Below are positions 1 to 64,000 of a stretch of DNA of 64,000 bases, one piece after another. Source of the DNA: Bifidobacteriaceae bacterium (lineage in GTDB: Bacteria; Actinomycetota; Actinomycetes; Actinomycetales; Bifidobacteriaceae); NCBI GenBank assembly GCA_022651005.1, contig JALCQD010000001.1, forward strand, positions 124,001 through 188,000, in the 5' to 3' direction. The position numbers and the translations under genes were made by a program. Each line of letters starts with the position of its first letter. Position 1 is the first letter of the stretch. The notes beneath the pieces are model-generated. The model searched no databases and was not told the origin of the DNA. It saw only the letters and a list, made by a program, of their open reading frames with translations.

Positions 1-95
1 ACACGGCCCACGAAGTCGCCAACAGCGTCGGCGTCTTCTGCGGTTTCAACGGCTATCGTCCGTGCGATGGCTTCTGGATTCGGTTTCTCTGGCAC
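1..95 (-). CDS. DUF3027-like protein, N-terminal fragment (runs off window)
   Basis: An open frame enters from the left edge on the minus strand and reads MPEKPNPEAIARTIAVETAE and on to DFVGR. I chose GTG at 95 because an in-frame stop lies only about 50 bp upstream and no ATG is available; a weak GGATAAG lies just before the GTG. The N-terminus and its place beside a cold-shock-domain gene recall the bifidobacterial DUF3027 family, whose function is unknown. Only about 31 codons are visible, so the family call rests on recollection of the N-terminus and on synteny. Confidence 0.5.
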   Translation of the reverse strand, partial: MPEKPNPEAIARTIAVETAEDADAVGDFVGR

Positions 96-151
96 TTGCT
101 TATCCAATCGATAATTGCAATCAGTCGTAACGCTGCGTGAAATCAGTCACG

Positions 152-541
152 TCAGTCTTGAACGTCGAAATCGTCGGCGACAACTCGCAGCATGGCAGCG
201 AGTTTGCGCGCCTCGTTGGCAGAGGGATAGTGATGGCGTCGCAGCCCATTGCCTGCGGAATCAAGCAACTTAATGAGATCCTCCACAATGGCCGCCATGT
301 CATCGGCCTGAGGACGCGTCGCGCGCACCACCGAGGGTGCAGGCCCCAGCACCTTCACGTCGAGCGCCTGAGGGCCCTTACGACCATCGGCCTCCGAGAA
401 TTCAACCTTCGCACCCTTGCGCAGCGTACTCACACCTGCAGGAAGCGCGCTGACGGGCAGGAAGACGTCCCGACCGTCGTCACTTGTGATGAAGCCGTAC
501 CCCTTCTTTGCGTCGAACCAACGTACCTTACCGCTAGGCAT
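152..541 (-). CDS. cold-shock-domain protein with C-terminal extension
   Basis: This 129-residue protein begins with a canonical cold-shock domain (about residues 1-66). It carries the RNP1-like segment KGYGFITSDDGRDVFLPVSAL, which binds single-stranded RNA or DNA. Ordinary CspA proteins end near residue 67. Here about 60 more residues follow, mostly helical and charged, including EDLIKLLDSAGNG and NEARKLAAMLRVVADDF. AGAGGTG just upstream is a good ribosome binding site for the ATG. It lies directly upstream of the DUF3027-like gene on the same strand and probably shares its transcript. The extension's role is unknown; it could mediate dimerisation or partner binding. Confidence 0.85.
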   Translation of the reverse strand: MPSGKVRWFDAKKGYGFITSDDGRDVFLPVSALPAGVSTLRKGAKVEFSEADGRKGPQALDVKVLGPAPSVVRATRPQADDMAAIVEDLIKLLDSAGNGLRRHHYPSANEARKLAAMLRVVADDFDVQD

Positions 542-679
542 ATCAACACCTCTTAGTTCATGTATTGTTCAGTCGCGCACGCCCTCAATGACATACGCGC
601 AAACGGTTTCGAAAACCACTCTCATCTACTTTACCCATATTCGGTGACACGCGCGCATTGAGTCATGCGCGAAACCCCA

Positions 680-2620
680 CTAATGACGCGGCTGAGATGA
701 TTCCGGGCGCGTCGCTGAATTATCATGAACAGCCCCGGTTGGAACAGTCGCCGTAATGTCCCGCTTCCCCGCGTCTGCAGCACCTGCGGCATCACTGCCA
801 GCACCAATGCTGCCAATGCTGCCGCCCAAACCCAACGGCATCTTATCTGTCACAACGTCCTTGGCCGTCATCGCCTTGGTCTTGATCTCGACGCTTCCGC
901 CAAATCTCGTGGGAAGAGGCAAACCGATGTTGATGGTGAGGCCTCCATGCGGAGTCTGCGTGGCGCAGATGAATCCCGAATGGGCCTTGACCACGGACTT
1001 CGCAATGGCCATGCCCAAGCCCGTGCCACCCTTTTCGCGGGCACGCGACGCGTCCGCGGTATAGAAGCGCTCAAACAGCTGTCCCAGCGCCTCTGGCTTG
1101 ACTCCCGGGCCGTGGTCGGCGAAGCGGATAAAGGCGTATGCCGTGCCGACGCCAGTAGAACCGGCAACCTCAATGGCGTTGATGAATTCGCCGAGAGACT
1201 GCGGATTCGTCCCAAGTTCCGCAAGGTGAGCGGGATCCATGGCCGCTTTCACCACGTTGAGCGAAATCTGCACGGGCGAATCGTCCGGAGTGTAGCAGTG
1301 AATGTTGCCCACAATGTTCGTGAAAACCTGCCGCAGGCGCGTGGAATCGGCAATCACCGTCACCGGAGCAAGCGGCTTCTCCTCGAACTGAGCGAGCGCA
1401 ACCCGCGTGCGCGAACCCGACTGCACACCCACAACGCCGGGCTTAATCGCCAAACTACCCATGGTGACGGGCCTGTGGGGATCCAGAGCGTGCAAGTCCT
1501 CGCCGATATCTGCCAAAACAGTGTCAAGACGCACGTTCTTGGTGACGTCTGCTCCCCTGCCCTCGTCAAGGCGAGCCAGGCTCAGCAAATCTTCCACCAG
1601 CGAAGCCATACGAGTGCTGGACGTCTCAATGCGCCGGATCGCCTCGTCGGCGCGGTCAAGTGCCCCCGGCGAGTTACGCTGCATGCGATACAGCTCTGCA
1701 TAGCCGTGAATGGCGGCAAGCGGCGTCCGCAGCTCGTGGCTGGCGTCAGACACAAACCGCTTCATCTTGTTGGTGCTGTTCTCTTGCTCCTTGAAGCTCT
1801 GTTCAATGCGCGCCAGCATGATGTTCAGCGAGGACGAAAGCGAACCGACCTCCGTGTTCTCGGGCGCGGCGGGAACACGCATCGACAGATCACCGGCGGC
1901 TATCTTTGCCGCGGTTTTCTCGATGCGCTTCAGCGGTGCAAGCGTACGCGAAATGGCGATGGTTCCCAGTGCCATGGCGAGCGCCAAAATGAGGAATCCC
2001 ACTACGAGGAAGTATCTCGTGACGGCACCCGAGGTGTCCATGGCGTCAGACAGCGAAAGTCCTATGAAGAAAACACCTTGGGATCCGTCGTCGTCTGCCA
2101 CCCAGCGCAACGCCACTACGCGCCACGGAGAGGTGCCTGAACTCGATGTCGCCGTGCCAGTCGTCTTCCCCGTCGTGGTGTCGAGGGACGCCACGGTCTT
2201 GGAGGCTACCGTAGTTGGCGTATTGATCTTGATGCTGCCCATGGAACCCGAGGGCGGCAGGTTCGGTATTGTCACCGATCCTGTTCCGTGCGAGGTAGGG
2301 ATAAGCGGAGTCTTCACAACGTCGTAGTTGGCGTCACGAATTTGAAGAAAGTAATCGGTGGGCGTGGAGCCACGGTCCGAAAGCTGATCGATGTTGTTGA
2401 TGACCAGTTGAGATTGACGTATGAGCTGCGAGTCCGTGCGATCGAGCATATACGTCCAGATGAGTTGACGCGTCGTGAATGCGGCTACCGAAAGACCCAC
2501 CGTGAGCAGAATCAGAAGAATCGACACGAGACGCGACGAGAGGGGCACGGCGTCCAATTTGCGCATCGTCTTGCCCCACAGCGACGTACTTGACGCCTTT
2601 TTCGTGGTTTTTGTCTTCAC
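680..2620 (-). CDS. two-component sensor histidine kinase
   Basis: A 646-residue membrane histidine kinase. A first transmembrane helix lies near residues 30-50, an extracytoplasmic sensor region at about 51-200, and a second helix at about 200-222. HAMP follows, then the HisKA domain with the phospho-acceptor His in SDASHELRTPLAAIHGY (about residue 294). The HATPase domain shows RLRQVFTNIVGNI (N box), FADHGPGV (G1) and GTGLGMAIAK (G2, near 530). The C-terminal ~70 residues are low-complexity. The layout matches the actinobacterial TrcS/TcrY-like group. A GTG start is used, with AGGAT upstream. The response regulator gene lies 120 bp upstream on the same strand, so they form a pair. The signal is not evident. 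Confidence 0.9.
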   Translation of the reverse strand: MKTKTTKKASSTSLWGKTMRKLDAVPLSSRLVSILLILLTVGLSVAAFTTRQLIWTYMLDRTDSQLIRQSQLVINNIDQLSDRGSTPTDYFLQIRDANYDVVKTPLIPTSHGTGSVTIPNLPPSGSMGSIKINTPTTVASKTVASLDTTTGKTTGTATSSSGTSPWRVVALRWVADDDGSQGVFFIGLSLSDAMDTSGAVTRYFLVVGFLILALAMALGTIAISRTLAPLKRIEKTAAKIAAGDLSMRVPAAPENTEVGSLSSSLNIMLARIEQSFKEQENSTNKMKRFVSDASHELRTPLAAIHGYAELYRMQRNSPGALDRADEAIRRIETSSTRMASLVEDLLSLARLDEGRGADVTKNVRLDTVLADIGEDLHALDPHRPVTMGSLAIKPGVVGVQSGSRTRVALAQFEEKPLAPVTVIADSTRLRQVFTNIVGNIHCYTPDDSPVQISLNVVKAAMDPAHLAELGTNPQSLGEFINAIEVAGSTGVGTAYAFIRFADHGPGVKPEALGQLFERFYTADASRAREKGGTGLGMAIAKSVVKAHSGFICATQTPHGGLTINIGLPLPTRFGGSVEIKTKAMTAKDVVTDKMPLGLGGSIGSIGAGSDAAGAADAGKRDITATVPTGAVHDNSATRPESSQPRH

Positions 2621-2740
2621 TAGTTCGGTAGATCCTGTCGACTCTTAGATGGTGACGCTGCCGGAATGTCTCATCACTGTGCCTCACATATTATGGTGTG
2701 CATTCCGGTGCACGTCAACAGTTTTGGTCCCAGTAAGCTC

Positions 2741-3490
2741 TCAGTCGGTCGAGCCCTGTTCTTCTCGCGGAGCTCGAATCATGTATCCGATGCCACGCTT
2801 CGTCTGAATGAGTGGAGTCACCTTCTTCTTGGCGCCGTTCTCGTCTCTCACCTCAACGCCGTCAATCTTCTTCCTCAAATAAGAGATGTACGACTCGACG
2901 ATAGCAGCGTCCCCGCCCCAGTCGTACTGCCACACATGATCGAGAATCTGAGCCTTGCTCAAGACCCTGCCTTCGTTGTCCATGAGGTACCGCAGAAGTT
3001 TGTACTCGGTGGGGCTCAGGTCAATGATTTCTCCGGCCCGAGTGACGTCATGAGAGTCCTCATTGATTTCAAGGTCCGCCACCTTGATGATGGGATCCGC
3101 CTCGCCTTCCTGGCGAGTGCGACGCAGAATGGCGCGAATGCGTGCCACCACTTCCTCGAGGCTGAAGGGCTTGGTGACGTAGTCGTCGCCGCCCACTGTG
3201 AGGCCCATGACCTTGTCCTGTGTGTCGTCTCGTGCGGTGAGGAAGAGCACTGGGGCATCGACGCCACCCTGGCGAATACGACGAGTCACCGTGAAACCAT
3301 CGATATCGGGGAGCATAACGTCCAGCACCACGAGATCGGGTTTCGTTTTCTCGATGACTTCGATGGCCTCGGAGCCCGTAGCTGCCGACACCACCTCAAA
3401 GCCGGAGAAATGGAGGGATGCCATGAGCAGTTCGCGAATGGATGGTTCGTCGTCGACCACAACGATAGTTGCCTCAATTGATTGACTCAT
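2741..3490 (-). CDS. OmpR/PhoB-family response regulator
   Basis: A 249-residue DNA-binding response regulator. The receiver domain (about residues 8-120) has the acidic pocket in VVVDDE, the phospho-acceptor Asp in LVVLDVMLPDIDG (about residue 57), the Thr in LFLTARDD and the Lys in DDYVTKPFS. The C-terminal winged-helix domain (about 140-240) reads DLEINEDSHDVTRAGEIIDL, then LSPTEYKLLRYLM, and ends in TKRGIGYMIR. The cognate kinase follows downstream on the same strand. Targets are not visible from the sequence. Confidence 0.93.
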   Translation of the reverse strand: MSQSIEATIVVVDDEPSIRELLMASLHFSGFEVVSAATGSEAIEVIEKTKPDLVVLDVMLPDIDGFTVTRRIRQGGVDAPVLFLTARDDTQDKVMGLTVGGDDYVTKPFSLEEVVARIRAILRRTRQEGEADPIIKVADLEINEDSHDVTRAGEIIDLSPTEYKLLRYLMDNEGRVLSKAQILDHVWQYDWGGDAAIVESYISYLRKKIDGVEVRDENGAKKKVTPLIQTKRGIGYMIRAPREEQGSTD

Positions 3491-3548
3491 GATTTAAGAG
3501 TGCCTTCTCATCCTGTAGATTTCCTGAGAAACGTCTGTAGAGTGTATG

Positions 3549-4451
3549 CTACTTGTCTTTTTCGCCACTGATTTCGCTCACAGCGGGAGTGGGATGCTCA
3601 CTTTCGTCGGCTTCCGCGGAATCTGCAGAGTCCGCAGAGTCCTCACTGGCCTTTGCTCCACGATTCTTGACATGGCCGCGACGCGCGTGATCAGAAGGCG
3701 CCGCATGCCGACGGCGGGTTTTCCGCTTGCGCAGGTAGCGCAGCACAAGCCACGCAATAAGAGCAGCAAGGGCAAGGCCCGCCACGATGGAGCCGATGAG
3801 AATTGCCCTCCTCATGGGTGCAGAATCAACGTCCGCCTTCTTCGTCTCGATGGCGTCCGCCAACGCGATGGCAGACCCAGACCAGTCCGGGGTCTTGTGC
3901 TTGATGATCGGATCCACCGCCGCCTGCGACAGCGCGTCGACCGTGCTCTGATTGCGCAGCCACGCGTCGGAGTTCTTCGACACCACAACGGCCAGATTGC
4001 CATCTTCGGAGGCGACGGCCAGCATGACGGTGTTCTTAGCAGGACTGAGAGACTCAAGCTGAGCGGAGGCCCATTTTGCCGGCTTCTCTTTGGTATCGAA
4101 CGTCGCCAGATACAAGAGAGTCAGCGTCACACCCGTTTTGGATTTCACGTCATCCATGGCGTCGCTTACCTTGCCGACGTCACCACCGAGGAGATTTTCG
4201 GTGTCTGTGATGTTGGTGGAAATTTCGTCCGCGGCCATGGCTGCACTCGGAGCAGCAAAGAACCCGACGGCGAGAACAACCGCAAGCACCATGGAAAAAA
4301 TAATTGAGAGGGTTTTCGGAACCACGCCACGTTCCGTATCCGTCAGAAAATCCACACCGTTGGAATGACGGCTCTGCGAGTCACTTAAATCACATTCGAC
4401 CACAGGGGCCTGTTTTTGCGACATCATGGACTGGAGTGACATATCTTTCAT
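3549..4451 (-). CDS. TPM-domain membrane protein
   Basis: The protein has a signal-like hydrophobic segment (SMVLAVVLAVGFFAAPSAAM) that ends at AMAADE. It is followed by a TPM-type domain (about 120 residues; TLLYLATF and AKNTVMLAVASEDGNLAVVV are typical). Next come a transmembrane helix (ILIGSIVAGLALAALIAWLV), a basic stretch and an acidic repeat-like tail rich in ASEDSADS. TPM proteins are extracytoplasmic membrane-anchored domains, linked in some species to photosystem repair or phosphatase activity; the role here is unknown. The frame is open up to 4544, overlapping the divergent WXG100 gene. I start at ATG 4451, but no clear ribosome binding site decides it, and a start even closer to the signal peptide (GTG of GVDFLTD) is possible. 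Confidence 0.75.
   Translation of the reverse strand: MKDMSLQSMMSQKQAPVVECDLSDSQSRHSNGVDFLTDTERGVVPKTLSIIFSMVLAVVLAVGFFAAPSAAMAADEISTNITDTENLLGGDVGKVSDAMDDVKSKTGVTLTLLYLATFDTKEKPAKWASAQLESLSPAKNTVMLAVASEDGNLAVVVSKNSDAWLRNQSTVDALSQAAVDPIIKHKTPDWSGSAIALADAIETKKADVDSAPMRRAILIGSIVAGLALAALIAWLVLRYLRKRKTRRRHAAPSDHARRGHVKNRGAKASEDSADSADSAEADESEHPTPAVSEISGEKDK
4393..4442 (+). promoter_or_regulatory. upstream element shared with the second WXG locus (copy 1)
   Basis: CATTCGACCACAGG followed by a short GC segment, a T run and CATCA(T/C)GG...GAGTG recurs at 14313, with 14 identical bases and then a patchy match over about 50 bp. Both copies precede WXG-type genes. This copy lies about 90 bp upstream of the gene at 4533. 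It may be a promoter or regulator site; that is inference. Confidence 0.4.
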
Positions 4452-4532
4452 CGTAATCAAAGACCGTGAGATATTTCGAGACTTTGAGGTTGTTCCGAAC
4501 ACAACATGCAAAACACATGAAAGTAGGTTGAA

Positions 4533-4826
4533 ATGTCGACTCAATATCAGGTTGACCCCGCCCAGATAGCTGCGTCAAGCGCGGCCGTCAGCTCCTCCAT
4601 CTCCTCCATTCGCAGCGCGGTGAACGGTATGTTTTCCAATCTCACCCAGCTGCAAAGCGTGTGGAGAGGCGGGGCGGCAAGCCAGTTCACGCAGGTGAGC
4701 GAGCAATGGCGCGCTGCCCAGCAGCAGATGGAGAGCTCACTCGAATCGATTCAGAACGCGCTCACCCAGGCATCAAACGTCTACTCAGATGCGGAGATGC
4801 AGGCGAGCAGACTTTTTGCACACTGA
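4533..4826 (+). CDS. WXG100 (ESAT-6-like) protein
   Basis: A 97-residue helical-hairpin protein. It has the central turn QSVWRGGAASQF (W-x-G class) between two amphipathic helices and ends in a helix with YSDAEMQASRLF, consistent with the C-terminal YxxxE-type export signal of type VII secretion substrates. Length and layout match EsxA-like proteins exported by EccC/EssC ATPases. No secretion ATPase gene is seen in this window, so the exporting machine must be elsewhere. The ATG is preceded by AAAGTAGG. A strong hairpin follows the stop. A WXG-like relative lies at 14374. Confidence 0.9.
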   Translation: MSTQYQVDPAQIAASSAAVSSSISSIRSAVNGMFSNLTQLQSVWRGGAASQFTQVSEQWRAAQQQMESSLESIQNALTQASNVYSDAEMQASRLFAH

Positions 4827-4849
4827 TTCCCCGCCGCGCCAAAACACAA

Positions 4850-4879
4850 GGAACCCCGATCCTTTCGGACCGGGGTTCC
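4850..4879. terminator. hairpin terminator between WXG100 gene and groEL
   Basis: GGAACCCCGATCC pairs with GGACCGGGGTTCC across a 4-nt loop with one mismatch. It lies between convergent genes and can serve both strands. Confidence 0.8.
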
Positions 4880-4925
4880 CGTTACTTACTGCTTACTCCC
4901 AACGTTACAACGTCAGGTGTTCAGA

Positions 4926-6677
<1,752 letters not shown>

Positions 6678-6742
6678 TTACCGTGATCTTCTTGCCTCTC
6701 GGCATAACCTCATGCCTGATCGAGGACTTTCACGCAAAACAA

Positions 6743-6772
6743 AAGAACCCACGGTATAAGCCGTGAGTTCTT
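6743..6772 (-). terminator. terminator of cspA
   Basis: AAGAACTCACGG pairs with CCGTGGGTTCTT (one mismatch, 6-nt loop), followed on the minus strand by TTTGTTTTG. It lies just downstream of the cold-shock gene. Confidence 0.8.
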
Positions 6773-6800
6773 GGGAAATCTCTAACGTAGAGAGTTCGAA

Positions 6801-7004
6801 TCAGATCTTGGTGACCTTGGTGGCCTGGATGCCCTTGGGGCCCTGCTCGGATTCGTACTCAACCTTGTCACCCTCGTCGAGGCTGCGATAGCCATCGGAC
6901 TGGATAGCAGAGTAATGAACGAAGATATCCTCGGAGCCGTCTTCAGGAGTAATGAAGCCGTATCCCTTGGTCGCGTTGAAGAACTTAACGGTACCGGTTG
7001 CCAT
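6801..7004 (-). CDS. cspA: cold shock protein, CspA family
   Basis: A 67-residue single cold-shock domain that binds single-stranded nucleic acid and destabilises RNA structure. [20 protein letters not shown] and then [14 protein letters not shown] contain RNP1 (KGYGFI) and RNP2 (DIFVHY) with their aromatic residues. Length is exactly that of the family. AAGGAAG and TTAGGTTA precede the ATG. It is a compact gene with its own terminator. A long leader (about 7005-7130) upstream could carry cold-responsive structure, but I see no defined element there. Confidence 0.95.
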
Positions 7005-7159
7005 AATTAACCTAACTTCCTTAATAACTGGACCGCACGAGCGAATTGCTGTTGCCCTTCAAAAACCTGTACGGTCAGCAGTCCCTATGGTACCCACTTG
7101 TAAATACAAACACACCGGATACTTGCGTTAATTCTTCGTGAAGACTTTGCCCACCCGCA

Positions 7160-7873
7160 TCACTGGGTGACGTACATCACCGCGACCGAGGACGAGATGG
7201 TAGACGCCTGTGTCACAGTGCTGATGCCCAGTTTCGATGCAACGTCTTTGGCAGTAGCCTCATCGGCGGCGGTCTTGTACCACACCACGTTGGCGCTCGG
7301 TTTGGTGCCGCTGGGGTTTCTCGCGCTCACATTGGTGTAACCGGCAGACTTGAGCGTGGCGGCCTTCGTCCCGGCGAATCCCGTGACATTGGTGGACAAG
7401 CCGTTGTACACAATGACGGACTTGGAGGTGTCGGCCTTCTCCGCTGCTGACGTCGAGGACGAATCAGAATCAGAAGAAGAGGTATCCGATTTACTTGCAT
7501 CCGTGGAGTCGGACGAGGAATCGCTTGACGTAGAAGAATCCGACGATGAGTCTGTGGAATCACTTGACGACGAGTCCGAGGCATCAGACGAATCCGTCGA
7601 CGTGCTCTTCTTTGAAGACGACGAGGAGGACGTTCCCGACGATTGCGAGGTGGAGGTCGAAGCGGTGGTGGAACCGGAGAGGAGCTCGCGCCCCTTGCCG
7701 CTCATCCACAGCCAGGTTCCGGCCGCGAGCGCGACCGCCACGATCAGAGTGATGAGGAATGGCAGGAAGCGCGCGAGCCAACTGCGCTGCCCGCGATGCA
7801 GGCCAATGGGACCTGCCGGAGGATTCTCAAACTCATCCCTCACCGGTGTCTCATTCGTTTGGTTGTCAGCCAT
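7160..7873 (-). CDS. LytR_C-domain single-pass membrane protein
   Basis: A 237-residue protein. A cytoplasmic N-terminus is followed by one transmembrane helix (WLARFLPFLITLIVAVALAA, about 31-52). A long Ser/Asp-rich linker (about 65-145, with many SDSSSDS-type runs) leads to a C-terminal LytR_C-like domain (VIVYNGLSTNVTGFAGTKAA, then KSAGYTNVSARNP and VVWYKTAADEATAKDVASKL). This domain is common at the end of actinobacterial cell-envelope proteins, including LytR-CpsA-Psr ligases, but no LCP catalytic domain is present here. The linker suggests a spacer crossing the cell wall. Precise role unknown. Confidence 0.8.
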   Translation of the reverse strand: MADNQTNETPVRDEFENPPAGPIGLHRGQRSWLARFLPFLITLIVAVALAAGTWLWMSGKGRELLSGSTTASTSTSQSSGTSSSSSSKKSTSTDSSDASDSSSSDSTDSSSDSSTSSDSSSDSTDASKSDTSSSDSDSSSTSAAEKADTSKSVIVYNGLSTNVTGFAGTKAATLKSAGYTNVSARNPSGTKPSANVVWYKTAADEATAKDVASKLGISTVTQASTISSSVAVMYVTQ

Positions 7874-8090
7874 GCTGTCCGCCTCTCATCACATGTCACG
7901 CCCGCAAGGTCCGGGAGAACCGCACAAACGCACACGCCATCGATTTCTTTCTATCGCGATTCTAGCGACCCTCTTGCACAAGCGGGGTGAAAAATGATGG
8001 AACCAGCACATAATCGGGATAAGTGAGATTGCCTGCTTGATAACGGGACCACCTCCCCCTACGGCACGTGCCCTATTACAGTTGTGAGCC

Positions 8091-8831
8091 ATGGCAGAAC
8101 GCAAAGCTCTCAGCGAATTGATGGATCCCCAGTGGGCTCAGGCCCTCGCACCGGTCGAGCCGACCATTCGGCACATGGGCGATTTTCTTCGAGGCGAGAT
8201 TGCCGCTCGGAGGCCCTACCTGCCCGCAAACGAAAACATCTTCCGCGCCTTTTCCACGCCGATGGACAAGGTCAAGGTCCTCATCGTGGGCCAGGACCCC
8301 TACCCCACTCCGGGAAATCCCATCGGCCTGAGCTTCGCAGTGGATCGCAATGTGCACCCGCTGCCGGCAAGCCTACGCAACATCTTCACCGAACTTGTCG
8401 ATGATTGCGGAATCCAACCTCCAGACAACGGCGATCTCCGCCCCTGGACCGCGCAGGGCGTCATGCTGCTCAACAGGTGCCTCACCGTGTCCGTCGGCCG
8501 GCCCGCAAGCCACAGAGGTCAGGGCTGGGAGACCGTCACCGAACAAGCCATCAAAACCCTCAATGCACGAACGGACGCCAGCGGGAAACCTCTTCCGCTC
8601 GTAGCGATTCTGTGGGGGCGGGACGCGAGGAACCTCAAGCCGCTCCTCACGCACGCCACCATCATCGAATCGGCACATCCCAGCCCCCTTTCGGCCCGTC
8701 ACGGTTTCTTCGGCTCTCATCCCTTTTCCCGCGCCAATGCGGCTCTGCAAGCTCAAGGCGCCACCCCGGTTGACTGGTCCATTCCGCCGCTCGCCGCCGA
8801 ACCTCAGGTCAGCGATATCCCGAGTTTCTAA
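8091..8831 (+). CDS. ung: uracil-DNA glycosylase
   Basis: A 246-residue family 1 uracil-DNA glycosylase that excises uracil from DNA as the first step of base excision repair. The water-activating loop [20 protein letters not shown] (about residues 64-83) holds the catalytic Asp, and [18 protein letters not shown] (about 198-215) is the DNA-intercalating loop with the catalytic His. Length fits the family. The divergent neighbour is the LytR_C gene. The MoxR operon starts 58 bp downstream on the same strand and has its own possible promoter. Confidence 0.97.
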
Positions 8832-8889
8832 GCACCCTGTTCCGCCATTTTCCCTGCAATCTCCCACCCATGCCGTTAAAGTGGAGCGC

Positions 8890-9984
8890 ATGGCTCTTTT
8901 TCCACCAGTACCTCAATCAACCGGCATATCTCGTTCCTTCGATGCCTCAGACGCTGCCTCACACGGCACAGCACCGCAGCTTTCCTCAAACGACATGAAT
9001 CGCGCCAAGGATCTCACGGCGCGCCTGCGGCAGCGCTTCTCGGAAGAAGTCGTGGGCCAGAAGATGCTGCGCGAATCACTGATCACCACACTGGTGGCGG
9101 GCGGCCACGTTCTCATTGAATCGGTTCCAGGCCTCGCAAAGACTACGGCGGCTCAGACGCTCGCCCAGTCCGTTTCCGGGACTTTCAAGCGCGTGCAGTG
9201 CACGCCCGATCTCATGCCGTCGGATCTCGTAGGCACTCAGGTCTTCGATTTCGCCACGCAAAAGCTCGTGACTCAAATCGGCCCCATTCACGCAAACTTC
9301 GTGCTGCTGGACGAAATCAACCGCTCAAGCGCGAAAACCCAATCCGCCATGCTCGAGGCAATGGCGGAGGGCGCCACAACGATTGGCGGCGAGCGCATCG
9401 GACTGCCGCAGCCGTTCATGGTCATCGCCACGCAGAACCCCATTGAGGAAGAGGGCACATACAACCTTCCCGAGGCTCAGATGGACCGTTTCTTCATGAA
9501 GACCGTCATGAGCTACCCCACCGATGAGGAGGAGGAAGACATCCTCCGTCTCATTGCGCAGCGCGGTACTGACACACCATCCACTACTCCGCAGGCCACC
9601 GCTGCTCGCAATGCCCAAAAGATCGACATCTCCGACATCGAGTTCCTGCGTACCTCAGCGCGGCAGGTGCACGTGTCCGAGCAGATCATGAAGTATGCGG
9701 TAGATATTGTCTCAACCACCCGCGGCGCCGGAACTCGCCCCATCAAGGGCCTGGCGCAACTGGTCCGCTTGGGCGCCAGCCCCCGCGCCTCCATCGCTCT
9801 CGTGCGTGTGGGTCAGGCCTTCGCCCTCATGAACGGACGCGACTACGTGATCCCCGAGGATCTCAAGATGTTCGCGCATGAAATCCTGCGTCACCGCATC
9901 CTGCTGACCTTCGAGGCCATGGCGGACGGCGTGAGCAGCGACGACATCGTGGACAACGTTCTTGAGGTGGTCCCCGCCCGATGA
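8890..9984 (+). CDS. MoxR-family AAA+ ATPase
   Basis: A 364-residue MoxR-type ATPase. Such proteins act as chaperones that mature or insert cofactors into VWA-domain partners. It has VVGQKMLRESLITTLVAGGH, a Walker A variant (ESVPGLAKTTAAQTLA; the usual GxxGxGKT is relaxed as in MoxR proteins), Walker B VLLDEINRSSAKTQSAMLEA, and sensor 1 VIATQNPIEEEGTYNLPEAQ. I start at ATG 8890; the frame is open further up, inside ung. First gene of a tight operon: the next gene overlaps by 4 bp. TAAAGT lies 7 nt before the ATG, so a leaderless start is possible, although GGAG is also present. Confidence 0.93.
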   Translation: MALFPPVPQSTGISRSFDASDAASHGTAPQLSSNDMNRAKDLTARLRQRFSEEVVGQKMLRESLITTLVAGGHVLIESVPGLAKTTAAQTLAQSVSGTFKRVQCTPDLMPSDLVGTQVFDFATQKLVTQIGPIHANFVLLDEINRSSAKTQSAMLEAMAEGATTIGGERIGLPQPFMVIATQNPIEEEGTYNLPEAQMDRFFMKTVMSYPTDEEEEDILRLIAQRGTDTPSTTPQATAARNAQKIDISDIEFLRTSARQVHVSEQIMKYAVDIVSTTRGAGTRPIKGLAQLVRLGASPRASIALVRVGQAFALMNGRDYVIPEDLKMFAHEILRHRILLTFEAMADGVSSDDIVDNVLEVVPAR

Positions 9985-10958
9985 GCGATTCCGCATCATC
10001 CGTCGCATGGGATCAAACTGACCAGGACCGCGCTGATTCGATTCGCACACGCATCGAATTGTTCGGTTCCAGACTCAGCCTGCCCATCACTCGCAAGGCT
10101 CTCGGAGCGCTGGAGGGCGAGCACAGCTCCCTTCAGCGTGGGCATGGCTACGACTATCTCGACTTGCGTATTTACCAGCCCGATGACGAAGCTCAGCTCA
10201 TTGACTGGAAGGCCTCCGCGCGCAGCGGACGTCCCATTGTGGTCAACAAGCAACGTGAGGTGACCTCGACGGCATGGCTGCTGCTAGACACGAGCTCACA
10301 GATGCTCGGAACGGCAGAGGGCGGCCAGGAGAGCCTGCTCGACATCGCCGCCAACGCACTGCGCATGTTCGCGCTGCTGAGCCTGAAGAGGTCGGACGAC
10401 ATCTCGTTGGTCATGGGAGATTCGCGCGCCATCACTCGCCTCCCATTCTCTGGCGGGTATGCCAAGTTTGACCGTCTGCTCGATCAGCAATTGGCAGCTT
10501 TGGAACCCGCTCCACGCAATCTCACGTCATTGCTCGAATACGCCAGCAGGATTCAAGGGAAAAACAGCCTCATCGTGATTGCAAGCGACGACACCGCGAT
10601 GAGCGAGGAACACGCTGACCTCATTCGCGTCATCTCACAGAACCATCCTCTGGTCTTCATTGCGGCCACTCCGCTCAACCCCTTCACTCCCAGCCTCACC
10701 GGAGTCCAAGATGCAGGCACGGGGAAGAAGATGCCTGCTTTCCTGCGCACGCAGGAGGCTGAGGACGCCGTGAGTACGCGCCGTGAATTCCTCGCCACGA
10801 ACTTCGAGCACCAGTTGGCCCGCAGCGGGGACACCTTGCTGCGCGCTGGCTCGAGCGACACTATGCTCACCACTTTCACCCATCTCATCTCCACACGCCT
10901 GCGCGGCGCACGCCCCCGGACGGCGAGCCTGCTGCCTCGGCTCCAGGAGGCCATGTAA
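9981..10958 (+). CDS. DUF58-domain protein
   Basis: A 325-residue protein with the DUF58 signature: GHGYDYLDLRIYQPDDEAQL, then IDWKASARSGRPIVVNKQRE, in which RxYxxxDxxxxIDW is the family core. A VWA-like C-terminal half follows. DUF58 proteins are regularly encoded after MoxR ATPases with VWA proteins; their molecular role is not established. It overlaps moxR by 4 bp and the next gene starts immediately after its stop, so translation is probably coupled. No signal peptide is seen. Confidence 0.88.
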   Translation: MSDSASSVAWDQTDQDRADSIRTRIELFGSRLSLPITRKALGALEGEHSSLQRGHGYDYLDLRIYQPDDEAQLIDWKASARSGRPIVVNKQREVTSTAWLLLDTSSQMLGTAEGGQESLLDIAANALRMFALLSLKRSDDISLVMGDSRAITRLPFSGGYAKFDRLLDQQLAALEPAPRNLTSLLEYASRIQGKNSLIVIASDDTAMSEEHADLIRVISQNHPLVFIAATPLNPFTPSLTGVQDAGTGKKMPAFLRTQEAEDAVSTRREFLATNFEHQLARSGDTLLRAGSSDTMLTTFTHLISTRLRGARPRTASLLPRLQEAM

Positions 10959-11465
10959 GTGATTCTTTCCGCCGCCACCACCGTTAAGACCATCGATTCG
11001 ATTCCCTTGTATTTTGGTATTGCCGTCGGTCTGGCACTCCTCGCCGTCGCGCTCGTCGCCGTGCCGCTGATTCTGAGCTCGCGTACACCGCGAGCCGCAC
11101 AGCCGAACTCGCGTCACAGCATCAACCGCAGTCCCGAACGGTGGCGCGATGATGTGGCCGCCGTATTACGCAGCTATCAGGACGGCACGTTAAACGAGAA
11201 CGATGCCTATTCCGAACTCGCCCGCATCGCGCGCAGCTTCGCCTCGCTGCGGTTGGGAACGGACTTGACGTCAAAGACGCTTCTCGATCTCAAACGTCAC
11301 CGGCAAGTGGGGAGCCGGGCACACTTCGATGCTCTCAAGCAGACCATTTCCGCGCTCTACCCCGCCGAGTTCGCCAATGCTGCGAGCAACGCGGCGGCGC
11401 GGGAAACCACCGTAGAATCCGCGGCGAACTGGGTCGATTCGATGATTGAGAGGTGGGTGTCATGA
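10959..11465 (+). CDS. membrane-anchored protein of the MoxR operon
   Basis: 168 residues with a GTG start directly abutting the DUF58 stop; AGGAGG lies just upstream, inside the previous gene. An N-terminal transmembrane helix (about 17-40, IPLYFGIAVGLALLAVALVA) is followed by a soluble helical domain (WRDDVAAVLRSYQDGTL onward) rich in Arg and Ala. The position corresponds to the small DUF4381/BatB-like membrane genes in other MoxR-VWA operons, but I cannot assign a family. It overlaps the next gene by 4 bp (ATGA). Confidence 0.75.
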   Translation: MILSAATTVKTIDSIPLYFGIAVGLALLAVALVAVPLILSSRTPRAAQPNSRHSINRSPERWRDDVAAVLRSYQDGTLNENDAYSELARIARSFASLRLGTDLTSKTLLDLKRHRQVGSRAHFDALKQTISALYPAEFANAASNAAARETTVESAANWVDSMIERWVS

Positions 11466-12610
11466 GCGGATTCACGTGGCGCTGGCCCCTTGCGCTCCTC
11501 ATCGGCGCCATCATCATCGCCGTGGTTGTCATTCTTGTTGTGCGCTCCACCACGCGTAAGCGGCTGACTCCCGACACCGCGACGCCGACGGCATCAACAA
11601 AGCCGAAAGCCACGTTGCAGAACGATTCCCGTTCTACAGCGCCCTCGACTCGAGCGCATCGCCTTCCGCTCGTGTGGAACATGGCGGCGATGCTGAAGAG
11701 CGGTACCGTCGCACAGCGCTACCGCCTCTTCCGCGCGGCGTGCATCGGTGCGGTTGTTCTCGTGGCGCTGGGACTCCTCGCCTCCCTCGGACTTGTGGCT
11801 CGTCCCAGCACCGTTGACGAAGATGCGCAGGCGGAATCCTCGCGTGACATCGTGCTCTGCCTCGACGTGTCCGGCTCAGCTTTGCCGTTTGACCGCGAGG
11901 TCATCGCCACGTACTCGCAACTGGTGAAAAGCTTCAAGACCGAACGCATCGCGCTGAGCATTTTCAACTCCACGTCGCGCACTGTGTTCCCGCTCACTGA
12001 CGACTACTCGCTGGTGACCAAGCAGCTTTCTGCCGCAATGAGCGCGCTCAAGGGCGTGCAGACCCAAACGGATATCGACAAGATGAGCGACCAGCAATAT
12101 CAGGCGATTTCGGATTGGTTGTCAGGAACCCAAAACCGCAAGGACGCCACGAGCCTCATCGGCGACGGCCTCGTCAATTGTGCCGCCATGGTTCCGGGCT
12201 TCTCGGCATCTGCGAACGGGTCCGAGAAGCGCAACTCTCCCGCCTCAATCGTCTTCGCCTCGGACAACGTACTGTCCGGATCCCCGCTCTACACCTTGCA
12301 GGAGGCGCTCACCATCGCCACCAAGAATGACATTCACGTCGATGGACTCTTCACCGGGGCCAGCGCATCTGAGAATGATGCCACTACCGTTGACATGCGC
12401 ACACGCGTAGAGGCGGCAGGCGGTACCTTCCTCACTCGCTCCCAGGCCAATTCTGTGGACGAGTTGGTGCGCAGCATCGAATCCGATAAAACAAAGGAAG
12501 CCGAGCAGGACGCGCAGATCAATCTCGCCGACCAGCCTGCGCCATGGATTGCTGCACTCGTGATTCTCTTGGGTATTGCCTTCGTAGTGGAAGGATGGGC
12601 CCGCCGATGA
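11462..12610 (+). CDS. VWA-domain membrane protein 1
   Basis: A 382-residue protein. A transmembrane helix sits near the N-terminus (about 8-30) and a second near 85-108. A von Willebrand factor A domain follows with the MIDAS start IVLCLDVSGSALPFD (DxSxS). A final helix (PWIAALVILLGIAFVVEGWA) closes it. I chose ATG 11462 because it gives the ATGA overlap with the preceding stop; a GTG at 11453 is also in frame. VWA proteins of this kind are thought to be substrates of MoxR ATPases. The partner gene at 12607 is a second VWA protein, as in Bat operons. Confidence 0.85.
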   Translation: MSGFTWRWPLALLIGAIIIAVVVILVVRSTTRKRLTPDTATPTASTKPKATLQNDSRSTAPSTRAHRLPLVWNMAAMLKSGTVAQRYRLFRAACIGAVVLVALGLLASLGLVARPSTVDEDAQAESSRDIVLCLDVSGSALPFDREVIATYSQLVKSFKTERIALSIFNSTSRTVFPLTDDYSLVTKQLSAAMSALKGVQTQTDIDKMSDQQYQAISDWLSGTQNRKDATSLIGDGLVNCAAMVPGFSASANGSEKRNSPASIVFASDNVLSGSPLYTLQEALTIATKNDIHVDGLFTGASASENDATTVDMRTRVEAAGGTFLTRSQANSVDELVRSIESDKTKEAEQDAQINLADQPAPWIAALVILLGIAFVVEGWARR

Positions 12611-13659
12611 CTAACTTCCGCTTCACACCGATTTTCGGCAGCTGGTGGGTTTCACTGCTCGTGTGCGCCGTCTTGCTCGCCGCGTTCGGCACCGGACTCG
12701 CGTTCTTCCTGCGTTCTCGCGCCACCAACGACGCCACGAGCGTCGATTGGACACGTCGCGGTGCGCTCACGGCACTTATCTGCATCGCGATCATCGGCCC
12801 CAGCGTTGTCACCACAACAACAAGTCAAGCGGTAAATCGCACGGACGTGTTCTTTGCCGTGGACGTCACCGGCTCCATGGCCGTCAGCGACGCCCAGTAT
12901 GGATCGAGCGCAACAACAACTCGCCTCGACGCCGCCAAAAAGGCAGTGTCCGACATCGTGAGCCTTTACTCGGGAGCCAGCTACGCAGGCGTGAGCTTTG
13001 GAACGGGCGCAAGCCTTGACGTTCCCCTCACCCCTGATGCCCACGCCATCTCGACATGGGCCACCAATCTCGCCGCGGAGCCCACCGGGGTCTCCTCCGG
13101 CTCATCGCTGGACGCGCCGCTCGACACCTTGTTGCGCACCATGCAGCAGACGCATGAAGAACACCCGGATGACACCATCGTGATGTATTTCATTTCGGAC
13201 GGAGAGGAAACGAGCACCTCGACTCGCCGTACCTTCTCTTCTCTGCGCGCCTTCGTGCAGGGCGGCGGCGCTGTGGGGACCGGTTCCGTAGCGGGTGGAA
13301 AGGTGCCACTCATCGAGGCGAGTACGAAGTCCACCGCTTCAAACTCGGGAGCGGGCAGCAGCGCGCAGACCCAGCAGTGGGTCACTGACCCTGACACCAA
13401 GAAACCGGCGGTGTCCAAACTCGACCCCGACAATCTCAAGGACATCGCCGACGAAATGTCGACGAGCTATCTGCACGTGGATGCCACGCATACTGCACGC
13501 GCGTTGAAGGCGACAGTGTCGCGTCAGTATTCCATGCTCTCCACGAACAAAGTGCGCACGCACATCACGTCGTTCGTCTGGCCTCTCGGCATCGCAATCT
13601 TCGCACTTGTTCTGTGGGAATTCGCCTCCGCAGTGGCCCGTCAGAGGAGGTATCTGTGA
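12607..13659 (+). CDS. VWA-domain membrane protein 2 (BatA-like)
   Basis: A 350-residue protein with two N-terminal helices (about 15-38 and 50-73). Its VWA domain carries VFFAVDVTGSMAVSD (MIDAS DxTGS), and TIVMYFISDGEETSTSTR supplies the later metal-site Asp. A C-terminal helix (FVWPLGIAIFALVLWEFASA) ends it. Start is ATG 12607 in an ATGA overlap with the previous stop. Topology (VWA outside, helices at both ends) matches BatA-like proteins. The Ser/Gly/Thr-rich insert (about 225-265) is not usual. Confidence 0.87.
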   Translation: MTNFRFTPIFGSWWVSLLVCAVLLAAFGTGLAFFLRSRATNDATSVDWTRRGALTALICIAIIGPSVVTTTTSQAVNRTDVFFAVDVTGSMAVSDAQYGSSATTTRLDAAKKAVSDIVSLYSGASYAGVSFGTGASLDVPLTPDAHAISTWATNLAAEPTGVSSGSSLDAPLDTLLRTMQQTHEEHPDDTIVMYFISDGEETSTSTRRTFSSLRAFVQGGGAVGTGSVAGGKVPLIEASTKSTASNSGAGSSAQTQQWVTDPDTKKPAVSKLDPDNLKDIADEMSTSYLHVDATHTARALKATVSRQYSMLSTNKVRTHITSFVWPLGIAIFALVLWEFASAVARQRRYL

Positions 13660-14228
13660 TGGCAGAAAATCGTCACCACATCGGACGCATCGGACGCATC
13701 GCGTGCGACGTCGCGGCAGTAGTGGCTGCGCTGGTGGCAATCGTCTTCGGCGTGAACGCGGCAGTATCTAATAGTTTCAATACCACCGCCACCACGCTGC
13801 AGAAGAATCTCGCCACATACACCGCTCTTGTGGAGGGCAAGTCCAACGCAACGCTCAGCTCGCTCACCGATTCACAGGCGCAAGTGGACGCTCAACTCTC
13901 CGACGCGCAGAACACACACGCCGTGCAATTGCCGCATGTACGCACCACCATCGCCGACGCCGTCGCTGCCTCTAAGAAGCTCGACAAGCAGATAGCAGAT
14001 TTGAAGGCCGCTACCAGTGGCACAACGTCGAAGGACGCCAACGTCAACGGGAAATCCGATTCCTCCTCCACCTCTGACTCTGACTCCTCCAAGTCCGGTT
14101 CGAGTGCAAGCGACAAGGCCAAGCAAAAGAAGCTTGATGCACTGCTCAAGCAGAACTCTCAGGCCAATTCCAGCAATGAGGATTCCACCTCCACCTCTCC
14201 GGACTCCTCAACTACCAAGCCGTGGTAG
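13659..14228 (+). CDS. single-pass membrane protein, last gene of MoxR operon
   Basis: 189 residues. A transmembrane helix (about 15-38; DVAAVVAALVAIVFGVNAAV) is followed by a coiled-coil-like stretch with TTATTLQKNLATYTALVEGK and a low-complexity tail of Ser/Asp/Thr. I recognise no domain. AGAGGAGG lies 8 nt before ATG 13659; a GTG one codon earlier is also possible. Its start overlaps the VWA stop by one base, so it belongs to the operon. Probably an extracytoplasmic accessory protein. Confidence 0.75.
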   Translation: MAENRHHIGRIGRIACDVAAVVAALVAIVFGVNAAVSNSFNTTATTLQKNLATYTALVEGKSNATLSSLTDSQAQVDAQLSDAQNTHAVQLPHVRTTIADAVAASKKLDKQIADLKAATSGTTSKDANVNGKSDSSSTSDSDSSKSGSSASDKAKQKKLDALLKQNSQANSSNEDSTSTSPDSSTTKPW

Positions 14229-14312
14229 CGCTCTTGGATTCTCAGTAGCTTTGTATGTAGGCGTGCAGGTTCATTGTCACTGTCACTGTTGCGCGACTCG
14301 CCGGTTGAAACC

Positions 14313-14365
14313 CATTCGACCACAGGTCTCCGTTTTTTCTGCCATCACGGCATGAGTGGAGTTGA
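14313..14365 (+). promoter_or_regulatory. upstream element shared with the WXG100 gene (copy 2)
   Basis: This repeats CATTCGACCACAGG and the following T run and CATCACGG/GAGTG pattern found at 4393. It lies directly upstream of the WXG-like gene at 14374. Nothing else in the window was seen to carry it. Function inferred only from position. Confidence 0.4.
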
Positions 14366-14373
14366 GTGGAGGC

Positions 14374-14694
14374 ATGATTACGCTCTTCTCCACTCTTGAT
14401 CTGCCCGCGCCCCGCACCGCGAGCCTTGGCCTAGGCGGCAACGCCGTTACGAGTCAGCTCGTCTCGTGTTCGTGCGCAACAGTCTGCGCCTCCATCACAG
14501 AGTCCCTTCCTCATCGCGCCCATATCGGTTCCGCGCGAATCGACACGGTTGAACGTCTCACCCACCGCTCAAAAGCTCTCGATTGGACGGGGAAGGCTGC
14601 CACTCACTATCGAACTGAGCTCGATGCTCTGGCACAGATTCTCGCCGATATCACTGACGATCTGCGCGCTCTTAGCGCCAGCGCGGCTTTCTGA
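14374..14694 (+). CDS. WXG100-like small protein
   Basis: 106 residues. The C-terminal half, KALDWTGKAATHYRTELDAL, matches the W-x-G turn and second helix of WXG100 proteins; the N-terminal helix is less typical and contains several Cys (LVSCSCATVCAS). ATG 14374 follows GTGGAGG at good spacing; the frame is open to 14356. It lies 10 bp before the hydrolase gene. In type VII systems a WXG partner is commonly encoded next to its larger substrate and helps export it; I infer that role here. Confidence 0.7.
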   Translation: MITLFSTLDLPAPRTASLGLGGNAVTSQLVSCSCATVCASITESLPHRAHIGSARIDTVERLTHRSKALDWTGKAATHYRTELDALAQILADITDDLRALSASAAF

Positions 14695-14704
14695 GGTCAC
14701 CGTC

Positions 14705-16273
14705 ATGGTCACCACATCAACGGCCGAAATTCACGGTGGAGAGACACGTGCACACCTCGAGGAGTTCTCCATGATCACCGGTACCCTCATCGAGGCGTCA
14801 CGCATCCTTTCGGAGCAAAGTGCCTATTGGTCCGCTGCCGCCACATCGTTGCACAACGATTCCACGCGGCTGAGCTCCTGTGACGCCGCACGCTTCTCTG
14901 CTGCGGGAGTCGCCGTCGCCACCCCGCACGATCCTCGCTGGCCCGTACACGCACGGCTTCTCTCTCATCAAGCAGACCAAGTATCGGGAAAGTTGTCTGC
15001 TACCGCGCACAAATATTCGCAGCTCTCCGACCTGGCGGCGCGCGTCGGCAGTCTCTACTCCACTGCTGATGACACCATGAGCACTTTGATCACGAACACC
15101 GTGGCCTCTGGCGCTGCCTCACTGCCCCTTCCCGTCTCAGCGGGCGCAACCGTCGCACTGGGAGCTTCGGCCTTTCTCGCCGGCGGAGGAGGCCGCAAAG
15201 GAGAAATCGCCAGTAAGCTGCTCAAAGATACCGATTCATTGCAGGAGGGAATTCTCAAGGGTCTTGGCGAATCCGTCGTGGCTGGGGGCAACTTCGCCAC
15301 CGCTGGTCTCACAGCTGGCGCTCATAAGGCTCCCGTCAACGAGGCCGCCAGCCTGCTCGCGGCTCTCGAGGCCCCAGCTGAAGCTCTGGTACTGGGAAAC
15401 ACGCTCGTGGTGACAGAACCTCATCCCACTACCGATCCGCTCTCCGCGTCACACAGTATTGACGACGCACTCGCCAACCTCGATCATCTCACGGCAGCGG
15501 ATAGCGGCATAGACTACGGGACCGTGGCGGTCCAAAAATAGGTGGATACCGATGGCACCACACGCTGGTTGGTGTTGATACCGGGAACAGACACCCATTG
15601 GGACACCGCCATCGGTTGGGGTCAAAATATCGAGCTCATGAGCTCCGACAACGAGCAGCGCATGCAGGCGGACGGTTGCAGACTGGTGGAGGAGGCCATG
15701 AAGCGCAGCGGCATCGGGGCGCACGATTCCGTCACGCTCATCGGGCATTCTCAAGGTGGCATTATCGCGGCAAGCCTTGCGGCAGGACTGAGCAAGCGAT
15801 ACTCCATCACGCATGTGGTGACGGCGGGCTCGCCCATTGCCAACCACCCCATACCGAAGTCCACATGGGTCACGAGCATCGAGAACAAGGGAGAGCTGGT
15901 ATCGAATCTCGATGGAGCTCGCAATCCGGATCGCTCCACGTGGCTCACAGTGCGTGGAGATATTGAGAGCGGCCAAAAGGTGCCGAGTTCCACTGGTTCG
16001 GGTTCAGGTTCGGGCTCGGGCTCAGGAATCGCTACGGGAGGGATTGTCAAAGGCGGAACCGTCACAGGAGGAACCGCTGCGGAAGGAACCGTGGTCAAAG
16101 GCGCTCCGAATCATACGGACATCACCCATGCCATGAATTATCAGCGCGCCACGTGGTCAGACGCAGAATCCCTCGGCTCCCCCGCTCTCGCACAGCACGA
16201 CGAGCATTTCAGCGAACAACTCAAAGGCAAATTAGCTGGAACGTCGTATTACACGGGACGGATGACGCACTGA
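14705..16273 (+). pseudogene. WXG-associated alpha/beta hydrolase, split by an in-frame TAG
   Basis: The two frames 14705-15541 (278 aa) and 15542-16273 (243 aa) lie in the same reading frame and are separated only by TAG at 15539-15541. Upstream of the stop are a helical WXG/LXG-like region (SEQSAYWSAAATSLHNDS), a hydrophobic Gly/Ala segment and YGTVAVQK. Downstream, VDTDGTTRWLVLIPGT starts a hydrolase core, with the nucleophile elbow TLIGHSQGGIIAAS and a Gly-Ser/Gly-Thr repeat. The boundary reads as one continuous domain entry. No ribosome binding site precedes the GTG at 15542. I treat it as one gene broken by a nonsense change. Readthrough, a real two-gene split or a base error remain possible. 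Confidence 0.65.
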
Positions 16274-16383
16274 TTCCGCGCTCGGCCTTCATTCCTCAGG
16301 ACTGTGCAAATACGCAAATACACTCTCCAAATTCTCGTCGCCAATCCGTACATATCCGTAACCCAGGCCTCACGCGTGTGCCG

Positions 16384-16389
16384 TAATCT
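16384..16389 (+). promoter_or_regulatory. possible -10 box for leaderless purB mRNA
   Basis: TAATCT fits the actinobacterial TANNNT -10 consensus and lies 6 nt before the purB ATG, with no Shine-Dalgarno sequence visible. This suggests that transcription starts at the ATG. Confidence 0.35.
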
Positions 16390-16395
16390 GGAATC

Positions 16396-17826
16396 ATGAA
16401 TCTTTCCCAGATAACTCCTGCAATCGCATTGAGCCCTCTCGACGGTCGTTATCGCAGTCAGACCGCTCCCCTTGTCGACTTTCTCAGCGAACCCGCACTC
16501 AACCGCGAGCGCATGCGCGTGGAAGTCGAGTGGATGATCTTCCTGGCCGAAGGGAACAACGGCTCCAGCCTCATCCCCGGAGTTGAGCCTTTCGCAGATG
16601 ATGAGAAGGCCTACCTGCGGTCCATCCCCGAGGACTTTGGCGCAGAAGGCATCGCCGAACACGCACGCTTCGAGGCAGTGACTCACCATGACGTCAAGGC
16701 AGTGGAATACTACATTGACGCACGTCTCGACGCCGCCGAGGCGGCTCTTGGCCACGAAACCTCGCTGAGCCATCTCAAATCCTTGGTGCATTTTGCGTGC
16801 ACGTCGGAAGACATCAACAATCTCTCCTATGCGCGCTGCATCAAGAACGGAGTCGCCCAGGTGTGGCGTCCACTGTTCGAAAAGCTTGTTGCAACGCTCG
16901 ACGAGCAGGCGCACGCCTTCGCCGAGCTGCCCATGCTGAGCCTCACCCACGGCCAACCCGCCACCCCCACAACTCTGGGCAAAGAGTTGGCGGTCTATGT
17001 CTACCGCCTGCGACGCCAGCTCGCGCACCTGGATTCTCAGGAATATCTCGGAAAAATCAACGGTGCCACGGGAACGTACGGAGCTCACACTGTGGCCGTG
17101 CCCAGCGTCGATTGGATCGCCACCTCGCGCACCTTCGTGACGGAACGAATGGGATTGGACTGGAATCCGCTCACCACTCAGATTGAATCCCACGACTGGC
17201 AGGCGGAATTGTATTCCACCATCGCACACGCCAATCGCATCCTGCACAACCTTGCAGTGGACGTGTGGATGTACATCTCGCGGGGCGTGTTCGCCCAGGT
17301 TCCTGTCAAGGGTGCCACGGGATCCTCCACCATGCCCCACAAGGTCAACCCCATCCGCTTCGAAAACGCCGAGGCGAACTTTGAGCTGTCCTGCGCGCTC
17401 CTCGACTCGCTGAGCGCCACGCTCGTCGAAAGCCGCTGGCAGCGCGATCTCACGGACTCCACCACGCAGAGGAACGTGGGATCTGCTATCGGCTACTCCG
17501 TGCTCGCTCTCAATAACCTGCTGGGCGGCCTCGGCTCAATTCATCCCAATACCACGGCCATCGCTGAGGAACTCGATTCCAATTGGGAGGTCTTGGGCGA
17601 GCCTATTCAGACGGCCATGCGTGCCGCCGCTCTGGCAGGCATCCCGGGAATGGACAATCCATACGAACGCGTCAAGGAGCTCATGCGCGGTCATTCCATC
17701 TCCCACGACGATGTCGAAAAATTCATCGCCACGCTGGGCTTGCCAGACGACATGGCCGCGACCCTCAGCAATCTGACGCCCGCCACATACACAGGAGTGG
17801 CCTCCCGCCTCGTCGACTTCGACTGA
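16396..17826 (+). CDS. purB: adenylosuccinate lyase
   Basis: A 476-residue fumarase/aspartase-superfamily lyase. It cleaves SAICAR to AICAR and adenylosuccinate to AMP, releasing fumarate, in purine synthesis. The signature loop GSSTMPHKVNPIRFENAEAN (near residues 310-329), with the catalytic Ser, is intact. TSEDINNLSY and SLTHGQPATPTTLGKE are the other conserved regions. Length and start are normal. It stands alone, with about 120 bp on each side. Confidence 0.97.
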   Translation: MNLSQITPAIALSPLDGRYRSQTAPLVDFLSEPALNRERMRVEVEWMIFLAEGNNGSSLIPGVEPFADDEKAYLRSIPEDFGAEGIAEHARFEAVTHHDVKAVEYYIDARLDAAEAALGHETSLSHLKSLVHFACTSEDINNLSYARCIKNGVAQVWRPLFEKLVATLDEQAHAFAELPMLSLTHGQPATPTTLGKELAVYVYRLRRQLAHLDSQEYLGKINGATGTYGAHTVAVPSVDWIATSRTFVTERMGLDWNPLTTQIESHDWQAELYSTIAHANRILHNLAVDVWMYISRGVFAQVPVKGATGSSTMPHKVNPIRFENAEANFELSCALLDSLSATLVESRWQRDLTDSTTQRNVGSAIGYSVLALNNLLGGLGSIHPNTTAIAEELDSNWEVLGEPIQTAMRAAALAGIPGMDNPYERVKELMRGHSISHDDVEKFIATLGLPDDMAATLSNLTPATYTGVASRLVDFD

Positions 17827-17951
17827 ACCGCCTCGTCGCGCGTCGCATTCCCCCGTTCCTCCCACTCTGCGATTACCATACAGAGAGAGTCTGTTGCGTT
17901 CGGTGAATTGCAACGCGCAGACGGCAAGGCATCAGGACAGAAAAGGGAGAC

Positions 17952-20489
17952 ATGACGAAATCGTCGACGCATACGGAAGCCGGCACGAATCACGCTCATG
18001 AGCGTGGCACCGCCGCTCCCGAGCATCTCGAAGAGGTTCCCGACGTCGAAATCCATGACACGGCTCCGCAGCGCGTCCGCGACTGGGGCGACGTGGTCAG
18101 CATCGTCATCAGCGTGCTCTTCATCGTCGCGGTTCTTGTTATCGCGGTGAACTTGCGCGGAACTGCCGAAGGTGTGGAGTCCGATGTCAAGCAAGCCGGA
18201 GAGGGTCTGCATTGGCTCATTCAGCTTCCCCTCACTCTGCTGCAATCACTCACCATGGTGGGCATCGTCGGCACCGTGATGGTGCAGTTGCTCGTGGGAC
18301 GCCTGTGGATTCAGGCCGTTTCCTCGACACTTGGCCTCATCGGAGGCTTCGCCTTCGCCAGTCTTTTCTCTCTCATTGTCGAGGCTTATGCGCCTACCAC
18401 CATCGGCTCCATGATCACTCCTCTGCACAACTGGTTCGGTTCCGGCCCCTTCGAACTGCTGACCGCCATGGCCGCGTTTCTGACGGCCTCGGGACGTCGC
18501 ACCTCGCGCCGCTCCATCAAATGGGCATGGAACGTGGTGTTCGTGCTCGCCGCCATCGTGCTGGTGAGCTCCACCATCACCATCACCAGCGTGTGCGTGG
18601 CGCTCGGACTGGGCCGCGCCATCGGGCTCGCGTTCCGTTTCGGCATCGGCACCCAGAGCACTGGCGTCTGGGGAGCCCAGTTGGTGCGTGCCTTGCAATC
18701 AGTGGGCATCGATCCCGCGGTTCTCAGCCGCAGCCAAGTGAGCGACGAGAATCACCCCGAGCTGACCTTTGCCGATGATCTCACCGAGATGTCGCGTCTC
18801 TATCACGTCACGTCAAAGGATGGCGCTCACTTCATCGTCTCCGTCAACGACGAGCAGCGGCATACCATGGGCTACCTCACGCAACTGTGGCAAGGTCTCA
18901 AGTTCTCCGGGCTCGCCATCCGACGAGACCGTTCCGTACGCGAAACCACCGAACACCACTTCACGATGCTGCTGACACTACAGAAATTGGGATTGCACAC
19001 GGCTCCCGTCGTCGCCATGGGAGACTCCGGAGAATCCGCGTTTCTCGTCTTTGACGCCGCAGAAGGAAATGCGGGAAGTGCGGCAGGTGATGACTCCTCC
19101 GATTCCTCCCACGCCTCGCTCACCACGCTGAATCTCTACGATGCCAGCGACGAACAGATGGCAGGGCTCCTTCGCGAACTCAATCAGGCGCACGCGCGCG
19201 GCATCACACATCGCGAGCTCACGGCGTCCTCTCTCGGAATCGATTCGGCCGGAAACGTCGCCATCGCGGGCTGGAGCCACGGCGACCTCGCAAGCACCCA
19301 CGCCCACATTCAGGTGGACCGCGTACAGCTGCTCGCCGTCCTCGCCACCACCTTCGGCATCGACCGCACGCTGAGCATCTCACGCAGCGTGTATTCGGAT
19401 AAGGAGCTTTCCTCCATCGCGCCCTTCGCCCAAAACGTGGCGGTGCCCCAACACACCAAGATGAGCGAGGGCTGGAATCAGCATCTGCTGAAGGAGCTAC
19501 GCGAAAAGCTCACACAGCTGGCACCACCGGAGGAACTCGGCGGAGACCAACCCGTGGAGCTCGCCCGCTTCAACCTGCGCAAGTTCGTGACAATCGTGCT
19601 CATCGTGGTGGCCGTGGTGGCTGTGTTCACCCAGCTCAACCTCAATGAAGTCATCTCTGCCGTGCGCAACGCCAACCCATGGCTGGCAGTGCTCGCCTTC
19701 GCCCTCGGCATCGTGTCGTGGTGCGGGTCCGCCGTGGCCTTTGGCGTGTTCATCGACAAAGATATGCGCCAATACGACGGCATTCTGGGAACCCAGGCCG
19801 CCGCGAGCTTTGCCGCTGTGTCAATGCCCGCAGGCGTGGGCCCCATCGCCATCAACCTGCAATTCCTGCGCAAGATCGGTTATCCCAACACTCGAGCCAC
19901 TGCCATCGCGACGGCGGACATGGTCTCCGAATTCGGGACCACCTTCCTGCTGTTCCTGGCGATCGGCCTGTTCACCGGCCAGGACGCACTCTCCAGCGCG
20001 CTGCCCGGCAAGACTCTCATCATGGTGCTCGGCATCATCGGAGCGGTGTGTGCCGGTGCCATGCTCATTCCAAAGACACGCAAATGGGTGCGCGAAAAGT
20101 TCCTGCCACAGCTCAAGTCGTACACGCATCAACTCGTCGAGCTCTTCTCCCGTCCCGCGATTCTTGCGATTTCGTCCGCCGGGTCCGTCGTACAGAACGG
20201 AACGCTCGCCCTGAGCTTCTGGGTGTCGCTGCTGGCCTTTGGCTACCACGCGCCCCTCGCCGAGACCCTGTTCCTCTTCCTACTCGCCAACGCGCTGGGC
20301 TCCGCGGTTCCCACACCCGGCGGCCTCGGTGCTGTGGAGACCGCGCTGACACTGACATTCACCGGCATCGGCATCCCCTCCACCATCGCCGTTCCGGCCA
20401 CGCTGCTGTTCCGCGTGTGCACCTACTGGCTGCGCATCCCGCTCGGCGGCATTTACATGAAGTACATGGAACGGCACGGCCAGTTGTAA
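17952..20489 (+). CDS. kinase-like / LPG_synthase_TM fusion membrane protein
   Basis: 845 residues. The N-terminal third holds about six transmembrane helices (for example DVVSIVISVLFIVAVLVIAV). The middle (about 270-510) is a degenerate protein-kinase-like soluble domain with HFTMLLTLQKLGLHTAPVVA and a catalytic-loop remnant HARGITHRELTASSLGIDSA (HRE in place of HRD). The last third (about 545-840) is an MprF/UPF0104-type flippase domain with LAVLAFALGIVSWCGSAVAF, then QAAASFAAVSMPAGVGPIAI and TPGGLGAVETALTL. MprF relatives flip modified lipids; the substrate here is unknown. A Ser/Asp insert near 375 looks lineage-specific. Confidence 0.85.
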   Translation: MTKSSTHTEAGTNHAHERGTAAPEHLEEVPDVEIHDTAPQRVRDWGDVVSIVISVLFIVAVLVIAVNLRGTAEGVESDVKQAGEGLHWLIQLPLTLLQSLTMVGIVGTVMVQLLVGRLWIQAVSSTLGLIGGFAFASLFSLIVEAYAPTTIGSMITPLHNWFGSGPFELLTAMAAFLTASGRRTSRRSIKWAWNVVFVLAAIVLVSSTITITSVCVALGLGRAIGLAFRFGIGTQSTGVWGAQLVRALQSVGIDPAVLSRSQVSDENHPELTFADDLTEMSRLYHVTSKDGAHFIVSVNDEQRHTMGYLTQLWQGLKFSGLAIRRDRSVRETTEHHFTMLLTLQKLGLHTAPVVAMGDSGESAFLVFDAAEGNAGSAAGDDSSDSSHASLTTLNLYDASDEQMAGLLRELNQAHARGITHRELTASSLGIDSAGNVAIAGWSHGDLASTHAHIQVDRVQLLAVLATTFGIDRTLSISRSVYSDKELSSIAPFAQNVAVPQHTKMSEGWNQHLLKELREKLTQLAPPEELGGDQPVELARFNLRKFVTIVLIVVAVVAVFTQLNLNEVISAVRNANPWLAVLAFALGIVSWCGSAVAFGVFIDKDMRQYDGILGTQAAASFAAVSMPAGVGPIAINLQFLRKIGYPNTRATAIATADMVSEFGTTFLLFLAIGLFTGQDALSSALPGKTLIMVLGIIGAVCAGAMLIPKTRKWVREKFLPQLKSYTHQLVELFSRPAILAISSAGSVVQNGTLALSFWVSLLAFGYHAPLAETLFLFLLANALGSAVPTPGGLGAVETALTLTFTGIGIPSTIAVPATLLFRVCTYWLRIPLGGIYMKYMERHGQL

Positions 20490-20718
20490 TCAGTTGTAAA
20501 CTATGGGTCTGTTGCCTACTCCTTGCCCGATTCTGGCCGATATTCTCAATTTCGCGACCAATTTCGAGCACGCGACTCCAAAAGTTGTGTGAGAATCCAA
20601 TGAAGGCAAAGTAATTGCCGTAAATATGCGAGTTTTCTAGGCAATGTGAGTTATTATCTACATGAAGTCGGGCGCACTAGTCATCCATGTGGCGCCCCTG
20701 GAAAAGAAGGAATTAATT

Positions 20719-21000
20719 ATGGCGTATAACAAGTCGGATCTCGTTTCCAAGGTTGCACAGAAGTCGAATCTCACCAAGGCGCAGTCCGAAGCTGCTATCA
20801 ACGCATTCCAGGATGTCCTCATTGAGGCTCTCCAGTCCGGCGAAGGCTTGAAGCTCACGGGTGTGTTCTCCGCAGAGCGCGTGAAGCGTGCAGAGCGCAC
20901 GGGTCGCAACCCTCGCACCGGTGCTACCATCAGCATTCCCGCTCGTTATGGCGTGAAGCTCTCTGCTGGTAGCCTCCTCAAGAAGGCCGTCACCGAGTGA
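20719..21000 (+). CDS. hup: HU-family DNA-binding protein
   Basis: A 93-residue histone-like protein that bends and compacts DNA. It has MAYNKSDLVSKVAQKSNLTK at the N-terminus and the DNA-binding arm with GRNPRTGATISIPARYGVKL, then the final helix SAGSLLKKAV. I start at ATG 20719, preceded by AAGAAGGAATT; the longer open frame upstream is not conserved. It is monocistronic with a strong terminator. Confidence 0.96.
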   Translation: MAYNKSDLVSKVAQKSNLTKAQSEAAINAFQDVLIEALQSGEGLKLTGVFSAERVKRAERTGRNPRTGATISIPARYGVKLSAGSLLKKAVTE

Positions 21001-21042
21001 CATTGATCTGGTGATGTGATCTTTTTATTGATCTCATACAGT

Positions 21043-21085
21043 AAAGTGGCGTGGACTCAAGAACGAGTCCACGCCACTTTTATTT
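21043..21085 (+). terminator. terminator of hup
   Basis: A perfect 16-bp stem (AAAGTGGCGTGGACTC with its complement at 21065-21080), a 6-nt loop, then TATTTG. Confidence 0.92.
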
Positions 21086-21190
21086 GTGCATCTCTGTATG
21101 TGTTCCTGTGCACTCCTGTATGTGTTTCCGTGAGTATTACTGCTTGCATTCCTAGGTGTATTCCGCAGTGGAACTAAGCCAATGCCGGTT

Positions 21191-21260
21191 TAGGTGCTAC
21201 AACTCGACTTTCGGTGCTGCAAAGTCACCTTGGGTGCTGCAAAGTCACCTTGGGTGCTGC
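21191..21260 (+). repeat. 20-bp tandem repeat, 3.5 copies, left of the DUF559 gene
   Basis: Copies start at 21191, 21211, 21231 and 21251 with core GGTGCTGC and a tail like AAAGTCACCTT; the second and third copies are nearly identical and the first is degenerate. The period is exactly 20 bp. The same core returns inverted at 21339 and on the far side of the gene. The rest of 21086-21396 shows no gene. Confidence 0.8.
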
Positions 21261-21338
21261 ATTGCTCAGAGAGCACTCGCCCGAATCTGCATGCTTCCGG
21301 CATGATTTCAAGGCTTTTCTGGCAATTCCGCGACTTCT

Positions 21339-21378
21339 TGCAGCACCCAGGCTTTTAGTGCAGCACCCGGGCTTCATT
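21339..21378 (-). repeat. inverted copies of the GGTGCTGCA repeat (left unit)
   Basis: TGCAGCACCC occurs at 21339 and 21359, again 20 bp apart and inverted relative to 21191-21260. Together they form a palindromic unit just beyond the 3' end of the DUF559 gene. Confidence 0.7.
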
Positions 21379-21396
21379 CATCGTAAAACTGCGAGC

Positions 21397-22338
21397 CTAT
21401 GTGCTCTGCCGTGCGAATGCCAACAAGATTTTGGACACGAGCAATTCAACTCTGTCGCTCTCTACGAGATCTTCTTTATACGCTGTTATGACGGTCCATC
21501 CCATTTGTTCCAGTTGATTGCGCTTGAAAATATCGTTCCTTCGTTGGACTTTGTCTATTGCGTGCTGCTCTCCGTCATATTCAAGGGCAACATGGTGGGA
21601 GGGGTACGCAAGATCCAATAAATATCGTTGCTGGTTTTCGCGATCGTAAACTGCATAATTCACTTCAGGACGCCCCAGGTGTCGGTGCATAAGAAGAAGA
21701 CGCAGTCTGGATTCTTGAGATGAATCTGTATTCTCAGCCAAAAGTGGCACAGCCCGAACGCATTTGCCTTTCCCAATGAATCGAGGAGAATTCTGAATGA
21801 ACTGTGCGAAATCGTCCAAACTTGCCTGCTTCAGACGAACATCTTTCCGCATCATTGAATCTCCAAGAACAACAAGCTCATCAAATTCCACATATTTAGA
21901 CATCTGTGCCCACGCCGTGACAGGCGGCACACAGTGAATATTCTCTCCAACGATTCGTGGAACGAAATCAGGGGTCCACAAGTGCATCACGGCACTCTGA
22001 CTCTGGGAGCGATCGCCCTTCTTTGAAAAACAGATATGTATTTTACTTAAGGAGTACTTCTTTCTCTTCTCAGGAAATGGCTTCAAAAATGAGGGCTTGA
22101 TTCTTGGCAACTCGATACCCAACAACGCTAAAGCCGTTGTATGGCTGAAGGCCCAGGAATTTCGCAAGCGAAGATGCTCAGCGAACTCTGAGCAAGTAGA
22201 AAAGGCGGTTGTAGCCACTTCCGTGAGAGAACTCAAGGTGATGTGCTTCGTTCTCCACGCTTCAGATGATTCGGAGTCTTCTAGCAATTCTTCCATGGCG
22301 CAAAGGATATTTAATTTCGTGCATCGCTGCATCCTCAA
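21397..22338 (-). CDS. DUF559-type endonuclease-fold protein
   Basis: 313 residues. The C-terminal third carries the Vsr/DUF559-like core, YLLDLAYPSHHVALEYDGEQ (acidic D and E-x-D residues), then RRNDIFKRNQLEQMGWTVIT, typical of PD-(D/E)xK-like proteins. The N-terminal part resembles the AbiEi/DUF559 proteins common in actinobacteria (TTALALLGIELP), whose role is unknown and sometimes linked to phage defence or mobile DNA. It stands alone, is poorer in GC than its neighbours, and is bracketed on both sides by phased GGTGCTGCA repeats. The start at 22338 is the longest; an ATG 14 codons in is also possible. Confidence 0.7.
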   Translation of the reverse strand: MRMQRCTKLNILCAMEELLEDSESSEAWRTKHITLSSLTEVATTAFSTCSEFAEHLRLRNSWAFSHTTALALLGIELPRIKPSFLKPFPEKRKKYSLSKIHICFSKKGDRSQSQSAVMHLWTPDFVPRIVGENIHCVPPVTAWAQMSKYVEFDELVVLGDSMMRKDVRLKQASLDDFAQFIQNSPRFIGKGKCVRAVPLLAENTDSSQESRLRLLLMHRHLGRPEVNYAVYDRENQQRYLLDLAYPSHHVALEYDGEQHAIDKVQRRNDIFKRNQLEQMGWTVITAYKEDLVESDRVELLVSKILLAFARQST

Positions 22339-22436
22339 AACAAAAACTGTGAAAACTGTTGATAACTGTCCACGCTCCGCCTGCCAGACTGTTAAGTTAC
22401 CGTCAATTCAGATCCACAAGCCCTTCGGTGCTGCAT

Positions 22437-22542
22437 GCCCTCTCCATAGAGCTATAAAAGCTCCCATATCAATAAGCAAAATCGCTATTATATTCGAGTT
22501 CCCAATACTATTTGCCGCACCGAAGCTCTCAATGCAGCACCC
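22437..22542. repeat. GGTGCTGCA inverted repeat unit right of the DUF559 gene
   Basis: GGTGCTGCA at 22437-22445 faces TGCCGCACC (22513-22521) and TGCAGCACC (22533-22541). The latter two are 20 bp apart, as in the left unit. The inner 60 bp is AT-rich. It lies between the 5' end of the DUF559 gene and the 3' end of pafA. Confidence 0.7.
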
Positions 22543-22549
22543 AGGGTGA

Positions 22550-24298
22550 TTATTCGCCATCAAGCGCGGCGAACACCTCTCGAACGGGCGGGGCGAACAT
22601 GTCATCGTCGAAGGGATCGAACAGGCGCACCTCATGGCGCCGAACCCCAGTCCCGGAACCCGCGCCAGCCTGTGACCCATGCACTTCGAGGTGTGTCCAG
22701 TCGCACGACCATTCCACATGCGACGTCAATGCCTTGCGAACGAACTCACCACGCACCATGGCCCGAGTCCCCATCGGCGGCTCGGACACCGCTTGTTTCA
22801 CCTCGCGAGCCGACACACGAATGAGACCTGAAACACTAGCCCTACCGTTAAAAGCGCCACCGTCGTTTCCGACCATCGAACGAATCTGCGCATCTTCCTG
22901 CTGCGCAAGACCTTCGAACACAGTGGACGCCGCAATGTCGTGATACGACAACTCAATCTGTTCAAGAGCCGCCCGCGGCACCTCCGCATCTGCGTGGCGT
23001 GACCGAAACGCCTCCAGCAGCCGCACCTTGGCCGCCCATTCGACCCATGCCGGCATCTGCTCGGCAAGGTTCACAATGAACGCAGTGGAGCTTGCGTCGC
23101 GAGTCTGTGACGCCGGCGAAGCCTGTGAAGCCTGTGAATTCTGCGACGCCTGCAGAACCTGCGCATCATCATCCGCATTCGCCGCAACCGTGAACTCGTA
23201 TTCACCCGCAGCAACAACCTCATCCCAGGTTCTCAACGCCTCGTCGAGCTCGTAGTCTCCGATGGACCCAGACGAGATCAGTTCTTCCCGACGTCCCCGC
23301 GCGAAAGCCGCCGCTGCATCACAGAACAGACGCTGCACCGTGAAGGCATTACGCACGGCGTCATGCTCTCCCCTGCTCGCAGCTTTCATGAGTGCGGTCG
23401 GGTCATCGTGTGTCAACGAAGGAAGCACCGAAAGCAGAGCCTCCAGTTGCTCAGATATTTCACTCGGCGAGCTGGAGACACCCGCACCATCCGTACCCGC
23501 ATTTTCCCGAACGCTCTGCTCGATCATGCACAGCACCAGATGCGTCGTCGCCAGGCGCAGCCACGTCGAGGTCTGCGACCGATTGGAATCCCCCACAATC
23601 ACGTGGAGCCTGCGGAATTCGTCTGGATTGGCATGGGGCTCATCGCGCGTATTGATCATCGGCCGCACACGCGTCGTGGCACTGGAAACGGCCTCGTCGA
23701 GCACGTCGGCCCGTTGCGTGAGCTCGTAGGTCACGCCGCCCGCAGAACACCCAGAACCCTCAGCCCGCTCCACCACGTGCCCCGCGCCAGCCCACACGCA
23801 CCGCGTGGCAAGAAAAGGTATGAGCACCCGCTCCACCACCGAAAGCGGCACAGCTCTGCGCAACAGATAGTTTTCATGGCACCCGAAAGAGTTCCCCGCA
23901 GCGTCCAGATTGTTCTTGTACACATGCAAGCGAAGATTCGGCTCGCCGAGCCGCGAGGAAAGTTCCTTTTGCGCACTGGCCGCCAGCCGCTTCATCACGG
24001 CCTCGCCCGCAGCATCCTGTGCAAGTGCAGCGGCGGGTGTCCGCGCTTCAGACGTCGCATATTCAGGGTGCGATCCGACGTCGAGATACAGTCGCGACCC
24101 ATTAGTGAGATAGGTGTTTGTGGCACGCTGCCGGCGCACCACCGGCTCGAACATCACCATCGCCGCCCGAGACGGGTCAACGCGACGAGCAGTCTGCGTT
24201 ACCGACAGCCCGTATTCCGTCTCGATTCCGAAGATGCGCGCAAAGTCATGCAGATGCGCGCTTTTCCGCTCACTCCCCGAGTCACGCAGTTGCGGCAC
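22550..24298 (-). CDS. pafA: Pup--protein ligase PafA
   Basis: 582 residues. PafA uses ATP to join the C-terminal Glu of Pup to lysines of target proteins. Glutamine-synthetase-fold motifs are present: FGIETEYGLSV (the Glu contacts Mg-ATP), LYLDVGSHPEYATSEARTP, then LHVYKNNLDAAGNSFGCHEN and later NTRDEPHANPDEFRRLHVIV. The GTG at 24298 lies 3 nt after the pup stop, so the two are cotranslated. A short Ala-Ser-Gln insert (QASQNSQASQASP, near 390) is unusual. The protein reads well to its stop. Confidence 0.93.
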   Translation of the reverse strand: MPQLRDSGSERKSAHLHDFARIFGIETEYGLSVTQTARRVDPSRAAMVMFEPVVRRQRATNTYLTNGSRLYLDVGSHPEYATSEARTPAAALAQDAAGEAVMKRLAASAQKELSSRLGEPNLRLHVYKNNLDAAGNSFGCHENYLLRRAVPLSVVERVLIPFLATRCVWAGAGHVVERAEGSGCSAGGVTYELTQRADVLDEAVSSATTRVRPMINTRDEPHANPDEFRRLHVIVGDSNRSQTSTWLRLATTHLVLCMIEQSVRENAGTDGAGVSSSPSEISEQLEALLSVLPSLTHDDPTALMKAASRGEHDAVRNAFTVQRLFCDAAAAFARGRREELISSGSIGDYELDEALRTWDEVVAAGEYEFTVAANADDDAQVLQASQNSQASQASPASQTRDASSTAFIVNLAEQMPAWVEWAAKVRLLEAFRSRHADAEVPRAALEQIELSYHDIAASTVFEGLAQQEDAQIRSMVGNDGGAFNGRASVSGLIRVSAREVKQAVSEPPMGTRAMVRGEFVRKALTSHVEWSCDWTHLEVHGSQAGAGSGTGVRRHEVRLFDPFDDDMFAPPVREVFAALDGE

Positions 24299-24301
24299 GG
24301 C

Positions 24302-24547
24302 TCACTCGCCGCCCTTTTGCACGAAGCGCTGCACGTATTCCTCGGCGTTGGATTCCAGGCTCGATTCGATGTCGTCCAGGAGATTGTCGAGCGAATCCGC
24401 CTGTTCCTGCGATTGCACCTGCTTCGTTGCTCGTCCGGCCGCCTCATTCGCCGCCTCAGCAGCGTTCAGAGCGTCCGCAGATTTCTCCGCATCCGCATTT
24501 GCATTTGCATTTGCATTCGTATTCTGCGACTTATTCACAGCAGGCAT
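24302..24547 (-). CDS. pup: prokaryotic ubiquitin-like protein Pup
   Basis: 81 residues, disordered, the protein tag that PafA attaches. The C-terminal half [20 protein letters not shown] and the end VQKGGE are diagnostic. The natural end is Gly-Gly-Glu, so no deamidation by Dop is needed before ligation. The N-terminus has an Asn-Ala repeat ([10 protein letters not shown]) not seen in mycobacterial Pup. I start at ATG 24547 behind TGAGGAG; a GTG two codons upstream is less likely. The gene lies between the IMPase-like gene and pafA. Confidence 0.93.
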
Positions 24548-24633
24548 TAGCACTCCTCAAAATCATCTGACAGCATTCCATCGAGATTCCATCTGACAGC
24601 ATTCACGACACATCTCGCAGCGACCACTCGTTT

Positions 24634-25488
24634 TCACGCCGTCGCGGGTCGCGGCTGCAGATATCCCATCAGTTCGTCGTCGATCACACCGTTCGTGGCC
24701 ACCACGTCATTGGCGCGGTTCCAGTGAATCATCGAGCCATCCCACTGGTGCAGCTTGCCTTTGGCCTCCCACACCACCACGGCGCCCGCAGACACCGCCG
24801 GAACATCCCAGGAGTGCAGCGAGGGCTCGAAGTAGGCGTCATACGTACCGTCCGCCACCTTGCACAGGTCCAGCGACGCAGGTCCAATACGTTTGACATC
24901 GGACGGCAGCCCTGCCATTTCACTCACCGTTTCAAGCGCACGCCGCGATTCGTCTTGGAAATAGCTCATGCCGAAGCACACCACGGAGTTCTTCAATGCG
25001 GGTGTCGTAGAGGGGATCACCGGTTCGCGCTTCTCCCCGCCCGTGGGCATGCGCCGAATGCGGATCGCGCCCTTGCCTTGGGCCGCCAGGTACGTCAGTC
25101 CCAGCGCCGGCGCGTGCACGATTCCCAGAACCGGGTACGCCTCGCCCTTGCCGTCAGATTCAAAGAGTGAGACGGTGATCGTCCATTCAGACAGATTCCG
25201 CTCGTAATTGATCACACCGTCAATATTTCCGATGCACCAGAAGCGCTCGCCCTTGGAAGCACCCGCCACGTCTGCTTCGTCCCAGAAGCCGTTGCAGGGC
25301 TCGATTTGCTCGATTTTTTCGTGGCAGTATGACTGCAGACGATGATCAATGTCCGAGGTATAGCGCTGGCGATCCCCCGCGCTGTTGAGCTCGGCAAAGG
25401 AATGAGGGTTGAGCTGATTTTGCAGAGCGTGAGAACCGGCGTTCTGCGCCACTTTAGCCACGGACGCCGCGAGCTTTTGCAAATCCAT
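24634..25488 (-). CDS. inositol-monophosphatase-family protein with altered metal site
   Basis: 284 residues. The fold is clear: the C-terminal SLHSWDVPAVSAGAVVVWEA matches the WDxAAG motif, and WCIGNIDGVINYERNLSEW sits where the family has WxxDPxDGTxNF. The first metal-binding Asp-Pro is Gly-Asn here and the Thr is Val, and the usual GEE is not evident (ASKGERFW). The family removes phosphate from inositol- or histidinol-phosphate with Mg; with this site the activity is uncertain. I start at ATG 25488 behind GAGGAGAC; the frame is open further up as a shadow inside dop. Its place between dop and pup suggests cotranscription. Confidence 0.75.
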   Translation of the reverse strand: MDLQKLAASVAKVAQNAGSHALQNQLNPHSFAELNSAGDRQRYTSDIDHRLQSYCHEKIEQIEPCNGFWDEADVAGASKGERFWCIGNIDGVINYERNLSEWTITVSLFESDGKGEAYPVLGIVHAPALGLTYLAAQGKGAIRIRRMPTGGEKREPVIPSTTPALKNSVVCFGMSYFQDESRRALETVSEMAGLPSDVKRIGPASLDLCKVADGTYDAYFEPSLHSWDVPAVSAGAVVVWEAKGKLHQWDGSMIHWNRANDVVATNGVIDDELMGYLQPRPATA

Positions 25489-25577
25489 TGCCGTCTCCTC
25501 TTTTCCATTGGTCAGCGATGCCGCTACTTTTCCACTTCGTGCTTTATTGGGTGCAGCACGAATCATACGTACTGGTT

Positions 25578-27416
25578 TTATTGTATGGAAGCCCCGAGAA
25601 TTGCGGCCACTTCGGCGATTGTGCGGGCGCGCCGCAGCTTGCTCTCGAGCGCCTCTCGCGTAAAGTGCGCAGAATCCGAGATGTCGATGGTCACGATGTC
25701 CGATTCCGCACCATCCACAACACGCGCGGACCCTGCGGCGCCACCGCCCATAGCACCTGCACCCGCACCGCCCGGCGCACCACCTGCAGCACCGCTCACC
25801 CTTGGCACCCGCAGCGCGATCTGCTTCCACGACGCCGCGGCCACGGCCTCGGGATAAGCATCGATGAGGTAGGCCCGTAGCCACGCACGCGTATCCTCCG
25901 GAGCTTTGCGAGCTGCCGTGATATCGGCAGCGCTGACGAGCGAACTCGCCCTCGACGCCATCTTCGTGAACACTGATTTCGCGGGATCGCAATTCGCCCA
26001 TGAGAGATCCACAGCGGCGAGCACCGGCGCATCCCACCCGGCATTCTTGCGGCGCCGCAAGCCCTCCAGAACTTGCCACTTGAGCAGCCACTCCAGGTTG
26101 CGGACGGCAGAGGTGTCCGTGAGACGCTCATCGTCGTTTTCGCGGCGCAGTTGCGCCAGTTGCGCCAACACCGTTCCCCACAGATCGAGCACGGTACGGG
26201 TCTCCACGTCCGGCCACAGCGGCTCGCCGCGTGAATCCGTATCATAGATCGCCGCGCCCACCGCATACACGGCGCCCCTCAGCGCGATTTGGAGCTGCCA
26301 TGCCGTCGTAGCGGCCAGCGAATTGGAATTGCCGTCGCCATCGGCATCTCCGCTATCACCACCGCGCACGTCGTCACCGCGCACACCCGTTCCACTCGCC
26401 AGCGGCAGCTGCTCCCCCAGGCTCAGATCATGCGACACCGTGTGCAACGCCTTCACCGGGTCCGCAAGCTCGTAACGCGCGAGCAAACCCTCCAGATCAA
26501 ACCCCGCGGCATCGGCGTTCTCCGCCACCCACGCGAGCAGACTCGTTGTACCAAGCTTGAGCACCTCGGGCACGTCCATGCGGTTGGCGTCGCCGATGAT
26601 CACGTGCAGCCGCCGCCGCGATTCCACACTGTGCGATTCGTCGCGCGTGTTGACGATCGGTCGGTCGAAAGTCGTCTGCAACCCGACGCGTGCGTGAAAA
26701 TAATCCGCTCGCTGGGACAGTTGGAATCCGGCCTTTTCGGACACCTCGCCGACTCCCACGCGGCCCGCACCCGTGTAGATTTGCCGGCTCACGAAGTGCA
26801 GCGTCATGAGTCGCGTCAGCACGTCGAAAGGAACTGCGCGCGCGACTTCGTACGATTCGTGAGATCCCCAGCTGCTGCCCTTGCCGTCCGTGTTGTTGCG
26901 GTAGATGCTCACCGTGCGGCCAAGCGTCGCGGACGCGCCATCGGCAGACTCCTGCATGAACTGGTCGCCTGCGCGGTCGGCCGCGAGCGCTGCCTGCGGC
27001 GTCATGGTTTCCGGAGAGGAGTACTCGGGATGAGCGTGGTCCACATAGATGCGCCCGCCGTTGGGAGCCACCACGTTGGTGGGCCGCAATTCGGGCACGT
27101 CGGTGAGCATTTCGGGACGTGCCGAGGCCCGCGGAAGGCGGTATCCCCGAGCGTCGTTGACCGGATCTTCCGGCCTGTAGTCCCAGCGGATCGGCGGATG
27201 AGCACCTGTAGCGGAGGCACCAGTGGAGACACCCGGAGCATGAGCGGCGCCAGCGCTGCCCGCAATACGAGTAGCTGCAGCCGCGTCTGCAGCGTCCGCA
27301 GCAGCACGCACCAGCGCAAAACTCAACTCGATGGGATTGTCCTTGATCCTCGCGTCCTGTGCGTTGCTGGCAATCGCATATTCGGTTTCGATGCCCATGA
27401 GGCGACGAACGCTCAC
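25578..27416 (-). CDS. dop: Pup deamidase/depupylase Dop
   Basis: 612 residues, homologous to PafA. Dop removes Pup from tagged proteins. The N-terminus RRLMGIETEYAIASNAQDAR, the downstream RIYVDHAHPEYSSPE, then YRNNTDGKGSSWGSHESYEV and NTRDESHSVESRRRLHVIIG match Dop. Two low-complexity inserts stand out: Ala-rich at about 40-72 (the Dop-loop region) and Gly/Ala-rich near 565. It overlaps arc by 4 bp. Since this species' Pup already ends in Glu, depupylation is the relevant activity. Confidence 0.92.
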   Translation of the reverse strand: MSVRRLMGIETEYAIASNAQDARIKDNPIELSFALVRAAADAADAAAATRIAGSAGAAHAPGVSTGASATGAHPPIRWDYRPEDPVNDARGYRLPRASARPEMLTDVPELRPTNVVAPNGGRIYVDHAHPEYSSPETMTPQAALAADRAGDQFMQESADGASATLGRTVSIYRNNTDGKGSSWGSHESYEVARAVPFDVLTRLMTLHFVSRQIYTGAGRVGVGEVSEKAGFQLSQRADYFHARVGLQTTFDRPIVNTRDESHSVESRRRLHVIIGDANRMDVPEVLKLGTTSLLAWVAENADAAGFDLEGLLARYELADPVKALHTVSHDLSLGEQLPLASGTGVRGDDVRGGDSGDADGDGNSNSLAATTAWQLQIALRGAVYAVGAAIYDTDSRGEPLWPDVETRTVLDLWGTVLAQLAQLRRENDDERLTDTSAVRNLEWLLKWQVLEGLRRRKNAGWDAPVLAAVDLSWANCDPAKSVFTKMASRASSLVSAADITAARKAPEDTRAWLRAYLIDAYPEAVAAASWKQIALRVPRVSGAAGGAPGGAGAGAMGGGAAGSARVVDGAESDIVTIDISDSAHFTREALESKLRRARTIAEVAAILGASIQ

Positions 27417-29212
27417 GACCGTGCCCCTTCCTCAGAAGCCCCGTCAGCGTAGCGTTCAGAGCTTCCGCTGCCTACGCCCAGAGTTGACCGTGCCGCAGGG
27501 CGTACGGCCACCACTCTGCCGATGTCAAGACCCTGCACGCTTGACCACTGCTCCGGGCTCAAGCCCGAGACCGAACCGGCGGTGTCCTCAAACTCCTCGT
27601 TCACGGAGTCGAGAATATTGGCGATGGAGATGCCCGGTTCCGCATGTGCCGACGCTCGCCCGATATCACCGGCCGGGTTCCTATCGCTGCCGAAAGCCCC
27701 ATCAGACTCCGCAAGGGCGGCCTTGACAGCCTTCGTCTTGGCGCGGTCAGAGATGTTCTTAAGCCCCGCACCCGAAATCAAGTCGGCAAAATAGATCTGC
27801 TGCCATCCGCCATCCGCGGTTTGGACGTCGCACACCAAACGCTCGGGCGTGCGCGCAAAGATCGCGTCCACGGCTGCCTCAACAAGTGCATCGGCGGTAA
27901 GAGACTCTCTCAAGGGCAGGTCGTCGGTGACGTAGTGATGCAGAATCGAGGCTGCCTGCGTGCGGCCTGGACGCCCGATGCGGATCTTGACGTCAAGGCG
28001 ACCGGGTCGCAGCACCGCAGGGTCGATCATGTCGACGCGGTTGGAGGCGCCGATGACGATGACGTTGGTAAGCGTCTCGATGCCGTCGAGCTCCGCGAGG
28101 AACTGCGGAACAATGGTGTTTTCGACGTCGGAGGAGATGCCGGTTCCGCGGATGCGCAGCAGTGAGTCCATCTCGTCGATGAAGACCACCACGGGCACGC
28201 CGGCGCTCGCCTTGGCCTGCGCACGCTTGAAAATCGAGCGGATGAGCCGCTCCGACTCCCCCACATACTTGTTGAGAATTTCGGGACCCTTGACCGACAG
28301 GAACACTCCATCAGTGGAGGACGCCGCAGCTGACTTGCTCCCAGCTGCACGTCCTGCGTCACGCCCAGCAGTACCCCCGGCGGCCTTGCCGGCCGTCTGG
28401 ATGAGTGAGCGCGCCACCGCCTTGGCGATGAGCGTCTTGCCGTTGCCAGGAGGTCCGTAGAGCAGCACGCCCTTGGGTGCGGCGAGGCCGTAGCGGTCGA
28501 AGAGGTCGCGATGGAGGAACGGAAGCTCCACGGCGTCGCGCACGGCCTGGATTTGTGCGTCGAGACCGCCGATGTCCGCGAACGAGACGTCGGGGACTTC
28601 CTCGAGCACCATGTCGTTGGTGTCGCGGTCCGGGAGAAGCTCCAGTGCAAAGGTTGCCGAGGCGTCGAGGCGCACGCGGTCGCCGATATCGAGCGGAGTG
28701 GAATTCGTGATTGCTCCCGCGCGGCGCACGATGACGGGTTGGGAAGAGGCGTCCGTGACCACGATTCGCTCCGAGTCCAGGATCTCTTCCACCGCGCGGA
28801 CGGGGCCGCTGCCCAAACCGTCACGCGTGCCAACGATGAGAAGGGAATCGTTGAGGAGCACGAGGTCGCCAGTGTGCAGGCGGCGCACGTCCACGCTGGG
28901 GCTCACCGACACGATGATGCGGCGGTTGTTGTGTAACACCTGGGCGGAGGCGATGCGAGCGCCGTCTTCCGTCATGACGTAGGCGTCGAGGCGGATGAAC
29001 GTGGCGAACGAGCTCGGAGGCTCGCTCAGTTGCGCCATCTGGGTTTTCAGCTTGCGCAGTTCCTCGGCCGCGCGTTGGAGAGCGCCGGTAAGTGCGTGGT
29101 TTTTGTCACGGAGATTATCGATGATCTGTGCGGACTTTTCGGTCGCGGCCGCTGAGTTCGCTTCATTCTCTGATTTCTCGGCCTTTTCAGCGCTTGACAT
29201 CGTTGACATCAT
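27413..29212 (-). CDS. arc: proteasome-associated AAA+ ATPase ARC (Mpa-like)
   Basis: About 600 residues. ARC forms a hexamer that unfolds pupylated proteins. An N-terminal coiled coil (ATEKSAQIIDNLRDKNHALT, which binds Pup) leads into the OB domains (about 90-240) and the AAA module with Walker A LYGPPGNGKTLIAKA, Walker B VVVFIDEMDSLLR and sensor IGASNRVDMIDPAVLRPGRL. An Ala/Gly/Arg-rich insert follows Walker A. The C-terminus (SEEGARS) lacks the GQYL tail that docks Mpa to the 20S proteasome, and no prcBA genes are present. The start is uncertain: the frame extends to 29248, and I chose ATG 29212, overlapping dedA by 26 bp. Confidence 0.9.
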   Translation of the reverse strand: MMSTMSSAEKAEKSENEANSAAATEKSAQIIDNLRDKNHALTGALQRAAEELRKLKTQMAQLSEPPSSFATFIRLDAYVMTEDGARIASAQVLHNNRRIIVSVSPSVDVRRLHTGDLVLLNDSLLIVGTRDGLGSGPVRAVEEILDSERIVVTDASSQPVIVRRAGAITNSTPLDIGDRVRLDASATFALELLPDRDTNDMVLEEVPDVSFADIGGLDAQIQAVRDAVELPFLHRDLFDRYGLAAPKGVLLYGPPGNGKTLIAKAVARSLIQTAGKAAGGTAGRDAGRAAGSKSAAASSTDGVFLSVKGPEILNKYVGESERLIRSIFKRAQAKASAGVPVVVFIDEMDSLLRIRGTGISSDVENTIVPQFLAELDGIETLTNVIVIGASNRVDMIDPAVLRPGRLDVKIRIGRPGRTQAASILHHYVTDDLPLRESLTADALVEAAVDAIFARTPERLVCDVQTADGGWQQIYFADLISGAGLKNISDRAKTKAVKAALAESDGAFGSDRNPAGDIGRASAHAEPGISIANILDSVNEEFEDTAGSVSGLSPEQWSSVQGLDIGRVVAVRPAARSTLGVGSGSSERYADGASEEGARS

Positions 29213-30065
29213 CTTCTGTCTGTGCGTGCGTTTTGGCATATGGAGCATTGTGTGTGGCGCTATCTTCAGCCGTGGCGTCCTTCGTCAAAGCTGGCGCTGC
29301 GGAGGCCGGCTCGATTTCGAGCAACTCACCCTTTTCTACGGCGTTGCCTGATGCCGCCTTCTGCGACGGCCCCTTACCGGTTGCGAGGTTGTAGATCCAT
29401 TTGGCGAGGAAGTAGACGATGACGAGGCAGAAGAGCACGATGATGACGATCTCGATCTTGTCGAGAACGTCGAGGATGAGGCACCATTGGTGGCCAAGGC
29501 CGTAGCCGAAGCCGATGAGGATGGAATTCCACACGAAAGAGCCAAGCAGCGTCCAACCGGTGAAGTGCATGAAGTTCATGCGATTGATGCCTGCTGGGAT
29601 GGAGATGAGAGACCGCACCACCGGGATCACGCGGCCAACAAGAACTGACCAGGTGCCATATTTGGTGAACCAGTGATCCGCTCGTTCCAAATGCTCGGGA
29701 ACCACGCCGGGGATCTTGGTGGCGATGTTCTTGAGGCGATCGAAGCCCACTGCGCGCGAGACGGCATAGAGCACCCATGAACCCACAAGGGAACCGATGG
29801 TGGCCCAGATGAGCGCCTCGATGAGCGAAAGGCTGCCTTGTGCTGCAGAGAACCCTGCAAGAGGAAGGATCACTTCGCTCGGAATAGGCGGGAAGATGGA
29901 CTCGAGCGCCACACCGAAACCAACAGCGGGCCCGCCCGCCATAGACATGAGATGTACCAACCAGCCGGTGATCTCGGCGATGATGCCGGTTCCGGCCGTA
30001 GTGCACGCAGTGCCGCTCGTGGAGGCTGCTGCTGAGGTTATGGAAACGATGGCGCTTATAGTCAC
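29187..30065 (-). CDS. DedA-family membrane protein
   Basis: 292 residues with about five transmembrane segments. Family marks are ALESIFPPIPSEVILPLAGF and GRVIPVVRSLISIPAGINRM (re-entrant helix with key Arg residues). DedA proteins take part in lipid (undecaprenyl phosphate or phosphatidylethanolamine) recycling across the membrane in known cases. The C-terminal 40 residues are charged and overlap the start of arc. A GTG start is assumed and could be slightly off. It is first in the dedA-arc-dop-...-pafA direction. Confidence 0.87.
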   Translation of the reverse strand: MTISAIVSITSAAASTSGTACTTAGTGIIAEITGWLVHLMSMAGGPAVGFGVALESIFPPIPSEVILPLAGFSAAQGSLSLIEALIWATIGSLVGSWVLYAVSRAVGFDRLKNIATKIPGVVPEHLERADHWFTKYGTWSVLVGRVIPVVRSLISIPAGINRMNFMHFTGWTLLGSFVWNSILIGFGYGLGHQWCLILDVLDKIEIVIIVLFCLVIVYFLAKWIYNLATGKGPSQKAASGNAVEKGELLEIEPASAAPALTKDATAEDSATHNAPYAKTHAQTEDDVNDVKR

Positions 30066-30148
30066 ACAGTCATTGTTTCAGATGAGAGTGACGATGTGGC
30101 ATGGGAATGGAGATTAGTGCATAAGCTTTGCGACTTCTCATTTCGAAC

Positions 30149-30739
30149 TCAATCATCAAAAAGCATCGCTTGAAAAGGACCTTGTGTCCTTTCATCTTCA
30201 GGCCTCACAAGGTGCAAATGGCACTCCTTGACGAATTGGAAAGTAGGAACACAAGGAACCTCTATAAGGTGGCATGCATCGGGAATTTTCACGCGTGAAC
30301 GACGTAACGAATCTGCAGTTTCCAGAGTCACGACAGTCAAGTTATGCACTTTAGCGTATGCGATGACGAAAGCATCTGCGTTACTAGGATCTCGGAATTC
30401 CTTGATGGCATCATCTGTATATCGATGCAGCGGAACTTTTCGCCTTTGTGCTCCATGCGTATCGAGTAATCCCTGCACCTGTTTGATCAGCTGGAGATAG
30501 ACATCTAGAGATTCTCGATCGACGGGATGAAATACTTTCTTGCATTTCGTGTGCGTAATCCAAGCATTCAGCGCATCATCGCGCTTCGATATCTCTTCAT
30601 GCACCTGTTCAATGCTGCACGCCATATGATCTTCAAATTGCTGTTGTAACCAATCCCAAAAACCTGGCGCAGTATCAAATCCGTAATATCTGTTTTGTGC
30701 ATCAATGAAGACATTGGTATCGAGGATGTACGACGTCAT
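30149..30739 (-). CDS. DUF4411 PIN-like protein (putative toxin)
   Basis: 196 residues. MTSYILDTNVFIDAQNRYYG gives the first PIN acidic residue; NADAFVIAYAKVHNLTVVTLE carries later ones (D in ADAF, E in TLE). This matches DUF4411, a PIN-like family expected to be a ribonuclease. It overlaps the ImmA/IrrE gene upstream by 4 bp. Such pairs are known as toxin-antitoxin-like modules; that role here is inferred from the pairing. Confidence 0.75.
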   Translation of the reverse strand: MTSYILDTNVFIDAQNRYYGFDTAPGFWDWLQQQFEDHMACSIEQVHEEISKRDDALNAWITHTKCKKVFHPVDRESLDVYLQLIKQVQGLLDTHGAQRRKVPLHRYTDDAIKEFRDPSNADAFVIAYAKVHNLTVVTLETADSLRRSRVKIPDACHLIEVPCVPTFQFVKECHLHLVRPEDERTQGPFQAMLFDD

Positions 30740-31926
30740 GTAGTCACCTCCGCAGGCATTTCCCTCGCCACTCTTATGGCATTAGTGAAAGTATCGATTT
30801 TCTTAACGCCCGTAAGATTGCATGCATCTATATAAGAAGTTCTTCCTTGCTCCACGGAATCGGCAACTGCACGGAAAAATGATGGAGAAGTTCTTCTCAC
30901 AGTTCCCTTCCATGAGCTATCAGGCCCGCCTTTCCCCCCATGAGACTTGCTCTTATACGGTTGTTGCCTCAACTCATCACGTTTCTGCACATACTGATCC
31001 CAACTCAGCTTGCCAGCAGAATAATATTGGGACAGCAGGGTTTGGGAACTGACATGAAGACTGAATGCTGTCTGAGGCAATTCTTGCAACAGAATTTCAA
31101 CTGATCTTCCTCGCGCTAAAGCCTGGGCGGTACCAAGCGGGATGAGAAACTCTGCAGCAAAGCGATCACACCACGTCTCTTCTTCCCTGCCGTGTGTCAC
31201 CACCTCGGTCTTTGACGAGTCCAAAAGCTCAGCGTTCGTTGACGGATTAGACAACGCGCTATGGCCCAGCAAAATGTGCCCGAATTCATGAATAAGTGTG
31301 AAAAGCTGAGCCGGCTCGGAATCTTTCGTATTGACAAAGATCACAGGTGCCATGGCGTCCGAGAGAGAAAATCCACGGAACTCATCTTGATCCAACGTTC
31401 TTTTCACACTGCCCGGGACGCTTCCTGATCGCATCACTAGAATCCCGGCACTTTCCATTCCCGTAGAAAGCCAGCGGAAAGCGGCATTGGCATCTCTGAG
31501 CTTGGCGGAGGGAGGGTATCCGAAGACCTGACGGTAATCGGAGGCGACTCGCTCTGGAACACGAGTTTTCGCTACGCTTCCGACGAGATCAACCTCTTGA
31601 CGGCCCTCTTCTTCCATCCACTCACGAAACCATATTTGCCGATGCTGAATGGCAGAAATGGTATCAAGCAAATTCCCAGAAGGCTCTGCGAGCCTTGCAC
31701 CCTTGACGGCGCGCATGTCGGGAATCTGGACTTTCTCTTGCGGTATACTGCTTCCAAGAAGCACATCAAGAGGAACACCAGTCCGTTCCGCGAAGTTCAG
31801 AATCTTCGGAAGAGTAGGCTTTTCTGAACTGTCGAGCCACTTTTTTAGCCCCGTAGTCTGAAGGCCGGCACGCTTCCACGCCCATTGCAGCATGCGAGGG
31901 GATACATCAACAAGCAGCTCGCTCAT
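30736..31926 (-). CDS. ImmA/IrrE metallopeptidase with N-terminal HTH
   Basis: 396 residues. The N-terminal ~70 residues look like an XRE-type helix-turn-helix (MLQWAWKRAGLQTTGLKKWL, then PKILNFAERTGVPLDVLLG). The middle carries the zincin motif LFTLIHEFGHILLGHSAL and then EETWCDRFAAEFLIP, which supplies the third metal ligand. ImmA/IrrE proteins cleave repressors or act as antitoxins. AAAGGGGG precedes the ATG. First gene of the pair with the DUF4411 protein; the HTH suggests autoregulation from the AT-rich promoter region at 31930-31990. Confidence 0.85.
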   Translation of the reverse strand: MSELLVDVSPRMLQWAWKRAGLQTTGLKKWLDSSEKPTLPKILNFAERTGVPLDVLLGSSIPQEKVQIPDMRAVKGARLAEPSGNLLDTISAIQHRQIWFREWMEEEGRQEVDLVGSVAKTRVPERVASDYRQVFGYPPSAKLRDANAAFRWLSTGMESAGILVMRSGSVPGSVKRTLDQDEFRGFSLSDAMAPVIFVNTKDSEPAQLFTLIHEFGHILLGHSALSNPSTNAELLDSSKTEVVTHGREEETWCDRFAAEFLIPLGTAQALARGRSVEILLQELPQTAFSLHVSSQTLLSQYYSAGKLSWDQYVQKRDELRQQPYKSKSHGGKGGPDSSWKGTVRRTSPSFFRAVADSVEQGRTSYIDACNLTGVKKIDTFTNAIRVAREMPAEVTT

Positions 31927-32008
31927 TTCTACCCCCTTTCCTAAGGTGCAGATAACGTTTAAATTTTATCCAAAAAAGCGAAATCGTGAAGCTCACATTT
32001 CATTACGT

Positions 32009-34954
32009 CTACTTCTTCAGTTCTTGTAAGTACATCAACAGTTCCGCATCGTGCAAGCTATTCGAGCGCATTCCTGCACCCCACGAGACGGGGTATTCCA
32101 ACTGCGAGACCACCGGCGCTTGGTATTCTTTACCTTCGAGCATATTGAAGTGGCTCTTAGCTACGTTGAAATATGGATAGTGTTGGCCATCAACATTTGT
32201 ATATGTCGAAGAGAGTGACTCACCGGTCGCGGAGACAGCCTTCCCTGAACCAGTTGTCTTCTGCTGGGGCAAAATGAACCACAGTAGCGCGGAATACCCG
32301 TTGTCATCGATAGTGCTATGCGCATTGAATTCGGACGCTATCTTTCCCAACCCCAACTTCTTCAAGCCGAAGATGAGCCAACCATTCTGGTAGGCGGATG
32401 ACTTCGCTCCGTCCGTCGTACCAGTCAGGTTCCCGTCGCCATCCCTGATACGACGAGCTTCCTTAATGATCTTGTCGATAAGTGTTTGGTTCCGCTGAGC
32501 TTTTGGAAGCAGAGATTGAAGGTAAAGAGCCTCACCAAGATTGTCTGGCTCTCTAACACTCTTTACTTCGTCGTAGGGCTCCTCCATAGTGGCAATCCAG
32601 TCGCTTATTTGCCCCTCCTGACCGATGGAAGAGAGGAACATTCCGATCATTGCCGCACTGCGGTATGAGATCTTTGAATACCGAGTTCCACTTCCGGCAG
32701 AGTATTCACCGAGCGTCGTCAGTGGCTTGCCATCAATGATCTGAAACATCATCTCGTGATAGAGAACCTTCATCAATTCCGGATACTTGTAATCCGAAAA
32801 GTCGGGAATATCTACCTTGGTATCAGTTCCCTTGAGAACTTTCCCATTCCGGAAAACGCCTTTCTCGTTTTCCACGAAAGCAACCCTCTCGCCCGTCTCA
32901 CTTTCCCCAGAAACGCAATATCTAGCAGCGTCAACTGTCACGGTAGATGCCTTCAGCGTTGCAACAACGTCACCGGAGTCTAAAGACTTCACCACAGCCA
33001 CACCGTCCTGCTGCTGCCATGTAGATTGCAACAGGTATTTGGTTCTGTCTCCCATACCGAAGGTAAAGGAGGGAGAAGCTGCAGTCACTGTGAGTGGCGG
33101 AATGACGGAAAGACTTAGGTCCTTATTCTCACTACTTTTTATCAGCTCCTTTCCGAGAGAACTCGTCATACTTTTATAGACGAAATTCTCATTATTGAAA
33201 TCTTGTACAGTGACTCCTGACTTGGACATACTCGTTGTGAACTGTTTCACCTCGAAAGTATCTTCACTACCTACCGCATTCGCTCCGCTGACAGCCCCAT
33301 CTATTCTGTATATGTTTGCCACTCCGGGGATGTTGACCACCATCTCAGAAGCCAAGATAACCGTGAGAAGAATACTCCACACTCTTGTTCGTTTGAGCCC
33401 ATAGAAACCGAAAGGCACCAAGAGAAGTAACAGTATTCCCGTAACAGGGCCAAAGAGAGAAAGCTCTTCAGGATCATATTTGAAGTGGAAAAGAAAGATC
33501 ACGATATTTGAGAGAACCAGAGAAACGAAGAGTGACTTCTTCTCGATTTTCTTGAAGAAAATAAACGGAGGAACTAAAACGACCGCCCACAGAACGGTCA
33601 ACAGACTGCTAATCTGCCTTATCCAAGCGGGATACGCCCAATACAACGCGACACTGAAATAGGATTTCACATATGAAAGTAAGGAAACGTGCTGAATAAA
33701 TGTCGCTCTTCCATCGATAGCTCTCTTGATAATGCCATTAATTGAACGCGGCATATAAGTGTTTTTCCCGAATGCGAAATACTGCACGTAAATCAGAAGA
33801 GAGAACACCGCGAGAAAAAGAAGCCCGAAGCCAATAAGACGTAAGACTGCAGTCTTTTTGGAAAAATGAGCCCGGAACATAAGGCATATGAAAAATATAA
33901 CAAATACCAATATATAAACTAAGTTGCATCCCACAACCAACAGACTCAATGCCAATAGCGCGAAATAATTGATCTTCTTCGTCCCGAAGGCGTAGCTGAA
34001 GTAAAGAACACTCAACAAAATACTGAACTGTGAAAGTATAAAAGTCTCGACGATTTGTCCACCCTGGAGCAAAGTGGGGGCCGAAAATAGTAATACTGCC
34101 GATCCCAGATAATTCAGGGGGGACGATTTTGAAATCGTAGATATGAAGAGCGAAAAAAGTCCAACGTTCAAGCTTGCTACAGAGATAAGCATGAACCGCA
34201 TAGCAATCGTCCCTGCACCATTCAAGGGAGCAAAGAGACTATATACCGTATGCCAGATGAGCACATAAAGCGGATGGGTATAAACCCTGTTATAGGCGTA
34301 GCCCTTCCTCGCTGTGATATTGATATCTTGAAAGACTCGTGGTGAATCAGCCCCACCGAAAATGTCTAGCGTGACCGAAAGTCGGTAGAACACCATTACA
34401 AATGTCAGTGCCACGAATGCACAGCACGCTGTGATTACTGCGATTCTAACTGCTCTTGCGCCGAAAATTCCTCTTACAAAATCCAGAAATCGAGCTTTCC
34501 ATAGCACCCAAGCGACGATAACCAACGAAAGATTGATGTTCTTGCCGAAATACAGAGAAGTAAAGAGAATAACACCTGGAACGATGTATGCCCACGCTGG
34601 AACTCGATGCAATAAGGTTGCCGCACGCTTGATCACGGCATCACGCTGCGTCTTTCTTAAAACACAGAATGCAAGTCCGAGTGCTGATACGAAAACAAAT
34701 ACCAAAGCAATCTTGCCCAGCCGAATAGACCACATAGAGCTGTTGAAATCTGACGTCATCATTGCTCTGTGGACAAGCTGCGCCGCGAACGATTTCACTC
34801 CGGGAAAGAGCATCGACGCAGACGTAAAGAGCACTGCTAAGCTGACAAGGAACGTAGCACGGATTTCTTTTGCACCTAACCTGCTATCTGCATCGCTATT
34901 TTTTTCCGGAGTTCGTTTGTTCCCCGGTGAGTTACTCATCTGTGACTTCGGCAT
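32009..34954 (-). CDS. large GT-C-like membrane protein of the EPS locus
   Basis: 981 residues. From about 30 to 540 it is polytopic with roughly 12 or more helices; an extracytoplasmic loop reads LDIFGGADSPRVFQDINITA and YNRVYTHPLYVLIWHTVYSL, which resembles the acidic first loop of GT-C (lipid-phosphate-sugar-using) glycosyltransferases. Residues 560-981 are soluble, with ARRIRDGDGNLTG and helical repeats reminiscent of six-hairpin glycosidase folds. I recognise no named family, so GT-C is inference. It lies 57 bp downstream of the UbiA gene on the same strand, which could supply its lipid-linked sugar donor. It is AT-richer than the core genes. Confidence 0.6.
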   Translation of the reverse strand: MPKSQMSNSPGNKRTPEKNSDADSRLGAKEIRATFLVSLAVLFTSASMLFPGVKSFAAQLVHRAMMTSDFNSSMWSIRLGKIALVFVFVSALGLAFCVLRKTQRDAVIKRAATLLHRVPAWAYIVPGVILFTSLYFGKNINLSLVIVAWVLWKARFLDFVRGIFGARAVRIAVITACCAFVALTFVMVFYRLSVTLDIFGGADSPRVFQDINITARKGYAYNRVYTHPLYVLIWHTVYSLFAPLNGAGTIAMRFMLISVASLNVGLFSLFISTISKSSPLNYLGSAVLLFSAPTLLQGGQIVETFILSQFSILLSVLYFSYAFGTKKINYFALLALSLLVVGCNLVYILVFVIFFICLMFRAHFSKKTAVLRLIGFGLLFLAVFSLLIYVQYFAFGKNTYMPRSINGIIKRAIDGRATFIQHVSLLSYVKSYFSVALYWAYPAWIRQISSLLTVLWAVVLVPPFIFFKKIEKKSLFVSLVLSNIVIFLFHFKYDPEELSLFGPVTGILLLLLVPFGFYGLKRTRVWSILLTVILASEMVVNIPGVANIYRIDGAVSGANAVGSEDTFEVKQFTTSMSKSGVTVQDFNNENFVYKSMTSSLGKELIKSSENKDLSLSVIPPLTVTAASPSFTFGMGDRTKYLLQSTWQQQDGVAVVKSLDSGDVVATLKASTVTVDAARYCVSGESETGERVAFVENEKGVFRNGKVLKGTDTKVDIPDFSDYKYPELMKVLYHEMMFQIIDGKPLTTLGEYSAGSGTRYSKISYRSAAMIGMFLSSIGQEGQISDWIATMEEPYDEVKSVREPDNLGEALYLQSLLPKAQRNQTLIDKIIKEARRIRDGDGNLTGTTDGAKSSAYQNGWLIFGLKKLGLGKIASEFNAHSTIDDNGYSALLWFILPQQKTTGSGKAVSATGESLSSTYTNVDGQHYPYFNVAKSHFNMLEGKEYQAPVVSQLEYPVSWGAGMRSNSLHDAELLMYLQELKK

Positions 34955-35011
34955 TGTGGCAATTCCATTCAGAATCTTTATATGGCAGTTGTTTGGGATT
35001 TACGAGCTCTA

Positions 35012-35929
35012 TCAGGGCATAACGTACAGAGCGAAGACCATCAAGATTATAAACAACAGGACCAGAAGCATGAGCTTTTTCGAGTGACGCAACACTTCTG
35101 CCGGGTCTCCATCGGAATCACCTTCAATGATTCTTGAATATTCAGCGGTTATCACCATGACTAATGCGATGGTGTATTTCATGAACCCCGAAGTATTGCT
35201 ATAGCTAACAGCCCACAGAGAGTAGAAAGTAACCGTAAGCCCCAAAAAAACATACAAGATGGGAGTTAAGAACTTAAGGTCATAATGACTGAGAACTACT
35301 CGCGCTTGGCTACCTGACGATTTGATCTCATTCCTTCGCTTACCAAAGCCCAAAAAGAATGATGCGGCAGCAATTGTCAAGAATAACCAATCTGAAATAG
35401 CAACATCAATGATTGCACCACCATAGAAAACCCTCAACACAAAACCTGCTGCGATGATTGTGACATCCACAATGGGAATATTTTTGAGGCCGAGAGAGTA
35501 TGCAATATTCAATGCCAAATACAGCCCCAAGAAAATGAGCGAAAACCATTCCCCAGAAATAAATGACACGACAAGGGCACAGATTATTCCGACCAGCAGT
35601 ATAACTATTAATCCGATGACTGCGTTTCCTCTAGAAATCGCACCGCTTGCAATGGGACGATTCTTCTTCGTTCCATGCTTCCTATCTTTCTCTGCGTCTT
35701 TCAGATCATTGAAAACATACACACTCGACGTAATAAAAGAGAAAGTAAAGAACCCAAGAATGGCTATGCCATCGCTTTGCACATTAAATAACTGGAGAGA
35801 GAAGAATAAGGGAAAGATGACAAGTATGTTCTTGGACCAGTGAAAAGGCCTAATGAGAGTAATCCACGCAGATACCACGGATTGGCGAGGTGACTTTAAG
35901 TGGTCGAACTGTCCCATTATGTGCCCCAT
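35012..35929 (-). CDS. UbiA-family prenyltransferase, DPPR-synthase-like
   Basis: About 305 residues with nine helices. The substrate motif SSVYVFNDLKDAEKDRKHGT, followed by KKNRPIASG, matches decaprenyl-phosphate phosphoribosyltransferase (Rv3806c type), as do FGKRRNEI and GDPAEVL near the end. That enzyme moves phosphoribose from PRPP to polyprenyl phosphate, the first step to lipid-linked arabinose-type donors. The substrate here is inferred from the motifs. ATG 35929 is assumed; ATG 35917 is equally possible. It is upstream of the GT-C-like gene and within the EPS locus. Confidence 0.82.
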   Translation of the reverse strand: MGHIMGQFDHLKSPRQSVVSAWITLIRPFHWSKNILVIFPLFFSLQLFNVQSDGIAILGFFTFSFITSSVYVFNDLKDAEKDRKHGTKKNRPIASGAISRGNAVIGLIVILLVGIICALVVSFISGEWFSLIFLGLYLALNIAYSLGLKNIPIVDVTIIAAGFVLRVFYGGAIIDVAISDWLFLTIAAASFFLGFGKRRNEIKSSGSQARVVLSHYDLKFLTPILYVFLGLTVTFYSLWAVSYSNTSGFMKYTIALVMVITAEYSRIIEGDSDGDPAEVLRHSKKLMLLVLLFIILMVFALYVMP

Positions 35930-36175
35930 CACGCTGCATCCTGCCCCAATAAAACTGCATAAAGCACCTTTATATGGTTTGGCAAGGTAAATCCTCTAAG
36001 AAAACACTTAATTTTAACTGTCTCCTGCGGACAGCAGCACATAACGCGCTATCGTCCACTCAGCGCATCTTTTATACCAAAGCGGAGATAGCGAGAAGAA
36101 ACGCCTCTGGGGCTTCGCTCTCTCAGCTTTTTCAGGCAGAATGAAGGCCGTTCTTAGAAAGGTCAGGTAAGTTTA

Positions 36176-38074
36176 ATGCCTCGTTCCACTCGCAGCACTT
36201 ATGGTTCCCCTTCCTCTACCTCTTACGGATCCTCCTATGGAGCTTATGCAGTGGCGAATGGTCCGCGGCACTCGGCTCCTGGCCCAATTCGCAAGAAGAA
36301 GCACCATGTTGTTCTGTGGATCATTTTGGCACTCCTAGTCATCATCGTTGCTGTCGGAGGCTTCTTTGGGTTGAAGTTCTACAAAGAAGCTAAGCAGGTG
36401 CAACAGCACGAGGAGAATGCGCTAACAATTCTTTCCGCTTTTCAAGATGTGAAGAATGCTGATTCACTCAAGACCGTGTCAGATCAAGTTCCTGAACTTC
36501 AGGATGAAACTGCTGCCGCTAAGAAGATTTCACACGGGCAGATGTGGAACACTCTGACGAAGGCCCCTTGGGTGGGATCTGACATCTCAACACTGCAAGG
36601 AATGACTGAAGTTGTGGACAGTCTCTCACAAGATGCTATTCCCACTTATTTGAAGACTGTTGAAAATCTAACAGGTTCTAAGCTAAGCACCGGTAACGGC
36701 CAGCTCAATATGCAGCCAATTCTGGCAGCGCAGAAAACACTCCCCTCCGCCAACAAACTCATCGACGCCTCTTATACAAAATATAAGAAACTAGCCACAC
36801 CAAAGATCAACATCATCAAGAATGCCTATCTTAAGGGCGAGAGGAAACTCAAGCAGGTGCGTGACACGTCCAAAGATCTCTTGGGAACTGTCAATTTCCT
36901 TCCTGGATTCCTCGGGGCGAACGGCCAGAAAACATACGTTATCGCATCAGTAACTCCAGCAGAATCTCGCTCCTCCGGAGGTCTTGTCGGCTCGCTCGGT
37001 TCCATGACCACTAACAATGGCAAAATCACTATGGGTAGCTTCTATCCAAATAAGAATTTTCAAAAGCTTGGCTATCCCAATAAGACTGCGGAAGCTCAAC
37101 TACTCTTCAACCAACCTCTTCATTTCAGTTTCGACGTACGAGATCAAGATTTCACTCCTGTTTACGCGACTGCAGCTGCAGGTATCCAGCAGGCCTGGGG
37201 CTGGGCGGGGTACACGGGTACCACCAATGGCGTGATGCAGATTGATCCCGTATTCCTTCAGGAGGTCAATAAGGTCTCGGGTGCCATTACTCTGAGCAAC
37301 GGCATAAAGCTTGATGGCACAAATACTGCAGAATATCTGCAGAGCACAATCTACAAAACTGTACCTATATACCTGCAAGATGCAGTCTTCGGCGAAGTAG
37401 CTGCTCGCTCTGTACAAAACCTGTTCTCCAATATGGGATACTCAAAACTGGCTCAGCTCTCGAAGCTTCTTCCTGAATTGGGCAAAGCTCGCCATTTCCA
37501 GATGACGTCCGACGACAAAGACACCCAGAAGTACATGGCCGAGAACAGCTACACCCCCGCTCCGCAGATGAGTGAGAAAAACCCGACTATCGGCATATAT
37601 GTCAATCAGCAGAATGCTTCTAAGCTCGATTGGTATACAAAGCGCACTACTGTAGTGACCCGCAGCTCCTGTAATGGTAATGGTTCGCAAACTTATCACG
37701 TACGTTTTTCGATGAAGAACAACCTGACTATTGCTGAACGCAGCTCGCTGAGTACCTATATCACTGGTTATGCAAAGCTTCCTATTGGCCAATCCACAGA
37801 AAAGGTACTGTTCTATGCGCCTGCTGGCGGCTCAATTTCAAAGTTCAAAGTTAGTGGCAATGGTACTGGCGCTACACCTGTTGCCTACACGCTCAATGGA
37901 CAAAGACTCTTTATGGACGTGGCGAGGATGGATCCACTGGAGACCACGACATATGAGTTCGATGTTACGACATCAAACAAGTCTTCTGAAGATCTCGAAG
38001 TAGATCAGACCCCTACGACGACAACCGACACAGGAATTTCTTATAATGTAGATGCCTGCGAGATCAAGAAATAA
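36176..38074 (+). CDS. DUF4012-domain membrane protein
   Basis: 632 residues. A Ser/Tyr-rich cytoplasmic tail precedes one transmembrane helix (about 44-66, VVLWIILALLVIIVAVGGFF), then a coiled-coil-like region and the DUF4012 domain (TYVIASVTPAESRSSGGLVG, then SLGSMTTNNGKITMGSFYPN, corresponding to the NxxExRxtGG motif). DUF4012 proteins occur in actinobacterial EPS clusters; function unknown, perhaps linked to attachment or length control. It is divergent from ubiA across a 243-bp gap that must hold both promoters; I see no clear boxes there. Confidence 0.85.
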   Translation: MPRSTRSTYGSPSSTSYGSSYGAYAVANGPRHSAPGPIRKKKHHVVLWIILALLVIIVAVGGFFGLKFYKEAKQVQQHEENALTILSAFQDVKNADSLKTVSDQVPELQDETAAAKKISHGQMWNTLTKAPWVGSDISTLQGMTEVVDSLSQDAIPTYLKTVENLTGSKLSTGNGQLNMQPILAAQKTLPSANKLIDASYTKYKKLATPKINIIKNAYLKGERKLKQVRDTSKDLLGTVNFLPGFLGANGQKTYVIASVTPAESRSSGGLVGSLGSMTTNNGKITMGSFYPNKNFQKLGYPNKTAEAQLLFNQPLHFSFDVRDQDFTPVYATAAAGIQQAWGWAGYTGTTNGVMQIDPVFLQEVNKVSGAITLSNGIKLDGTNTAEYLQSTIYKTVPIYLQDAVFGEVAARSVQNLFSNMGYSKLAQLSKLLPELGKARHFQMTSDDKDTQKYMAENSYTPAPQMSEKNPTIGIYVNQQNASKLDWYTKRTTVVTRSSCNGNGSQTYHVRFSMKNNLTIAERSSLSTYITGYAKLPIGQSTEKVLFYAPAGGSISKFKVSGNGTGATPVAYTLNGQRLFMDVARMDPLETTTYEFDVTTSNKSSEDLEVDQTPTTTTDTGISYNVDACEIKK

Positions 38075-38110
38075 TTAATTCATACCTTACTCTCATGTTA
38101 TGAATTAATT
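38073..38110. terminator. inverted repeat after the DUF4012 gene
   Basis: AATTAATTCATA and TATGAATTAATT form a perfect 12-bp stem with a 14-nt loop, starting within the stop codon. It is AT-rich, so terminator function is only probable. It lies between the convergent DUF4012 gene and the GT2 remnant. Confidence 0.5.
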
Positions 38111-38129
38111 CTATGCGAGACTTGCATTC

Positions 38130-38276
38130 CTATACATCAGGAAAGAGAAAATCTTTCTTTAATTTCAATTGCGACTTTGGGCACTTCAGTATAAAAGGAA
38201 GTGCCTCCTGCTCATTGAAACAAGGAACGACGATACTTAGCAAATGTCCCTTAGCGTCATTCTGTGCCAAAGTCAT
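38130..38276 (-). pseudogene. truncated GT2 glycosyltransferase N-terminus
   Basis: A 48-codon frame (ATG at 38276, TAG at 38130) reads MTLAQNDAKGHLLSIVVPCF and NEQEALPFI, which is the standard first beta strand and nucleotide-binding start of family 2 glycosyltransferases (SIVVPCFNEQEAL). GGAG lies upstream. After about 30 residues the homology stops, so only the beginning of the gene remains. It points to deletion of a glycosyltransferase beside the IS element. Confidence 0.7.
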
Positions 38277-38651
38277 GTAATCACGATCTCCGGTGATAGC
38301 TCAATTATTATTACTAACCCCTTCTTAAGGGTACTGAGATAAAGCATGAATTACTAAATTACTTCATAATTAGACTCCCAGTCACTTACATTATCCTGCA
38401 TATCAATAAGTATGAAGATCTGTTACCTCACAGAAGTCAATAAAACTCATCTAAGACGAAAAGGGCAATTAGCAGAATCTACACACCTTGAACTAAGCAA
38501 CAAGGAACATGCTCAGTCCAGAGACAATTTAACTTCCGTCATTACCGAGTTGCCTTGCTACTTCAAGTTGATCCAAATCCCGGTAGCCTGAAGCATCCTA
38601 CTCATAATAAGTCGATTCATAATTACTGCGACTAACGAGAAGACCCAAGAC
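38277..38651. other. gene-free stretch left of the IS element
   Basis: About 375 bp of AT-rich sequence without a credible open frame on either strand. Short open pieces with stops (for example near 38560-38620 on the minus strand) may be further gene debris, but I recognise nothing. Confidence 0.5.
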
Positions 38652-38677
38652 GGGTTATAGGTCATTAAGTGTGTCTG
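38652..38677 (+). repeat. left terminal inverted repeat of the IS
   Basis: Begins GGGTTATAGGTCATTAAG and matches the right end inverted at 24 of 26 positions. Confidence 0.8.
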
Positions 38678-38835
38678 TAATAGGCGTGGAAGGGTTGGGG
38701 TTGTTGGGTTTGGTGGGGATTATAGATTCATGATGGTTTATTCCACCCGGCCAGAATGCGTGTCTAGAAGTAGTCCGGAAGCGTTGGAATCACTGGTATC
38801 CTACAGGTTTATAAATCCTGGGGTTGACTCAATGC

Positions 38836-39953
38836 GTGAGAACTCCCTTATGCCCCACATGTGCCACGCCCATGAAACGGAACGGAACCACCTCGAAAGG
38901 CACCACCCGGCGGAGACACAAAACTCCGCACTGCGGTGCCTCGTGCACCATCGCCCACCCAGCGGACAAGAACAAGAACCTCGAGGAGTTCCTCTCCTGG
39001 CTGTTCTCCAAGAACACCCCGGAGGAAGCGTCGAGCTCGGCGAGAAGTCTGAGACGCCATACCGCCCAGCATCGGGAGTACTGGCCTGAGACACCCTTGA
39101 TTGACGAACCTCATGATTAGATTCATGCCGACGGCATTCATCTAGACAGGAACGCGGCCATCCTCATCGCCGTGGACGAGACCGGAATGGTGCTGGGCTG
39201 GCACACAGCCTGCTCCCAATCGACGCGGGCATGGAGCGCCCTGTTCAGCAGGATCAGCCCTCCCCGGGTCCTGGTCTGCGACGGGAGTCCTGGCATCAGG
39301 AAGGCCATGCGAACCTGCTGGCCGGAAACCCGGATGCAGCGCTGCCTGTTCCACGTGTTCATGGATGTGACCGTTCTGACGACCCGCCATCCCGTGCTTC
39401 CTGCCGGCAGGCAATTGCTCGACCTGACCCACCGCCTCCTTCACGCCACCACTCAGGAACGAGCCCGGGAATGGATAAGAGACTACGCGAACTGGAAGTC
39501 CCGCTGGCGTAAGCGGCCGGCCGAGACCAACACCTACTCGGACGGGTCCGTCCAGCAAGCCCACCAACGCCACGTGCGCGCCAGAAACATGCTTGACCGG
39601 CGAATAAGGGAGGGTGCGCTCTTCGAATTCCTCCAACCCGACCACGAAGGCACGACGATCCCTTGGACGAACAACAGAATAGAATCCCCCGACGCCAGGC
39701 TCCAGGAAATGCTCCACAACCACCGCGGCCTCAGCCTGATCCGCAGGACCAAAGCCATCCACTGGTACTGCAGCAGACACACGCAACAGCCTCTGGCCCC
39801 CGATCAAATCCTCGAGGACTGCCGGACCAACCAACAAATCCAAGACCTCTACCAGAAAGCCTGACAGAACCAACCCGAACAGGTCTGGACCACCACCGGC
39901 ATCCCCACGCACTACGGAACAGGCATCCAATGGACAGAATTCCACACCCAACC
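38836..39953 (+). pseudogene. IS1249-like transposase with two in-frame stops
   Basis: One reading frame runs from a GTG near 38836 to the right inverted repeat, interrupted by TAG at 39118 and TGA at 39862. It starts with a zinc ribbon (LCPTCATPMKRNGTTSKG, then HCGASC). After the first stop it continues IHADGIHLDRNAAILIAVDE with the catalytic Asp, PPRVLVCDGSPGIRKAM, MQRCLFHVF and PWTNNRIESPDARLQEML, all expected of the IS1249/IS256-like DDE transposases. Between them the pieces cover the whole protein. The element is probably dead unless supplied in trans. Confidence 0.8.
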
Positions 39954-39979
39954 CAGACACACTCAATGGCCTATAACCC
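39954..39979 (-). repeat. right terminal inverted repeat of the IS
   Basis: Inverted copy of 38652-38677; its outer end is CCTATAACCC. Confidence 0.8.
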
Positions 39980-40707
39980 CAAAAGACGAAAAGAATAATT
40001 ATAAGAGCGTTAATCTCGCCGATCGCTGACGAATCCGATCTTGGGATTATTCCGCTGATTTCTCGCCACTAAATTCGACACACAAAAAATTGTCACGAAT
40101 TTAGATAGAGACCAAAAGTTTCAGACGCTAAAAAATTCATAATTCTACAATGAACGTGAAGCTGAAATAAGTCCTTTCCAGAACAACGTGAGTAGTGCAA
40201 CCCGCACACAATCCACAGGATTCAAATTCCTGATTGCAACATCGTAGTACCGTCCATTATCTCTTTCCAGTTGTGCCGTTCCCATTCAAGATTCCTCAGC
40301 ACAACAAGATTAAATACCAGTTAAATAATAAAAAGAGAGGCAAAGCATCAGAATAAATACCGACAGTTTACCTGATCAAGGAGTCCCGAAACCATTCCAT
40401 CACCGCCCACACAGATAACAAGTGCACAAATACATCATCTCTGTATAAGGAACTCCCCCAAATTCCAAGAGGGAAACAAACTTATTACTATTAAAATTCT
40501 ATGGATTGGAAGAATCTTTTTCTGTCAGTTGATTGGGTGCCTTAATGATGAAGGTGAAAATATTAGCAGTAAAATGTACGAAGGCGTGCTCCACTAATGT
40601 CCGCTGAGGAAAACCTTTAATGAGCCACTTCGACAAGCCTATCCTGGATGCTTCATGCATCGTAACTCAACTCGGACGGAGGAGGAGGCGTTCCGCAGAT
40701 TCCCACA
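39980..40707. other. gene-poor AT-rich stretch with possible gene debris
   Basis: About 730 bp with no full-length gene. Two short minus-strand frames stand out. The frame at 40145-40285 (46 aa, GAGGA before its ATG) ends RVALLTLFWKGLISASRSL. The frame at 40499-40660 (53 aa) contains GLSKWLIKGFPQRTLVEHAF. Both look like C-terminal pieces of membrane-associated or transferase proteins, but neither can be named. They may be remnants of EPS genes. Confidence 0.35.
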
Positions 40708-41861
40708 CTAAATGAGAATAATTCTTCTGAGGAAAGGTACCTTCCGAAGTGTCCAACAAAGTGTGGAAGACAATATAAGCAAAGTTAAAGAATACAAAAT
40801 AAGTAGTGGTAATGCATTGTTTAATGCGAGCGGGACTCCAATTCCTGCTGCTTTACCGATTCCAATAAGAATCCAGTGGATAAAATATATTCCTAATGTG
40901 TTCTTACCTATAAATTCAATCACTTGTCTCACAAGCCTCGCTGGTTCAAAGCCAATCGTTGCTGTAAATAGAGCACATACTGCAATCAACACGAATGGTG
41001 ACGAATACCCAACACCAGTGAAATCTGTATTTTGCTGCCCATGAAGAGCCAAGACAATAGAGCATATGCAGTAGATCACAATCGAAGCGACAAAAAGACC
41101 CAGTGTTACGGAGCGGTATTTATAAGTATTAAGGTCATCTCGCTTCTCAAATAGTAATCCTCCGATCATAAAGTACATTAGAGAATATCCGTGAATACCC
41201 CGTACGGGATCGAAGCCACCAAAAACTGCTTATTGCTCATGGCCTCTACTGCTCCCGTCCTAAAAAGATGGAAAATGTTAACCATCATATTAAGAGTCTC
41301 ATTGCCCACGGTGCAGATAATTACAATTACTAAAAAGAAATTGAACCACGCCCTCTCATGATCGTATACCGCCTTAATAAGCGGGAAAACAATGTATAAA
41401 ACTCCCAGGGCTTCCATGAACCATAAGTGGTTATTAAGAGGGAAAGGAAGTGCATAAGTATTCCTTATTAGATTCGGAATAGTCAGCTTTTGCTGGTAAA
41501 TGCCAACTTCACTAAAAATCAATTGCGTAGCAAAACTCCAAAAAATCATTAACAAAATAATCGAAACAATTTTCCTGATGTGAGCTCTGATACTTAATGG
41601 CCTATTTAACAGCAACATTCCATTTACCAGGAAAAATAATGGCATGCAAAGACTTATTGCGCTTGCCAAAGCATAGTCAACAAAACTCATCAAATTACTT
41701 GGAGATGCGGCCAAAATTATCTGCGCGGATTTCATCCCTCCAACATGATAGAAAATGACCAAGAAGATCGCCAAGTCCTTTAGAAGATCCAGATTGGCAT
41801 AGCGCTGCTTGAATGTACCCATTGAGGATTCGGTCATTATTGCTTCCGTGCAACTTTCCAT
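40708..41861 (-). pseudogene. acyltransferase family 3 protein, frameshifted
   Basis: Frames 41178-41861 (227 aa) and 40708-41178 (156 aa) are the two parts of one polytopic acyltransferase of EPS or wall sugars. The first has NLDLLKDLAIFLVIFYHVGG (family start with the His) and NHLWFMEALGVLYIVFPLI. It reads IPYGVFTDIL and then stops. In the second frame the same DNA reads GYSLMYFMIGGLLFEKRDD. Adding one base near 41190, in the ACGGAT context, gives the continuous IPYGVFTGYSLMYFMIGG expected for the family. So a 1-bp deletion (or base-call error) breaks it. It is divergent from the wzy gene. Confidence 0.82.
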
Positions 41862-42008
41862 TGTATTGGAACAGATACGTCTTATGCTATCGGCACCTCT
41901 CTATTTTAGAGACGTATACTGACACGCTTTTGAATTTACCCGCAAAATTCGGAAATTTGTAATTTATCCGGTATCTTTAGGCAGGAGCTTTCGATTAGAG
42001 AGGCAAAC

Positions 42009-43448
42009 ATGCTTTATTACATAATGTTGCTCATATGCCTAGTCTTGCTGACAGGAATTGGATTCCGCTCAAGCGGCTACGAATTGTTTGCACCAATCAC
42101 GATAGTTCCGCTAATGTTTGTTGTAGCTGTTGTTCTGGCTCTAATTGGATGGGGCTCTTGGAATCAAATTGAATTGCAAAGTGACGGATTTACGATCATA
42201 AGTATCGGCTGCCTTGCTTTCTTAATCGGAGGAATTCTCGTCGAACGTTTCGTATTCAACCGAAAATTATCTAGCACTTCTCGAGAATCAAGCCCAGTAA
42301 AATCCACAACTCAGTCCTTTTCGAATCCACAGTTAAGTCTGTATTACATTCTTGGGTATATTGCTCTGTTTCTGATTCTCTGCTTAGCAATTTATGTGAG
42401 AATAAAGGACACATACAGGCTTGGCGCCCAGATGGGTTTCCACTACTCGGGTTACAGCGATCTTGTATCACAAGTCAGAAAGCAAACCACAGCAATAAAC
42501 GGTTCCAATAATGTAAAAATTGGGCAAGGTTTCAGCTTTCTCGAAAAGCAATTGGAAAAATTCGCAATGGCGATTGGCTACTTGTGCAGCTATTTATTAG
42601 CAAAAGCTTTAAGAATTTGGATAAAGGATAGAAAAAATAAGAAAAACTGTCTTTTGGCTATATTCCCTTCTATTCTCTTGATCACAAATACTATCTTCAA
42701 CCTTGTCAGTGGCGGACGTACTCAAATTTTCTATAATGCAGCTGCAGTATTCTTCAGTCTTTTCATTCTCGGCCTCAGGAATCACCAAAATCCACTGAAA
42801 TTATCTCGCAATTTCATCATATTCCTTGTGCCGGCAGCAGTAATATTTACTGCCCTCTTTTACACGATGTCAGGAATCATCGGTCGAAAAACCTCATCGG
42901 GAATTTTAGATTATATTTCCTTTTATCTGGGTGCCGGAATACCATCACTGCAACATCTCCTTGCTTCTGGTGCTCCTTCCCTCGGGTGGGGAGGATATAC
43001 ATTCTTCGGCTTACAAACATTGCTATATAAAATTGGGTTTATTAACCACCTAAGTTCGTATAGCATCCAATGGGTACCTCTTGCAGGAAAAGGCTCCAAT
43101 ATTTTTACTACTTTTGCTCGGTATTATCTAGATTTCGGGTATTTTGGGGTCATCTTTCTTAGTTTGCTTTTGGGAGCACTTCTAACTTGGATGTATCGAT
43201 ATTGCTTAAATTGTAAATACGAATTTGTTATACCTGTTTTTATGATGTTTGCAGTTTCACTCGTTGATCTACCGCGCGAGGATTATTTGTACAGTCGATT
43301 TCTCTCAAGTGCTCCTATACTCCAATTAATTCTCTTAGCATTTCTCTCCTTCCTCATGACTGCAGATTATAAAAAGCTGGCTAAGAGAATAGTTAGGCCC
43401 CTAATTCAGTCAACAAGTACCAAGAATCAAGAATCAAGAATCGAATAA
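42009..43448 (+). CDS. Wzy-like oligosaccharide repeat-unit polymerase
   Basis: 479 residues with about 11-12 transmembrane helices and a large loop (about 280-370). Features of O-antigen polymerase proteins are the NLVSGGRTQIFYNAAAVFF segment and a long extracytoplasmic loop containing GAGIPSLQHLLASGAPSLGW. It would join repeat units outside the membrane in Wzx/Wzy-type EPS synthesis. AGAGAGG precedes the ATG. Its stop overlaps the next ATG by one base, so it leads a wzy-GT2-wzx operon. The gene is AT-rich. Sequence of this class varies widely, so the call rests on topology and context. Confidence 0.78.
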   Translation: MLYYIMLLICLVLLTGIGFRSSGYELFAPITIVPLMFVVAVVLALIGWGSWNQIELQSDGFTIISIGCLAFLIGGILVERFVFNRKLSSTSRESSPVKSTTQSFSNPQLSLYYILGYIALFLILCLAIYVRIKDTYRLGAQMGFHYSGYSDLVSQVRKQTTAINGSNNVKIGQGFSFLEKQLEKFAMAIGYLCSYLLAKALRIWIKDRKNKKNCLLAIFPSILLITNTIFNLVSGGRTQIFYNAAAVFFSLFILGLRNHQNPLKLSRNFIIFLVPAAVIFTALFYTMSGIIGRKTSSGILDYISFYLGAGIPSLQHLLASGAPSLGWGGYTFFGLQTLLYKIGFINHLSSYSIQWVPLAGKGSNIFTTFARYYLDFGYFGVIFLSLLLGALLTWMYRYCLNCKYEFVIPVFMMFAVSLVDLPREDYLYSRFLSSAPILQLILLAFLSFLMTADYKKLAKRIVRPLIQSTSTKNQESRIE

Positions 43449-44467
43449 TGATGACTAGTCCCTCAGAAAAACAAATACAAGCTTCCACGCTCGTGACATC
43501 AAAAGATAGCGACGTAGATACTCACAGACCGAGAATCCTCGTTCTGATGGCGACGTATAACGGTGAGGAATTTCTAAAACCTCAAATTGAAAGCATTCTC
43601 AACCAAAAGGAAGTCGATGTCACTTTAAAGATTTGTGACGATGCCTCAGCCGATTCTTCATACCAGATCGCGAAAGATTATTCTCTTCAAAACACGAATA
43701 TCATCTGTTCACGAAATAAAGAGAACAAAGGCGCGGCCAAAAACTTCATAAAGATGCTGAATGCCGACGATTCCCAGGGTTACGATTATTATGCTTTTTC
43801 GGATCAAGATGATGTGTGGCTACCGAACAAACTAATTATGGCTGTAAAGGCACTTTCCAAAACACAAAGTAACCCCAGAGGATCTATGTATTTCTGCGAT
43901 CTGCTTAATGTGAATAAGGATCTCAGACCGATTGAGCGCGTTCTGAAAAACTTGGATCTCAGCGGTTTCGGGAGAGGCACCCTCCTCATGAGAGGCTGGG
44001 TACATGGGTGTACTCTCGTTTTTGATGCAAAGCTTCGCAATTTCGCCAAATCGTACGAACCCACATCTTATCCGAGATATCACGACTCTTGGATTCACAT
44101 GATCGCATATTATTGTGGTTCCACAATCATTTCAGATACTGAGCACTATTATATCCTCCGTCGTATCACAGGCTCAAATGCTGAAGGTCAGACACACTTC
44201 GGGTTTAAGAACATAACTGATGCAAGACACTCCTTCCTCCGAGTATTCACTAACAAGCCCAAAAGACTTTCTATCTTTGCTCAACAACTTCTTATCGGAT
44301 TCGCACAAGAAATGTCACCATCTGATAAAAGATTAGTCTCAGCAATGGCTGGGTATAAACATTCCATTAAAAAAAGACTCTTTATGCTTTTTAGCCCACA
44401 ATTTAAAAGTCCAACATTTAGTCTCGGACTGGTAAACCGCCTCAAAGTACTCCTTGGACGTTATTAA
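43448..44467 (+). CDS. family 2 glycosyltransferase
   Basis: 339 residues, cytoplasmic GT-A fold. RILVLMATYNGEEFLKPQIE and SILNQKEVDVTLKICDDASA form the nucleotide-sugar site; YAFSDQDDVWLPNKL holds the metal-binding DxD-type motif; a conserved His/Asp site appears in PRYHDSWIHMIAYYCG. This pattern is that of rhamnosyl-type and related EPS transferases (alpha-L-Rha GTs). The acceptor is not predictable. Translation overlaps wzy by one base. Confidence 0.88.
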   Translation: MMTSPSEKQIQASTLVTSKDSDVDTHRPRILVLMATYNGEEFLKPQIESILNQKEVDVTLKICDDASADSSYQIAKDYSLQNTNIICSRNKENKGAAKNFIKMLNADDSQGYDYYAFSDQDDVWLPNKLIMAVKALSKTQSNPRGSMYFCDLLNVNKDLRPIERVLKNLDLSGFGRGTLLMRGWVHGCTLVFDAKLRNFAKSYEPTSYPRYHDSWIHMIAYYCGSTIISDTEHYYILRRITGSNAEGQTHFGFKNITDARHSFLRVFTNKPKRLSIFAQQLLIGFAQEMSPSDKRLVSAMAGYKHSIKKRLFMLFSPQFKSPTFSLGLVNRLKVLLGRY

Positions 44468-44519
44468 TTTGTGAAAGCTAACTGTTTCATCTGTAAATAA
44501 GGCCAATGAGGTGCAACAT

Positions 44520-45941
44520 ATGAATCTTCGTAAATTAGTGGGAAATTTTTCTGTTGCTGTTCTCGCACAAGGAGTCGCTTTCTTACTGAACTTACTAATC
44601 ACTCTCGTTATGCCCAAGGTACTCGGCATTACAGAGTTCAGCTACTGGCAGCTCTTTATTTTCTATTCAAGCTATGTAGGGTTCTTTCACTTTGGAATCA
44701 ACGATGGGGTGTACCTCGTTGAGGGTGGAAAAGATAGAAATGTAATCGAAAAGAAATCAGTCTTCTCACAATTTATTTTCTCGGCCGTCACTCAGACAGT
44801 TCTAGCCCTTGGAATTATCGCAGTAGCTTTAATCAGTCCAATGAATGATGAGCGCCTCTTCGTCGTCATTGCAACCTCAATCTATATGATCATCAACAAT
44901 TTGGCTCTGTATCTAGGCTATGTATTCCAAGCCATGAATGAGACCAAACTATTCTCTTATTCAATGATCCTCGATCGACTTGTCTTCCTGATTCCACTTT
45001 TGATACTTCTGTTCTCCCGTTACACTTATTTTGAACCATACGTAATTTTCACCGTCGCTGCCGCCTTAGTACGGCTTCTCTTCTGCCTTTGGTTTTCTCG
45101 AGACTTCCTCACCGCGGGCCTCGAAAAGATTCGCTCAATTATCCAGATCTCTTTCAAAAGCATCAGTATCGGGGTCAAATTAATGCTGGCTAATATCGCC
45201 AGTATGCTTATTCTGGGAGTAGCTCGTTTTATCATTGATGCCGTTTGGGGAATCCAAACTTTTGGAAAATTGTCTTTGTCTCTTTCCATGGTGACCTTTT
45301 TCTTATCCTTCGTGACTCAAGCAAGTATGGTGCTATTCCCCGCTTTAAGACAAAGCGGAGAGGCACAAGTCAGTAGATTCTACACAATTGCCAGAGATCT
45401 ACTAGGAGTACTGTTCCCCCTTGTTTATGTACTTTATTTTCCGTTAGTCTGGATTCTCGGACTTTGGCTCCCGGACTATAAAGACAGTCTCATCTACTTC
45501 GCGTTTTTGCTGCCAATTTGCGTCTTTGACAGCAAAATGAATATCACTTCAACAACCCTCTTCAAAGTTCGCAGAAATGAAACGACTTTGCTGCGTATTA
45601 ATCTCGTAACCGTGTGTTTCAGCATCATCGGATCACTTATCGGTGGCTACCTTCTACATTCTGTGTACTTTATTATTGCGATTATGGTAATTGCAATAGC
45701 CGGTAGGAGCATCTTCTCAGAATGGTATTTAACACGTGCTTTTAGAGCACCCAAGACAAAGATTGTCTATGGAGAAGTGGTCCTAACTCTTGCGTTTATA
45801 GCCCTTGCGACATTCACTTCCACACCCATTGCAATAGTAAGTTATCTGGGACTTTATGGCATCTTCATCGCGCTATTTAAAGGAACCCTAAAAACACTAC
45901 ACCGCGGACTAAAGTCCTCGTTGTCTCATACTCGCGGTTAA
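44520..45941 (+). CDS. Wzx-like polysaccharide flippase (MATE/MOP superfamily)
   Basis: 473 residues with about 12-14 helices. VGNFSVAVLAQGVAFLLNLL, with ITLVMPKVLGITEFSYWQLF, is the standard N-terminus of polysaccharide export flippases. It would move lipid-linked repeat units outward. I start at ATG 44520, preceded by GAGGTG; a GTG at 44511 is weaker. The last gene of wzy-GT2-wzx ends inside a hairpin shared with the convergent licD gene. Confidence 0.88.
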   Translation: MNLRKLVGNFSVAVLAQGVAFLLNLLITLVMPKVLGITEFSYWQLFIFYSSYVGFFHFGINDGVYLVEGGKDRNVIEKKSVFSQFIFSAVTQTVLALGIIAVALISPMNDERLFVVIATSIYMIINNLALYLGYVFQAMNETKLFSYSMILDRLVFLIPLLILLFSRYTYFEPYVIFTVAAALVRLLFCLWFSRDFLTAGLEKIRSIIQISFKSISIGVKLMLANIASMLILGVARFIIDAVWGIQTFGKLSLSLSMVTFFLSFVTQASMVLFPALRQSGEAQVSRFYTIARDLLGVLFPLVYVLYFPLVWILGLWLPDYKDSLIYFAFLLPICVFDSKMNITSTTLFKVRRNETTLLRINLVTVCFSIIGSLIGGYLLHSVYFIIAIMVIAIAGRSIFSEWYLTRAFRAPKTKIVYGEVVLTLAFIALATFTSTPIAIVSYLGLYGIFIALFKGTLKTLHRGLKSSLSHTRG

Positions 45942-45954
45942 AACAACGAGGACT
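45913..45954. terminator. bidirectional hairpin between wzx and licD
   Basis: AGTCCTCGTTGT and ACAACGAGGACT form a perfect 12-bp stem around an 18-nt loop, overlapping the wzx stop. It lies between convergent genes; no long T run follows. Confidence 0.6.
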
Positions 45955-45959
45955 CAAAA

Positions 45960-47105
45960 TTAATCCGTCACATTAACTGTGCTGACACCTGCACGTTTAT
46001 ATTCAGACTTTGCCGCATCTGAATATTCTAAATTAGTCGTATTAGTCAAAAAAATAACTTCAAAAGGTACTGATGCAGCGGCCATGTTCTGGAATTCCAC
46101 TGAATCAATAACTTCATCGGCAAGCTTTGAAACTTGAGAGATAGTGTGGTCACTCACCCCTTTTTCGACCCCCGCCATCACATAATCACATTGATTCTTC
46201 GCTTGTTCGAGTCCGCGCAGTATCTCAGGCAGACTGGACTCTGCACTAATCGGGAAGTAACCACACAGAAACTGGCTTTCGCTAATAAACCTAGTGCCAT
46301 GCCAATTCCGCTGATCCTTTGGCGGTGGTGCCATGTAATCTCCATACATCTTCCGAAGATACGAATTAGCATTTGCAGGGCCATTCTGCAGAGACCCTTC
46401 ATATTCGTACTTCGCACCTTTCCCATATGTATGCTTGATGTTATAAATACTGTTGAATTTATAGGCGCCAGCACCACTAAAAAGATATCCGGTTACTCGA
46501 GAATCTGTTTTCTTTAATGCTTTTTCCCAACGGCTACTCCACTTATTGGGATCTAAGAAACGATTAATATGCAACTGTTTCCCCGCGCTAATTGCAAACT
46601 GACGCACGTGTGATCTACCCAAGTGGCTATCAGTTGCCTCTTCAATCCTCGAAAAACCCCACATAGACTCAAAAAATCGCAGTTTCATTTTCCACAGTCT
46701 TCGTCCAAAACCTTCTTTAGGTGCACCATCCAAGGGAAAAATGTCGATCCAGCAGGGCTTTACCATCGGAGGATCATTTTGGATGAATTCGACATTGACT
46801 TTCTTATTCCACACTTGAGAACTCAAAAGGTGGTAATCGCTCGTTGCCTTATAAGTTGCAAGCTCCATATACTGAGGTAACTTTGAGGGAAGAATTTTAA
46901 GAAGTTGATCGTAGTCTTTACGTGGCATGTCAATATCAATATCGTCATCCCAAGGAATAAAACCCTTATGGCGAACCGCCCCTAGCAAACTGCCACCGCT
47001 GAGATAGTACGTTAAATCATTTTCTTCGCAAACTGCTACTACGACTTTCAGCAAATTAAATTGCAAATGTTGAAGGAACTTCAACCTATGATTTCTCTTA
47101 TCCAT
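45960..47105 (-). CDS. LicD-family protein
   Basis: 381 residues. CEENDLTYYLSGGSLLGAVR, followed by HKGFIPWDDDIDIDMPRKDY, is the LicD nucleotidyltransferase-like core with the metal-binding DDDIDID. LicD proteins attach phosphocholine or a similar phosphodiester substituent to surface glycans; the donor here is unknown. The C-terminal ~130 residues after RNWHGTRF are an extra domain without a name I recognise. It is the first of a run of minus-strand genes back toward the priming glycosyltransferase. Confidence 0.87.
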   Translation of the reverse strand: MDKRNHRLKFLQHLQFNLLKVVVAVCEENDLTYYLSGGSLLGAVRHKGFIPWDDDIDIDMPRKDYDQLLKILPSKLPQYMELATYKATSDYHLLSSQVWNKKVNVEFIQNDPPMVKPCWIDIFPLDGAPKEGFGRRLWKMKLRFFESMWGFSRIEEATDSHLGRSHVRQFAISAGKQLHINRFLDPNKWSSRWEKALKKTDSRVTGYLFSGAGAYKFNSIYNIKHTYGKGAKYEYEGSLQNGPANANSYLRKMYGDYMAPPPKDQRNWHGTRFISESQFLCGYFPISAESSLPEILRGLEQAKNQCDYVMAGVEKGVSDHTISQVSKLADEVIDSVEFQNMAAASVPFEVIFLTNTTNLEYSDAAKSEYKRAGVSTVNVTD

Positions 47106-47175
47106 TTAACATTGACCCTTCAAAATTCCTACAACTAAAATTGCAATTCAAAATAACTGAGTTCGGAAGAAAGAT

Positions 47176-48597
47176 TCAAGCCTTCATATAACTCTTTAGC
47201 TCGTCTTCCCAGTTTCCTGGTTCAAAACCCGTTTCACGAATCTTGTCAAGCTTTAACGCACTATGAACAGGTCGCGGCGACACAACTTTGCCAGCGGAAT
47301 ACTCATCAGTAGAAATGGGTTGCACCAAGTTACCAGAGACACCACACAACTCGAAGACCTCCTGTGCAATCTCTTGCCACGAGACAATCTTGCCGGAACC
47401 TGTGAGATTATACGTGCCATAGGCGGCCGCTGAGTCCAGTAAATGGAAGATACCTGCTGCCATATCTGCGGTGAAGGTCAAGCGGCCAAACTGGTCATCA
47501 ACCACCGTGATGGGTTTGCCGGATTCCTGAGACCGCCCAGCCAGCATCATCATGGTGCGTACAAAGTTGTTCCCATCACCGATCACCCAGCTAGAACGAA
47601 CAATATAGTGCTGCGGTACCTGCGAAACGAGAGCATCAGCAGCAGCCTTCGTTTGGCCATAAACACCCAGTGGGCTAAAAGCTTCAGTTTCACTGTGCTC
47701 AACCGCGTTCCCATCGAATACATAATCACTGGAAACGTGCACGAGGCGAAGGCCATACTCCGTGGCTGTACGCGCAAGATTTGCAACTCCCTTGACGTTT
47801 GCCTTCCAAGCGGTTTTACGACCTGCGGAAGTCTCCGCCCTGTCAACTGCTGTGTATGCGGAAGCATTGATGATCGTGCCGTACAACGGCCAATCGAACT
47901 GGTCGTATACCGATGGATCCGAGACGTCAAAAGTATCAATATCGCGGAATTCAAAGCCTTTCAGCCCATGTTCCTCAACATACTCTGCAATGGCTCTGCC
48001 AAGCTGACCGTGTGAACCCACCACCAAGGTGCGTTTAGGTTCCATAGGCTTGGCCTCAGAAAGCATCGGGTGGTGAAGATCGGCCTCAGAGCGCTCAGAC
48101 TCCTCCAGCGGAATAGGCCACTGAATCCCCAAAGTGGGATCGGAGAGATTCACGAATGTATAACTCGACTTTTGTGAAGCGCTCCAGTGGGCATTTACAA
48201 GGTAGGTGTACGAAGTATTATCCACGAGAGTCTGGAAGGAATTGCCCACGCCTCGAGGCACATAGATGGCCTTAGAGGGGTCAAGAGTAGTGGTGAACAC
48301 CTGTCCGAAGCTCTCTCCTGGTCGCAAATCAACCCATGCCCCGAAAATTTCACCTGTGGCAATGGAGATGAACTTGTCCCATGGCTCGGCGTGGATGCCG
48401 CGAGTGGTTCCCCTCTTGGTGTTGAAAGACACATTGTTTTGCACGGGGCCGAAGTCAGGCAACCCGAGCTCTAGCATTTTGGCACGCTGCCAGTTTTCCT
48501 TGAACCAGCCACGGTTGTCACCATGAACAGTGAGGTCCAATACCACCAAACCAGGAATATTGGTCTCCTGCAGCCCTAGCTCTTTTGAGTATTCCAT
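47176..48597 (-). CDS. rmlC-rmlD: RmlC-RmlD fusion: dTDP-rhamnose epimerase/reductase
   Basis: 473 residues. The N-terminal ~180 are dTDP-4-dehydrorhamnose 3,5-epimerase (cupin): NNVSFNTKRGTTRGIHAEPW with the catalytic His, and IYVPRGVGNSFQTL. The C-terminal part (about 190-473) is dTDP-4-dehydrorhamnose reductase: LVVGSHGQLGRAIAEY (NAD-binding), DYVFDGN and YGQTKAAAD with the YxxxK pair. The fusion is known in bifidobacteria. I start at ATG 48597, preceded by AAGGGGAG; a GTG at 48618 overlaps rfbB. Last two steps of dTDP-L-rhamnose synthesis. Confidence 0.95.
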   Translation of the reverse strand: MEYSKELGLQETNIPGLVVLDLTVHGDNRGWFKENWQRAKMLELGLPDFGPVQNNVSFNTKRGTTRGIHAEPWDKFISIATGEIFGAWVDLRPGESFGQVFTTTLDPSKAIYVPRGVGNSFQTLVDNTSYTYLVNAHWSASQKSSYTFVNLSDPTLGIQWPIPLEESERSEADLHHPMLSEAKPMEPKRTLVVGSHGQLGRAIAEYVEEHGLKGFEFRDIDTFDVSDPSVYDQFDWPLYGTIINASAYTAVDRAETSAGRKTAWKANVKGVANLARTATEYGLRLVHVSSDYVFDGNAVEHSETEAFSPLGVYGQTKAAADALVSQVPQHYIVRSSWVIGDGNNFVRTMMMLAGRSQESGKPITVVDDQFGRLTFTADMAAGIFHLLDSAAAYGTYNLTGSGKIVSWQEIAQEVFELCGVSGNLVQPISTDEYSAGKVVSPRPVHSALKLDKIRETGFEPGNWEDELKSYMKA

Positions 48598-48614
48598 TGT
48601 GTGCGAACTCCCCT

Positions 48615-49643
<1,029 letters not shown>

Positions 49644-49679
49644 CTATCTTTCTGGCAGGAGTATTTCTTATCACAGTCT

Positions 49680-50582
49680 TCACAGGCTTGGCTGATCTTT
49701 GGGAGTGAGGATAATACGATCCTCAGCAACTCGTTGAAGATACTTTCCATAAGGGGATTTCCCATACTTCTTCGCAGCCGCAAACAATGCGTCTTTCCCG
49801 ATCCAGCCGGCGTTATACGCAATCTCCTCGAGAACAGCTATTGGTAGCCCCTGCGCACGCTCAATATTGCGCACGAATTCTCCTGCCTCAAAAAGGCTGT
49901 CCATCGTGCCGGTATCCAGCCACGCATAGCCCCGCCCAAGTGTCATAACATGGAGACTGTCATCCGCGAGGTACATCTTATTGAGATCTGTGATTTCAAG
50001 CTCACCTCTTGCAGAGGGCTTCACCTGCTTTGCGAAATCAACAACTCTGTTGTCATAGAAATAAATACCTGTTACCGCATAACTTGACGCAGGATGTTCA
50101 GGTTTTTCTTCGAGAGATACGGCTTTAAAGTTCTCATCAAATTCCACAACACCGTATCTCTCAGGATCGTCTACGTAATACCCAAAGACTGAGGCACCCT
50201 CTGGTTTCACCGCAGCTCGCTGAAGAATTGCACTCAATCCATTGCCATAGAAAATATTGTCACCGAGAACCAACGCACATGAATCTCCATCGATGAAATC
50301 CTCGCCTAAGATGAATGCCTGTGCGAGTCCATCGGGAGAAGGCTGTTCTTTGTATGAAAAATGTACGCCAAACTGCTCCCCCGTGCCCAGAAGCTGCTTG
50401 AAGTTAGGGAGATCATGCGGCGTGGAGATGATGAGGATATCCCTGATACCTGCCATCATCAGCGCTGATAGTGGATAGTAGATCATCGGTTTGTTGTATA
50501 CGGGAAGTAGCTGTTTCGACGTAACCGTAGTAAGCGGGTACAACCTTGTGCCCGAGCCGCCGGCAAGAATAATGCCTTTCAT
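49680..50582 (-). CDS. rfbA: glucose-1-phosphate thymidylyltransferase
   Basis: 300 residues. [20 protein letters not shown] and [20 protein letters not shown] are the pyrophosphorylase core; [15 protein letters not shown] has the metal-binding Asp. It forms dTDP-glucose from Glc-1-P and dTTP, the first step to dTDP-rhamnose. I start at ATG 50582 behind GGAGG; an upstream ATG in the ORF would not be conserved. Confidence 0.96.
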
Positions 50583-50643
50583 AACCTCCACCTTAACTTC
50601 GCCTTAAATCCCAACACACTGCTACTCAGTTTACAAGGAGAAT

Positions 50644-51513
50644 TTATTCTTTCTTTGCCGTGGCCCGCCCCGAACGATTACCCAAAAGTCGTGCGCCACA
50701 ATCTGCTGCAAAGGCAAAGGCCTCTATAAAATGTCTCTCCGCCACTAGTTTTTTCATGACAGCTTTGACCAAACGTCCACCCTCGCCGATTTCTTGAACG
50801 TTTCCTAAAATCTTTTGATTCTTTTCAAGACAATACCCAATTGCTTTATTTCTACGATACTGTTCCTTCAAACTCAGATTATGGGAATGAGAAACTGTCG
50901 CATTCGCCGTATAGGCAACCTTAAATCCTCTATTGATGAAAATAGCCGCCATAAGCATGTCTTCATTCGTATTACAGGGCCTGGGGAAACCACCGGCTTC
51001 AAGATAGGCAGATCTGCGGTACGCTGCACACACATCCGAAGCGAAATACGTTTTAATTCCGAGCCGTGGCAAATCCGCTTTGCTACGTATTGATGATTCA
51101 TCAGGATAATTAAATTTTCTCACGAGAGCTTCAAACGGACGTGCATCTCCTTTGGGAATCTGCCGTCCAGTCGTCATTGCGATATCTGAATCCGAGAAAG
51201 GAGCGATCAAATTCTTAATACATTCAGGATCATTCATGACGGCATCCTGCGTGAAGAAAATAGTAAACTCGCCAGATGTATTTAAAAAACCTTGGTGGCG
51301 AGTTCCTCCATGATTGAATTCGGATCTTTTAATGACTATGACTTTTGCACCATGTTTACGAGCAAGTTGTACCGTATTGTCGCTCGAAGATGAGTCAATC
51401 ACCAAGATCTCCGAAGGTTGCACCGTTTGTTTTTTCAGATCATCAAGTTGCTGCGCAATATACTTCTCTGCATTCAGAGTGGGAATGACCACGCTAACGT
51501 GAACTTCTGTCAT
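50644..51513 (-). CDS. GT2 rhamnosyltransferase-like glycosyltransferase
   Basis: 289 residues. VHVSVVIPTLNAEKYIAQQL and QPSEILVIDSSSSDNTVQLA begin a GT-A fold; EFTIFFTQDAVMNDP and RPCNTNEDMLMAAIFINRGF hold the metal and catalytic base residues. The HGGTRHQGF segment is typical of rhamnosyltransferases (RfbF/WbbL-like). It lies next to the dTDP-rhamnose genes, so it probably uses dTDP-rhamnose; acceptor unknown. Confidence 0.87.
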   Translation of the reverse strand: MTEVHVSVVIPTLNAEKYIAQQLDDLKKQTVQPSEILVIDSSSSDNTVQLARKHGAKVIVIKRSEFNHGGTRHQGFLNTSGEFTIFFTQDAVMNDPECIKNLIAPFSDSDIAMTTGRQIPKGDARPFEALVRKFNYPDESSIRSKADLPRLGIKTYFASDVCAAYRRSAYLEAGGFPRPCNTNEDMLMAAIFINRGFKVAYTANATVSHSHNLSLKEQYRRNKAIGYCLEKNQKILGNVQEIGEGGRLVKAVMKKLVAERHFIEAFAFAADCGARLLGNRSGRATAKKE

Positions 51514-51564
51514 GTGTAAATCTTTCTGGTATCAGGGAAACAATCGGTCAGTCAACCCGAGCTA

Positions 51565-53539
51565 TCAGTACGAGCCCGACCCTCTTAATACCGCCACCAC
51601 AGTTTTCAACAAGATGGCGATATCAGTGGTAAGAGACCAGTTTTCCACGTAGTCCACGTCGAGTCGTTCGGCCTGCTCCTGCGAAAGGTCAGAACGTCCC
51701 GACACCTGCCACGGCCCCGTGAGACCCGGCTTCACAAGAAGCCTTGTGGAATACACGGTGGAGTACTCGTCCACCTCATACTGCTGCTGTGGGCGGGGAC
51801 CCACCAGGCTCATAGTTCCGAGGAACACGTTGAAGAACTGAGGCACCTCGTCTATGGAAGTCTTGCGTATGAACTTACCAATCTTCGTGATGCGTGGGTC
51901 ATCCTTTGGCTTGAAGAGGATGCCATGGTCAGCACCCATCTCGTCGGCCAGTTCCTCGTCCATCTTGTCGGCATCGACTCGCATGGAGCGGAACTTGAAA
52001 ATCTTGAACTTCTTGCCATAGAGACCGATGCGCTCCTGCATGTAGAACACCGGTCCGCCGTCTTCTCGCTTGATCATGATGGCCACAATCAGCATCGGAA
52101 TCGCAGCGATAATAATCGCGACGGAAGAAAGAACGATGTCCATCGTGCGTTTCACTCCGCGCATTATGAATGTGTATTGCGGCAGTCGTGACGTCAGCAC
52201 AGGAAGTGATGCCGCCGTGTTGTGCAAACGCAAAACGTGCCCACCGGTGTCGGCCACGCCCACACCCACGGACAATTCCATGCCTGAAGCCTCCACAGCC
52301 AGGGAGAAGGCATTCAGAGTCTCCGACTGACGGGACAGCACGTCCGCAACCAACACCACCTGCGCGAGCAGCCTGCGAGCCGTCTGCGGCAAGTGCGAAT
52401 TGAACTTGAGCACGCGCAAAATCTTGTGCGAGCGCGCGTCACTCAACTGCCCGTTCGCGAGCCCCTGCGGATCAGGAATCGCCACTCCCGAAGACGTCAT
52501 CTTGATGGGACACACCGCAATGGGCGCATATCCGAGCGCGGGGTTCTCCCCCAGCAGCGCGATGGTCTTCTCAATGCCAGCGGGTGAGCCCACAATCACC
52601 GTGGGGTACACCATCTTGCCCCTACGGCGGTATCCGTGCAGCATGCGGCGCATGAGCCAGCGCTCCACTATGGTGAGGAAGCCCGCCGCGAGCGGGGTCA
52701 CCACCATGAGAGTGCGCGGGAAATCGAGACCCACCAAGAACGAGACTGTGCACACGATGGCGAAATCCACCACCATCGAGTTGACGATCTTGGTGTAGAG
52801 GTCGTATCCCTCCGCCATCACATGCCGCTGATACGTTCCACATACGGTGAGCGACAACATCCATACGAGGCTCATGAGCACCGTCAAAGGCAACGGATCC
52901 AATGGGAACCGAACACCGTCAAGCGTGGAGAACGTGGATGGCTTCACGAGGAACACAAAGCCACAGGCCGCGGCCATCATGAGGAGGTCGAGCACCACCA
53001 TCAGGGCGTTGTAGAGGTATCGCCACATCTGGAAGGCGGAATGCTCCTCGCCCCCCCACGTGGAAGATGGAGCGCTTCTCGAGTTCCGAGGTGTAGTCGC
53101 CAACGAAGTAGGGAATGGAGCTGCCGGTGTCGTCGGCTTGCGGCGCGAAATTGGCACCCGGCTCCCCAGCACGGCCCTTGCCATTGCCTGCACCTGCCGG
53201 ACCATGCCCATGCAGCGCGGGAAAGTTCTTTTGGATCAGTGGTTGTGTGGGTGGAATGGCATCGGGAAGATTGTCATCGTCGAAATCCTCTTCCGAAGCA
53301 CCACTGACGTTGGATTCATTGCTGGCCTGATCAGGTGCGGGCGGATCAGTTTCAGGGACTCTGTGATACACAGGAATGCGAGAACTGGAAGTCGTACGAG
53401 GTACGCGTGAGGCTGAGCCACTTGCTGGCTCCTGCTTTTGGTAAGCGCTGGAACTATTGCGCTCACTGTTTGCCGACGGCTGCTTCAAAGCTTCTGTTGG
53501 AGCCTCGTCGTCCGCATTCTCGTGACGGCTTTCCGTCAT
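51565..53539 (-). pseudogene. EPS priming glycosyltransferase, out of frame at a G7 run (possible phase-off)
   Basis: The N-terminal part (53539 down to about 53060; starts MTESRHENADDE, GGAGG before the ATG) is a disordered 160-residue cytoplasmic tail. It reads SELEKRSIFHVGG at a run of seven G (53051-53057), after which its frame gives RGAFRLPDVAI. The neighbouring frame reads GGEEHSAFQMWRYLYNALMV and continues through five helices to the catalytic part FKIFKFRSMRVDADKMDEEL, SIDEVPQFFNVFLGTMSLVGPRP. That part is the bacterial sugar transferase (WbaP/CpsE type) that loads the first sugar onto undecaprenyl phosphate. Six G (or nine) would fuse them. Either a mutation, a base error or slipped-strand phase variation. 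Confidence 0.78.
53051..53057. repeat. C7/G7 homopolymer at the frameshift site
   Basis: Seven C on the + strand are seven G in the coding strand, at the codon series His-Val-Gly-Gly. The frame is closed with seven and open with six or nine. Such runs are prone to slippage. Confidence 0.85.
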
Positions 53540-53682
53540 CTATAAACCTCCGCACCTCAATGGAAAACTGCTACCCCCTCCCCAAGGCGGCGCAGAACTC
53601 TGTCTTGTTGATTTGTAGCACATCCCCAACTCCACAGCTTTCTCCTAGGCCATTGTCGCAATGCCCCCGGAGAATCAATACC

Positions 53683-54369
53683 ATGACCGAGACACTCACA
53701 CCAAAACAACACTTCGTCGTCATGGACGTAGACTCCACCCTCATCGAGGAGGAAGTTATCGATCTCATCGCTGAAATCGCGGGAGTGGGTCCTCAGATCT
53801 CTGCCATCACCGAAAAGGCCATGCGTGGCGACATCGACTTCCATGAGGCCCTTGCCCAACGGGTCTCCATGCTCGCCGGTGTGCCAACAACGGTTTTCCT
53901 CCGCGTGCTGTCACGCGTGCACTTCACGCCCGGTGCGCTGAAGCTGGTTCGCACCGCCCACAAGCGCGGGTGGAAGGTGGGCGTTGTGTCTGGCGGCTTC
54001 CACGAGATCGTGGACACGCTGGTAGCTCAGGCCGGAATTGATTTCTCACTGGCGAACCGGCTAGAAGTGACTTCTGGCACAGATTCAACCGTGAGCACTT
54101 TGACGGGGCGGACGGCAGGGCCTGTTGTTGACAAGAGTCTCAAGCTCGCCACGCTGACTTCATGGGTTCATTCGCTCGGGCTCGAGCTTTCCGATGCCGT
54201 GGCGCTGGGTGATGGCGCCAACGACATCCCCATGCTGCAGGCCGCCGGACTCGGCATCGCCTTCTGCGCCAAGCCGGTGGTGCGCGAGGCCGTGTCTCAC
54301 CACATCGACACACGCAACCTCATGCAGGCCATCGACATCATCGACGCGTGGGACGCGCAAGAACGCTGA
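53683..54369 (+). CDS. serB: phosphoserine phosphatase SerB
   Basis: 228 residues, HAD superfamily. Motif I FVVMDVDSTLIEEEVIDLIA carries the nucleophile Asp; motif II VGVVSGGFHEI; motif IV ALGDGANDIPMLQAAGLGIA. Last step of serine synthesis from 3-phosphoserine. The usual N-terminal ACT domain of some SerB proteins is absent, giving the short form. I start at ATG 53683 behind GGAGA; the longer open frame upstream is not conserved. It is divergent from the priming transferase gene and convergent with rsmB. Confidence 0.95.
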   Translation: MTETLTPKQHFVVMDVDSTLIEEEVIDLIAEIAGVGPQISAITEKAMRGDIDFHEALAQRVSMLAGVPTTVFLRVLSRVHFTPGALKLVRTAHKRGWKVGVVSGGFHEIVDTLVAQAGIDFSLANRLEVTSGTDSTVSTLTGRTAGPVVDKSLKLATLTSWVHSLGLELSDAVALGDGANDIPMLQAAGLGIAFCAKPVVREAVSHHIDTRNLMQAIDIIDAWDAQER

Positions 54370-54421
54370 CCGCACTCACAGCACCCGCAGCGTCACCACT
54401 CTCACATCATCCTCATCGTTC

Positions 54422-56041
54422 TCACCGCACTCTACGAATGAGCGAGATGAACATCTGATCCGTGTCATGAACATGGGAGAACAGCTGAACGTCACCGCGC
54501 GCACCCTCAGGCAACGGAATCTCCGGAACAATAGACTTCAGCACGGCGGCAGTGTCTAAACGCTCATAGCGCCCAGTGCCTTCCTCATCCGCGCTGCCGC
54601 GACCTTTCAGCACTGCATCCACAATCCCACGCGTCTCCGCCACAACCGGTGAGCACGTGACGTACGCCACGACTCCCCCGGGTGTCACCGCGTCGAGCGC
54701 GGAATTGAGCAATCCACGCTGAATCTCGGTGAGCTCAGCAATGTCGTCAGCAGATTTCGTCCACCGCGCCTCGGGCCTGCGGCGCAAAGCCCCCAAGCCG
54801 CTGCATGGGGCATCGACGAGCACACGGTCAAAGGCACCGGGCATCTCGCGCCCAAAATCGCGGCCATCACGCCGCGTCACCTCGGTGATGACCCCCTCTG
54901 GAAGTCCCGCAACGTTCTGCTCCACGAGACGCGCTCGATGCTCCGTCGGCTCATTGGCCGTCACGCGAACGCCCCGCTCGGCGGCGATGGCTCCCAGCAG
55001 CGCGGTCTTGCCTCCCGGACCCGCGCACATGTCGAGCCACGCAGATTCGGTTTTCTTATCCGGCCTCTTCTGCCCAATCGATCCATCTGGCTCACCGGAC
55101 CTGCCGAATACCGCATCACCCAGCGGAGCATTCGCGAGCGCCAAGGCCGCCAGCTGGCTTCCCTCGTCTTCAACGCCCGCCTTGCCCTCCTGCACCGCAG
55201 GAACATGTGCAGGGTTCACTCCGTGCACGCGCACTGCGTAAGGCGACCACTTTCCAGGTCGCACTGTGGAGTCGGGAGGCAGCTGAGCTACAAGTGCATC
55301 AGGAGTAATCAACCCCGGGCGCGCCGCGAGCGTCACATCGGGAGCAGCGTTGTCGGCGGCAAGCAACTGCGGAAGCTGCTCGTTCGCATCCGTTTCCTCA
55401 ACGCCCGCGTCATCGCTGCTTCTGCCATCATCATCCCCGCTATCGCCGACGCCACCGTGCGCAACCTCATATGCAGCCCCATACGCGGCATCAAGAGACG
55501 CCGACAGCTCCCGCACAATCCATTCCGGATGCGAATACCGCACCGCAAGCCGCGCAAAGGCATCTTCCTTGGGGATGCGGGAGACCACCATCGACTCCCA
55601 CTCCTTGCGCCCGCGCGTCGCAATCTTGCGGATAACGGCGTTAACGAAGCCCGTAAGCCGGCCGCGCCCCACAGAACGGGTGAGGTCCACGCTGGAATTG
55701 ACCGCAGCGTAATCCGGCACCGCCATGAACAGCACCTGGAACGCACCCAGGCGCAGCACATCGAGCGCGTCACCATCGATCTTGGAAATATCGCGCTTGG
55801 CAGCAGCCGCGATGATGGCATCCAGGAGCCCCCGCCACCGCAGCGTCCCATAGACGGCGTCAGTGACGAACCCGGCGTCGGCACTCGAAAGACCGCGAGC
55901 GCTGAGCTCTTTGGGGAGAATGAGGTTGGCGAAGCTAGAAGTCTGGGACACGCGGCGCAACACATCGAGCGCCACACGGCGAGGAACGTCCTGCGGCCTG
56001 CCAGAGCCCGGACGATGTGATTCGTTGCCGCGCTCAGCCAA
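54422..56041 (-). CDS. rsmB: 16S rRNA (cytosine-967-C5)-methyltransferase RsmB
   Basis: 539 residues. The N-terminal NusB-like RNA-binding domain (about 20-150) has DVLRRVSQTSSFANLILPKE and FVTDAVYGTLRWRGLLD. An acidic low-complexity insert (about 205-235) follows. The methyltransferase shows the SAM loop WLDMCAGPGGKTALLGA, motif IV RVLVDAPCSGLGALRRRPEA with the first catalytic Cys, and VAYVTCSPVVAETRG with the second. It modifies C967 of 16S rRNA. It overlaps fmt by 8 bp and follows it in the transcript, as fmt-rsmB does in many bacteria. Confidence 0.93.
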   Translation of the reverse strand: MAERGNESHRPGSGRPQDVPRRVALDVLRRVSQTSSFANLILPKELSARGLSSADAGFVTDAVYGTLRWRGLLDAIIAAAAKRDISKIDGDALDVLRLGAFQVLFMAVPDYAAVNSSVDLTRSVGRGRLTGFVNAVIRKIATRGRKEWESMVVSRIPKEDAFARLAVRYSHPEWIVRELSASLDAAYGAAYEVAHGGVGDSGDDDGRSSDDAGVEETDANEQLPQLLAADNAAPDVTLAARPGLITPDALVAQLPPDSTVRPGKWSPYAVRVHGVNPAHVPAVQEGKAGVEDEGSQLAALALANAPLGDAVFGRSGEPDGSIGQKRPDKKTESAWLDMCAGPGGKTALLGAIAAERGVRVTANEPTEHRARLVEQNVAGLPEGVITEVTRRDGRDFGREMPGAFDRVLVDAPCSGLGALRRRPEARWTKSADDIAELTEIQRGLLNSALDAVTPGGVVAYVTCSPVVAETRGIVDAVLKGRGSADEEGTGRYERLDTAAVLKSIVPEIPLPEGARGDVQLFSHVHDTDQMFISLIRRVR

Positions 56042-57089
56042 GGCGAGCTCGTTCGCTCAGGTGAGCCCCACGGGCCCAGTCTGCCGCGCGCATAGGCTTC
56101 CTGCCCTGTGCCGTGACGTTATTGAGCTCCAGCAAGTCCTTGCCGCACACCACCCATACGTGCTTCTTGCTCACCACCAGGCTGCCTGGAGCGAGATCCG
56201 CGAGCTCGAGCCCTTGTATCTCCAGCGCCGACGCAAGCGCCGGATCAGAGGCCGTCGTAGGCGTCACCGCGTTGAGACGCATTTTGACGCCGTCGTCAGC
56301 GCCATCAGCGCCGTCACCAGCACTGTCAGAACTGCCAGAACCGCCACTGTCTGCATTGCTCCCGTCCCTGAGCGTGCACCACGCCCCGGGGTCGGGATTG
56401 CACGCGCGAATCCTGCGATCCACCACGCCTGCGGGCAGAGCGAAGTCGGCGTGAGCGTCCTCCACCGTGATCTTGGCGGCGTAGGCGTGGTCCTTATCGG
56501 CGAAGTCTGGCTGCGGAGTGAACGTTGCCGTTCCGTCCTCAATGCCCTCGAAAGCACGCACAAATACGTCAGTGCCAACACCTGCCAGAGATTCCAGGAG
56601 CTCCCCCGATGTGGGTCGGCCCTCTAACGGCACACGACGCTGAGCCACAATCGGGCCGGAATCCATGCCCGCCGTGATCTTGAACACCGTGAGACCTGTG
56701 ACCTTGTCTCCCGCCCAAATGGCACGCTGTGCGGGAGCGGCACCGCGCCACTGCGGCAACAGCGAGAAGTGCAGGTTGTACCAGCCCTTCGGCACGGCGT
56801 CGAGAGTCCGCTGCTTCAGGATTCGGCCGTATGCCACCACTGCGGCGGCATCAATTTTCTGGTCGGCAACGGCCTTCAGAAACTCGGGATCGCTGGGCTT
56901 GGATTCAAACACCGGAATGCCGAGCTCCTCGGCCGCTGCCTTTACTGGGCTCGGAGTGGCCTTGCGCCCGCGCCCGCGCACGGCGTCGGGACGGGTGAGC
57001 ACCGCCGCAACCTCGAAACGTTCGGCGAGCGCCCGCAAGCTTGGAACCGCCACCTCGGGCGTCCCCGCAAAAAGTAATCTCAGGCTCAT
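56034..57089 (-). CDS. fmt: methionyl-tRNA formyltransferase
   Basis: 351 residues. The catalytic N-terminal domain begins RLLFAGTPEVAVPSLRALAE and has VVAYGRILKQRTLDAVPKGW followed by NLHFSLLPQWRGAAPAQRAI (SLLPxxRG motif). A C-terminal OB-like domain binds tRNA. A Ser/Gly/Asp insert (DSGGSGSSDSAGDGADG, near 265-290) interrupts the OB domain and is unusual. It formylates initiator Met-tRNA. It is cotranscribed with rsmB. Confidence 0.95.
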   Translation of the reverse strand: MSLRLLFAGTPEVAVPSLRALAERFEVAAVLTRPDAVRGRGRKATPSPVKAAAEELGIPVFESKPSDPEFLKAVADQKIDAAAVVAYGRILKQRTLDAVPKGWYNLHFSLLPQWRGAAPAQRAIWAGDKVTGLTVFKITAGMDSGPIVAQRRVPLEGRPTSGELLESLAGVGTDVFVRAFEGIEDGTATFTPQPDFADKDHAYAAKITVEDAHADFALPAGVVDRRIRACNPDPGAWCTLRDGSNADSGGSGSSDSAGDGADGADDGVKMRLNAVTPTTASDPALASALEIQGLELADLAPGSLVVSKKHVWVVCGKDLLELNNVTAQGRKPMRAADWARGAHLSERARLG

Positions 57090-57092
57090 GTC

Positions 57093-57746
57093 TCAGGCCT
57101 CCTGCACAGCCGGGATGCCGACGCCCAGCGCCACGAGCTCCTCGCGCACGTGCTGAGGCGTGGTCTGCTGGATGCCGTGGATGCCAAGCGCGGCAGCGGC
57201 GGCCACGTTTTCGGGCTTGTCGTCGATGAACACGGATTCCTCCGCCGTGGCACCGAACTTGTTCAGCGCGAAGTCGAAGATCTCGCGATCGGGCTTCACC
57301 ATGTCGATGTAGCCGGACACCACCTTGTCTTCGAGCGAGTGCAGGATGTCGAACTTCTCCCACACCAGCGGGAAGTTCTCGGGGCTCCAGTTGGACAGTC
57401 CATACACATGGATTCCGGCGGCCTTGAGGTCCTCGATGAGCTGGCGCGCTCCTGGAACGACGCCCACAAGCGAGTCCGCGAAGTGTGCGTGATACCACTC
57501 CATCATCTCGCCCATGAGCTGGCCGTGCTCCTTGTAGGTGCGGGCGATCATATCCTTGATGGAGCTTCCCTTGTCGGTAATCTGGTTGCTGGTCCAGAAG
57601 CCGGAGACGGAATCGTCGAGGAATTGATTGATGAGCTCGTCAGAATAGCGGCTCAGCAGAGGCGCCGCGGGATCCCAGTTCACCAGCACTTTGCCAAAAT
57701 CGAAGATGACGCTCTTGATGGTCGTGTTCTCGTTGCTGTCGCTCAC
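57093..57746 (-). CDS. HAD-superfamily hydrolase (YihX-like)
   Basis: 217 residues. Motif I VIFDFGKVLVNWD has the nucleophile Asp; motif II GLSNWSPENFP; motif III/IV VKPDREIFDFALNKF and ESVFIDDKPENVAAAAALGI. The order matches haloacid dehalogenase subfamily IA phosphatases. Substrate unknown; sugar phosphates are the usual class for YihX. I start at GTG 57746 because AAAGGAT lies just upstream; ATG 57794 and 57764 are in frame without a site. It lies 3 bp from fmt, so it may lead the fmt-rsmB transcript. Confidence 0.85.
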   Translation of the reverse strand: MSDSNENTTIKSVIFDFGKVLVNWDPAAPLLSRYSDELINQFLDDSVSGFWTSNQITDKGSSIKDMIARTYKEHGQLMGEMMEWYHAHFADSLVGVVPGARQLIEDLKAAGIHVYGLSNWSPENFPLVWEKFDILHSLEDKVVSGYIDMVKPDREIFDFALNKFGATAEESVFIDDKPENVAAAAALGIHGIQQTTPQHVREELVALGVGIPAVQEA

Positions 57747-57884
57747 GCGTAATCCTTTGCTCATAATTGTGGTGGTTGTATTCGCTGATTCCATAGTAGA
57801 AAAGAGGGCTGTCTTTTACGCTCTGAACGCCCCACGCGCTCTGAGCTCTGTGCGTTCCGTTCGCTCCACGCGTCTCATGCGCGC

Positions 57885-60287
57885 TTACCTCTCGCGCAGG
57901 TCCTTGGGATTGATCCAGAAGCGCAGTTCGCCGGGTTCCCGGTGGATCGCGCGGCTCGCGGCCGCAACGTGCAGCCTGCGAGCAAGCTCATCGCGCTGAG
58001 TGAGCGGCACGCGCACGATGGCACGCACCCTGTCGTTGGAACCCTCCAGTTGCTGATTGCGCATGGTGGGAGCCGGCGGAATGGTGATGGGGCCCATGAC
58101 GGACGGCAGTTCGTCGTCCATGTTTGCACCGTTAACAATCGCCCCGTCAGCAATCGTGCCGTCGGGAACCTTACTGCCGGAAATTCCGCTGTTAGGCCCG
58201 GGAATCGGTGCGTTCTCTCCCCCAGCTTCGTTCTCTTCCGGAACTGACACCTTTACCGGAATCGCAGCGAAGTCGCCATCGAGCGCACCGATCTCCCCCA
58301 GCACGCTCATCACAGCCGAGTATTTTCCCCACACGCTGGCGGCACAGATGGACGGCGGCAGCCCCGCCTCAGCACGTTCTGTATTTTCCTTCCGCGCCAA
58401 AATTCTCGGATCCCACGACACCAGCGAATGGGCGACGTCCGGGTCGCACTGCCCCACCAGCAGCACCTGTCCGCCCTCCGAGGCCGGAGCAATCTGCGAG
58501 CTCAGGTGCATCCACACGTTGAGGGTGTCCACGCGCGAATCCAGGGCCTGCGAATACAGGGACGTCCACGCGTCCAGAATTGCGAGCGCCTGGTACTGGC
58601 CGCCTTCCACGCGAGGCTCCGCGCCCGGTGTCGCAATGACCACCCTTGGACTCGCCGGAACCGATTCCACCACACCGCGCGGCTGCTGCGGCGTCGAGAC
58701 CACGACCGGCAACCCCCGCAGGAGATTACGCACCTCGGCCGCCGTTCCCTGCGCGCCCACGCGCACGGCACGGAATTGTTCCGACCCGCAGTAGCGGCAC
58801 GTCCAGCCGTTGGCGGGCTGCGAACACCACGCGCACACGGGTGTCGCACGTCCCTGGGTACGCAGCGGACCGGAGCAGCGGCGGCACCGCGCCTGCCGGT
58901 GGCATTGTGCACAGGAGAGCACTTCCGTATATCCGTCGTAGGGCACGGCCACGAGCACGGGGCCGCGCTGTGCCGCCGAGGCGAGCGCCGCCGATACCGT
59001 GTGCGGCAGACGCGCACCCGCCGTGGCGTCACCCAGCTTGCCAAGTTCTTGGGGGCTCGCCCACCGGATCCAAGGCCGCGTTTGCGTCACGACCGTGGGA
59101 TACCCGTGGACCTCGAGCGTTCGTTGCCCGGATGCGCCAGATATACCAGATACGCCCAGGGTGTCCACCTCGCGTTGAGATACGGGAGACCGTCCCAGTC
59201 CCATGGAGAGAAATACTCCGTGGTGCGTCCGCGCGCGAGTCTGCAGCACGTCTCGCACGTTGGCATAGGGCATGAAGCCGTCGGTGTTCTGGTAGGCGTT
59301 GTCGTCCACCACGGCGAACAATCCGGGGCCGGAAGTCGGTGCGTACATGGCGGCGCGCGTGCCGATGGCACATTTCACCGCGCCCGAGCAGAGTGCCACA
59401 TACGAGCGGTAACGGGATTCCTGCGATTCGTTGGAGTCAATGATGGCGACGTCGCCGTCGCCCACGATATTGGAATCTCCCGGCTGACCGCTCAGCGACG
59501 ACACGAGCCGCCGCAGGCCATACTTGGTAAGCTCTGCCATGAGCGTGGTCACCGCGCGATGGTGCGGCAGGCACACAACGGCTGATTTCCCGCTATCCAA
59601 CGCCTGAATCACCGACCACGCCATATCCTCGGCCCACTTATTCGGCCCGGGCAAGCAGTCCCACACCATCTGACCCCACGAGGTTCCGGACAGTGCCGCG
59701 GAAGCGTCATCCGCGCCCATGTACTCCTCTTGGACGCGACGGGTCTCGTAGTCAAAGTATTTGGGATTGATTTCGCTGCCGACAGCGGCAGTGCCCACTC
59801 CTGCGGCCTCATCCCCCACTCGTGCGCCGCGCGAAATGGCGCCCCATCCACGTTCGTGTTCGATGCGCGCCACGCGAGGTGGTATCGCCACACGAAGAAT
59901 GTTGGCGCGCGTGCCACCAAAGATCTCCGCAATGCGCTCGATGTCCGCACGCATCTGCTCGCTGAGCATCACAATCGGAGAAATAACGCGCTCGATGTAA
60001 CGCAGCAGCGAGACGTCTGTTGTTGACGTCTGCGCGCGCTCCCACACGAAACCGTCGAGAAGCCTTCCGCCGAAGCGCACGCGCACGCGCACCCCGGGAA
60101 CGGCGGTGTCGGCATACTTCTCTTCCACGAGATAGTCAAAGGTGCGGCCCAGGTGCGCCGCCTGCACGTCCAAAACAACCCTTGCCACGGGCAGTTCCGC
60201 GGCCGGAATCTTTTGCGCAGGCGACTTCTTCTTGCGGGCACGGGGCGCCAGGCCGTCCAGCGCAGGTTGCATATCGCTGTAGTCCAT
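57885..60287 (-). CDS. priA: primosomal protein PriA (probable, helicase motifs lost)
   Basis: 800 residues. The N-terminal 3'-DNA-binding domain reads VARVVLDVQAAHLGRTFDYL and VPGVRVRVRFGGRLLDGFVW; the zinc region near 455-500 has the eight Cys (CAQCHRQARCRRCSGPL and CAWCSQPANGWTCRYCG). GTRAAMYAPTSGPGLFAVVD is the position of the helicase DExx box, but Walker A and DEAH are missing (AVVCLPHHRAVTTL in the place of GKT). Actinobacterial PriA is known to lack helicase motifs. It restarts replication at stalled forks. The C-terminal region has a Gly/Asn-rich insert (NEAGGENAPIPGPNSG). Confidence 0.9.
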   Translation of the reverse strand: MDYSDMQPALDGLAPRARKKKSPAQKIPAAELPVARVVLDVQAAHLGRTFDYLVEEKYADTAVPGVRVRVRFGGRLLDGFVWERAQTSTTDVSLLRYIERVISPIVMLSEQMRADIERIAEIFGGTRANILRVAIPPRVARIEHERGWGAISRGARVGDEAAGVGTAAVGSEINPKYFDYETRRVQEEYMGADDASAALSGTSWGQMVWDCLPGPNKWAEDMAWSVIQALDSGKSAVVCLPHHRAVTTLMAELTKYGLRRLVSSLSGQPGDSNIVGDGDVAIIDSNESQESRYRSYVALCSGAVKCAIGTRAAMYAPTSGPGLFAVVDDNAYQNTDGFMPYANVRDVLQTRARTHHGVFLSMGLGRSPVSQREVDTLGVSGISGASGQRTLEVHGYPTVVTQTRPWIRWASPQELGKLGDATAGARLPHTVSAALASAAQRGPVLVAVPYDGYTEVLSCAQCHRQARCRRCSGPLRTQGRATPVCAWCSQPANGWTCRYCGSEQFRAVRVGAQGTAAEVRNLLRGLPVVVSTPQQPRGVVESVPASPRVVIATPGAEPRVEGGQYQALAILDAWTSLYSQALDSRVDTLNVWMHLSSQIAPASEGGQVLLVGQCDPDVAHSLVSWDPRILARKENTERAEAGLPPSICAASVWGKYSAVMSVLGEIGALDGDFAAIPVKVSVPEENEAGGENAPIPGPNSGISGSKVPDGTIADGAIVNGANMDDELPSVMGPITIPPAPTMRNQQLEGSNDRVRAIVRVPLTQRDELARRLHVAAASRAIHREPGELRFWINPKDLRER

Positions 60288-60362
60288 CCGTGCCCCTTTC
60301 CCTCTGTCTACCTGTGGCTTCCTGCCTTTGGTTTTCGGTTCCTGTGTGTTCTGCCCGCGTTC

Positions 60363-61631
60363 CTACGCGAGCGCCGCGCGCAGCTCCTCCACCTTGTCCG
60401 TGTGTTCCCACGTGAAGTCGGGATCCTGTCGACCAAAGTGGCCGTACGCCGCAGTCTTGGCGTAGATGGGCCGCATGAGGTCAAGCTCGTCAATGATTGC
60501 CGCCGGGCGCAGGTCGAAGACCGTGCGCACTGCCGCCTCAATCTCGGCCCTGCTCGCTCCCTGCTCGGTGCCGAAAGTATCCACCATCACGGCCACGGGG
60601 TCAGCGACGCCGATCGCGTAGGCGATCTGGACCTCTGCCCTGTGCGCGAGGCCGGCCGCTACAATGTTCTTGGCCACCCAACGGGCTGCGTACGCAGCGG
60701 AACGATCCACCTTGGAGGGATCCTTGCCCGAGAAGGCGCCACCGCCGTGGTGAGCGGCACCACCGTAAGTGTCGACGATGATCTTTCGACCCGTAAGGCC
60801 TGAGTCGGCGGCTGGACCACCGAGGACGAAGGATCCCGTGGGATTGACGAAAAGCTTGAAGTGCTCGTGCTCCACGCGGCCCGCAACGCCATCGCCGCTG
60901 CACACGGCATCAAGCGCTGGCTGAATCACATGTTCCAACAGCTGCGCGCGCAGGTATTCCTGCGTCACGTCCGGATCGTGCTGAGTGGAAATCAGAACGG
61001 TATGAATGCGCAGGGGCGTGCCTGCCTCGTCGTATTCCACCGTCACCTGCGTCTTGCCATCTGGGCGCAAATGCGGAACGATGCCCTTCTTGCGCACCTC
61101 TGCGAGACGCTCTGCAAGCCGATGCGCCAGCGTGATGGGCAGCGGCATGAGCACGTTGGTCTCGTCGGAAGCATAGCCGAACACCACTCCCTGGTCCCCC
61201 GCTCCCTGGGATTCGTACAGGCTTTCGCGCTGGGCGGCAGTGAGATTCTCATGGGCGTGCACGTGTGCCGTGGGCGTGGCGCGGGTGGCAGGCGTCACCA
61301 TGCGGTCCACGCCCTGATTGATTTCCGCGCTCTGTTGGCCGATGGCCACAAGAATGCCGCAGGAGTCAGCGTCCAAGCCGATGCGCGAACTGGTGTAGCC
61401 AATGCCGCGCACCACGTTCCTCACCACTGTGGGAATGTCGGTGTAGCCCTCGCTCGTCACCTCGCCGAACACGAAGAACTGGCCGTTCGTGGCCGAGGTC
61501 TCCACTGCGACGTGCGAATGGGGATCCTTCGTCAGCATGTCGTCCAGAATGGCGTCCGAGATTTGGTCGCACATCTTGTCAGGGTGACCTTCCGTCACCG
61601 ACTCCGCCGTAATGAGACGCGGTTCTGCCAT
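60363..61631 (-). CDS. metK: S-adenosylmethionine synthase
   Basis: 422 residues. [20 protein letters not shown] (ATP-binding His/Asp), [20 protein letters not shown] (signature with GAGDQG) and [20 protein letters not shown] (second signature) are intact. It makes SAM from Met and ATP. I start at ATG 61631 behind GAAAGGTAG; five more in-frame codons upstream are unlikely. No SAM riboswitch is recognisable in the 150-bp leader, but a 13-bp repeat lies there. Confidence 0.97.
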
Positions 61632-61736
61632 GGTTCTACCTTTCACTCTCGTACATATCGCTTCTGGTATGGCGCCTTGTGTCTGGATGGCTTCACGGCT
61701 CCAGCGGAGGTACTTGCTGTTTATATCTACTGTTGC

Positions 61737-61772
61737 TGCACTGCTGGTACTGCTGATACTGCACTGCTGGTA
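61737..61772. repeat. 13-bp direct repeat in the rpoZ-metK gap
   Basis: TGCACTGCTGGTA occurs at 61737-61749 and 61760-61772, with extra partial CTGCTG copies between. It lies between the rpoZ terminator and the metK start. Function not known. Confidence 0.5.
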
Positions 61773-61784
61773 TCAAAATACAAA

Positions 61785-61819
61785 AAGGTCTCCCCGCGAA
61801 CAACTCGCGGAGGAGACCT
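61785..61819 (-). terminator. terminator of rpoZ
   Basis: AGGTCTCC(T)CCGCGA faces TCGCGGGGAGACCT (one mismatch), then TTTTTGTATTTTG on the minus strand. A clear rho-independent terminator just past rpoZ. Confidence 0.9.
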
Positions 61820-61851
61820 GTGAATAAGTGCGTACTCTGCTCGGTGTTGAC

Positions 61852-62136
61852 TCAGTTGCCTTCGGAAAGGTCGTCTTCGCCGAGAGTCTCCTCGAGCAAG
61901 CCCTCGTTGATCTCGCGCAGGGCGATGGACAGCGGCTTCTCATTGTTGCCGTACTCCACGAGCGGGCCGACGTTCTGCAGCAGGCCCTCGTTGAGCTGGG
62001 TGAAATACGAATTGATCTGACGCGCGCGCTTTGCGGCGAAAATGGCGAGTGCGTACTTGGAATCCGCGTGCTTCATCAAATCGTCAATCGGCGGATTGGC
62101 AATTCCCAGCGGTTCCGGTTCTGTGCCCAATGGCAT
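61852..62136 (-). CDS. rpoZ: RNA polymerase omega subunit
   Basis: 94 residues. [20 protein letters not shown] and [14 protein letters not shown] are the conserved omega core (IDDLM..SKYAL...AKRARQIN). It helps assemble and stabilise the polymerase by clamping beta-prime. I start at ATG 62136 with GAGGAG 8 nt upstream; five codons upstream in frame are unlikely. It is upstream of metK with its own terminator. Confidence 0.93.
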
Positions 62137-62493
62137 ATGTTCACTCCTCAAGTGTTGACGGTGCTCTGACGGGTTATACCTCTTATACCCATCAAACTGA
62201 TTCAGTTTAGCTCAAGAGCGCGAAGTTGTGAAGCTGCGAGCTTGACACGGGCGCGATGGGCGTGCGACGGAAGTGCGATGGGAGCACGACGAGCCCAAAC
62301 GGTGATGTGCGTCCGGCAAGCGAACGAGGTGCAAAACTCTCAGACGGCGCGCCGAGTACCGTCCGTTATATGGCTGCTGTTGGGCCGCTGTGTGGCCGCA
62401 CTCCGGCGTATAGCCGCGAACAGGGTCACAAACCCTTCCGGATGATGACCAAACCGTAGGCATTCGCAACGTCAATGGTGTACTAATAGCTGT
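62137..62493. other. rpoZ-ilvD divergent intergenic region
   Basis: 357 bp with no gene. A perfect palindrome AAACTGATTCAGTTT lies at 62194-62208 and could be an operator for rpoZ. I see no tRNA or riboswitch fold. Confidence 0.5.
62479..62487 (+). promoter_or_regulatory. possible extended -10 box for a leaderless ilvD mRNA
   Basis: TGTACTAAT (extended TGn plus ACTAAT) ends 6 nt before the ilvD ATG, with no ribosome binding site between. This would place the transcription start at or very near the start codon. Confidence 0.35.
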
Positions 62494-64000
62494 ATGAAAA
62501 TGAGATCAGACACAGTTATGCAAGGACGAATGTTCGCCGGCGCACGTGCTCTCTACCGCGCTGCTGGTGTCGAAGAGAAGGACTTCGGCAAACCGATCAT
62601 CGCCATCGCCAATTCCTTCTCCGAGTTTGTGCCCGGCCACGTCTTCCTCAACAAGGTGGGCCGCGTCGTTTCCAAGGCAATCAAGGAAGCCGGCGGCATC
62701 CCCCGCGAGTTCAATACCATCGCCGTTGACGACGGCATCGCCATGGGTCATACCGGCATGCTGTACTCACTGCCGTCCCGCGATCTCATCGCCGACGCCG
62801 TTGAGTACTCCGTCAACGCACACTGCGCCGACGCGCTCATCTGTATCTCCAACTGCGACAAGATCACTCCCGGAATGCTCATGGCGTCTCTGCGCCTCAA
62901 CATCCCCACGATCTTCGTCTCCGGCGGCCCGATGGAAGCTGGTTCGACCACTTTCGCGGATGGTTCCACCGACAAGAGCACGGACCTCATCGACGTCATG
63001 TACGCCTCCGCTGACGACAACGTCTCCGACGAGGATCTGCTGGCCTACGAGCGCACCGTGTGCCCCACCTGCGGATCCTGCGCCGGAATGTTCACCGCTA
63101 ACTCCATGAACTGCCTCACCGAGGCTCTCGGTCTGGCACTTCCCGGAAACGGCACCACGCTGGCGACGCACACCTCTCGCGAGCAGCTGTTCGTCAAGGC
63201 CGGCCAGAAGATCGTCGAGATGGCGAACAAGTACTACAAGAACGATGACGAGTCGGTTCTGCCGCGCTCCATCGCCACCAAGTCCGCCTTCGAAAACGCC
63301 ATGACCATGGATGTGGCCATGGGCGGATCCACCAACACCGTGCTCCACATTCTCGCTGCCGCACAGTCCGCTGACGTGGACTTCGACCTCAACGACATCG
63401 AGCGCATCTCGCACACCGTGCCCTGCATCTGCAAGGCGTCGCCATCCGGCGACTGGGAGATCTCCGATGTGCATCACGCCGGCGGCATCCCCCGCATCAT
63501 GGGCGAGCTCGACCGTGCAGGCAAGCTCAACCGCGACGTGCACTCCGTGGACTACCCCGACCTCGAGTCCAAGCTCGCCGATTGGGACGTCCGCCGCGAC
63601 ACTGTGCTGGACGAGGCCAAGGACCTCTACCTCGCCGCTCCCGGCGGAAAGCGCACGGTTGAGGCATGGAGCCAGTCCAACAAGTTCGATTCTCTCGATC
63701 TCGACCCCGTCAACGGCGCCGTGCACGACATGGATCACCCCACAATCGCGGAGGGCGGTCTCGCCGTGCTGCGCGGAAACCTCGCGCCTGACGGCTGCGT
63801 CGTGAAGACTCTGGGCGTGGATCCTTCCATCTGGAAGTTCAGTGGTCGCGCGCGCGTGGTGGAGTCGCAGGAGCAGGCCGTCGAGCTGATTCTCGGCGAC
63901 AAGCTCAACCCCGGCGACGCGCTCATCATTCGCTACGAAGGCCCCAAGGGCGGCCCGGGCATGCAGGAGATGCTGTACCCCACCTCCTTCGTCAAGGGCA
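62494..64000 (+). CDS. ilvD: dihydroxy-acid dehydratase, partial (3' end beyond window)
   Basis: 502 codons are visible of a protein usually near 615 residues. [20 protein letters not shown] starts it. [10 protein letters not shown] and [19 protein letters not shown] carry the Fe-S cluster cysteines, and [15 protein letters not shown] is the conserved late motif. It dehydrates 2,3-dihydroxy acids to 2-keto acids in valine and isoleucine synthesis. ATG 62494 has no ribosome binding site; the extended -10 box just upstream suggests a leaderless start. The gene continues past the right edge. Confidence 0.97.

Follow-up and report, generated by a model that had tools for sequence, protein, structure and literature searches.

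This locus raises the question of why a gene for a DUF559 protein should be bracketed on both sides by short, precisely phased repeats. The window, i.e. the whole stretch of 64 000 nt analysed here, belongs to a 2.16-Mb Bifidobacteriaceae assembly (G000) and carries a DUF559/MTES_1575 Vsr-like nuclease gene at 21397..22338 on the minus strand (313 aa from the TTG at 22338, although an in-frame ATG at ~22296 is perhaps the likelier start). Its left neighbour is hup (HU, PF00216; 20719..21000, plus strand) and its right neighbour a Pup-ligase family gene (PF03136; 22550..24298, minus strand). A sequence-only reading of this DNA had described phased direct and inverted arms of the motif GGTGCTGCA flanking the gene on either side, and the sequence confirms this layout. 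Unit 1 (21193..21367, no strand assigned) lies where hup and the DUF559 gene converge, between their 3' ends, and consists of direct arms facing inverted arms: exact GGTGCTGCA copies stand at 21213, 21233 and 21253 on the plus strand and at 21339 and 21359 on the minus strand, together with a degenerate direct copy, GGTGCTACA, at 21193. In unit 2 (22427..22541, likewise without strand), which ends 8 bp short of the Pup-ligase stop codon, one direct copy faces two inverted copies; the copies at 22427 (plus) and 22533 (minus) are exact, and the inverted copy at 22513, TGCCGCACC, has one mismatch. The copies keep a pitch of exactly 20 bp, as had been claimed, and the inner direct and inner inverted copies are 86 bp apart, start to start, in either unit. 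The earlier coordinates also hold, except that the direct copy placed at 22437 was 10 bp off (22427 is correct), and the mismatch at 22513 has to be added. In total, the window contains 9 exact GGTGCTGCA matches where 0.74 are expected, a number reached in 0 of 100 shuffles. After hup, at 21043-21080, lies a perfect hairpin of 16 bp with T's behind it, which is distinct from unit 1 and probably an ordinary terminator.

By itself the GGTGCTGCA 9-mer is common in the genome (65 matches vs 40 for the reversed-pattern control). The 20-bp-phased pair, allowing up to one mismatch, gave 11 matches vs 0 in the control, and with up to three mismatches 14 vs 6. These 11 matches form five head-on units, namely units 1 and 2 and three more at C3:116562-116696, C3:343598-343753 and C1:599002-599199, and the inner start-to-start spans of the five are 86, 86, 86, 107 and 109 bp. 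The three further units are all far from the four DUF559 genes of the genome, which bears out the earlier suggestion of a small intergenic repeat family. One of the C3 units is located just upstream of clpB, and the C1 unit between an aminotransferase and a NUDIX gene (gene names from our reading of the translations); by our own ORF reading all five units occupy convergent or co-directional gaps and none a divergent one. A degenerate, gapped head-on search of G000 (inner gaps of 77-107 bases) found 10 forward vs 6 reversed-pattern matches, seven of the former falling within the five units and the other three on C2 (one) and C5 (two). The loops show no homology visible by eye and the arms pair only in part; with such loops, copying is less certain for the GGTGCTGCA family. 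Upstream of clpB (L017, ~5347-5370) we also noticed a CTTGAGT..CTCAAG palindrome near the repeat unit, which we take to resemble an HspR/HAIR operator. The phased pair is present in further contigs as well, 27 of genomes and 2 of viruses, none with a facing inverted pair alongside, and for that reason they are regarded as chance matches.

The comparison covered two other genomes of the window's genus and, in all, 58 relatives, in which the GGTGCTGCA phased pair had a single isolated match (G058). The link to the DUF559 protein proposed by the sequence-only reading holds, but in a gene-specific form: many DUF559 genes of the 58 relatives are bracketed by other motifs. A second DUF559 gene of G000 itself, at C1:188911, has another motif on both sides, GAGTTGTGCGATTGG, arranged head-on and mostly in 20-bp register. 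Allowing up to two mismatches, GAGTTGTGCGATTGG has 38 matches in G000 vs 6 for the reversed pattern; of the 38, 32 belong to units, two beside the gene and eight head-on ones dispersed elsewhere, and six are single. In G002, from the same genus, the gene at C52 lies between copies of a palindrome of its own, the one at C21 has a palindrome on one side, and the one at C29 repeats on both sides, degenerate copies included.

For a systematic comparison, 88 matched places in 59 genomes (G000 included) gave 85 DUF559 genes after merging of split hits, of which 74 entered the flank sample; the 11 left out comprise ten with E values of 5e-6 or worse and one in G008 (3e-19). Controls were ORFs of 220-450 aa taken from the window and, for 20 of the genomes, from a single 20-kb stretch each. 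The left and right 700-bp flanks share a 14-mer at 40/72 DUF559 loci (two loci with an incomplete flank omitted) vs 5/104 control ORFs, which are not matched for intergenic content (Fisher, 1.4e-14). With 500-bp flanks and 13-mers the result is 45/73 (one locus omitted for the same reason) vs 6/110 (3.9e-17). The 700-bp test gave 22/41 DUF559 loci vs 3/64 controls within the window's family f1, and 18/31 vs 2/40 in the other families of the order. The contrast is weaker for 12-mers, with 51/72 vs 24/104 overall and 24/31 vs 17/40 in the other families (p 3e-3). A 12-mer is common to a gene's own two flanks in 50 of 74 cases, compared with 878 of 5402 for the flanks of randomly paired genes, and left and right flanks of different DUF559 genes in one genome share a 12-mer in 53 of 164 cases; some ORF ends are off in these last comparisons. 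At 32/72 loci no shared 14-mer is present; some of these, such as L033, L084 and L085, still have visible repeats, and others have none. In T. tyrosinosolvens NCTC 13231 two other DUF559 genes share 13 and 33 flank 12-mers, three Arthrobacter loci 5, 14 and 0, and one Nonomuraea locus 1.

The elements take several forms, and their pitch is not always 20 bp. Simple palindromes occur at L028, L033, L037, L092 and L094, and head-on arrays phased at 19-20 bp at the window gene (L019) and at L086 and L023. Arrays of ~32 bp (32-33) whose orientation is opposite on the two sides are found at L119, L120, L124 and L129, a 40-bp pitch at L115, and tandem units of 72-74 bp at L029, L032, L104 and L109. 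Such tandem units flank several DUF559 genes of one genus, g7 (L104, L109, L032, L029 and L099), often on both sides, and small hairpins are seen inside those of L032 and L109. Two candidate signatures were tried and discarded: a recurring pitch (43/74 DUF559 loci vs 30/104 control ORFs) discriminates weakly and is not used as evidence, and the loop core CCGCATNATT was seen 6 times in the flanks (58 kb) and 3 times in the control (264 kb), but three of the hits stem from a single locus.

Dispersal was followed in three further genomes, in each of which a DUF559 gene lies between two units of the family concerned; in two of these families the units are of constant length. In G007, 18 arm matches form 9 units of 71 bp with arm starts exactly 53 bp apart, and two congeners have 0 matches to this family. 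In G043, there are 50 matches (reversed pattern 0), two of them singletons and the others forming 24 units of 72-73 bp, with visible sub-families, e.g. GCGTGATTTC and GGGAAATC. In G002, 33 matches (reversed pattern 3) resolve into 15 pairs in head-on orientation (arms offset by 87-98 bp), a single reversed pair and one singleton; the family has 0 matches in G000 and G001. Unit numbers per family are thus low (5-24). Only 7/24 units of G043 and 4/9 of G007 are clear of any ORF of at least 80 aa as called by us in these unannotated genomes; many of these ORFs may be spurious. The loops of the G007 family are up to 94% identical in direct and 91% in inverted orientation (L157 vs L161). In G043, the two arms of a unit covary with each other (score 0.146, which 0/500 shuffles reach, vs 0.083 when shuffled and at most 0.059 when slid), while two of five covariation measures, both-side changes and pair types, stayed within the shuffles (329/500 and 446/500). 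As arms covary in one family and loops are homologous in two, the second being described below, these sequence patterns indicate that the units are copies rather than convergent sites.

An annotated example is provided by Tsukamurella tyrosinosolvens NCTC 13231. Here, EL451_RS18665 lies between two 60-bp palindromes and EL451_RS09310 between two palindromes of 64-66 bp from another family, a few bases overlapping the annotated gene ends in either case. By blastn, 9 Tsukamurella records contain the first family and 8 the second, and the loops of the first are homologous. We inspected the best place in each of 15 records besides the genes' own (8 for the first family, 7 for the second). All 15 copies are intergenic, overlapping a gene end by no more than 6 bp; 10 lie between convergent and 5 between co-directional genes, and none between divergent ones. 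Four NCTC 13231 records labelled as 'plasmids' (L282-L285; NZ_LR134464, NZ_LR134454, NZ_LR134451 and NZ_LR134465) carry housekeeping genes such as purB, gatA and rpmG, and are therefore probably mislabelled pieces of the chromosome.

The private motifs change together with the proteins. When DUF559 proteins were compared in pairs across genomes (L117 and L121 left out), a bracketing 12-mer was common to 7 of 15 pairs with a relative bit score of at least 0.45 (at least three words: 6), to 5 of 28 pairs between 0.3 and 0.45 (at least three words: 1), and to 26 of 2435 pairs below 0.3 (at least three words: 0). Three or more words are common to seven pairs, six of them congeners and one (L047/L129) spanning families; since most close pairs are congeners, inherited flanks may account for part of the sharing. 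Such co-variation is what cognate recognition would predict, and it also fits any cognate binding. In a Bifidobacterium-like genus, one locus was compared between genomes. The motif is conserved between G009 and G064, whose proteins are 98% identical; G060 (61%) carries a different palindrome on either side, and in G063 (27%) a different one is present on one side. A dispersed site, compared by eye in six species (G062, G024 and G059 having no matching intergenic piece), carries three different palindromes in G009, G064 and G063 and none in G060, G061 and G035. We also observed that five related species (G063:C33, G060:C4, G061:C11, G062:C5 and G035:C1; L238-L241 and L246) have different DUF559 genes among shared neighbour genes. 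Their products are 27-61% identical to that of G009, with palindromes of their own at least in G063 and G060, and the place is a possible exchange hotspot. A different and very common hairpin repeat of the same genus, CCTCAGTCCGCC..GGCGGACAGCTCCCCTCC, is seen at ~3270-3330 of L244 (G009:C31) and at many places in G064, G024, G060, G061 and G035; queried in eight genomes it gave 17-58 matches in five and 3, 2 and 0 in the others, some flank matches being counted.

The window protein matches PF04480 at 24.2 bits, above the cut-off of 20.6, and PF18741 at 24.8 bits, below the cut-off of 38.2. We aligned it with the proteins of 67 loci, leaving out L117 and L121 (internal stops), L114, L118, L099 and L097 (over-long frames) and L019, which is the window gene itself. 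S206, E209, D242 and G256 are invariant among the 68 members, and E253 is present in 65/68, D269 in 67/68 and H259 in 57/68; by analogy with the family, the conserved acidic residues are putatively catalytic. A Pfam scan of the 68 members found six families, MTES_1575, DUF559, AbiEi_1, PvuRts1I-like_N, AbiEi_4 and DUF2726, and no HUH/Y1 transposase domain in any of them. A profile search of the PDB matched the nuclease domain to 3r3p ('Mobile intron protein', E 1.7e-5), which we take to be the EDxHD/Vsr-like homing endonuclease I-Bth0305I, and to 3hrl ('Endonuclease-Like Protein', E 1.3e-4). The nuclease domain is shared with these two, but no intron or interrupted target was seen, and the DUF559 gene lies between two intact units. 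As to a role in defence, PADLOC gave only weak matches (mREase_II, E 0.002; ZorE, 0.015), and an AlphaFold2 model of the window protein alone was unusable (mean pLDDT 31.9). A Vsr-type domain is named in the available part of one publication (PMC3710099).

Taken together, an association of DUF559 genes with REP-like elements is well supported. We consider it probable (roughly 0.65) that the dispersed repeats are a REP-like (REPIN-like) family whose cognate enzyme is the DUF559 Vsr-like PD-(D/E)XK nuclease, standing in for an HUH transposase. In REPIN/RAYT systems, according to the accessible parts of two papers, a single-copy gene lies beside palindromes of its own class, the palindromes are dispersed extragenically as inverted doublets, and a genome may hold several classes, each with its own enzyme and with co-evolution of enzyme and repeat (PMC3116915, PMC8266576). 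Like these REPtrons, the DUF559 families are dispersed as inverted doublets, extragenic in all 15 annotated Tsukamurella copies, and a single-copy gene is flanked by its own repeat class (in the dispersed families, and at the 40/72 loci by 14-mers). Unlike them, the enzyme is a Vsr-like nuclease and not an HUH protein, GTAG stands beside the palindrome in 0/41 units, some families are long phased arrays, and copies are few. Membership of REPIN/RAYT proper thus fails on enzyme and GTAG, whereas the anatomy, with its bracketing, inverted doublets and private families, resembles it.

The proposed mechanism would run as follows. A DUF559 protein combines a variable N-terminal part, in which an AbiEi-type DNA-binding module can be recognised in a few homologues, with the conserved Vsr-like PD-(D/E)XK nuclease domain. 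Each protein would recognise its own short motif; these motifs form inverted arms that enclose a loop, some of them simple palindromes and others, as in the window, 20-bp-phased arrays. A phased array could hold perhaps one protein per repeat, as AbiEi-type proteins bind 23-bp repeats side by side. The gene is bracketed by two units, and others are scattered through intergenic DNA, mostly at gene 3' ends. We infer that the DUF559 protein binds, nicks and copies the units: it would bind the arms, perhaps when these are extruded or single-stranded at replication, and nick at or beside the palindrome, after which repair or replication would copy the unit to new intergenic places, as proposed for TnpAREP/RAYT. 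The gene itself would remain chromosomal, with one gene per motif. The TnpAREP proposals, as far as the accessible parts of the papers go, themselves leave the mechanism open (PMC8266576, PMC3116915).

Among other readings, the sequence-only reading had offered operators, i.e. that DUF559 is an AbiEi-like DNA-binding regulator, the units being its sites for autoregulation and for a small regulon, and the catalytic residues having a separate role. We judge this unlikely. According to the accessible part of one paper, the DNA-binding module of AbiEi and Rv2827c recognises 23-bp repeats in inverted pairs, several of them in the promoter, a length near the 20-bp repeat found here (PMC7319586). AbiEi_1 matches 4/68 and AbiEi_4 1/68 DUF559 members (the window protein neither), so that similarity to these type IV antitoxins is detectable in a few members; co-variation of motif and protein and the lack of visible homology among GGTGCTGCA loops would suit operators too. 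However, AbiEi sites are at the promoter, and the units here lie on both sides of the gene, at 3' ends and dispersed; the 15 Tsukamurella copies and the five G000 units include not one divergent gap. Moreover, the C-terminal part of DUF559 is a nuclease, and the window locus differs from AbiE in having hup and the Pup-ligase gene as neighbours and no DUF1814/AbiEii toxin. Operators leave copies away from promoters without an account, as they do the homologous loops, which in G007 occur in both orientations, and the matching of the arms of one unit to each other at freely variable positions.

A conventional mobile cassette, in which units 1 and 2 are transposon-like ends carrying the DUF559 gene, was another of the earlier proposals and appears very unlikely. 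The distance of 197 bp between hup and the Pup-ligase gene in G001, of the same genus and without a DUF559 gene in between, would fit such a cassette, and at L119, L124 and L129 the array is direct on one flank and inverted on the opposite flank, resembling the ends of a transposon. This reading is not favoured because each side of the gene is a complete head-on unit, and units also occur alone elsewhere; G009 and G064, furthermore, retain gene and units at the same locus. The window protein matches 1/72,556 plasmid and 0/50,697 phage records, the plasmid records matched by two other members number 3 and 8, several of them very large or resembling chromosomes, and no relatives were found in viral contigs.

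It is highly improbable, in our estimate, that ordinary REP-like elements are moved by an HUH (RAYT/IS200-type) or other transposase encoded elsewhere, with DUF559 as a passenger or a domesticated user of the sites. The architecture of the elements equals that of REPINs, but motif similarity tracks DUF559 similarity, the families checked for dispersal have a DUF559 gene between two units, and GTAG or CTAC was absent within 10 nt outside the ends of all 41 units from three families (24 in G043, 9 in G007 and 8 in Tsukamurella). MITEs are likewise short, dispersed, palindromic and copied, with inverted terminal repeats. The DUF559-linked elements share the first four properties, but the cognate gene is a nuclease without a DDE transposase match, and no target-site duplication exceeded mispaired controls in G043, G007 or one Tsukamurella family: flank matches of at least 4 bases occur in 0/24 units of G043 (control 20/552), in 5/8 of Tsukamurella (21/56), and in 9/9 of G007, where TATA-like ends bring the control to 72/72. 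No clean empty site was seen. That the repeats are RNA-level elements (bidirectional terminators or 3'-end stabilisers) lying around DUF559 genes by chance has the slightest probability of all, for although predicted hairpins are strong in 4 of the 5 units tested (z -7.25, -7.13, -5.15 and -3.45; the fifth -1.88) and convergent gaps are preferred, it gives no account of gene-specific words in both DUF559 flanks that are rare in controls, and the only Rfam match at gathering score within the 41.7 kb surrounding the five units was a single tRNA.

Returning to the REP-like family with its DUF559 nuclease, we see about an even chance that it represents an independently evolved second class of REPtron, in which a Vsr-like nuclease replicates private palindromes in actinobacterial chromosomes, recognition having diversified fast and each paralogue having its own family. 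Searches of the literature (subscription papers and most preprints were outside their reach) found no description of DUF559-flanking repeats, and nothing relevant on REP elements together with actinobacteria, endonuclease or Bifidobacterium. If this reading is true, the partnership of REP repeats with a domesticated nuclease would have arisen at least twice, with unrelated enzymes. Many actinobacterial DUF559 proteins of unknown role would acquire a function, and many intergenic palindromes of actinobacteria would be explained. As each locus provides its own predicted substrate, the idea is directly testable in vitro.
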